Shown: positions 1 through 28,707 of the stretch, one piece after another
Layout of the letters: every line of letters starts with the position of its first letter
Position numbering within the stretch: position 1 is the stretch's first letter
Virus record (IMG/VR): IMGVR_UViG_3300005056_000021
Coordinates: 1 to 28,707 of that record
DNA from: a virus
DNA length: 28,707 nt
Strand: one strand, 5' to 3'
Translations under genes and position numbers: made by a program
The notes under the pieces: model-generated
The model's input: only the letters and a program-made list of their open reading frames with translations
Database searches by the model: none
What the model was told of the DNA's origin: nothing

Positions 1-335
1 TTGTCTGCTAATGATGCTTCTAGTATTCCACTAGGATGGTTGTGGGTTAATATCACAGCAGCAGCATTTAATTCAAGAGCTAGCTTTGCAACTTCTCTTG
101 GGTATACAGCAGCAGCATTGATAGTGCCTTGAAACATTATGTTGAACTCTATTAAGTTATGTTGGTTATCTAAGAATAAGACACCAAAATTCTCACGAGT
201 ACAAGATGCTAATTGTAATTGACAATACTGTCGGGTTATGTCTGAGCTAGTAGCTGTTAAAGTACTAACTAGGAGCTTACCCTCAAGTATACGTATTGCT
301 TTATTGATTGCTCTAGATTCTTTATCTGATAGCAT
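1..335 (-). CDS. RadC-like JAB-domain protein (3' end outside window)
   Basis: This gene is incomplete: 111 codons are visible before the left edge. It starts at ATG 335, preceded by AGGAG with 6 nt spacing. The visible protein has a helical N-terminus, then a stretch matching the RadC/JAB metalloprotease-like fold (LDNQHNLIEF, then INAAAVYPREVAKLALEL), and the metal-site signature THNHPSG followed by S-x2-D in SLAD. In the family, H-x-H and the downstream S/D residues bind zinc. Bacterial RadC proteins and phage or plasmid relatives are often found near DNA-metabolism genes, but their biochemical role is unsettled. The N-terminus looks too short for the helix-hairpin-helix region of chromosomal RadC, so this is probably the short phage/plasmid type. 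The family call is firm; the function is unknown. Confidence 0.85.
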   Translation of the reverse strand, partial: MLSDKESRAINKAIRILEGKLLVSTLTATSSDITRQYCQLQLASCTRENFGVLFLDNQHNLIEFNIMFQGTINAAAVYPREVAKLALELNAAAVILTHNHPSGILEASLAD

Positions 336-358
336 AGGTTTCTCCTAAGTTAAGTTAT

Positions 359-445
359 TATACCTATATGAATGAGTTAGAATTATGAATATGACTAGTA
401 TTCAATATAGAGTCGTCCGTAGACTAACTCATTCATATAGGTATA
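359..445. repeat. 22-bp perfect inverted repeat with 43-nt loop
   Basis: Arms 359-380 and 424-445 are perfect reverse complements over 22 bp; their inner ends read ATGAATGAGTTAG and CTAACTCATTCAT. The 43-nt loop contains its own small inverted repeat, GAATA-n7-TATTC. The element lies just upstream of the RadC-like start codon, so in a minus-strand transcript it would form a very stable 5' leader hairpin. No T-run follows either arm, which argues against a simple Rho-independent terminator. An RNase III-type processing site, as between T7 early genes, a translation-control leader, or a protein or replication site are possible. Confidence 0.8.
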
Positions 446-746
446 GGTATTTATTAAGGCTATCACGTGCCTTACAACGTCAACCAAGTATTGAGCTTGA
501 TAGAATGTAGTGGTTATTTTAAGGTGTGCTCAAGTTTAGCCCAACACCAGTAGTTACTTATCACTACCAAGCCTTAGTACTAGCCTACTGAGCAACAACT
601 TATGTTGTATTAACTCAGACGTACCCGTCAATGGGAACACTTACTAGCTCACTACAGCTTTCGCCTTATCTTCCCTAACTCTTTGAGTCAGACTGATGTA
701 GTTTATTGTACGCTCCCTAGGGAGAATCCGTTTAAATCTTTTGAAC
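446..746. other. Gene-free stretch
   Basis: About 300 bp lies between the inverted repeat and the end of the interrupted zinc-ribbon ORF. I see no ORF with a usable ribosome binding site on either strand, no tRNA-like T-loop and no clear terminator. The only notable element is the promoter-like sequence at 710-736, which is annotated separately. Confidence 0.6.
710..736 (-). promoter_or_regulatory. Promoter-like element D, diverged member of the repeat family
   Basis: Read on the minus strand the core is ATTCTCCCTAGGGAGCGT. It matches 14 of 18 positions of element A at 1987-2013 (ATACTCTCTAGGTAGAGT) and is also preceded by TTTAA. The centre CTCCCTAGGG plus AG is a perfect 12-bp palindrome. 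It lies just after the interrupted zinc-ribbon ORF and would read toward the RadC-like gene. By analogy with phage-polymerase promoters it could be a start site for the 700-aa RNA polymerase encoded at 2325-4427. A palindromic protein-binding site is the alternative. Confidence 0.4.
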
Positions 747-998
747 TTAGTTGTTAATTCTAACTAGCATCTTACCTTTGAACTCGTCCATACGGTAAGG
801 TATCTTGTTAGAGGCTAAGAAGTGCAAGTAAGCCCGTTTATCAGCAAGTGACCAATCAGTAGTATCCCAAGATGCTGCTTGAGTCGTTCTACCATTCTAC
901 CAATACTCACATATGTTGCAATAACGGTCGTTCCAAGCAGTACCCAAGGTAGTATTACAGCAAGGGCATACGTGTTCTGTTTCTCTATTTAAGTTCAT
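747..998 (-). pseudogene. Small zinc-ribbon ORF interrupted by an in-frame amber codon
   Basis: ATG 998 overlaps the stop of the upstream 105-aa gene as TAATG. The first 33 codons hold a zinc-binding pattern, CPCC then YCNIC, and end in EYW followed by TAG at 899-897. The same frame then stays open for 49 more codons to TAA at 747-749, with protein-like composition (SWDTTDWSLADKRAYLHFLA). It therefore looks like an 83-codon gene with one nonsense codon in the middle. A single base change (CAG or TGG to TAG) would explain it. Readthrough is possible, as is a functional 33-aa product. TAG is a genuine stop elsewhere in the window (polymerase, capsid, spike), so code reassignment is not supported. 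Confidence 0.55.
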
Positions 999-1315
999 TA
1001 TCTGAATCTCCTTGCTTTAGTCAATCCAACTAACTTATCAGTATTCATAAATCTTATATGACACTTCATAGTTCTGTATAGCCTATCTAGTACAGTAGCA
1101 TTATCCTCGTAAAAGATATTACTCAGTACATCATTACATAGCTTATGTGACTTGATAGGGCAGTATTTGTCTGTAAATTCACATAGTAAAGACAGGATAA
1201 GTTGTTGGTTAGTACTGCTACCAGTCATATAAAACCTACGTATATAAGACTCCAAGCGTTTGTCAGGGTTTAACGATTTACAAGCTCGTACTAATAATTG
1301 TTCATGTTTGTTCAT
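998..1315 (-). CDS. Hypothetical protein, 105 aa
   Basis: I do not recognise this protein. It is basic and mostly helical in appearance, with several Cys and His residues (C12, C45, C52, C60, C85) but no clear zinc-finger spacing. It ends in a strongly basic tail, LTKARRFR. The start at 1315 has only a weak purine stretch upstream (AGAGAA). The gene is coupled by TAATG to the interrupted zinc-ribbon ORF downstream, suggesting the two were translated together. It lies downstream of the promoter-like cluster at 1987-2120 and would be the first gene transcribed from it, which fits a non-structural role. Confidence 0.65.
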   Translation of the reverse strand: MNKHEQLLVRACKSLNPDKRLESYIRRFYMTGSSTNQQLILSLLCEFTDKYCPIKSHKLCNDVLSNIFYEDNATVLDRLYRTMKCHIRFMNTDKLVGLTKARRFR

Positions 1316-1384
1316 AGGTATTCTCTATAGGTTAAATGTAAGCTCCACAGAGCCTGTGCTATGTAGGACTACCGAATGTACGTA

Positions 1385-1432
1385 GTAGTATGAATAAGTA
1401 GCAAGTACTGGAAATTGACCGCTACTTACTAC
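1385..1432. repeat. Bulged inverted repeat
   Basis: GTAGTA (1385-1390) plus AAGTAGC (1396-1402) pairs with GCTACTTACTAC (1421-1432), leaving a 5-nt bulge on one arm and an 18-nt loop. It lies about 70 nt upstream of the 105-aa gene at 998-1315, in what would be its leader RNA. A processing or structural role is an inference. Confidence 0.4.
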
Positions 1433-1986
1433 ATAGTGTTTTGCTCATTCTTAGTGTGTGACCAGTAATTGCATAATAACTAGGTTAGCTTATAGATACA
1501 CACTATGTCAGAGTAGGTCTTCATTAGTACTATATATTAGGTTAGTAACAAGTATCTGTAACATCATGTCTATGTATGACTATGACACTATACCCACCTC
1601 AATAATAAAGAATGGGTCTTGCTAGGTTGGTAAGTGGACAAATTAGTAGGTGTTTATGTCACATAACTACTTATGTACGGGTAACAGTTGCTAAGTATTA
1701 CCTGATTATGGCTTGGTAGCTTGCCGACCTATGCACGACCTTCTACCTTACCAAGACCTATCTTGACTTGTTAGACCTCCGTATACCAATAAGTAACTAT
1801 CATCCCACACCAACTACCCATATTCACGGGATACTTACCTAGTTACTGCCCATATTGTCCTAGGACTGCCCAGACTCTACGTGGTCTATAGCCTAACAGT
1901 GCTAGCAAGTGCGACCTATTGCCTAACAATGTCAGACCTATTCTTTATAGTATCCCCACATTGTTATAACAGCACTAGACCTAGCT

Positions 1987-2013
1987 ACTCTACCTAGAGA
2001 GTATACATTAATA
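1987..2013 (-). promoter_or_regulatory. Promoter-like element A (probable phage RNA polymerase promoter)
   Basis: The minus-strand core is ATACTCTCTAGGTAGAGT, preceded by an AT-rich TTAATGT. It is one of three near-identical copies spaced 50 and 57 bp apart in otherwise unrelated sequence. Length (about 25 bp), an asymmetric core ending in CTA-GG, and the flanking T/A-rich left half resemble promoters of T7-type polymerases (T7 core ACTCACTATAGGG), although the match is partial. All copies face the same way, away from the polymerase gene and toward 1315-1. The repeat is directly visible; the promoter role is inferred. Confidence 0.6.
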
Positions 2014-2036
2014 GGATTTAACAAGCTGTTGCTCAT

Positions 2037-2063
2037 ACCCTACCTAGAGAGTATTCATTTAAA
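2037..2063 (-). promoter_or_regulatory. Promoter-like element B
   Basis: The minus-strand core is ATACTCTCTAGGTAGGGT, preceded by TTTAAATGA. It differs from element A at a single position across the 18-nt core. It has the same orientation and sits in the same gene-free region. It may be a tandem start site for the single-subunit RNA polymerase, giving strong transcription toward the left end of the window. Confidence 0.6.
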
Positions 2064-2093
2064 GTCTACTATGCAAGTCAGTCAGTCAAGACT

Positions 2094-2120
2094 ACTCTAC
2101 CTAGATAGAATTCATTAAAC
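2094..2120 (-). promoter_or_regulatory. Promoter-like element C
   Basis: The minus-strand core is ATTCTATCTAGGTAGAGT, preceded by TTTAATGA. It differs from element A at two core positions. It is the first of the three copies met after the polymerase gene ends at 2325. Strict conservation of CTAGGTAG with a variable left half is what one expects of a protein-recognised start site. Confidence 0.55.
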
Positions 2121-2324
2121 CTTCTCTTGACCTTTCTTGTCACAAGGGAGGAACGACCGCTATGTTTTAAACCTATTATAAATCTTTCTATCTATCTATC
2201 CAACCTACTAGCCTATCAGTAGGGAATTCTCCGCAGCCGCTACAGACTCGTGGTAACTAATGGTTTGCTAAGGAATAACTAGATAACCTCTACGTGAGGC
2301 TACCTAGCTTGTACTACTTACTAA

Positions 2325-4427
2325 CTACTTAGCGAAGTAGAAAGCACCGTCTTTCTTACCAAGAGTATCAATCATCTCTGATAAGTACTTACCTTCAAAC
2401 TTAGGCATACGTCTACGGTTAGTAGTTGCTCTGAATTGATTCTGGTTCATAACCTTATGACCATCATCATTAGTCATCTTGTTAGCTGCATCAAAGTACA
2501 TACCCAAGATGTCCAAGCCCATTGGGAAGTCATTGCTACGAGTGTTCTCACCCATACCAAACAACACTTGGTAAGACCAGATAACAGCTTGCTCTAACAA
2601 GTGCATCTCTGTAACATTAACTCTGAAACAGTCATGTACTGAGATGATGTGCTTAGCACCAAGTCTATGTAACTTAGCAACAATTAGTCTAGCCATCAAT
2701 GCATCAGTAGCTTGTATCATGTTAACGAAACCAGTACGTGCAAAGTCCTCAGTGTTAGTAGCTTGAGTCTTCAACTGGAAGTTCATGAACTTGTAGCTAC
2801 CTACTTCGATATCATACAATGGTGTGTCATAACTCATTACTTCATTCAAGGCATTAACCTTAACTTTGTAATTCATCTCAACACGGAATCCATCAGGCAT
2901 GCAATGTAATACACGACCTGTCAAGTGTGAACCGTAGTCTTTGATAGCTTTACGTACCATAGACATCTTGCCACCGAATGACTTAGATATAGCAGCATGG
3001 AAGCCTTTAGCCATTGCCTCACTAACTGAGAACTCAGGCTTATCAGAAGCTTTATCCTGTAACACCAACTTCATAGCATCTACTGAGTTAGTCTTGAAAG
3101 CTTGCTCTAGCATCTCACCTTTGTAAGTATTACCCATTAGTAAGCCTAGTAGCTCAAACTGTTCAGCTTTACACAAGCTAGCGATGTCTTGGAATGCAGC
3201 CCAACCTTGACCATAGAAGATACCCATGTATGACTTCTTGATACCACCACGAGATAGTTCACCAATGTCATTAGCTAGTAATGATTGACTACCTAACCAG
3301 TACGCATCCTTACCATCATCTACTGACTTGAATCCACAAGCAGCAGCTATGTCTCTATCACCTACCATTAAGGCAGCTAACTGAGGACCTGAACACTTAG
3401 CATCTAAGCCAACTGCCATCCCAATGTATGGAGTGTTGCCAGCTTGTAACTCACGCATGATACGACATGCTTTGATGAATGACCAAGGCTTCTTAACTGC
3501 TGTTATGTTACCTTCAACACAAGCAACAACAAATGCTACCTCACCCATCTCTTTTATCATCTTAGCATGTGCAGCGATTGTACCCTTGCCACCACTTACC
3601 ATGTCTTCTATCTCAGCCATGATATGCTTCTTAACCATCTTCACATCATAGTCAGTAGGTACGCCAACTAAGTCCATCAATGCACGACTTCTATCACTTG
3701 ATTGACCATTCGGTCCATGACAAGCTGCTTGGTACATACGACCGCGTCTATCACCTTTGAACTCTGACTTGTACGCCTTAGTACTGTCCATACGTTCACA
3801 ACCAGCTATTACATAGCCTTCTGCATCTTCATGCTTACCATTGAGTTCTATCAAGGCTGCATTCACTTCACGAGCTACATTCAGGATATGGTCATCCACT
3901 GTATATTCAGTAGCTTCTAGTGCATGGATAGCCTCTCTGAATAGAGCGCTGTCTTGCTTAACATCTGAGTAGTTGAATCTACGTTCTATTGACTCAGTAG
4001 TAGGAGCATATGCCTCTTGACGTAGACTACATAGGTAGATGAAGCGTTCACCAATGGTGTCTTCCTCAGTGATGTACTTAGCCTCTAGCAGTGCACTCAT
4101 TACTAGTACTGCTTGTACCTCATGGTTCATATCAAGGTCTTTCCACTTAACTGCCTTATTGTCTCTACGTATTACTGGATTGGTTCTTAGTAAGTTATCA
4201 CCAAACTCTTCAATGAATTGGTCTTCATCATCCATGTAATCAATAGCTGCATCAACGAATGATGTTGCGACTTGCATACATACGATTGGTGTTAGGTTGT
4301 AATGGAACAACTCAGCTGCCATAGTTGATACTAGAGCAGATGCGTTAATGTCTTGCATGTTGATTGTGTTCATAGTTGAAGCCTCGTTAGTTGTGTTAGT
4401 AGTTGAGTTAGTTGTTGCGTTAGTCAT
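2325..4427 (-). CDS. T7-like single-subunit DNA-dependent RNA polymerase
   Basis: This 700-aa protein carries the T7/mitochondrial-type polymerase motifs. DRRGRMY (226-232) matches the DWRGRVY region of T7. Motif A is GLDAKCSGPQ with D342, the first metal-binding Asp. Motif B is R393-x3-K397-x7-Y405-G406, exactly the spacing of T7 R627, K631, Y639 and G640. Motif C is SVHDCF with D599, the second metal-binding Asp. All catalytic residues are present. It is about 180 aa shorter than T7 polymerase (883 aa), mostly N-terminal to motif A, and begins with a Thr/Asn-rich low-complexity stretch. It should transcribe phage genes from dedicated promoters; the repeats at 1987-2120 and 710-736 are candidates. 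It ends in TAG. Its partner factors are unknown. Confidence 0.93.
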   Translation of the reverse strand: MTNATTNSTTNTTNEASTMNTINMQDINASALVSTMAAELFHYNLTPIVCMQVATSFVDAAIDYMDDEDQFIEEFGDNLLRTNPVIRRDNKAVKWKDLDMNHEVQAVLVMSALLEAKYITEEDTIGERFIYLCSLRQEAYAPTTESIERRFNYSDVKQDSALFREAIHALEATEYTVDDHILNVAREVNAALIELNGKHEDAEGYVIAGCERMDSTKAYKSEFKGDRRGRMYQAACHGPNGQSSDRSRALMDLVGVPTDYDVKMVKKHIMAEIEDMVSGGKGTIAAHAKMIKEMGEVAFVVACVEGNITAVKKPWSFIKACRIMRELQAGNTPYIGMAVGLDAKCSGPQLAALMVGDRDIAAACGFKSVDDGKDAYWLGSQSLLANDIGELSRGGIKKSYMGIFYGQGWAAFQDIASLCKAEQFELLGLLMGNTYKGEMLEQAFKTNSVDAMKLVLQDKASDKPEFSVSEAMAKGFHAAISKSFGGKMSMVRKAIKDYGSHLTGRVLHCMPDGFRVEMNYKVKVNALNEVMSYDTPLYDIEVGSYKFMNFQLKTQATNTEDFARTGFVNMIQATDALMARLIVAKLHRLGAKHIISVHDCFRVNVTEMHLLEQAVIWSYQVLFGMGENTRSNDFPMGLDILGMYFDAANKMTNDDGHKVMNQNQFRATTNRRRMPKFEGKYLSEMIDTLGKKDGAFYFAK

Positions 4428-4454
4428 AAGTTTATCCTTTAGTTAAGTTAGTTG

Positions 4455-4541
4455 TTAGATGATTGCTATTGCAAACGTTGTTACAAGTAGAGAACCATAT
4501 GAAACTCCACGAATGATGTTGTTGATACTAATGTAAAACAT
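4455..4541 (-). CDS. 28-aa hydrophobic leader peptide upstream of the RNA polymerase
   Basis: ATG 4541 is preceded by AAGGTG with about 7 nt spacing. The 28-codon ORF ends in TAA 27 nt before the polymerase start. The product (start MFYISINNIIRG, end LLVTTFAIAII) is hydrophobic enough to span a membrane once. The ribosome binding site is better than for most chance ORFs of this size, and the position directly before the polymerase suggests co-transcription. It may be a small membrane protein or a translational leader. A chance ORF in AT-rich DNA cannot be excluded. Confidence 0.4.
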   Translation of the reverse strand: MFYISINNIIRGVSYGSLLVTTFAIAII

Positions 4542-5180
4542 ATATGTACACCTTAGATTAAATAGAATGTAAAGAAGAACAAGAGACTCCTTTATACACC
4601 TGACTCCCTAAGCGCGGCAAGCACATCTGCCACATATATATTATTTATTATAACTATCAATCAACTACCTAGTCCGTAATCCAACAACCAACTAACTAAA
4701 CTCTCCCTACTCACACACTAAATTCTAACTAGCTTCCTATATAATATTATTTAGCCAGCGTAGCTGTCACCTTTAGGTGCCATCAACTAAAGTTCTAGCT
4801 AGTATAATAATAATTACTAGGTAGTTTACTCGTTATAGTCTAGGTAGTCCGTAGTATTGCACCATATATCAGGTAATAATAAGGGTTTAAATAGCCCAAA
4901 TCAGCCCATACTGAGGCTTTAAATTGAATCCCAAGCCAATATATTCCTCATAAATAGGGCTTAAAATAGGGCATTTGAGCGCCTAAATAATATTATATTG
5001 TGCTGGATAGTGGTCATTCAATCATGTAATAAGAGGCGCAAAAGCCTTAAAACGAAAGGAATTGGCTCTTTAAAGAACTTTCTCTATACAAATAAGCCAA
5101 TGTACAGGAATTAGGAAAATGCTTTAAAAAGCCCACTCAAAGCCATTTCTAGCTTCAAGTGAGAATTATTATGTTACTGG
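4542..5180. other. Gene-poor AT-rich intergenic region between tail and polymerase genes
   Basis: About 640 bp has no ORF longer than about 10 codons that I would accept. It holds two copies of the palindrome ATAATATTAT (near 4741 and 4987), a hairpin CACCTTTAGGTG (near 4769-4780), many short AGCCC/GGGCT words between 4890 and 4975, and CTAGGTAG octamers on the minus strand at 4665-4672 and on the plus strand at 4817-4824 and 4840-4847. TAGTCCGTA occurs next to two of these octamers. A promoter for the polymerase gene or a replication origin would fit such a region, but neither is proven. Confidence 0.5.
5061..5101 (-). terminator. Possible terminator after the tail operon
   Basis: A 7-bp inverted repeat, ATTGGCT (5061-5067) with AGCCAAT (5095-5101), has a 27-nt loop that includes a CTTTAAAG palindrome. 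On the minus strand it is followed by TTCCTTTCGTTTT. It lies 80 nt after the last gene of the tail region, where transcription would be expected to stop. The large loop and broken T-run keep confidence low. Confidence 0.25.
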
Positions 5181-5482
5181 TTATAAAGTGCCTTTGTACT
5201 CTTCGTGAGGTTTACCATCACTAAGTAGTTCAGCTACTCTGTCTTCATAAGTATAACTAGTTACACCGTTAGCTAATAGGAAGGTAACTAGGTAGCTAAC
5301 TCCATCTTTAGTTTCTTTGAAGTCCAAGTCACAATACTTAGAGTTTAATAAACGGTCACGAATGACTAATGCTTTAGTATCTTCCCATCTAGGATAAGTA
5401 CCTCTTCATCAACACTAAACCGTTTCTGCATTGAACCTACTGTAATTATTCTTACAGGAGTATCTACTTTAAATACTAACAT
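5181..5482 (-). pseudogene. Frameshifted paralogue of the 100-aa propeller-partner gene
   Basis: ATG 5482 overlaps the stop of the upstream propeller gene (TAATG), with AAGGA 7 nt ahead. The first 33 codons align with the intact gene at 6719-7021 (shared RIITVGSMQKRF and EEVLILDG). At the GGG at 5386-5384 one base is missing, and the frame ends at TAG after 38 aa. In the -1 frame the similarity resumes at once (CDLDF, FLLANGVTSYT, EDRVAELLSDGKP, EEYKG) to TAA at 5181. Restoring one G gives exactly 100 codons, the length of the intact copy. It is most simply a recent one-base deletion or a sequencing error in a G run. Slippage or a programmed -1 shift could also make the full protein. Confidence 0.75.
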
Positions 5483-6381
5483 TACTTAATCCTTACATAT
5501 AGGGGTTGTCCAGAATCAGAGTTAGTCTTTGCAGTTGTAATACCAACAACCTCAAGCTTGTGAGAGATTAAGTGGAGTTCATCACTAGTTGTTATCTGCA
5601 AGACATTTCCATCACCAACAACAAAGCCAGCACCAGTTACAGGAGAGTTTGCTGTGTTGATAGCTACACCGATACGAATACCAGTTGTTTTATTGAAATC
5701 ATACCAATCACCATCAGAGTTCAAGATTAATAAGACATTCGAGTCGGTGTAGTCTGTTCCCATAGCAAATGGATTTGCAACACTTGTTGTGGCGAAAGAG
5801 AAACCTGTGTAAACGTAACTTGCATTGAACTGGTAAACAGTATCGTTAACAAATTCACTAACCCACCAGAATGTACCATCCCAATGTGCGCCACCTACAT
5901 TGTTTGGAGTATAGCCAGTGCTGATACTATCTCCTTGAACTTGTGAGCCTGTAGTATCAAAGATGTGATACTTACCACCAAAGTTACCCCAGACAACAAT
6001 GTCTCCATTGGTATCTATATCCATACCTGCCCAACCACCAGCAGACAAGGAATAAGTAAGCCCTGTTAAGGTATAGTTAGTTGTTTCATATTGATGTACT
6101 ATGTTAGCAGCACCCTCAAGTACCCAAATAAAACCACCTATCTGAACCATATCGTGAGTGTCACCAGCAAAGTCTCCTGTCCAATCTGCAAGTATACCCA
6201 TAAGTACACCAGAGGATAAAGCTGAACCAGCATCAGGGTATTCACTAGCAAGAGCTAAATTACCTGTCTTTAACCAAGTAGTCGCGCCCACCTCATATAA
6301 GATAGGAACTTGGTAGAAATCTTGTATGGAACCAATAAGGAAACCACCACCACCTTTAAAGAAGTCACTTGACTTACTCAT
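5482..6381 (-). CDS. Beta-propeller-like tail/receptor-binding candidate, second paralogue
   Basis: This 299-aa protein is related to the product of 7023-7901. Both have a short N-terminus ending in a Gly run (FFKGGGGFL here), a matching segment around WLKTG/WLRTG, internal HWDGTFWWV-type strands, and the same C-terminal ending (SGQPLYVRI here, NGRPVYLKV there). The repeats WDG-x-x-hydrophobic-W/V at about 40-residue spacing suggest propeller blades, but only one copy (HWDGTFWWVSE) is well kept here. Start 6381 has AAGGAG at 7 nt. It overlaps both neighbours by one base (TAATG). Position after the tail fibre suggests a virion tip or host-recognition role. No enzymatic motif was seen. Confidence 0.6.
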   Translation of the reverse strand: MSKSSDFFKGGGGFLIGSIQDFYQVPILYEVGATTWLKTGNLALASEYPDAGSALSSGVLMGILADWTGDFAGDTHDMVQIGGFIWVLEGAANIVHQYETTNYTLTGLTYSLSAGGWAGMDIDTNGDIVVWGNFGGKYHIFDTTGSQVQGDSISTGYTPNNVGGAHWDGTFWWVSEFVNDTVYQFNASYVYTGFSFATTSVANPFAMGTDYTDSNVLLILNSDGDWYDFNKTTGIRIGVAINTANSPVTGAGFVVGDGNVLQITTSDELHLISHKLEVVGITTAKTNSDSGQPLYVRIK

Positions 6382-6719
6382 TATACATCTCCTTCAACAT
6401 CAATCTTTCTAATCTTCCAAAGCGAATTAGCTAAATCCCACCAGAATCTATACCCAGTTTTATCTTCATCTAATTCACAGTTCTTGTCAGCCACTACCAT
6501 TATGTCTCTAGCTGTACCTTCAACATAAACAGGGAATAAGGAATACAAGCCAGCACCACTAACATCTACCCATTGACCATCGAGTGGTGCTAAGGGTAGT
6601 ATTAATGTTGCAGCAGCAGCAGTATTGTCCATGACAACTCTATCACCTGCTAGGGCTACGTAGCCATCACTCCGAGGAATGAAAGCTCTTTCGTTGTTAA
6701 TGCCTCCACCTATATTCAT
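6381..6719 (-). CDS. Hypothetical tail-region protein, 112 aa
   Basis: I cannot assign a family. The N-terminus is Gly-rich (MNIGGGINN), followed by beta-rich sequence with evenly spaced hydrophobics, and WWDLANSLWKIRKIDVEG near the end resembles the strand-rich C-terminal parts of phage tail adhesins. It sits between the two propeller cassettes and overlaps its neighbours by one base on each side, so it is translated with them. The Gly-rich start resembles the Gly runs near the start of the propeller proteins and may be a shared attachment segment. A small tail-tip or fibre accessory protein is the best guess. Confidence 0.55.
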   Translation of the reverse strand: MNIGGGINNERAFIPRSDGYVALAGDRVVMDNTAAAATLILPLAPLDGQWVDVSGAGLYSLFPVYVEGTARDIMVVADKNCELDEDKTGYRFWWDLANSLWKIRKIDVEGDV

Positions 6720-7021
6720 TATAAGGCTCCTTTGTATTCTTCGGTAGGCTTACCATCACTTAGTAGTTCTGCAACTCTATCTTCTAAGGTATAACTAGTT
6801 ACACCATTAGCTAGCAAGAAGGCTACTATATAATTGACTCCATCAATAGTCTTCTTGAAGTCTAGGTCGCAATATTGAGAATTGAATAATCTACTCATAA
6901 TAACTTTAGCTAGGGTATCATCCCCATCTAGTATAAGTACTTCTTCGTTTTCATCAAAACGCTTTTGCATTGAACCTACAGTAATTATTCTTGTAGGAGT
7001 TTTCTTAAGTTGTTTAATCAT
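6719..7021 (-). CDS. Propeller-partner protein, 100 aa, intact copy
   Basis: A soluble mixed alpha/beta protein of unknown family (landmarks RIITVGSMQKRF, EEVLILDGDD, CDLDF, FLLANGVTSYT, ELLSDGKP). It follows the first propeller gene with a 1-nt gap; a frameshifted relative follows the second propeller gene in the same way. This repeated pairing suggests that it works with the propeller protein, for example as a dedicated chaperone, as is common for phage fibres, or as a small virion subunit. The start at 7021 has AAAGG and AGGA purine runs upstream, and the gene overlaps the next one as TAATG. The function is not established. Confidence 0.65.
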   Translation of the reverse strand: MIKQLKKTPTRIITVGSMQKRFDENEEVLILDGDDTLAKVIMSRLFNSQYCDLDFKKTIDGVNYIVAFLLANGVTSYTLEDRVAELLSDGKPTEEYKGAL

Positions 7022-7022
7022 C

Positions 7023-7901
7023 TTATCCTACCTTTAAATACACTGGTCTGCCATTAGCGTCAGGGTCTAACTCGGCTGTTGGGTCACCAACGTATGAATT
7101 AGAAGTAATATCATACTTAATTAAGTTATCGTTAGTTTGGTCAGACACTAGTAAAAGTGAGCCATCCCAAGCCATGCCACTTACCTTATAGCTACCATTA
7201 GTATTCTCAAACCATGAGCCTGTGAATTTACCTTCTACTGTATATTGATGCATTTCACCAGCAGTTTCGCCTAACCAGAAGTGAGTGCCATCCCAAGTAA
7301 CTTCATTGAAGGAAACAAGTCTACCTGCTACTAACTCTATTGTAATTCCTGTCTCTACAAATAAGCTATCAAGTTGAAGTAGTTCTGGACCATTTAACAC
7401 CCAGAAGAAAGTACCGTCATGACAAATAGCTGATATAGAAACTCCTGCTGGGTGTGTAACTGCCCCACCACTAGTCCCATCTAGGTTATACCTAACTGTA
7501 GCATTACTTTGACATACATATATATGCGTACCATCAAATACAGAATCGTTAGGTCCAGATAGACCTGTGCCACCATAAGTATTTAATAGGTTACCAGCAG
7601 GGCTAAACTTAAGCATCTGGAAGAACCCATTAACACTATCAGTAGTTTCAATAATCCAAATGTTAGTGCCATCCCAAGAACAACCTCTAGGGTTATCTCT
7701 ATTACCTGTACTAAATATAGAGTCTTGTACTCCTTCTATAAACGAAGGAGCATTAGGATATACTGATGGGTTTGTTTCTACATAGCCAGTCCTTAGCCAT
7801 TGCCCACCTGAGTCATCTGTTAATTTTACAGTATAATCATTAAATGCTTTATAGGTGTTTATTGGTATACCACCACCACTTCTTCCTACTTCAATAGTCA
7901 T
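7023..7901 (-). CDS. Beta-propeller-like tail/receptor-binding candidate, first paralogue
   Basis: I place the start at ATG 7901 (MTIEVGRSGGG, 292 aa) because GGAG stands 8 nt ahead; the in-frame ATG at 7928 has no ribosome binding site and would overlap the fibre gene. The protein contains at least five blade-like motifs: WDGTNIWI, FDGTHIYV, HDGTFFWV, WDGTHFWL and WDGSLLLV, each about 40 residues apart. This is the pattern of NHL/Kelch-like beta-propellers. The C-terminus NGRPVYLKVG is shared with the paralogue at 5482-6381. It lies directly after the tail fibre gene, so a role in host-surface binding is likely but inferred. No catalytic residues were recognised. Confidence 0.65.
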   Translation of the reverse strand: MTIEVGRSGGGIPINTYKAFNDYTVKLTDDSGGQWLRTGYVETNPSVYPNAPSFIEGVQDSIFSTGNRDNPRGCSWDGTNIWIIETTDSVNGFFQMLKFSPAGNLLNTYGGTGLSGPNDSVFDGTHIYVCQSNATVRYNLDGTSGGAVTHPAGVSISAICHDGTFFWVLNGPELLQLDSLFVETGITIELVAGRLVSFNEVTWDGTHFWLGETAGEMHQYTVEGKFTGSWFENTNGSYKVSGMAWDGSLLLVSDQTNDNLIKYDITSNSYVGDPTAELDPDANGRPVYLKVG

Positions 7902-7902
7902 A

Positions 7903-9228
7903 TTAAAGACTCCATGTTGTAACGCCATCAGACGTTAGTGTTAATCTAGCAGCACCTACCCAAGTAATACTTGTGTCTGTACCATCTTTATCTTCTACCA
8001 AGTCAGTACCAGAACGTATTAACATAGGAGTTTGGTCGCTGTACTTATCAGGTAGCTCCACTACTAATATAGTGTCAGCTTCCACAGTATTAGCCAAAGG
8101 TATAGTAAATGTACCACTATCTCTAATTTGATTAATAACTCCACCAGTAATGACAAAGCCATTGATAGTATGAGGTATTAACTTATGAGAAGCATCTTCA
8201 CCATCCAAACCATCTTTAGCTCTTTCAAATACAGCCCACTCACTAACACCATCTGACACTAGCTCAACTAAGGCAGGTCCGATAAAGTTTAGTACATTAT
8301 CTGTACCAGTAGAGTTTCTGAATAAGTCACCACCATCAGCCGTAACACTAGGTGTTTTGGTCTTGTAGTTATCAGATAGTTCTATGTACATAATAGTATT
8401 TACATCAACACTGTTAGCAGCAGGAGCAGTAAAGCTTCCACTGTCTCTAAGTTGATTGATAACACCACCAGTAATAGTCTCACCTGAAACAGTCATGGGG
8501 TTTACTGTCGTAACACCTTCATCTACTGCCCAGTTATTATCTTTACGAGTGTAAGCCTTACCATCAGCAGGAGCATCAGGAATAGTACCTGCTACATCAG
8601 CCTGAGTAGGCTTATTACCTTCATGGTAAATACTCCAACCATCAGCATTTAAGTCTACACTATTAGGGTCAGTTACATTGGCAGCGTTATATACCATCAA
8701 CTTACCACGAACATTACCAAATATTAGGTTGTCGTAAGTAATACCTTCTACATTTAAAGCTATGATACTATTCTTATTCAAAAGAGTTAGGTCATTGCTT
8801 TCCCATAGTTCGGTAGAAGTACGTACATTCACTGCATCTAACTTAACTCCTTCTTTAGGTAGTAAGTTAGAGTAAGCACTAGCATTACTACTAAACACTG
8901 TACCAGCTACCCAGTAAGAGTTAGTTACATCTGCTATAGGGTCTTGAGGATTTGAGCCAGCAGCATCATTATGTGTAGTAATACACGTATAAATTATGTT
9001 ACCAGCCTTAACTCGCGCACCAGCTTGGTAAGCTATTAAGTCCTGCCAAGGGTATACGTCACTCTCAGCATAAGATAGTTTAGCTTTGTCTAGTCCTTGT
9101 AGGACATAGTTAAAATTTTGGAAGGTAGGTATTTCCGCTTCCCAACCAGTCTGGTATTTGGTATCAGTAGGGTCAGTAACCCCACCAGTATCAGCCCAGA
9201 TTAAATGTAATCCTTGAGGATTTGTCAT
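7903..9228 (-). CDS. Tail fibre protein with duplicated C-terminal domain
   Basis: This 441-aa protein begins with a segment typical of virion attachment (WADTGGVTDPTDTKYQTGW), then a carbohydrate-binding-like motif around residues 55-100 (YPWQDLIAYQAGARVKAG, then IIYTCITTHNDAAGSNP), a middle domain with YHEGNKPTQADVAGTIP as in many fibre repeats, and two tandem copies of a domain of about 95 aa. The copies start TITGGVINQLRDSG and VITGGVINQIRDSG and are joined by a GLDGED collagen-like turn. It follows the gpI-like baseplate gene, the usual place for a fibre. The fibre call is well supported by context; the receptor is unknown. Confidence 0.75.
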   Translation of the reverse strand: MTNPQGLHLIWADTGGVTDPTDTKYQTGWEAEIPTFQNFNYVLQGLDKAKLSYAESDVYPWQDLIAYQAGARVKAGNIIYTCITTHNDAAGSNPQDPIADVTNSYWVAGTVFSSNASAYSNLLPKEGVKLDAVNVRTSTELWESNDLTLLNKNSIIALNVEGITYDNLIFGNVRGKLMVYNAANVTDPNSVDLNADGWSIYHEGNKPTQADVAGTIPDAPADGKAYTRKDNNWAVDEGVTTVNPMTVSGETITGGVINQLRDSGSFTAPAANSVDVNTIMYIELSDNYKTKTPSVTADGGDLFRNSTGTDNVLNFIGPALVELVSDGVSEWAVFERAKDGLDGEDASHKLIPHTINGFVITGGVINQIRDSGTFTIPLANTVEADTILVVELPDKYSDQTPMLIRSGTDLVEDKDGTDTSITWVGAARLTLTSDGVTTWSL

Positions 9229-9230
9229 AG

Positions 9231-9926
9231 TTACACCTGTGTTATTGTAAATGTTACGCCAGCTGGCACGAAGTACTTAGTCATGTAGAGGATAAGACCT
9301 ATTTCTTGGTCGGATACATCACCGCCAGATATAAGTAAGTCTACTCTTCGGTTATCAATACCACCTACTCCACTGTCACTATCTCTTAATTCAAACACAC
9401 TAGGTGCCCTATTAAGCAAAGTACCAATAATGAAGTATGTTAGTGTTAGGTCACAAGTCTCTCTATTAAGTAGTGCAGCCTTAGCTAGTAACATTCTTCT
9501 GTAAGTTATATCATCAAGAGCAGTTATCTCTCCATCTCCTATGTTTTCATCTTTGAAGATACCACCAATAGCAGGAGTAGTTTCATTAGACATACCTGCT
9601 ACATCTAAAGCACCTTGGAAACCAAAGAATACGGTAGGTAGTATGACAGACCTTTGTTGTTGTAGGATAATACCTATAACATCTAGTTGTGTACCTACAG
9701 CTAATTCAATGAATCTTCCATAGTACACTTCTGCGGTCTGTTCAAACAATAAATCCAGTTCAGATATGAAAGCCATAAAGTACTCTTTCATATTAGGGCT
9801 GTTAGCATATTGACTTAACAACATACCATCCATTATTTGCTCGCCCTTGTCTGGAATTATCTCGGATATAAAATCTAAATCTACAGGTGGTCTAAATGGG
9901 TTTCTGTCACTAAGTAATTCATTCAT
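9231..9926 (-). CDS. DUF2612 / gpI-like baseplate protein
   Basis: This 231-aa protein has the hallmarks of the DUF2612 family, the position equivalent of P2 gpI: an N-terminal helical part with LAVGTQLDVIGIIL, a central DITYRRMLLAKAALLNRETC, and a C-terminal VPAGVTFTI, where many relatives end in a similar P-AG-V strand. Such proteins sit at the baseplate periphery and link the wedge to the fibres. It overlaps the gpJ-like gene by one base (TAATG) and precedes the fibre gene, the order expected for P2- and Mu-like baseplates. Confidence 0.8.
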   Translation of the reverse strand: MNELLSDRNPFRPPVDLDFISEIIPDKGEQIMDGMLLSQYANSPNMKEYFMAFISELDLLFEQTAEVYYGRFIELAVGTQLDVIGIILQQQRSVILPTVFFGFQGALDVAGMSNETTPAIGGIFKDENIGDGEITALDDITYRRMLLAKAALLNRETCDLTLTYFIIGTLLNRAPSVFELRDSDSGVGGIDNRRVDLLISGGDVSDQEIGLILYMTKYFVPAGVTFTITQV

Positions 9927-11077
9927 TAGTTCACCACTGTAATAATTATCTTATCCGAAGTAGTAGCTGCGTATTCATCAGATGCAACTGGTATGTTAAT
10001 AATATCATACGAGATACCATCATTACCAATCTCTAATATGTTAACTTGAGCTTTAGCATAAGGAGTAATAATACCAAACAGTCTAGACCATATGATATCT
10101 TCACTAGTATCTAAACTATTAATATGAGCTACTAAGTCAGCTATAATAGCTTCTTCTGCACCAGCATATTCCTCTTCCAAGAACAATATTTCAATGTTTA
10201 TGTATACATCTAAAGCTACTGCTTTACTAAAGCTAACATCATGAGGATTACCTTCGACATCATTTACTGTAACTGTAGTAGAGCCAAAGGTAGGACACCC
10301 AAGACTTTTAGTTTGAAGTATGATTGTTGCTATATCTTCGTCAGTTACCGCTGGGTCAATCTCTCCTACTGTAACATGTATAGTATTAGCAGGAGTACCA
10401 TCAGGTAGTGGGTCAATAGGATGGTCATTGTTTAATACAACTACTTGTCCTATCTCCAAGTTCTCTGATAACCTTGCCTTAATAACATCAACAGCAGAAT
10501 TATAGTTCCTAAGAACAGTTCTATTACGTAGGTTACGGTATTGTACATCAGTCTGTGGAGGAAGCCCTACACGACCTGCTGCTGGGTTGTCTACACTATT
10601 TAGTCCTGCAATAGCATCTACTATGACGTTAATAGTATTTATATCTACATTAGTAGTACCAGATACAATAGACACTACAGGTACAGAAGAAGGTATAATA
10701 GCATCGAAGTTAGAAGTAAATATATCTCCATTAGCATTAGCTACTTGTGTGCCTCTAGGTACTAACGTACCAGTTACACCTTCAAAATCTACAACAACTT
10801 GTGAGCGAGTAGCTGCACCATAAGGTAGACCAGTAAGCAAGCCAATGTTTCTTAGTCCATCACCAACTGCCAAATTAGGGTTGTAGCTGTTATATACTAA
10901 GTTAAGTTCTGACCATACTTGGGATAGTTCGAAAGAGAATATCTCTACCAACTGCCCATCAGGAGACTCGGAACTTAAATCAATTCCTGGACTAAAAGCT
11001 TCTAGCCTAGCACCGATTCTTCCTACTATCTCTTGAAATGTTGAGGGTATAAAACCCTCTCTTGTTAACCCTGCCAT
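9926..11077 (-). CDS. Baseplate J-like wedge protein
   Basis: This 383-aa protein matches the baseplate J family (P2 gpJ, Mu gp47, T4 gp6 class). The N-terminus GFIPSTFQEIVGRIGARLEAF is typical, followed by SPDGQLVEIFSFELSQVWSEL, LLTGLPYGAATRSQVVVDFEG, LVPRGTQVANANGDIFTS and the central DNPAAGRVGLPPQTDVQYRNLR, which are recurring landmarks of the family. It forms the wedge ring that contracts open during infection. The start codon at 11077 directly follows the stop of the gp25-like gene. Length is normal for the family. Confidence 0.9.
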   Translation of the reverse strand: MAGLTREGFIPSTFQEIVGRIGARLEAFSPGIDLSSESPDGQLVEIFSFELSQVWSELNLVYNSYNPNLAVGDGLRNIGLLTGLPYGAATRSQVVVDFEGVTGTLVPRGTQVANANGDIFTSNFDAIIPSSVPVVSIVSGTTNVDINTINVIVDAIAGLNSVDNPAAGRVGLPPQTDVQYRNLRNRTVLRNYNSAVDVIKARLSENLEIGQVVVLNNDHPIDPLPDGTPANTIHVTVGEIDPAVTDEDIATIILQTKSLGCPTFGSTTVTVNDVEGNPHDVSFSKAVALDVYINIEILFLEEEYAGAEEAIIADLVAHINSLDTSEDIIWSRLFGIITPYAKAQVNILEIGNDGISYDIINIPVASDEYAATTSDKIIITVVN

Positions 11078-11437
11078 TTACATACTCCAAGGTATTGTTA
11101 GGTCTATGCCACCATATATAGTAGTAGCTAGGAATGTTACAGTGAGAGTCCGTTTAGATAACTCTAATGAAAAGGAGTCTATCTTCTGAACTCCCTTGCA
11201 ACTGAGAATTACCGCCCTTGCTCTAAATTCAATATCAAACAAGTCGGGGTTACGTTTAAAATCATCATAGTTAATCCAGCCCTTACTAGTATCAAGTCGC
11301 CACTCCCCAAGTAGGGTTAGTAGTTTACTCTTTACTAGTTGGACTGTATAGCGACCATCTACTACACGAGCGATTCCGCCACCATCTAACTTGATGATAT
11401 CATTGGTTGCACTGTCAAGTGCGATTTGTTGTGTCAT
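11078..11437 (-). CDS. gp25-like baseplate wedge protein
   Basis: This 119-aa protein has the gp25/W-type pattern: VQLVKSKLLTLLGEWRLDTSKGW, here seen as LLTLLGEW then GWINYDDF, followed by a helix RARAVILSCKGVQKIDSF and a strand-rich end. In T4, P2 and Mu this protein nucleates the sheath at the baseplate wedge. Its position, between the spike and the gpJ-like protein, agrees with the canonical V-W-J order. Length is as expected for the family. Confidence 0.85.
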   Translation of the reverse strand: MTQQIALDSATNDIIKLDGGGIARVVDGRYTVQLVKSKLLTLLGEWRLDTSKGWINYDDFKRNPDLFDIEFRARAVILSCKGVQKIDSFSLELSKRTLTVTFLATTIYGGIDLTIPWSM

Positions 11438-11445
11438 AAGTTATC

Positions 11446-12246
11446 CTATATAGGTGGACTAGTGTTAGGTGTTCCATGAGCATGAACATGGTCTTTAAGA
11501 CTCTTACCTCCTCCAACACAATCAGTAGTAGCATCAACAGTACCAGTAGTATTAATATCTTTAGTGGTCATAGTGTCCTGAACATCAAGAGTACCAGTTA
11601 TGGTAGTAGCAGGTGTATCAATCAATACCGAAGTCTCAGCTGTTATCGAAGCAGTGTCACAAGTAACATCTACTGTTTCCTCAGCTGCTACTAAGGCAGT
11701 AGTACAATTAACAACTACCGCAGGAGCATTAATAGTAAGAGAAACAGAACTATCTATAACAATAGAAAGGTCTTCCTTCAAAGTTATAATTTGAAAGTCT
11801 TCCTTAGCTTCATGGTCAACATTATCATTCACCCATGTGCTATCAGTAGCAGAGAATCTTTTAACTGCTCTAGGTAAGGTATTAAACCCTACAGTCGCAA
11901 AGCCATCATCTTCACTGAACTGTCTAAGCAATTGAGGTTTAGGTAAGTTAGCAAGTAGCCCTGCTTCATTCTTATCTTCGTATAACCAATGGTCATACCC
12001 TACTTGACTGAAACTAATGATACAAGTATCGCCAACCTTGATGGGGAAGGTCATATGCCAACCACCACCACCTACTGTATGTACTGGTACACCTTCCAAA
12101 GGCTCTCTCAACTTAATATCTGATATAGAGTCAGCAGAACTAAATATAGTCTCCGCACAAATCTGTATAGTAGCAGTTTGAGTTTCTGGGAAGAACTCTA
12201 CTATCCTAGCAGGTAACATAAAAGAATACTTTTGTAAGTCTAGCAT
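11446..12246 (-). CDS. Baseplate central spike (Gp138/gpV-like), metal-tipped
   Basis: I use ATG 12246 (266 aa), one base after the stop of the preceding gene; an in-frame GTG 12 nt upstream lacks a ribosome binding site. The N-terminal half looks like an OB-fold (ARIVEFFPETQTATIQI, then PIKVGDTCIISFSQ). The second half is a Val/Thr/Ile-rich needle with regularly alternating residues, as in intertwined beta-helices. The extreme C-terminus DHVHAHG (H253, H255, H257 in this numbering) resembles the His-rich iron-binding apex of P2 gpV and phi92 gp138. It pierces the outer membrane on sheath contraction, which supports a Gram-negative host. It ends in TAG. Confidence 0.88.
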   Translation of the reverse strand: MLDLQKYSFMLPARIVEFFPETQTATIQICAETIFSSADSISDIKLREPLEGVPVHTVGGGGWHMTFPIKVGDTCIISFSQVGYDHWLYEDKNEAGLLANLPKPQLLRQFSEDDGFATVGFNTLPRAVKRFSATDSTWVNDNVDHEAKEDFQIITLKEDLSIVIDSSVSLTINAPAVVVNCTTALVAAEETVDVTCDTASITAETSVLIDTPATTITGTLDVQDTMTTKDINTTGTVDATTDCVGGGKSLKDHVHAHGTPNTSPPI

Positions 12247-12247
12247 G

Positions 12248-13423
12248 TTAGCACCCACAAGATATTTTAGTTAGAGTAACAGGATTAGGTTTACCGAAAG
12301 TATTGTCAGCTAAGGTTTCACCTAAAGAACTAGCACCATTAAGGATTAAATCAATACTAGGTAAGTTGTTTATTATATCTTGTTGTATGGCTTCCGAAGA
12401 GCCAGCTATAGAACTGTTACCAGTTGCACCAGCTACTACACAATCTATCCCAACACCTAATATAATTTGACCTAGTGTCTGGTTTCCATTAACACCAGTA
12501 ATAGAATACTTACCTCCATACAAAGAGGACTCTAGTTTACCAAATACTGTATCAATTTCATCATCTACTACATCTACAATAGCCTCTTCTGTATTCTCTG
12601 AGATACAAGCACTTACTGTACTTGCTCCAGAACTTAGGCTTATATCAGGTAAGCTAGGGAGTGCATCAGCTATTGAGTTTATGAAGTCATTAGATTCAAT
12701 GATGCCATTGTAGTCTGTTATACTAGTACTAATAAGGTGGTGGGTAGTGCTTGATGTTAAGTCACTTGCCACCCTCTCATAGGTAGTAATACTAGTATTC
12801 CCAAGGTCATCCCTAGATTGTATCTGGAAGCTTTCATTCATATCTACTATGGCTTCTGAGAGTTTTGCACTTGTGCTTATTGGTATGCCAGCATTAGCAA
12901 ACTCAGCAACCCTAGCTTCTCTTTTGTTAGCAGACAATTCAGTAAATACTAGTAAGTTAGGTTTGTTACCATTTATAGTAGTAGCTAGTTGAACCTCTTC
13001 ACCTCGCATTGTGAATTCCATCATGTCAGTCTTACCAGCAACTAACTTAGTCTTAAACTTAGTAAATATTACAGGGTCGTACTTTCCATAATTGGTAGTT
13101 ACTTTACAAGGTACAGCACCTCTTACTAATTCTTTAAGTACAGCAAACATTAATCGAACAACATTCTTACTGTCATCAAAGTTATTAAATGTCTCCCCAC
13201 CAACTACTTGATGATTAGTTACTGCACCACTAATGGTGACTACCCTATTCATCTTAATAGCATGGTTACTAATATTGAACCCAGACTGTACAGGGAACTT
13301 AGTTATTTGTGTAGTAGCTTCATGTTCTTCGGCAATAACTGTATGAAATCTAAGTGTGGATTCTACTCCATCTACTTCATATATTATTTGGGCTTTATCA
13401 GGTGGTGTGAAAGTTGCAGCCAT
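12248..13423 (-). CDS. Dit-like baseplate protein
   Basis: This 391-aa protein starts with a beta-rich domain of the Dit-like/hub-associated kind: VTISGAVTN near residue 60, a following insertion with VVRLMFAVLKEL, and then GKYDPVIFTKFKTKLVAGKTDMMEFTM. These are typical of the Dit-like N-terminal domain of myophage baseplate proteins encoded between the tape measure and the spike. The C-terminal half (after about residue 200) is Ser/Thr/Ile-rich and not recognised. It ends in two Cys (SCGC). It precedes the spike gene by one base and follows the hub gene. It is likely a central baseplate ring component. Confidence 0.7.
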   Translation of the reverse strand: MAATFTPPDKAQIIYEVDGVESTLRFHTVIAEEHEATTQITKFPVQSGFNISNHAIKMNRVVTISGAVTNHQVVGGETFNNFDDSKNVVRLMFAVLKELVRGAVPCKVTTNYGKYDPVIFTKFKTKLVAGKTDMMEFTMRGEEVQLATTINGNKPNLLVFTELSANKREARVAEFANAGIPISTSAKLSEAIVDMNESFQIQSRDDLGNTSITTYERVASDLTSSTTHHLISTSITDYNGIIESNDFINSIADALPSLPDISLSSGASTVSACISENTEEAIVDVVDDEIDTVFGKLESSLYGGKYSITGVNGNQTLGQIILGVGIDCVVAGATGNSSIAGSSEAIQQDIINNLPSIDLILNGASSLGETLADNTFGKPNPVTLTKISCGC

Positions 13424-13432
13424 TTTATCTCC

Positions 13433-14395
13433 TTAGCCCCACCATTTGGTAGTAGGCATTGTAGTTCCTGGAGTTGGCGAAGTGGCAGCTACTTGCGTAA
13501 GCCAGTCACCTGTCCAGTTAGAACCTTTATGTTGAACTGATAATGCTTGGTACTTACTAAATCCAGCAACCTTATCTTTCAAGTAGTCTTGTGCTACTTC
13601 TAAGGTTGCTTCGTCTGTACTAGTTCCTAGCGTGAGCAGTTCTGTTATATCAAGAACTGAGGAAGGTTTGATTAGAGGGTCAAGGTTAGATATTACACTT
13701 AACGTAGCTGGTCCTATCTTAGGGTTAGACCTCATATTAGAAGTTGCTAATGTAATATCAGCAGGGTTACTAAAGTAGTCAGTCTGTTCAAAGTTCTTAA
13801 AGTCTGGCTTATACATAAGGACAATTTTGTTGCCCTCAGTGTATAAGTTAAACTTGAATTGACTACCAAGAACTTGCAAGATACTAAGCAAAGAGCCTTG
13901 TAGTCTTGCATGTTCCTGAGAAGGTACAGTGTTTAGTATTTCATTAGGGAAATGCTTAAACTCCAAACCTCCACTAAATCCAGTATCGCCTATAGCAGCA
14001 CCAACCATGGTAGCAAGAGAAGGTCTTAGTACCTTTATATCTACTTGCTTCTCTAAGAATACTTTACGTAAATTAGAGTAGCAATACATATTAAATACGC
14101 TATTAGGTACTTGTATTTCTTCTAGGGCATTACTAATATACATACGGTCTACTACTAGTTTAGGTTCTTCGTCATGCAAAGCAGTCTTAATAGTTATAAA
14201 GCTAGCATTACCTGCATCACTAATCTTCTTAATAGTATTTGGATTTAGGTTAGTTAGAGTCACCTTAGCTACACTGTAGTTAGGTATATGACGTACATCA
14301 AAGTCTATCTTTAAACTATCTGTCTCAAACACCAACTGACCATCTTCACTAAAGATTTGTAGTAGGACATATTGCCCAAACTTCTTAATAGCCAT
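13433..14395 (-). CDS. Baseplate hub protein (gp27/gpD-like)
   Basis: This 320-aa protein looks like the tail hub. It begins with a beta-barrel-like section (FGQYVLLQIFSEDGQLVFET, then FDVRHIPNYSVAKVTLTNLN), has a central GDTGFSG and a repeat barrel around residues 120-250, and ends with the typical hub closing motif VQHKGSNWTGDWLTQV, followed by a Pro/Thr-rich tail. Its ribosome binding site GGAGG (5 nt spacing) lies in the last codons of the tape measure gene. Position between tape measure and Dit-like protein supports a gp27-like adaptor that holds the spike. Confidence 0.8.
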   Translation of the reverse strand: MAIKKFGQYVLLQIFSEDGQLVFETDSLKIDFDVRHIPNYSVAKVTLTNLNPNTIKKISDAGNASFITIKTALHDEEPKLVVDRMYISNALEEIQVPNSVFNMYCYSNLRKVFLEKQVDIKVLRPSLATMVGAAIGDTGFSGGLEFKHFPNEILNTVPSQEHARLQGSLLSILQVLGSQFKFNLYTEGNKIVLMYKPDFKNFEQTDYFSNPADITLATSNMRSNPKIGPATLSVISNLDPLIKPSSVLDITELLTLGTSTDEATLEVAQDYLKDKVAGFSKYQALSVQHKGSNWTGDWLTQVAATSPTPGTTMPTTKWWG

Positions 14396-14396
14396 G

Positions 14397-17300
14397 TTAG
14401 CCTCCTGTGCCTATATTAGACTCTTCATCAACGTTCAAGTCACCATCTACATTAGTAGTAGTTCTTATCAAGTCAGGAGAGATTTCATTAGTCACTTCTA
14501 CGTTGATAACGTTAGTAGTACCTTTGCCTTCTTCTCTTCCTTGCATTGGCATATTACCTATGCTAGTACTAGGAACAGCATCATCAGCTGAATCATCATC
14601 AGCCCACCAAGTACCTTTACTCCAATCACCTTCAAGCATAGAATCACAAGCATCTTGCTTGGCTTGGTTCTCTTCATTAAGTTCACCACCAAACAATGCA
14701 CCGATTTCATTAGCTTCATTAACAGCCCAATCACCAACTACATAAACAGCACCTAAGCCACCAAGCAGTTTACCGCCAGCCCCTTTAAGGAACTTACCAG
14801 CATTGCTTGCAAAGCTAGACATAGCTCCTTTAGGACTACCTTTAGCTGCTTCGATTAACTTAGCAGACTTAGTATTGTTAGCAAACTTATTAGCTAGATA
14901 ACCAGCGGTAGCAGAACCTACAACAGCAGCACCAATACCAGTGACGGCAAGAGCTTTACCGCTATCTTCACCAAGTGAACCAGTAGCCTCTAGTAATGCA
15001 CGTTTCTCTTGTAATACCTTTTGTATTCCTACATTGGTTTCCATTAAGCCTTGTTCATTAATTCTGCTATCTAGACCACTAATCATTTCGGGGGAGATAT
15101 TACTAACAGCTAAGTCAGTCATGCCAAACATCTGACCAATCTGAGTCTTAGCTTCCCTAGACTTACCTTGCATCATACCAGCAACCATTACAGTTAACTG
15201 TTGAGCATCCATATCTTGGAACTCTCTAGGACTACTCGGCATTTCTAGGTTTCTAACTTCTTCTAAATTAGATGCACCACGAGTTGACATTATTTCAGTA
15301 AACTTAGAGGCAGAGGTTCTTTCATCATTGAAAGTAGTAACTAGGCTACCAGCAGTACTAATAACATTATTAATACCACTCTCACTTAGTCCACCAATCT
15401 CCATAGCTTTTCTCATACCACGTACTTGGTCTACTTCAATACCAGAACTAGCAGCTAACCTAACTTCATCCATACCTGACTTGTTGCCAGACATGACTAC
15501 ACTAGCTAACTCACCTAGGACTGCACCAGCTTTCTTGACTTCGTTTCCAAAGGTTCGTAAGCTAGATGAAGCATCCTTCGCTGCTTTAGTTGTTGCTTCT
15601 GAAGCCGCTTTCTCTTTGTCGTCAGCAATCTTTTGGTCTTCTGCATAAGCCGCAATCTCTGTAAGTGCAAGTTTTCTAGTAACAGCTTCTTCATCTGTAC
15701 TAGCTTTGAGTGATTTACTAACTCTATCATCTTGTTCTTTGTAAGCAGCACTTTCATAACCAGCCATCTTACGAACGCCAGCTACTTCATCACTAACACG
15801 CTTCTCTTCCATAGCATAAGCGCTTGATTCATAACCAGCCATCTTACGAACGCCAACTACTTCATCACTAACACGCTTCTCTTCCATAGCATAAGCGCTT
15901 GATTCATAGCCAGCCATCTTACGAGTATCACTAGCAGTCTTATCCTCTCTGCTTCTATCTTCGGCAGCAGCAGCTACTTCAACCAACCCAGCTTTCTGGG
16001 CAATCTTTTGTAGTTCTACTTTGTCAAAGGCTATATCAGATTCAGGTAAGTCCTTAGCATCAGCAACGGCTTGCTTCATCTTGTCAGTTTGTTCTTGTTG
16101 CTTTAACTTCTTAGCTAACCTAGTCCCACTAGCTGAACCACCACCACTAGAACTAGCTCCAGCCATAACTGCTGCTTGGAACGCTGTCATAGGTTCATCA
16201 ACTTCATCTTCTATAACGATAGACTCTTGTTGTCCTATTACTTCCTTAGCCCCAACTTGTGTACGAGGCTTTCTTTTCTTAGATTGAATTTCTTTTCTCA
16301 AAGCTTGGATTCCTCGATTGTCAAGGCTAGCACCTAGCTCTAAAGCCTGAGTACCAGCGGATATAAGTTCAGCTTGCATTGTAGGGTCAGCTTGTACAAG
16401 TTCATGTACGTACTCACCAGTGTACTTATCAAGCGCAAAGAAATGTGTTTGGCTCTCTTTAGTAACAGCCATTTGTAGTTGTAGTTGTGGAGTGTACTTA
16501 GTTAAAGCACCTTCCATAGAACCAGAAGATAAATATTTAAGCTCTAGTAAGCCAGCACTATTACCTTCATCATCATACAGCCTACCATCAGGGCTTACAC
16601 CAAAGTTTGGTATAGCAGCATTCTCTTCAAAGAACGCTTCCTGCATAGTAAGACCACGACCATGTTTGCTAGCTAAGAATGCAGCAGCAGCTTTATCTTC
16701 ACCCTCAGTACCCTCGCGAGTATGGGCGTTGCCAGTGAATGAAGTGCCAGTACCTAACCTTTCCATAGCTAGTTCGGTAGCACGTTCTTCTATGCCTCCT
16801 GACTTTAATAAGCCAGCGGCTGTGGAAGCTGTGATTTTACCAACACGTTGCTTTAGCCATTCCTTAGTACCTTGCTTCGGACTGTCTTGTATAGCGACTA
16901 ATAGTGATTCTTCTGTCTCCCCTTCTTCCACCCTTTCAGCTAACCTTAATATCTCACTGTCAGTTAGGCTACCTTTCTTATGTTTATCTAGTAAGTCAGC
17001 TTCTTCTAAAGAACTCTCTACAAGGTCATTCATGGAAGACTGTTTAAACTCGTCATCTTTCTGACCAGCATAGAAAGAGTTCCATTCTTCGCCTTGGATA
17101 GCAGCCTCGTTACGTAGGTTCTGCAAATCAGCTTGTTCGCCATAAGGAGTATCCCACCCAGCCATTCTAAGTTGGTTGCCTTTGGACTCGTCACGAGTTG
17201 TTATGGTTTCCTGTCTTAGAATCTTACGAGCAATGTTAGCTTTAGTCTGTAACTGAGACATAGCGAATGATTGGTCACGAGCTTGCTTGGCTTTCTCGGC

Positions 17301-18404
17301 ACTAGTAAAGGTTTGTTTACCAACTGCTCTAGGTTTAGGGAATATAGAATTAGCTAATGAAGGTGTACGTCTTAGTGCATCATTACGTTGCTCTTGAGTT
17401 ACATCTTCACGGAATACTTTATGTCCTTCATCACTCCTTACAAAGCGAGTCCTTCCAGTAGCGTTAGGTATTTGTTGGTACAAGTCATCGAACTGGCTAG
17501 AACTTAATCTATCTTCTGCTGTACCTTGGAACGAGCCATAGATACCTTGAGTAGACTTGATACCAGTAACACCAGTTTCATTTGGTAATGGAAGTAAGTT
17601 CTTAGAGCCTTCATAGAACGTACCATCAATCATACGTTTAGTGATAGATTCTTCTAATGCTTGTCTACGTGCATCTTCTACTGACGAGCCACGAGTACGG
17701 TCATCTAGATATACATCTGCAATCTCTTGAACGTACTTGACAGCCTTAACTAAGTCTTCATCAGACCTGCCTTGGTTCTCTGTCTGCCACTTAGTTTGAT
17801 TGTTTATGTTCCTTATCTTGTTACCACTAGTATCTAGGGTGTGCTTGTACTGACCTTTCGTGGCACGTTGCCCATCTACAGCAGGGCTTCCTTCTACCCA
17901 CTTACCTTCAAACTCAGGTATAGTGTTTCCAGCAAGCGCACCGCCAGCACCTCTAGTCATATACGTACCAGAAGAGTTTTGTAGTATAGATGTTACTTGG
18001 TTAAGTTCTCGTTCTTGGCTAGGAGGATTAACAGCACCATCAACTCTAATTTGTCTAGCGAATGCAGCTAAGTCTTTAGAGCCTATCTCTTCTGCAAATT
18101 GTTCTCTAGCAGCAGCAGCATCAATAGGGTGTATGCCAGATACATCATTACCTAATAAGACTTCTTTAATGCCAGCTTGTATTCTATATTCCAAGTGGCT
18201 AATTCTTCCAAGCTGCAACGACTCAGCAGTAGCCATACCCTCCATTAAGGATGGGGATGATTCATCTTCTGTACCATCTATACTAGCCAGCCAAGCATCA
18301 GCCATATCTTGGTCTTGCATTACGTCATTCAAGTTGTCTTGGATAGATAATCCTTCTAACTCTCCTGCTTCGTAATCATCATTACCATAATCATCGTACT
18401 TCAT
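14397..18404 (-). CDS. Tape measure protein with embedded YqaJ/lambda-exonuclease-type nuclease domain
   Basis: This 1335-aa protein is the tape measure, by position (after tube and chaperones) and by its C-terminal third: GIEVDQVRGMRKAMEIGGLS, hydrophobic segments near 1150-1173 and 1211-1228, and the closing NEISPDLIRTTTNVDGD. Residues about 505-690 form an inserted YqaJ-type nuclease domain: KQGTKEWLKQRVGKITAST (510-528, W516), GTEGEDKAAAAF (E567, E569), SPDG (D606), GLLELKY (E621, K623) and QLQLQMAVT. D606, E621 and K623 match the D-ExK metal site of lambda exonuclease, so the domain looks catalytically complete. Residues 1-500 are unrecognised. A 25-aa repeat lies at 828-902. Start 18404 has GGAGG. 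The protein scaffolds the tail and is ejected on infection; nuclease action in the host is inferred. Confidence 0.88.
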   Translation of the reverse strand: MKYDDYGNDDYEAGELEGLSIQDNLNDVMQDQDMADAWLASIDGTEDESSPSLMEGMATAESLQLGRISHLEYRIQAGIKEVLLGNDVSGIHPIDAAAAREQFAEEIGSKDLAAFARQIRVDGAVNPPSQERELNQVTSILQNSSGTYMTRGAGGALAGNTIPEFEGKWVEGSPAVDGQRATKGQYKHTLDTSGNKIRNINNQTKWQTENQGRSDEDLVKAVKYVQEIADVYLDDRTRGSSVEDARRQALEESITKRMIDGTFYEGSKNLLPLPNETGVTGIKSTQGIYGSFQGTAEDRLSSSQFDDLYQQIPNATGRTRFVRSDEGHKVFREDVTQEQRNDALRRTPSLANSIFPKPRAVGKQTFTSAEKAKQARDQSFAMSQLQTKANIARKILRQETITTRDESKGNQLRMAGWDTPYGEQADLQNLRNEAAIQGEEWNSFYAGQKDDEFKQSSMNDLVESSLEEADLLDKHKKGSLTDSEILRLAERVEEGETEESLLVAIQDSPKQGTKEWLKQRVGKITASTAAGLLKSGGIEERATELAMERLGTGTSFTGNAHTREGTEGEDKAAAAFLASKHGRGLTMQEAFFEENAAIPNFGVSPDGRLYDDEGNSAGLLELKYLSSGSMEGALTKYTPQLQLQMAVTKESQTHFFALDKYTGEYVHELVQADPTMQAELISAGTQALELGASLDNRGIQALRKEIQSKKRKPRTQVGAKEVIGQQESIVIEDEVDEPMTAFQAAVMAGASSSGGGSASGTRLAKKLKQQEQTDKMKQAVADAKDLPESDIAFDKVELQKIAQKAGLVEVAAAAEDRSREDKTASDTRKMAGYESSAYAMEEKRVSDEVVGVRKMAGYESSAYAMEEKRVSDEVAGVRKMAGYESAAYKEQDDRVSKSLKASTDEEAVTRKLALTEIAAYAEDQKIADDKEKAASEATTKAAKDASSSLRTFGNEVKKAGAVLGELASVVMSGNKSGMDEVRLAASSGIEVDQVRGMRKAMEIGGLSESGINNVISTAGSLVTTFNDERTSASKFTEIMSTRGASNLEEVRNLEMPSSPREFQDMDAQQLTVMVAGMMQGKSREAKTQIGQMFGMTDLAVSNISPEMISGLDSRINEQGLMETNVGIQKVLQEKRALLEATGSLGEDSGKALAVTGIGAAVVGSATAGYLANKFANNTKSAKLIEAAKGSPKGAMSSFASNAGKFLKGAGGKLLGGLGAVYVVGDWAVNEANEIGALFGGELNEENQAKQDACDSMLEGDWSKGTWWADDDSADDAVPSTSIGNMPMQGREEGKGTTNVINVEVTNEISPDLIRTTTNVDGDLNVDEESNIGTGG
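15753..15930 (-). repeat. 75-bp tandem repeat inside the tape measure gene
   Basis: Units at 15753-15827 and 15828-15902 are nearly identical at DNA level, and a third begins at 15903. They encode 25-aa repeats starting RKMAGYESSAYAMEEKR at residues 828 and 853, with a diverged third unit at 878 (RKMAGYESAAYKEQ). The near identity points to recent duplication. The repeat is charged and helical, as expected of the tape measure rod. Confidence 0.9.
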
Positions 18405-18416
18405 ATTAGCCTCCTG

Positions 18417-18608
18417 CTACCCACCTCCTGTGGGAGTAGGTAACATATGTTGTTTAATTTCTAAGATTTGATGAAACATCTCTAAATCATACAGTCTATA
18501 GGTTCCATCTTGTAACTCTTTCAAGGTACACAATGGAGGGTTTACTAACATTGGTTTAACTATATACCCATTCAGTTTAGGATAAACCTTACTGTAGTCA
18601 ACGGGCAT
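18417..18608 (-). CDS. Tail assembly chaperone, downstream (gpT-like) part
   Basis: A 63-aa reading frame from ATG 18608 (MPVDYSKVYPKLNG) to TAG. The nearest AGGAG is 11 nt from the ATG, which is long. The same frame is open without a stop for at least 20 codons upstream, back to the slippery site at 18668-18674 in the preceding gene. It is therefore better read as the C-terminal part of a frameshift product of 198 aa (115 aa of the upstream chaperone plus 83 aa), as lambda gpGT or P2 E+E'. It lies directly before the tape measure gene, the standard place. Independent translation from ATG 18608 is still possible. Confidence 0.65.
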   Translation of the reverse strand: MPVDYSKVYPKLNGYIVKPMLVNPPLCTLKELQDGTYRLYDLEMFHQILEIKQHMLPTPTGGG

Positions 18609-18613
18609 GGTAG

Positions 18614-19012
18614 TTACTTCTCCTGAGATTGCGGCTCTTGGGAGACTACCTCTGCTAAACCTAAGCTGAAAAAATCTGCGTACTGGCTATGGATAACATG
18701 AGTAAATAACTCTAGTACTACATTAAGTTGTCCATCGAACATAGTGTTAATGGTTTCGGTAGTTATCTTGTTGCCATCAATACGTACTTGGCAGATAAAG
18801 TGTTTGACTAGCTGTGAGGCTAGTTTAGGATTTTCAGCATTCATCAAAGCTACTATGGCACCAGCCATATTCATCTCTGATATGTTAATAATGTTTTCTG
18901 AGCCTAGTATCTTACCAGCTTGGGTTAAATTTTCTAAGGCTACATCTACAGCCCAGTTAGGTATAAAAATTTCCCGACCGTCTGCAATCTTTCTTTTGTA
19001 TGGTTCGTTCAT
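18614..19012 (-). CDS. Tail assembly chaperone, upstream (gpG-like) protein
   Basis: This 132-aa, mostly helical protein starts MNEPYKRKIADGREIFIP, has the central NMAGAIVALMNAENPKLASQ (here split as NMAGAIVALMNAE and NPKLASQLVKHF), and resembles tail-tube-to-tape-measure chaperones. It sits between the tube and tape measure genes. Near its end, codons TTT-TTC at 18673-18668 lie in the heptamer T_TTT_TTC, a -1 slippery site. The unshifted protein has 17 more residues after it (SLGLAEVVSQEPQSQEK). Chaperones of this type coat the tape measure and recruit tube subunits. A terminator upstream (19037-19073) should lower its expression relative to the tube. Confidence 0.75.
   Translation of the reverse strand: MNEPYKRKIADGREIFIPNWAVDVALENLTQAGKILGSENIINISEMNMAGAIVALMNAENPKLASQLVKHFICQVRIDGNKITTETINTMFDGQLNVVLELFTHVIHSQYADFFSLGLAEVVSQEPQSQEK
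18668..18674 (-). promoter_or_regulatory. Candidate -1 programmed frameshift site T_TTT_TTC
   Basis: On the minus strand, codons GAT TTT TTC of the chaperone give the heptamer T TTT TTC in the correct X XXY YYZ phase. After a -1 shift, reading continues with CAG CTT AGG and stays open through 18608 to TAG at 18417. P2 uses the closely similar T_TTT_TTG for its E+E' product. No strong downstream pseudoknot was found by eye. Confidence 0.65.
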
Positions 19013-19036
19013 AGTTTCTCTTCTTAGATTTAAACA

Positions 19037-19073
19037 AAATAAAAAAGCCCTACAACATAAATGAAGTAGGGCT
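19037..19073 (-). terminator. Rho-independent terminator after the tail tube gene
   Basis: On the minus strand, AGCCCTAC (19073-19066) pairs with GTAGGGCT (19053-19046) over 8 GC-rich base pairs with a 12-nt loop, followed at once by TTTTTTATTTTG. It stands 20 nt after the tube stop codon and before the chaperone gene. It would let the abundant sheath, tube and head transcripts end here, with partial readthrough to the low-copy tape measure and baseplate genes. Confidence 0.85.
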
Positions 19074-19093
19074 ATAGGTTGACTAATTATGCA

Positions 19094-19576
19094 CTATAAT
19101 TGTGCTAAGTCGTCACCGTCACCACGCTCGAAGACTACGCCTTCAAAAGTGATAACCCAAGTGATTGTGTTCATGGTCTGACCACGAGACATTGCAGGGA
19201 TAGCTAGGATGATACCATTACTCATAGTACATTCATCGTTACCCATGTTGTCACGTAACTTACCTTGGATAGGAAAGATTAACGCGCCATCTGCATCTGC
19301 TTGTGCTTGTACGTAGTTAGCGTAGTCCTGTAAGATTTTATTCTCAGGAGCATTCATTAAGGTAGGGAACGTTAAGTCACCAGCCTTGATACGCTGTAAA
19401 GATACAACCATGTCACCGTATGCACCGAACTGAGTCGTTGCAATAGGCGCTCTACGCATGACGTTGATAAGGTTTTCACCAGTACCAAAGCCACGCACAT
19501 TTACTGTTTGATACGTACCACTTGCATTAGGAACTTCTAATAACAAATCTACGTTAGCAAAACTATATTGATACAT
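19094..19576 (-). CDS. Tail tube protein (DUF3277)
   Basis: This 160-aa protein has the DUF3277 pattern: MYQYSFANVDLLLEVP, VRGFGTGENLINVMRRAPIAT, GAYGDMVVSLQRIKAGDLTF and NGIILAIPAMSRGQTMNTITW. The fold is the common tail-tube beta-barrel, and it follows the sheath gene directly. Start 19576 has AGGAG 6 nt upstream. A strong terminator follows it. It should form the inner tube through which DNA passes. Confidence 0.88.
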   Translation of the reverse strand: MYQYSFANVDLLLEVPNASGTYQTVNVRGFGTGENLINVMRRAPIATTQFGAYGDMVVSLQRIKAGDLTFPTLMNAPENKILQDYANYVQAQADADGALIFPIQGKLRDNMGNDECTMSNGIILAIPAMSRGQTMNTITWVITFEGVVFERGDGDDLAQL

Positions 19577-19589
19577 GTGTATCTCCTAA

Positions 19590-21059
19590 TTATTCGGCAA
19601 AGGTGCCAGAAACTATAACTTCATGTAACGCACCTGCACCAACCATCTCGAAAGATAAGCCAGCGTACAGACGAGTACCTTTATCACTTAATGGTACATC
19701 ACCAAGAGCTACTGCAAACACTACGAAACCTTCTGGAAGGAAGCGACCATCTGGCAAGAAGCCAGGAGCAGCTAAGCCGTTACGTACCGCAGCTGAAAGG
19801 CTACGTTCAAGAGTAGCTTTAGTAGTGTTGATACCAGATTGTGTATAAGGTACTTTGGTTGCTGACTGGAACAATAAATTGAACATGTCAGTTTCACAAC
19901 GATTTTCTAACCACAGTAAACCATGAGTAGTATCTAACCATGAACCAGAAGCCATACGAGAATCTGAGTAAGCATTTACTGTCTTACCGATTTGTACTAC
20001 AGCCGAACCATTCTTGCTACGTAGAACAGCGAACTCGCCAGGAGTTAGGTCTTCGGCAGTGATGGTAGGAATCTGTTTAAGGCTCAATGTAATAGTTGTG
20101 TTGATGCCAGAGAAATTAACTGAGGCAGCACGACCAAATACAGCAGCACTAGGGTATTGGCTAGTAGACTTAGAGAAAGTACTTAACGTGTAACGCAATG
20201 TATTATCTTTACATAACGAGATAATGTCTGTAGTAATTACAGAACTAAGTACTGATAAGTTATTAGAGGTGTTGCAGAATATTTTCTTAGCACCTTCGGC
20301 AAAGTTAGCAATATCTAAAGTGTTCTCGCCAGTAGCTCCACCAGTAACATCACGATATTTCTTGTGAGTTACTAAACCAGTGAAATCAATACCTTGAGCA
20401 ACAGCTTCGCCTAAAGCTTCCACTGGAGTTTCAGCAGCAATACCTGAGGATAACTTACCTTGATGTTGTTCTAAGCCTAGTGCTTCGGCAGCGTTAGACG
20501 TACCAACACCAGTTGAGCCGTCAGCAAAAGTGATAGTTGATGCTATACCATTAGTTACAGAAGTAACTTCAAAGCCGTAGCCTGTATGGGTAACAACAAC
20601 AGATGAAGGAGTTATGGCATTGATAGCTGACTCGATAGCAGTAGCTACTTCCGCTAAGGTAGTAGTACTAGATAAGTCTAAGCCATCAATAGCAGACACA
20701 CCAACATTAGTAGTAATAGTTAAATTACCAGCAGTGATAGCTTTTAAGTCATCTAAGGTTTCATGACCGCCACCAGTTAAGGTTGCAGGTTGGTCTGTCT
20801 CAAAGCACATAAGTACTACGAAGTCAGTTGGGGTTGGGGTAGCTGCATAGAAAGCTGTGGCTGCTAAACCTACTTCACTAGTAGCACTCCAATCGGCTAG
20901 TACACTAGGTAAACCAGAGTAGGCACGACCACGTTCCGCAGAACCGATTACACCTTCTTCATTGGTTAGAAAACCTAGGATACCAAAGTTACCACCAGCA
21001 ACACCAGCAGGTGATACCGTGATAGATACATTAGCAAATTCTGTGATTTCAATTGCCAT
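19590..21059 (-). CDS. Tail sheath protein (DUF3383)
   Basis: This 489-aa protein fits the DUF3383 sheath family: MAIEITEFANVSITVSPAGV at the start, ANFAEGAKKIFCNTSNN in the centre, AAVFGRAASVNFSG, TLSLKQIPTITAEDLT, SGSWLDTTHGLLWLENRCE and a C-terminal strand region ending HEVIVSGTFAE. It includes an Ig-like insertion rich in Thr, Ser and Val around residues 110-220 (TITTNVGVSAIDGLDLSSTT). Start 21059 has AAGGA. It precedes the tube gene. Contraction of this sheath drives the tube and spike through the cell envelope. Confidence 0.93.
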   Translation of the reverse strand: MAIEITEFANVSITVSPAGVAGGNFGILGFLTNEEGVIGSAERGRAYSGLPSVLADWSATSEVGLAATAFYAATPTPTDFVVLMCFETDQPATLTGGGHETLDDLKAITAGNLTITTNVGVSAIDGLDLSSTTTLAEVATAIESAINAITPSSVVVTHTGYGFEVTSVTNGIASTITFADGSTGVGTSNAAEALGLEQHQGKLSSGIAAETPVEALGEAVAQGIDFTGLVTHKKYRDVTGGATGENTLDIANFAEGAKKIFCNTSNNLSVLSSVITTDIISLCKDNTLRYTLSTFSKSTSQYPSAAVFGRAASVNFSGINTTITLSLKQIPTITAEDLTPGEFAVLRSKNGSAVVQIGKTVNAYSDSRMASGSWLDTTHGLLWLENRCETDMFNLLFQSATKVPYTQSGINTTKATLERSLSAAVRNGLAAPGFLPDGRFLPEGFVVFAVALGDVPLSDKGTRLYAGLSFEMVGAGALHEVIVSGTFAE

Positions 21060-21068
21060 TGTTATTCC

Positions 21069-21602
21069 TTATTCGTTTATATTAATATTCAGTTGGTGTA
21101 CAAATCCGCTTTCCACGAACTCACCAGAAATAATTAGTGAAGTTATATTATCCACTATTTCTTGGTACACCCTAGTTACATAGAGTTCTACTGCGAAACC
21201 TTTACGGTACTCCCATTCCTTCTCTAACTTTGCATCTTCACTAGATAGTGGTTCGCACTTGATGAATCCGTATCCTGACTCTATCATAAGAGCCTTCATA
21301 GGTTCGGAAGTCCACCCACCCATAATCTTAGAAGAAGGTATCCCAGTAGTACCTACGACTCCTATCCTAACTCTAATCTTTGATAGACTATGAGTTTGGA
21401 GAGTTGTTGTCAGTTCATCTTGAGTGAGGATTATAGTATTAGGTATACCCTCTTGATACTCTTCTATTACTCTTATGTGTGCAAACTCTTCTTTGGGCTT
21501 CTTAGCCTCACGTTGTCTTGCAGGATAAGAGAACCTAGGTATACCTACCATACTATCTACCATCTTCTGCAAAACTTTTACATCTGCTTCATCAGGTGTC
21601 AT
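21069..21602 (-). CDS. Neck/tail terminator protein (gp12-like)
   Basis: I choose ATG 21602 (MTPDEADVK, 177 aa), which overlaps the previous stop as ATGA; the in-frame GTG 12 nt upstream would sit directly on the ribosome binding site. Features are FSYPARQREAKKPKEEFAHIRV, TIILTQDELTTTLQTHSLSKIRV and EYRKGFAVELYVTRVYQE, resembling the phage neck terminator (LIC_12616/gp12-like) family found just before sheath genes. It is expected to cap the tail tube and sheath before head joining. Confidence 0.7.
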   Translation of the reverse strand: MTPDEADVKVLQKMVDSMVGIPRFSYPARQREAKKPKEEFAHIRVIEEYQEGIPNTIILTQDELTTTLQTHSLSKIRVRIGVVGTTGIPSSKIMGGWTSEPMKALMIESGYGFIKCEPLSSEDAKLEKEWEYRKGFAVELYVTRVYQEIVDNITSLIISGEFVESGFVHQLNININE

Positions 21603-21976
21603 GTTGGTGTCCACTCCTTAGATTTCTCTAGTATCACTGAGAAGAATCCATAAGTAGACTCTTCTGACCTTTGTATGATGTTGTAGAAGTTTCCTTGATA
21701 GCCTATCTTATTAGTATTTTCTAATGGATACTTATCAGTTACATATAAGGTTTTGTATTGGCTGGCACGAATACCACCATCCTCTACCCTAAGTGCTTCA
21801 TCTTCTTCAAACTGAGAGAATTTATTACCAGACTTAATAACACCAAAGATATTACTTTGAGTTATTAATCCTTCTACCCAGACATTATCATCATCGTAAG
21901 AGCCTTCTTGTATTACGTACCGTACAACTCTGGTTAGCATTCTAGAGTTAAAGGCACGTTGCATTTGCATTGCCAT
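21599..21976 (-). CDS. Head closure candidate, 125 aa
   Basis: The family is not recognised with certainty. The small beta-rich protein (RMLTRVVRYVIQEGSYDDDN near the start, then GGIRASQYKTLYVTDKYPLE and IIQRSEESTYGFFSVILEKS) resembles head-completion or stopper proteins. It is preceded by GGAG (6 nt) and lies between the DUF4054 connector and the tail terminator, where the head-closure protein of this gene order is found. It ends with TGA overlapping the next ATG. Function comes from position. Confidence 0.5.
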   Translation of the reverse strand: MAMQMQRAFNSRMLTRVVRYVIQEGSYDDDNVWVEGLITQSNIFGVIKSGNKFSQFEEDEALRVEDGGIRASQYKTLYVTDKYPLENTNKIGYQGNFYNIIQRSEESTYGFFSVILEKSKEWTPT

Positions 21977-21977
21977 A

Positions 21978-22340
21978 TTATACTCCGTACATACCAGAGA
22001 AACACACCTTACGATAGAAGACTACTCTCTTACCATAAGCAGTACTGTGAAGTTCATCAAAGGTTGGTGCAATGTTTCCTATAGCACTTTCAATAACTAC
22101 GTCATCTACTTTTTGTTTCTTAATAGGTGCAAACGCACCACTATCTCCACTCTCAGTATGATGGGCTATAGTTAGAAAGTGAGCAGCGTAGTATTGTTGT
22201 GCTACGTTATAGAAACTTAGCCACTTAGCTTCCGAACTCATAATTAGTGCAACGTCATCTAAGTAGAGCTGAACTACGTCATCATCGACATCGCAAAATT
22301 CTGGAAACCTAACTTGGAAGTCAGCTACACTAGCAGCCAT
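21978..22340 (-). CDS. Head-tail connector (DUF4054)
   Basis: This 120-aa helical protein has the DUF4054 signature: VADFQVRFPEFCDVDDDVVQ, YNVAQQYYAAHFLTIAHH, and a C-terminal TAYGKRVVFYRKV. Proteins of this family form the adaptor ring under the portal, like HK97 gp6. The start overlaps the preceding gene by one base (TAATG), so the two are probably translationally coupled. The final residues FSGMYGV are typical of an exposed tail that docks to the next ring. Confidence 0.88.
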   Translation of the reverse strand: MAASVADFQVRFPEFCDVDDDVVQLYLDDVALIMSSEAKWLSFYNVAQQYYAAHFLTIAHHTESGDSGAFAPIKKQKVDDVVIESAIGNIAPTFDELHSTAYGKRVVFYRKVCFSGMYGV

Positions 22341-22606
22341 TACTTATCAGCTTTGGCAGCAGCAGCGACTAACTTCTTAGCAGCTTCTAGTTCAGCAGCT
22401 TCTTCTTTGGCAGCTTCTTCTTTAGACACTTGAGGCTTCTTCACCCACTTAGCACTTTCTTCTTTAACTAACTTAGCTAGTCGAGGAATGAAAGCTTTGA
22501 ACTCTTTATCATCTAACTCAAGGATAGAAGGAGCAGCAGGGAGGACGATACGTGTACCACCAATTTTGAAGCTGGCATTACATAACAATAAACTTTGAAT
22601 TTTCAT
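22340..22606 (-). CDS. Small accessory head protein, 88 aa
   Basis: I do not recognise the family. Residues 1-40 form a small beta-type segment (MKIQSLLLCNASFKIGG). Residues 55-88 are a Lys/Glu/Ala-rich helix (EEAAKEEAAELEAAKKLV), a likely solvent-exposed coiled-coil. Small genes of this kind often occur between the capsid and connector genes in phages with DUF2184 capsids. The ribosome binding site is weak (AGAGAA), unlike that of its neighbours. A hairpin lies upstream, between it and the capsid gene. Assignment to the head module is by position only. Confidence 0.55.
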   Translation of the reverse strand: MKIQSLLLCNASFKIGGTRIVLPAAPSILELDDKEFKAFIPRLAKLVKEESAKWVKKPQVSKEEAAKEEAAELEAAKKLVAAAAKADK

Positions 22607-22632
22607 TTTGTGTTCTCTTTCAAATAGAATGG

Positions 22633-22657
22633 AAGCCTACCCATTAAGAGTAGGCTT
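22633..22657. repeat. Hairpin after the major capsid gene
   Basis: AAGCCTAC (22633-22640) and GTAGGCTT (22650-22657) are perfect 8-bp complementary arms with a 9-nt loop. It is 17 nt after the capsid tandem stop. On the minus strand no T-run follows (CCATTCTATTT), so it is not a strong terminator for the operon. mRNA stabilisation or processing after the capsid gene is plausible. Confidence 0.55.
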
Positions 22658-22673
22658 TATTATTTCTTAGCTA

Positions 22674-23762
22674 CTAGGTAGAGCTATTTAAGAAATGTTG
22701 GAAAGCAGCAGGACGAATCATTTCAACACCAGCGAAACGACCGTAACAGTTGATTTCAAATTCTAAACCTTTGTACTGTACAGGTAAGTGTACGTAAGGG
22801 AAAGGTTCACGAATACGTGCATTATCAGCACCAGATTTATAAACAGTGAAGCCACCAACTTGACCACCAGTAGGGTCAAATGTACCACCAACAGTAGCAG
22901 GGTAGATACCTTCAAGTTCGTTAACGTCTTTGATTTGAGACTCAGACTTGATGAACTTGTTGTTCTCTAAGAACCATTTCATGATAGACACTAATGGGAA
23001 CCCGTCAGAGATAGGCGTATTCTCTAAATACAATTTGTCTTCTACAGACATTAAGATTGTATCTGGACGGAATAACTTCTTAGTATCAATATAAACTTGA
23101 GCTAAGGCATCAGTTAAATCTTTAACTACTTCTGTACCAGTTTTAAGTCTCCACTGAGGGAAACCACCAGCACCATCAGCTAACTCAGTCTTCTGGATAG
23201 TAAGACAAGGAGCGCCAGTAGGTCCATCAAACAAACCGTTTAGCTTGTTAGCAGGGCTACCGAACCAGATGATTTGGTTTACTTTCTCTTCATAAGAACG
23301 ACGAGTCGCTTCTGCCTTACGAGCTTCAAGAGGCATACCAGTTACTTTAGAAGCAGCTAGTTCTTGACGAGAGTAACCGAAAGCATTACCAAGAGTTTTA
23401 ACTTGGATTGAATACTCTTCACCCGAGATGTCGCCACGAGGCAAATCAGTTGCTTTACCAGCAATGATTGCAGTCTCGCCACGCTTATCGTAAGAACGGT
23501 AAGTGATAAGGTTAATACCTTCACCACCTTCTGTGTTCAAATCGAAACATACACGACCCATCAATTCTGGGTAAAGTACATCGTAGCTTTGAGCTTGGAT
23601 GAATTCAAGTTGACGTTGGAAGAAGATACCTTCATCATCAGTAGCGAATACGCCTTGATTGATAAGGTTCTCAACAGCATCATTGATTACGAAAGACACT
23701 GGCTCTGCACCTGCAATAGCAATGTTAGATTCGTCTACAGCAAAAGTTGTAACAGTTTTCAT
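22674..23762 (-). CDS. Major capsid protein (DUF2184)
   Basis: This 362-aa protein matches the DUF2184 capsid family. Landmarks are FFQRQLEFIQAQSYDVLYPEL, seen here as RQLEFIQAQSYDVLYPEL, then NLITYRSYDKRGETAII, GNAFGYSRQELAASKVTGMP, and FGSPANKLNGLFDGPTGAP, with a C-terminal VQYKGLEFEINCYGRFAGVE. These indicate an HK97 fold, with the E-loop region in the first half. The gene ends in a tandem TAG TAG stop. Hairpins flank it on both sides, as often seen for the most highly expressed virion gene. It lies after the cement-protein gene. Confidence 0.92.
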   Translation of the reverse strand: MKTVTTFAVDESNIAIAGAEPVSFVINDAVENLINQGVFATDDEGIFFQRQLEFIQAQSYDVLYPELMGRVCFDLNTEGGEGINLITYRSYDKRGETAIIAGKATDLPRGDISGEEYSIQVKTLGNAFGYSRQELAASKVTGMPLEARKAEATRRSYEEKVNQIIWFGSPANKLNGLFDGPTGAPCLTIQKTELADGAGGFPQWRLKTGTEVVKDLTDALAQVYIDTKKLFRPDTILMSVEDKLYLENTPISDGFPLVSIMKWFLENNKFIKSESQIKDVNELEGIYPATVGGTFDPTGGQVGGFTVYKSGADNARIREPFPYVHLPVQYKGLEFEINCYGRFAGVEMIRPAAFQHFLNSST

Positions 23763-23793
23763 TTATTTCTCACTTTAAATAATTTAATTACTT

Positions 23794-23812
23794 GGCTAAG
23801 TTATTCTTAGCC
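23794..23812. repeat. Hairpin before the major capsid gene
   Basis: GGCTAAG (23794-23800) and CTTAGCC (23806-23812) form a 7-bp stem with a 5-nt loop in the 70-nt gap between the cement-protein stop and the capsid start. On the minus strand the following sequence is AAGTAATTAAATTATTT, which is A/T-rich without a clean T-run. It may be a weak terminator or an mRNA-protecting 5' hairpin for the capsid message. Confidence 0.5.
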
Positions 23813-23832
23813 GTATGTTTGTTAAGTACTAA

Positions 23833-24336
23833 CTACTTGATGTCAATACGTACTTTGATAATATCGCCAGCAACGCCAGCTTCTTCTGCAACCACGTTAG
23901 TAGTAGCAACAATACCACCAGCAACAGCATCTTTAGAGAAAGCACCTGTAACTGTATCAACATGAAGAACCGCACCAGCAACAATAGCAACAGCACCGTC
24001 TAGTAAGATATATAAGTAACCTTCACGGATTAGTGATACAGAATCACCATCACCATATACCCAACCACCGTCACCAATTTTGGCAGGACGATTCTTAGAC
24101 TCATGGTTAAGTTCACGTTGAGAGATAGCGTATACATTAGCTGCACCACCAAGTTCCACGCCACGTTCAATAAGTGTACCAGTTACTTGACGTAAGATAG
24201 CTAGACCGTAGCCAGCTTCATCGACAGCAGTTGCGTTAGGTACTAAAATACCTGTTTGTACTACACGAGGTGCTGAATCAACTAAGTCACCAGCGTAACC
24301 GTTAGCAGTGTAGATTTCGAAAGTTTGAATAGGCAT
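23833..24336 (-). CDS. Capsid cement/decoration protein
   Basis: This 167-aa beta-rich protein fits the structural cement proteins that accompany DUF2184 capsids. It starts MPIQTFEIYTANGYAGDLVDS, has a Gly-rich centre (DGGWVYGDGDSVSLIREG) and ends in strands with alternating Val/Ala (GVAGDIIKVRIDI). A typical landmark is YGLAILRQV near residue 43. It lies between the protease/scaffold and capsid genes, the normal position. It is expected to bind the capsid surface after expansion. There is an AGGA 8 nt before the start. Confidence 0.75.
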   Translation of the reverse strand: MPIQTFEIYTANGYAGDLVDSAPRVVQTGILVPNATAVDEAGYGLAILRQVTGTLIERGVELGGAANVYAISQRELNHESKNRPAKIGDGGWVYGDGDSVSLIREGYLYILLDGAVAIVAGAVLHVDTVTGAFSKDAVAGGIVATTNVVAEEAGVAGDIIKVRIDIK

Positions 24337-24356
24337 TATAAATTTCCTGTAATTAA

Positions 24357-25487
24357 TTATTTAGATAAACTCTTTTGAGTTTCTTGCATTTTAAGGCGAG
24401 CTTTCTCTACTGGACTAACATAGGCTGCATCAACTGTTACGTGTGTAGTCTGTGTTTTAAGTAGTTTACTCATTGGTGTTTCACCCATAGCTTGGTCAAC
24501 TAGCATCTCGAACATAGCTTCGATGAATGCTTCGCTTTTCCCAGTTAGGTCTTTGCTAGGGTACTGGTCTTCAACAACCAGCTTCCTAATTTCTGCTACT
24601 GACTTGTCACCTAAGTCACGCATGTCAGCAATTAGTCGAGCATGTTCAATCGCATTACAGCGTTCAATCACACCTTCACTTGCAGCTACTTTAGCATCAG
24701 CTAACTCAACTTTCATTGACTCTACAGACAACTCAGCCTTCTCAGCATTAGCCATTAAGGTCTTGTTAAGTTCTTTCTGTACACCAAGTGAATCAGTCAA
24801 AGTAACTATTTGCTCTTGTGCATCAGTAAGTAAAGCTTCATCAACCATTACAGTTTTGTTAGCTTCTTCTTCTTCTTTTGCTGCATCTTGAATAACAAGA
24901 GCTTCATCAGAAATACGACAGCTTGAGCCAGCACGACCTTTAGCAACAATAGCAATATGATTTGCTCTAATGTTACGTTGGTATAACTTGCCATCAATTT
25001 CTTCAACATCACAAGTATAGCCAGCAGATAATTCCTGCGTACCTTCTTCTAATGTATCAATAGCTGCTTGGTCAGTTAGTACTAAGACACCACCAAGAGT
25101 ATCTTCATCACGAAGAGGCATACCTTCTAACGCACCAACTTGTAACTCTTTTGAGTTTACAGAAGTTACTTTGATAGCTTTGCCATTTGTATCTTTAGGG
25201 TGACCAATAGTTACTGGAGCGCTACGAAATGAATCCATAGAGTCTTGACAGAACACATCTTTCTCGTCACGATACACTGTGACAATTTTATCCGCAGCTA
25301 CATCAGTTAAGCCAAGTTGACCTGCTGTATATAATTGTGAACCTGTACGAGCAAACTTACATGGAACAATCATTTGACCTTGGTCATTAATAGTTCGGCT
25401 AGTAGGTACACTAATACGGTCTGTTAACTGAATGCCAATTATGGCTTCATCAATCAACAAGACATTACTTAGTTTTTGTTTTAACAT
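24357..25487 (-). CDS. Prohead protease with C-terminal scaffold (DUF2213)
   Basis: I start this gene at ATG 25487 (MLKQKLSNVLL, 376 aa), where GGAG stands 6 nt ahead; an in-frame ATG at 25517 lacks such a site. The N-terminal half shows the DUF2213 pattern with VTIGHPKDTNG (H96), VGALEGMPLRDEDTLGG, and QELSAGYTCDVEE (S154); H96 and S154 are likely catalytic. A central IAIVAKGRAGSSCRI closes the protease. From about residue 210 the protein is a long charged helix (QEQIVTLTDSLGVQKELNK), consistent with a fused scaffold. It overlaps the portal gene by 23 nt. It matures the capsid after assembly. Confidence 0.85.
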   Translation of the reverse strand: MLKQKLSNVLLIDEAIIGIQLTDRISVPTSRTINDQGQMIVPCKFARTGSQLYTAGQLGLTDVAADKIVTVYRDEKDVFCQDSMDSFRSAPVTIGHPKDTNGKAIKVTSVNSKELQVGALEGMPLRDEDTLGGVLVLTDQAAIDTLEEGTQELSAGYTCDVEEIDGKLYQRNIRANHIAIVAKGRAGSSCRISDEALVIQDAAKEEEEANKTVMVDEALLTDAQEQIVTLTDSLGVQKELNKTLMANAEKAELSVESMKVELADAKVAASEGVIERCNAIEHARLIADMRDLGDKSVAEIRKLVVEDQYPSKDLTGKSEAFIEAMFEMLVDQAMGETPMSKLLKTQTTHVTVDAAYVSPVEKARLKMQETQKSLSK

Positions 25488-26820
25488 TACTGTCTCCAGT
25501 TTGTTTATTAGGGTCATCGCCTACAGTTGCAGCTTTGTCTATACCGCTGTAGCTCTTGACTTCTTCTAAGCCAGACTCTCTAGATAATATTCCTGTCTCT
25601 ACCAATCGGCAAATACGTTCATCGTTATCTTTAAGTCTAGCTGCTTTCTGCGCTGCTGATTCTGGGAAGATACAATTCCAAGTATACTTGAAGTCTTCTT
25701 CTTTCAATTCAAAATGTGCAGCCAGTAAGGTATCAACGACACCTAATCGTGGTACGAATACATCTTTATGTAAACCTTGAAGAGTCTCAATGTAGTTTAC
25801 TAAATCAGATTCACCAGTAGCATTCATTCCATCAGGCGAAGCTGATAAGAATCTAGTAGCTGGTATAGATACAGATGCAGCAACCATCTTTAAGTATTCC
25901 CAAATCAAATCCTTAACTCCTGAGAGTTGAATCTTCTTTTGGTCAAATTCTTCTTCTGCATCTAAGATAGATACTCCGAAGACAGACTTAATACTTTTCC
26001 AATCAGTAAAGCGTTGTAGCATTGCTGCTGTGCCTTCATCCGACTGTAAGATATTTGCTAAGCCAGGAATCTTGACAACATCAGTGTTAGCTTCCTGTAC
26101 CATCTGTGCCGCAGCAAAGGAGGTAGTATGGAAATTATCAATCTGTTTAGTCAGAGGAATCAAGACACTGTCGCTGTACCACAAGTTACGTTGACGTTCG
26201 TAGATAGGTAACTCAGTACCTTCAAAACGAATCAGTCTATCTTTGTGGATAGGGGTTGTGGTATTTACAAACTGGTAGTGGTCAGGCATACCAAACGTAA
26301 CACTCATTGGCTTCTGGTCTATCTCACCCAGAGTTACAATACGTGTACGGTCAACTACGTGCATAGAGCGCAAGCAGCCAGCCTTTAAATTTTTCCAGTT
26401 CACAGGTTTGTCAGTTGTACGACCATCATCAATGTCTAAGACAACGAAGCTAGTTCCATACAGTCGTGCCCACTTATATGCTTCACGGAATATTTTAGCA
26501 ACTTCAAATGCTTCATCAGCTTCTTTAGCTGAATCACTCTCAAAGCTACGCCATTCACGAGTCATATCTTGTGGTACTATTTGACATACCTTTTGACTTA
26601 GCCAGTCTTCTCGATAGCGTACACTCAGTTCTACATGGTCAAAGTTTCGACCTGAGTGATTCCATACGTTGTGACTTGCTTTGTCTTTTGCACCACCTAA
26701 CCCTGTTGCCAGATTAGACAGACCATCATATAGTGATTTAGTTATAGGGTTTTTATTAAACATAACTACATCTGCCCTTTGAGCATCAGTGATTACGCTT
26801 ACCCTTTTTTCTTCAATCAT
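25465..26820 (-). CDS. Portal protein (DUF1073 type)
   Basis: This 451-aa protein fits the DUF1073 portal family: NPITKSLYDGLSNLATGLGG, SVRYREDWLSQKVCQIVPQD with the following MTREWR (a hallmark of the family), FVVLDIDDGRTTDKPVNW, and SIPATRFLSASPDGMNATGE, then YIETLQGLHKDVFVPRLGV. It forms the dodecameric vertex ring through which DNA is packaged and leaves. Start 26820 has AGGA at 7 nt. Some DUF1073 proteins carry a fused anti-CBASS Acb1 phosphodiesterase domain; I see no such extension here. It is followed by the protease gene in a 23-nt overlap. Confidence 0.9.
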   Translation of the reverse strand: MIEEKRVSVITDAQRADVVMFNKNPITKSLYDGLSNLATGLGGAKDKASHNVWNHSGRNFDHVELSVRYREDWLSQKVCQIVPQDMTREWRSFESDSAKEADEAFEVAKIFREAYKWARLYGTSFVVLDIDDGRTTDKPVNWKNLKAGCLRSMHVVDRTRIVTLGEIDQKPMSVTFGMPDHYQFVNTTTPIHKDRLIRFEGTELPIYERQRNLWYSDSVLIPLTKQIDNFHTTSFAAAQMVQEANTDVVKIPGLANILQSDEGTAAMLQRFTDWKSIKSVFGVSILDAEEEFDQKKIQLSGVKDLIWEYLKMVAASVSIPATRFLSASPDGMNATGESDLVNYIETLQGLHKDVFVPRLGVVDTLLAAHFELKEEDFKYTWNCIFPESAAQKAARLKDNDERICRLVETGILSRESGLEEVKSYSGIDKAATVGDDPNKQTGDSNVKTKTK

Positions 26821-26917
26821 ATGTAGTCCTATTAGTTAAGTTGTTAAATTAGTGGTGTAAAGTTCATCTTCTTACCCTTATATTAGTTAATCTATTCTAC
26901 ACTTATTAAGTAGTTAT

Positions 26918-27232
26918 TCATATTGTAGCTTCTTCCACTTTAAACGCTGAATGATTAGCATGTAACCACTTCCCTTGCGCTCTACTTACTACAACTAGTT
27001 TACCTGTCCATAGAGCTTCTAGGTTAGCATCAACCAAAGCTGTTAGCTCATCAGTTGTTAACCCTTCTTGCTCAGGGTCATTAGTAGGGTTAAAACCTGC
27101 TAAGTACATATCAAGAGTTTCAGCATCTTCAAAGCCTATTGGCATAGCACCTGTTAACGATAACTTCTTATCGTAGTACAAAGCACCTTGGGTATCTTCT
27201 GTTACTGCTACTATGTAATAGTATTTGTTCAT
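26918..27232 (-). CDS. Hypothetical protein, 104 aa
   Basis: I do not recognise the family. It starts with a strand-rich MNKYYYIVAVTED and contains two short hydrophobic segments (YLAGFNP and LEALWTGKLVVVSR), without a transmembrane helix. It is acidic. The ATG overlaps the stop of the jelly-roll-like ORF as ATGA, so the two are translated together. The 97-nt gap to the portal gene holds no ORF. Its position near the head module suggests a late gene; nothing more specific is justified. Confidence 0.6.
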   Translation of the reverse strand: MNKYYYIVAVTEDTQGALYYDKKLSLTGAMPIGFEDAETLDMYLAGFNPTNDPEQEGLTTDELTALVDANLEALWTGKLVVVSRAQGKWLHANHSAFKVEEATI

Positions 27233-27591
27233 GGTGCAATCTCCAAGATTCTCTTAACACTTACGTTATCAATCGAACCGTCAAAGCCATTAGTAAAATC
27301 ACCTCTTAGTATTGTGAATTGATTCCCTCCGCTATCAGTCAAGTTCTCTGTAAAAATACCGTTAGATGCTCGGACAGTACCTAACCCGCTACCGCTTTCA
27401 ATCCTAACAGACCCGCTGACATAGTTTAGTAACTCAAAAGTATTCCTGTACGCTGACCCTTCAGTAAGTGTATTACTGTTATCTGCTCTAGTATTAGTTG
27501 TTGCCACTGAATTCAATAACCCACCGCCTATACTCCAGCCAGTACCCTTAGTCCAATCGCTATCAGTATCAAACCCACCATTAACAACCAA
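27229..27591 (-). CDS. Orphan carbohydrate-binding-like jelly-roll domain
   Basis: The protein has the pattern of phage CBM-like jelly-roll domains: NGGFDTDSDWTKGTGWSIGG at the start, AYRNTFELLNYVSGSVRIES in the centre, and FDGSIDNVSVKRI at the end. Such domains normally sit inside tail-fibre or capsid-fibre proteins. The start is unclear: TTG 27591 lies immediately after GGAG with no spacing, and the open frame continues about 12 codons further (DDGWVGQELVV) without ATG or GTG. So this may be a TTG/ATA-started gene or a fragment of a longer fibre gene. It overlaps the next gene as ATGA. Confidence 0.6.
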   Translation of the reverse strand: MVVNGGFDTDSDWTKGTGWSIGGGLLNSVATTNTRADNSNTLTEGSAYRNTFELLNYVSGSVRIESGSGLGTVRASNGIFTENLTDSGGNQFTILRGDFTNGFDGSIDNVSVKRILEIAP

Positions 27592-27639
27592 CTCCTGACC
27601 TACCCAACCATCATCACTTATATTTTACCTTCTTGTTTA

Positions 27640-27960
27640 CTACTTGTTTGGTTTAGACCTTTCATCTAGTCTTGCAACTATCTTCCCTAGCTCTATTGTC
27701 GTCCTTGAGAGTTGCTTGTTTGTTTGACTCAAGCTTGAAAGCATCGTCACTACGGTAGCAGACTCTACTCTCAAAGTGCTTACCTCCGATGCTAAGGACT
27801 TTACCTCGACGCCAGATTGGCTAACATCTTTTTCAAGGTGTGTAATCCGCACTTCATGCCTATCAAGCATACCACTTTTATTATAACCCGCAGTACCAAG
27901 ACTGGTAACAAAAGCTATTACTAATCCAGATATAATAGTACTTTTATTTATATTAAACAT
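27640..27960 (-). CDS. Membrane-anchored coiled-coil protein
   Basis: This 106-aa protein has a short N-terminus, one hydrophobic segment (STIISGLVIAFVTSLGTAG, about residues 7-25), and a long coiled-coil from about 30 to 98 (ITHLEKDVSQSGVEVKSLAS). The layout of one N-terminal helix and a periplasmic or cytoplasmic coil resembles haemolysin XhlA-like proteins and phage inner-membrane spanins, so a role in lysis is possible. No Rz1-like partner and no endolysin are seen in the window. Start 27960 has purine-rich GGTGGAAG ahead. It ends in TAG. Confidence 0.6.
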   Translation of the reverse strand: MFNINKSTIISGLVIAFVTSLGTAGYNKSGMLDRHEVRITHLEKDVSQSGVEVKSLASEVSTLRVESATVVTMLSSLSQTNKQLSRTTIELGKIVARLDERSKPNK

Positions 27961-28016
27961 AGGCTTCCACCTTGTTCGTTTCTACTAACGTCCTTGTGCT
28001 TACTCGTCCCTATTAA

Positions 28017-28637
28017 TTATTTCAAGCTTTGAGCAATAGACATTTCAAGACCTATGTTCATATCATAGATAGTTAAAGTAGTTGTTTTATCCGCAGCTAC
28101 CCACATACTAAGTGTGTCACCCTCTTCAAGTCCATCAACAAAGCCACCACCACTTGTATTGGTTCTATCATCTTGAGCAGCCATTCTTGAGCCTGTTACT
28201 CTTTGACTAAAGTGTGTCAGTCCATCTGATGCCTTTACAATACCAAATATATAACCTACTGTGGTGGCTGTTGTGTCGCAAGACATATCAACCCAAGCAT
28301 GTGGAGTTCTGTAACTTCCTTCACCATCAGCACCTATAACAAGTGAGCCATTTACTACTGATAATTTACCACTAGAAGCTATTTCTGTTAATCCAATTAC
28401 TTTCGTATAACCATTATAGTTACCTCCTGATACTGGTTGTGGTGTGGTTGGTGGAGGTAGTAGTACATCTCCCACTCCCGTCAGTCCAATCTGAATAATG
28501 CCAGAATTAACTACTGTATTACCTATTGCTGCACGAGTTTGCATAGTAGTGATTATTGAGGCAATAGAAGTTCCATCACCAACATCACCTTTTGGTCCTT
28601 GAAGACCTCTTTCAATTACTTGAATTATATCGGTCAT
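28017..28637 (-). CDS. Virion protein with short collagen-like motif
   Basis: This 206-aa protein begins with a collagen-type segment (GLQGPKGDVGDG at residues 11-22), followed by a helical stretch, a flexible Pro/Thr-rich linker (PPPTTPQPVSGG), and a beta-rich C-terminal domain rich in Gly and Thr (GEGSYRTPHAWVDMSCDT). This build is typical of small head- or tail-fibre proteins. AAGGAG lies 8 nt ahead of ATG 28637, and the ATG overlaps the stop of the upstream partial gene as ATGA. It is probably exposed on the virion; what it binds is unknown. Confidence 0.65.
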   Translation of the reverse strand: MTDIIQVIERGLQGPKGDVGDGTSIASIITTMQTRAAIGNTVVNSGIIQIGLTGVGDVLLPPPTTPQPVSGGNYNGYTKVIGLTEIASSGKLSVVNGSLVIGADGEGSYRTPHAWVDMSCDTTATTVGYIFGIVKASDGLTHFSQRVTGSRMAAQDDRTNTSGGGFVDGLEEGDTLSMWVAADKTTTLTIYDMNIGLEMSIAQSLK

Positions 28638-28707
28638 TCTACCTTCTCCTTAGTTAAATTTATTGAACCACAAAATCTAGTTTGCTTAGGTGAAGGTAGA
28701 CCTGCTG
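28634..28707 (-). CDS. C-terminal end of an unidentified gene
   Basis: The reading frame from 28705 (AGLPSPKQTRFCGSINLTKE, then KVE and TGA) is the only one of the three minus frames that runs open to an ATGA overlap with the next gene. Only 23 residues are visible, too few to name the family. Confidence 0.5.
   Translation of the reverse strand, partial: AGLPSPKQTRFCGSINLTKEKVE

Follow-up and report, generated by a model that had tools for sequence, protein, structure and literature searches.

The window, the whole 28,707-nucleotide stretch of an IMG/VR virus record (IMGVR_UViG_3300005056_000021) that was analyzed, carries at 9228-5181 a row of genes on the minus strand, to which all features in this paragraph belong; this fiber and propeller region sits downstream of baseplate J-like and fiber genes. 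The row opens with a 441-aa tail fiber (7903..9228) that has a conserved tail-fiber N-terminus (phrog_8147, E 9.4e-17), followed by propeller A (292 aa; 7023..7901), partner A (100 aa; 6719..7021), a stand-alone 112-aa protein with a putative adaptor domain (6381..6719), propeller B (299 aa; 5482..6381), and partner B (5181..5482), the last of which is interrupted by a one-base frame break. One-base TAATG overlaps are present at three of the junctions (6719, 6381, and 5482). A hairpin at 5132..5163, which starts 18 nt after partner B, is the sole terminator-like site on either strand between 4400 and 9300, where 2.8 would be expected by chance; it is probably the end of the tail operon. An earlier note on this DNA had described the pair of propeller and 100-aa partner as present twice with a 112-aa gene between, and both the genes and their order are as described; the position of the 112-aa gene stands, however it is a member of the repeated unit rather than a mere spacer. 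Adjoining the contractile-tail module on the same strand, a 700-aa protein (4427-2325) gives a weak match to phage-type RNA polymerases (Pfam RNA_pol, E 4.4e-4, below the cut-off).

Propeller A is predicted to be a five-bladed β-propeller, spanning approximately residues 51-272 between conserved N- and C-terminal caps. Its AF2 model, built with 24 sequences, has a pLDDT of 86.9 and a pTM of 0.78; the best solved match for residues 51-272 is the glutaminyl cyclase from Xanthomonas (VIA-align, 213 residues aligned at rmsd 2.5, Z 24.9), a five-bladed enzyme, and Foldseek is in agreement. The start and end motifs that the earlier note had seen in both propellers are confirmed, with a similarity beyond chance: the local score of A against B is 113, whereas shuffles average 42.5 (sd 7.2) and 0 of 1000 score as high. 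These motifs fall outside the blades, within residues 1-50 and the last ~20 of A; they are read as caps because a 70-aa gene between propeller and partner in a related locus (L065:6036-6248; related loci are numbered with L) carries the N-cap and C-cap motifs only, with no blades, perhaps as a natural deletion of them. In a blastp comparison of the pooled ORFs with a limit of E ≤ 1, neither propeller lists the other, and phmmer --max links them weakly (E 0.035 and 0.0012); their kinship nonetheless rests securely on the relatives that both match by phmmer. Both window propellers also match a propeller family HMM from marine arrays at full length, including the N-cap and C-cap; they are two of the 24 seeds of this HMM, and each matches relatives singly by phmmer. 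The N-terminus of propeller B is of the second-position type (type II). Propeller A is considered a probable receptor-binding protein (RBP) based on its position, its fold, and the swapping described below.

Three-gene units in relatives

Using propeller A as query, 42 IMG/VR loci were found, and a propeller profile gave 94 loci, 80 of them retained. The gene maps of the relatives feature rows of three-gene units, each with an adaptor domain, an RBP, and a small partner in that order; the RBP slot holds either a propeller or a Gly-rich protein/adhesin (Pfam Gly_rich_2, E 5.4e-12 in L005), and the longest rows contain five RBP genes (L016, L064). The earlier claim that the conserved pairing reflects a functional unit at the tail tip is supported by these relatives, which carry the unit in series. 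Single-sequence queries with partner A, the J protein, and propeller B gave no confirmed relatives among viral contigs, and partner A gave none among genome contigs; tblastn of the partner and propeller A against a phage genome collection returned nothing at E 0.01, and at an E limit of 10 the partner returned five rows with E values from 0.7 to 6.

The 112 viral loci yielded 159 complete RBP genes, which clustering at 90% identity grouped into 52 propeller and 26 Gly-rich clusters (78 in all); incomplete RBP genes and ORFs of at least 700 aa had been removed beforehand. An adaptor domain lies upstream in 39 of the 52 propeller clusters and in 25 of the 25 Gly-rich clusters with flank, and an APC-like partner lies downstream in 36/50 and 25/25, respectively; the HMM seeds for adaptor and partner come from the same loci, themselves gathered by propeller, so that the counts depend on how the search was made. 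Allowing genes hidden by overlaps brought the propeller clusters with an APC-like partner from 33 to 36 of 50; one of these 36 partners ends 143 codons downstream and the other 35 end at 65-75. The propeller clusters that are without an APC-like partner (14 of 50) or without a recognized adaptor (13 of 52) count against the interpretation favored below. The length of the APC-like partner follows the type of RBP, being under 88 aa in 33/33 clusters after propellers and 94-110 aa in 25/25 clusters after Gly-rich proteins (Fisher p 5.7e-17, with clusters that are not independent); this match is not due to ancestry only, since both RBP types are found side by side in one contig.

The 112-aa protein of the window resembles, as a stand-alone version, the domain found upstream of propellers in the relatives, and it is part of the repeated unit. 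An adaptor HMM built without the window finds the 112-aa gene at E 2.4e-4 as the best of 12 targets (next 0.18), and all 24 non-self rows among the phmmer matches listed directly precede a propeller; a weaker link to the adaptor family is given by hhalign (35% probability, E 3.9e-4, 41 columns). The C-terminus of the 441-aa fiber (8517-7906) is made of two tandem repeats of ~100 aa that are 45% identical; from their position, these repeats would be the adaptor for propeller A. The HMM and further profile comparisons detect no similarity between the repeats and the adaptor family, which counts against the favored interpretation. Within the same fiber, residues 61-97 (9048-8938) match a CBM_5_12 carbohydrate-binding module at E 1.5e-4, below the Pfam cut-off.

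A propeller search of genome contigs gave 59 loci, all cellular-genome loci that were excluded from every count given here; by HMM one of their ORFs is full-length and phage-like (L141), and the other listed ORFs cover the profile in part. The L141 locus, from Pseudoalteromonas denitrificans DSM 6059 (L141:4771-6116), has a 362-aa propeller followed by an 85-aa gene that matches phrog_26358 (E 1e-4).

The small partners

The partners of the relatives match Pfam Phage_tail_APC and resemble the 'tail fiber assembly' proteins of Pseudomonas phages. The earlier note had suggested a receptor-binding protein with its chaperone, and this is the likeliest reading given the Phage_tail_APC family of the relatives' partners, the "tail fiber assembly" annotation of their homologues, and the match between partner size and RBP type; the APC evidence applies to the relatives rather than to the window partner, which has no Pfam match to Phage_tail_APC (PF16778) and no match to the local APC HMM. 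The possibility that APC and phrog_25252 form a single family was rejected as no link between the two was found.

Sequence comparison places the window partner in the phrog_25252 family, which is different from APC. An HMM of three family members, all from outside the window (the L065 98-aa protein, the Slicky01 109-aa protein, and AcaML1 Gp53), finds partner A at E 1.4e-6 as the best of 115 window ORFs, with the next at 0.25. Pairwise, partner A and the L065 98-aa protein give a z of 9.7 (0/2000 shuffles); the match of partner A to phrog_25252 itself is in register but weak alone (E 0.041, 2-87 to 48-128), and its pairwise similarity to just the Slicky01 member falls short of significance, as 59 of 1000 shuffles score as high. 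The phrog_25252 profile search gives a match in Slicky01 and none in the record of L065. A similar gene order recurs with this partner family, based on three gene contexts: in L065 the phrog_25252-type gene follows a propeller and its bladeless neighbor; in the Pseudoalteromonas phage Slicky01 it comes after a 616-aa gene, itself preceded by a 674-aa gene; and in the cultured Acidithiobacillus phage AcaML1 (L178:3065-5237, Gp51-Gp53) a 103-aa 'phage tail fiber-like protein' and a 470-aa protein precede the phrog_25252-like partner.

Partner A is graded a probable RBP-specific chaperone. Its AF2 model, with a pLDDT of 49, is too poor for structure search or for support of contacts, and no solved chain matches the family of the window partner, which counts against this assignment. 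It is less likely that the partner is a permanent part of the virion, such as a hinge, cap, or second tip protein, in which case the unit would be a three-protein fiber tip; the place of the window partner outside the APC family, and in a family (phrog_25252) without known function, would allow for this. However, the slot in relatives holds Phage_tail_APC-like proteins and homologues of 'tail fiber assembly' proteins, and the variety of families found there (PF16778, phrog_25252, phrog_31598, and phrog_26358) is more in keeping with a helper than with a structural contact that is fixed.

The similarity between partners A and B, which the earlier note had aligned over all 100 residues, is upheld, but the alignment is continuous only across a frame break. 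The partner B stretch (5482-5181, 302 nt) has no single open frame; the first frame encodes 38 aa from an ATG at 5482 to a stop at 5366, the second runs from 5405 to 5181, and the one-base break lies between ~5405 and 5366. The two partners share 22/26 residues before the break and 52/67 after, ~80% overall. A programmed frameshift was rejected, as no -1 slippery heptamer (XXXYYYZ) lies within the 40 nt that the two frames share. Differences between the partners fall on the third codon position in 8 of 14 cases before the break and 31 of 53 after; this excess on both sides indicates that both halves were coding until recently, or that the break is a sequencing error. The DNA pattern across the break has no second copy among IMG/VR viral contigs.

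The break, along with the frame overlap that lacks a slippery heptamer, could be taken as decay of the second unit, with partner B as a pseudogene and propeller B unused. This is considered improbable, as the third-position excess on both sides, like the intact frame of the 299-aa propeller B, is what a recent break or sequencing error would leave, and the terminator-like hairpin is still present downstream.

Origin of the two units

The identity between propellers A and B, at 21%, is below the likeness of either to propellers of other phages. Propeller A is closest to that of L046 (37%, E 4e-54), which it joins in the tree with a support of 100/89; propeller B is closest to the second-position propellers of L096 and L097 (E 3e-9) and sits on a very long branch (3.21), in a tree that left out L102 and propellers below 240 or above 400 aa. 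For the other contigs with two propellers in the tree, the row nearest to each propeller is in a different contig in 7/7 cases. The N-terminal type of window A follows long fibers in 23 of 25 propeller clusters; the type of window B follows short stand-alone adaptors in 6/14 clusters, where the first type is found in 5/14, and these classes were defined after inspection of the data.

Exchange of a whole unit is seen between two related contigs. L046 and L065 share DNA that is 84% identical up to L046:4008 and 94% identical from L046:5786; between these flanks the collar end at the adaptor position differs, the propellers are 37% identical, and the partners have no detectable similarity, which is read from the sequences as a natural swap of a whole unit.

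The earlier view that the cassette was duplicated in place and that the propellers then diverged is unsupported by these relationships, as the nearest kin of A and B are in other phages. A simple tandem duplication of propeller and partner within the lineage, after which host pressure would have driven the propellers apart quickly, is left doubtful: the partners are ~80% identical and a clade of A and B is not rejected by the AU test (p 0.094), however A groups with L046, A and B fail to find each other by blastp, two propellers of one contig are never nearest neighbors in the 7 other contigs, and the N-termini of A and B match those seen at first and second position, respectively, in unrelated phages. 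The high identity of the partners alongside the low identity of the propellers fits either an exchange of propellers between conserved partners or a recent copying of the partner.

A proposed receptor-binding array and known systems

The best explanation, to which we assign a probability of about 0.68, is that a contractile-tail operon ends, at 9228-5181, in a receptor-binding array of two units, each with an adaptor, a propeller, and a partner. The adaptor of unit 1 would be the C-terminal part of the 441-aa fiber, as judged by position, and that of unit 2 would be the stand-alone 112-aa protein. The propeller is hypothesized to attach to the adaptor through its caps, with the blades in contact with the host surface, where the target is probably a glycan; the small partner, translated directly after the propeller, may aid its folding or assembly and is probably missing from the finished tip. 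The gene order of the unit, its repetition in relatives with either RBP fold, the pairing of partner type with RBP type, and one whole-unit exchange are seen in the sequences, and receptor binding, docking, chaperoning, and the contact between partner and propeller are steps that we infer. An extension that we hold only tentatively is a plug-and-socket arrangement, in which stand-alone adaptors would be released copies of the last domain of the fiber, units would be added serially to give 2-5 different RBP folds per virion, and whole units would be exchanged with the rest of the tail untouched.

Among phage RBPs, a five-bladed propeller domain is known from Gp45 of the Staphylococcus phage phi11 (PMC4901313, by its available text). 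The Gp45 propeller, five-bladed as predicted for propeller A, belongs to an RBP of the baseplate, and GlcNAc has been proposed to sit in its central cavity; in the same part of that account, Gp45 is a single trimeric multidomain protein with stem and tower, in contrast to the separate propeller gene product here, and the likeness is one of description (PMC4901313). A structural precedent for the pairing is given by gp24-gp25 of Pam3, a Gly-rich tail fiber with a trimeric chaperone; as proposed for the window, a small chaperone gene accompanies the RBP, and Gly-rich RBPs are also present in the array relatives (PMC9608196, by its accessible portion). In that portion the Pam3 chaperone gp25 is modular, with an N-terminal domain that varies with the client and a conserved C-terminal helical domain, and the system is described as a single fiber-chaperone pair with no propeller (PMC9608196). 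Comparison of one Gly-rich protein and the APC profile with solved phage chains found no sequence link.

The branched tail-spike complex of the Ackermannviridae is similar in having several exchangeable RBP genes with conserved N-terminal domains, and host recognition in that family shifts with tail-spike swaps; the available text mentions no small partner after each RBP, and the likeness is again drawn from description (PMC11414711). The cultured Lentibacter phage vB_LenP_ICBM2 has a relative of the propeller, a 'tail assembly chaperone', a further large gene, and a second chaperone in order; it differs in that the propeller gene encodes 403 aa and is followed by APC-like chaperones of 137-141 aa. 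ICBM2 and the cobaviruses are also podoviruses with short tails (PMC6775973, according to the part available), unlike the contractile-tail phage of the window. No paper describing an adaptor-RBP-partner unit was identified in open-licence PMC, which is weak evidence of absence.

The plug-in RBP array is read as a variation on known fiber-plus-chaperone and multi-RBP systems and not as a new kind of system; its points of note are the regularity of the three-gene rows, in which folds can be exchanged and partners are matched, and the placing of phrog_25252. This family without known function gains a handle, in that its members are found after genes in the RBP position in the window, L065, Slicky01, and AcaML1. 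If the proposed array is correct, the size of the partner would reveal the RBP fold it serves, and the host range of many uncultured marine phages would be legible from the unit, with the number of adaptor-RBP-partner sets equal to the number of grips on the host.

Follow-up and report, generated by a model that had tools for sequence, protein, structure and literature searches.

A lambda-exonuclease-type nuclease domain inside the tape measure protein of environmental phages and Chaseviridae

The stretch of viral DNA analysed here (the window, 28,707 nucleotides) carries a long tail gene that, according to the initial annotation, encodes a tape measure protein (TMP) with a complete YqaJ/lambda-exonuclease-type nuclease domain in its interior. 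This raises the question of whether a DNA-degrading enzyme is truly part of a phage tape measure and, if so, in which cell and on which DNA it might act.

The gene is a single unbroken open reading frame of 1335 aa (14397–18404; minus strand, as for every window feature given below), with homologues in many independent contigs. PHROGs annotation placed it between a tail assembly chaperone (18614–19012; PHROG 11820, E 2.1e-15) and a baseplate hub (13433–14395; PHROG 196, E 7.7e-14), with tube and sheath upstream. The tail sheath (19590–21059) matched PHROG 205 (E 7.5e-88), and the tail tube protein (19094–19576), which follows it, matched PHROG 280 and PF11681 KPP10_Orf10. Because the order runs tube, tail assembly chaperone, this frame and baseplate hub, the frame is a phage TMP by gene position; in the PHROGs profile search, it matched no PHROGs TMP family. 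The window also encodes a tail-fibre-like protein (7903–9228) with a sub-threshold match to the carbohydrate-binding module CBM_5_12 (E 1.5e-4) and, at its edge, a partial RadC-like JAB domain protein (3–335; PF04002, E 5.6e-26). A divergent T7-like RNA polymerase of 700 aa (2325–4427), in which motifs A, B and C can be recognised, occurs in two long relatives as well (phmmer E about 1e-147 and 1e-206). Both of these encode a second, canonical T7-like RNA polymerase, and phages of this group appear to possess a pair of single-subunit RNA polymerases.

The profile PF09588 (YqaJ; cut-off 22 bits) matched TMP residues 515–649 with 39 bits (E 1.2e-9), spanning profile positions 1–148 of 150, and a comparison of the domain sequence with solved structures retrieved LHK-Exo (E 1.4e-8). 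The AlphaFold model of the domain, for which the input alignment held 24 homologues, reached a pLDDT of 89.7. Its closest solved folds were LHK-Exo (3syy, Z 20.9 over 180 residues) and lambda exonuclease (3sm4, Z 19.7 over 188), while Cas4- and RecE-like nucleases scored far lower. The active site comprises E569 of the GTEGE motif (codon 16698–16700), an acidic residue, the catalytic D606 of SPDG (16587–16589), the ExK motif E621-L-K623 (16536–16544) and Q640-x-Q642-x-Q644 (16473–16487), which together with R520 and S527 make up a complete lambda-exo signature; R520, S527, E569, D606, E621, K623 and Q640 are the lambda-exo residue set established for the YqaJ family. As modelled, TMP residues of about 505–700 (16305–16892) are an intact YqaJ/lambda-exonuclease domain with the restriction-endonuclease-like fold. 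The initial annotation had read a complete domain at 16300–16895, with D606, E621 and K623 at these very positions, and had suggested an AlphaFold model and comparison with PF09588 and lambda exonuclease; its reading was borne out on each point. Membership in this family predicts a Mg-dependent 5'-3' exonuclease that forms a toroidal trimer.

The nuclease is the sole recognised domain of the window TMP, as judged by Pfam matches above cut-off and by Foldseek on the N-terminal region. That region (residues 1–486; 16947–18404) is mostly helical and poorly modelled (pLDDT 64.5), and Foldseek yielded no match for it at E <= 0.001, a result that does not exclude a known fold. The idea of a second enzyme there was rejected, given the poor model and the absent structural match. 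The Thoeris inhibitor Tad4 was likewise rejected as a candidate at residues 200–265, where the Pfam match (E 0.014) fell short of the cut-off and only one of 13 homologues shared it. Towards the C-terminus, residues 1148–1172 (14889–14963) form a hydrophobic, candidate membrane segment with a Kyte-Doolittle 19-residue maximum of 1.51, followed by a weaker one at residues 1205–1231 (14712–14792; about 1.0–1.2). Repeat analysis detected, in the C-terminal half, a 75-bp direct repeat, present twice in full and a third time in part (15753–15924). This near-perfect 75-bp tandem duplication, built of KMAGYESSAYAMEEKRVSDEVVGVR units, lies where the TMP is variable and is a possible way to alter tail length.

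The domain is conserved among environmental relatives. Using the sheath as bait, we gathered 53 IMG/VR contigs, and nearly all of those that reach far enough have the same domain in their TMP; across dozens of related contigs, the gene that carries it lies, as in the window, between tail assembly chaperone and baseplate hub. Searching IMG/VR for the whole TMP by short exact peptide patterns gave no match; the domain alignment, used as the query in another search, gave additional matches in two sharply distinct groups, namely domains within long TMP frames (195–300 bits) and stand-alone ORFs of about 206–277 aa (85–103 bits). After near-copies were dropped, 39 distinct environmental TMP domains were left. 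E569, D606, E621, K623 and the three glutamines are invariant in 39/39, and W, R, S, G, E, P, D, E, K and three Q occur in all domains of this set whose alignment covers the site. Among 29 full-length TMPs, the nuclease is the most conserved part, with a mean pairwise identity of 0.414 versus 0.155 for the remainder, and the dN/dS of the domain was 0.14–0.24 in five measurable pairs. These comparisons support the view that the catalytic set is kept under purifying selection. Bacterial and archaeal genomes searched with the domain alignment yielded a single distant ORF of 358 aa, in Azospirillum. In a quick domain tree, which carries a long-branch warning, the environmental TMP domains were split off by a branch with a support of 92 and the stand-alone enzymes by another with 99.

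The window is a 28.7-kb fragment that includes the divergent polymerase, and the nearest cultured relatives of its sheath are Chaseviridae (43% identity to VPs20). Every Chaseviridae TMP scanned contains the YqaJ domain (VPs20, PVN03, ZPAH14, Fifi44, Spp001, PP101 and 4HA13); two of them scored just below the cut-off in the whole-protein Pfam search (19.6 and 19.9 bits) and passed the PF09588 cut-off when the genomes were scanned in six frames (24.7 and 25.2 bits). A glutamate equivalent to E569 and an ExK motif are present in 7/7. A tblastn search with two Chaseviridae domains retrieved at least 60 Cleopatravirinae-type and at least 28 Nefertitivirinae-type records. Flopper (MN850594), an E. 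coli K-12 phage of this family that grows on MG1655, has a homologous domain with 67.5% identity to that of Fifi44. PF09588 was found exactly once, within the TMP, in 8/8 complete Chaseviridae genomes and in four environmental records of 52–59 kb, and it was absent in 5/5 phages with more distant sheaths (EKP1, Rosemountvirus, Vibrio K203, Jedunavirus and Pakpunavirus). Direct sequence search of the phage collection with the window TMP returned stand-alone exonucleases only; the Chaseviridae TMPs surfaced by profile searches. The search for further TMPs with the same insertion, also suggested in the initial annotation, was thus productive in both environmental and cultured phages.

Profile-profile comparison revealed that environmental TMPs and those of Nefertitivirinae and Cleopatravirinae have their domains in identical order, with the nuclease matching at E 1e-8 to 3e-12 and colinear matches before and after it that are each weak singly. 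Mainly because of this colinearity, the data suggest one ancient fusion shared by the environmental clade and Chaseviridae, which probably predates the split between them. Both ZPAH14 and Spp001 have VEVK as their ExK motif. VPs20, a member of Nefertitivirinae, retains the D and the ExK but no longer has the proline and glycine of SPDG. Function could therefore be relaxed or altered in the strongly diverged Nefertitivirinae copies.

That an assembly or annotation error fused a recombination gene to a tail gene is a practically negligible prospect, since the same full-length, single-frame fusion occurs in many independent contigs and in complete genomes of cultured phages; this objection, raised in the initial annotation itself, can be dismissed. 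The errors appear to lie in split records instead. The TMP gene is annotated in two or three pieces in Shewanella phage Spp001 (11927–15387) and Aeromonas phage pAh6-C (1905–5499), the splits sit at different places, and the gene of the close relative SppYZU05 is intact. These splits are probably sequence errors in the records, and programmed splitting of the TMP was set aside as an explanation, given the intact close relatives.

In Escherichia coli phage 4HA13, the TMP was found in CsCl-purified virions by LC-MS/MS, second in the high-abundance figure; the text does not state from which stretch of the protein the peptides come, and the nuclease segment is presumed to be present with the rest (PMC9699118). 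The claim that such tape measures are ejected into the host therefore stands in part: published proteomics places the TMP in the virion of this relative, and its entry into the cell would follow the behaviour of TMPs in other phages. The diffocin TMP runs along the tube as a trimer whose N-termini face the collar and whose C-termini face the spike (PMC11329794); the TMP of phage 80alpha has the same orientation and three copies (PMC11661146); and the lambda TMP was labelled from ManZ at the inner membrane during genome entry (PMC13190303).

The form in which the domain is stored deserves attention. A folded domain of approximately 190 aa has roughly the width of the 4-nm tube lumen, so that its storage and refolding need explaining. 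A globular domain predicted in the diffocin TMP looks linearly stretched inside the tube (PMC11329794), and a similarly stretched form may offer storage for a domain that would hardly fit when folded. Chaseviridae tails measure 110–130 nm (PMC8472413), which, at the rise of 1.7 Å per residue of the diffocin TMP (PMC11329794), corresponds to about 650–770 residues, versus approximately 1250 in Chaseviridae TMPs. The tail is shorter than the TMP length predicts; on the diffocin scale, about 450–600 TMP residues would therefore not be simple tape. The tail-length arithmetic and the stretched-domain precedent point in opposite ways on the storage form.

We propose the following mechanism. A lambda-exonuclease-type nuclease (PD-(D/E)xK, YqaJ) would have been fused into the TMP long ago. 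With the TMP in the tail tube and oriented as in diffocin and 80alpha, the nuclease (residues 505–700 of 1335) would lie in the N-terminal, head-proximal half. Upon sheath contraction, the C-terminal part with its hydrophobic segments would exit first and help to open the inner membrane, and the nuclease segment would then reach the envelope or cytoplasm just ahead of the genome end. Once folded, it would degrade double-stranded DNA from free ends, preceding phage gene expression. On balance, and by analogy with TMPs of other phages, we consider it probable, if barely so, that the nuclease is delivered with the genome and is catalytic in the infected cell.

The likeliest substrate would be non-phage DNA, namely host DNA that is broken or belongs to a plasmid, or else the genome of a competing phage, although we put forward foreign DNA as the target tentatively and rate it below probable. 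The choice depends on the other recombination and replication genes of these phages. Stand-alone YqaJ enzymes are often partnered with an annealing protein. ERF was present in 2/2 control phages with a stand-alone YqaJ nuclease, while the models for ERF, RecT and Rad52, the three families searched, found no member in 11/11 genomes with a TMP nuclease; a pairing of the Lambda Red/RecET type, in which an exonuclease acts with one of these three partners, was not seen in those 11 genomes. The recombination purpose considered in the initial annotation is weakened by this difference; attack on host or competitor DNA and the disarming of RecBCD, which it named as well, are candidate purposes. TMP-nuclease phages also encode a separate FEN-type 5'-3' exonuclease for replication. 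Since this enzyme is present and the known annealing proteins are lacking, non-phage DNA is favoured as the substrate.

The same two observations count against what appears to be the main rival to a foreign-DNA target, namely processing of the ends of the terminally repeated phage genome. The injected nuclease would then resect 5' strands at the terminal repeats, leading to annealing, circularisation or concatemers. Lambda-exo-class enzymes typically resect 5' ends, and the half of the TMP that contains the nuclease would, by analogy with diffocin and 80alpha, adjoin the leading DNA end. Suitable substrates exist as well, since the 4HA13 record gives direct terminal repeats of 3120 bp and long direct repeats are described for the family (PMC8472413). 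Nevertheless, with no ERF, RecT or Rad52 protein available for annealing and a distinct 5'-3' exonuclease already encoded, we regard action on the phage's own genome as unlikely. The foreign-DNA target faces a difficulty of its own: exonucleases cannot start on intact circular DNA, which is a point against digestion of the host chromosome in that form.

Delivery could also be incidental. The TMP is synthesised in the infected cell ahead of its packaging into tails, and the domain might work there late in infection, for example by trimming DNA or breaking down that of the host ahead of tail assembly, and be packaged passively. Conservation of the active site is expected in whichever cell it cuts and is compatible with this view. 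However, a stand-alone gene would suffice for such a task, free of the size limits of the tube, and the fusion to the TMP has been kept across very diverged phages, which makes a role confined to the producing cell improbable. More improbable still is a structural, DNA-gripping module that holds the genome end or anchors the TMP and does not cut. Its likely head-proximal position, again by analogy, would suit DNA-end binding, but all metal-binding and catalytic residues are invariant in 39/39 environmental TMPs, an invariance that a pure DNA-binding role would not require.

Delivery of an active nuclease is thus the reading we prefer, and it can be taken one step further. The lambda exonuclease ring consists of three copies, and a trimeric TMP would, we speculate, bring three nuclease copies together, the same number. 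On the most specific version of our proposal, which we regard as possible but rather doubtful, this phage family injects a pre-made exonuclease in its TMP, and three copies assemble at the inner membrane, beside the entering genome, into a ring like that of lambda exonuclease, clearing host or competitor DNA ends early. If delivery is true, these phages possess a conserved, virion-packaged DNA exonuclease delivered via a contractile tail. Storage of a folded enzyme domain in the tail tube and its delivery from there are testable in easy laboratory phages, as is the phage's gain from a nuclease that is present before the first gene expression. The domain would also provide a cargo to compare with the nucleases that contractile injection systems use as effectors, and with entry-site host defences such as SNIPE.

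Most deposited records call the gene a tail fibre or a hypothetical protein, which would explain why its nuclease escaped notice. Three Aeromonas phage records name the enzyme, ZPAH14 as 'exonuclease/yqaJ' and LA93P1 and LA93P2 as 'exonuclease', while the ST32 paper names its 1241-aa gene a tail fibre and leaves the nuclease unmentioned (PMC6266442). In a full-text literature search that covered few subscription papers, no description of a tape measure with such a nuclease was found. The initial statement that no tape measure with this nuclease class had been described holds for the literature searched; it needs to be qualified in that the domain is annotated in GenBank and a TMP-related nuclease of another fold has been published (PMC11126660).

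The closest counterparts of the window TMP are those of Chaseviridae (4HA13, ST32/phiEcoM-GJ1, PP101, ZPAH14, VPs20 and others), myoviruses with a T7-like RNA polymerase, as in the window's phage group. They share the gene position, the place of YqaJ and the domain order, and are very diverged outside the nuclease domain. The Cleopatravirinae TMPs scanned also have a C-terminal SLT transglycosylase, and thus two enzymes per tape measure; no such domain was seen in the window TMP. Lambda exonuclease and LHK-Exo have the fold and catalytic residues in common with our domain, but they are free enzymes, typically encoded beside an annealing protein, whereas the domain described here is internal to a TMP. 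Muralytic TMPs, such as the muramidase TMP of phiIPLA35 as cited in PMC11329794, are likewise fusions of an enzyme with a tape measure; their substrate is the cell wall, not DNA. Polyvalent proteins are predicted to bring nucleic-acid-targeting domains into the cell alongside phage DNA, and the paper that describes them mentions neither tape measures nor YqaJ (PMC5512222). They are multidomain proteins of disparate activities; in the window TMP only the nuclease was recognised, and in the Cleopatravirinae TMPs scanned a nuclease and SLT. Of what has been published, Tme comes nearest in concept: it is an effector of a contractile injection system in Streptomyces davawensis, related to TMPs and equipped with an EndA-type endonuclease (PMC11126660). 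Tme is likewise a TMP-like protein with a nuclease in a contractile tail-like machine, but its nuclease is C-terminal and of the EndA type, with DRGH and H-N-N motifs, whereas the window domain is lambda-exo-like; furthermore, Tme belongs to a bacterial injection system and the window TMP to a DNA-carrying phage. What seems new here, within the literature searched, is a lambda-exo nuclease in a phage TMP as a family trait.
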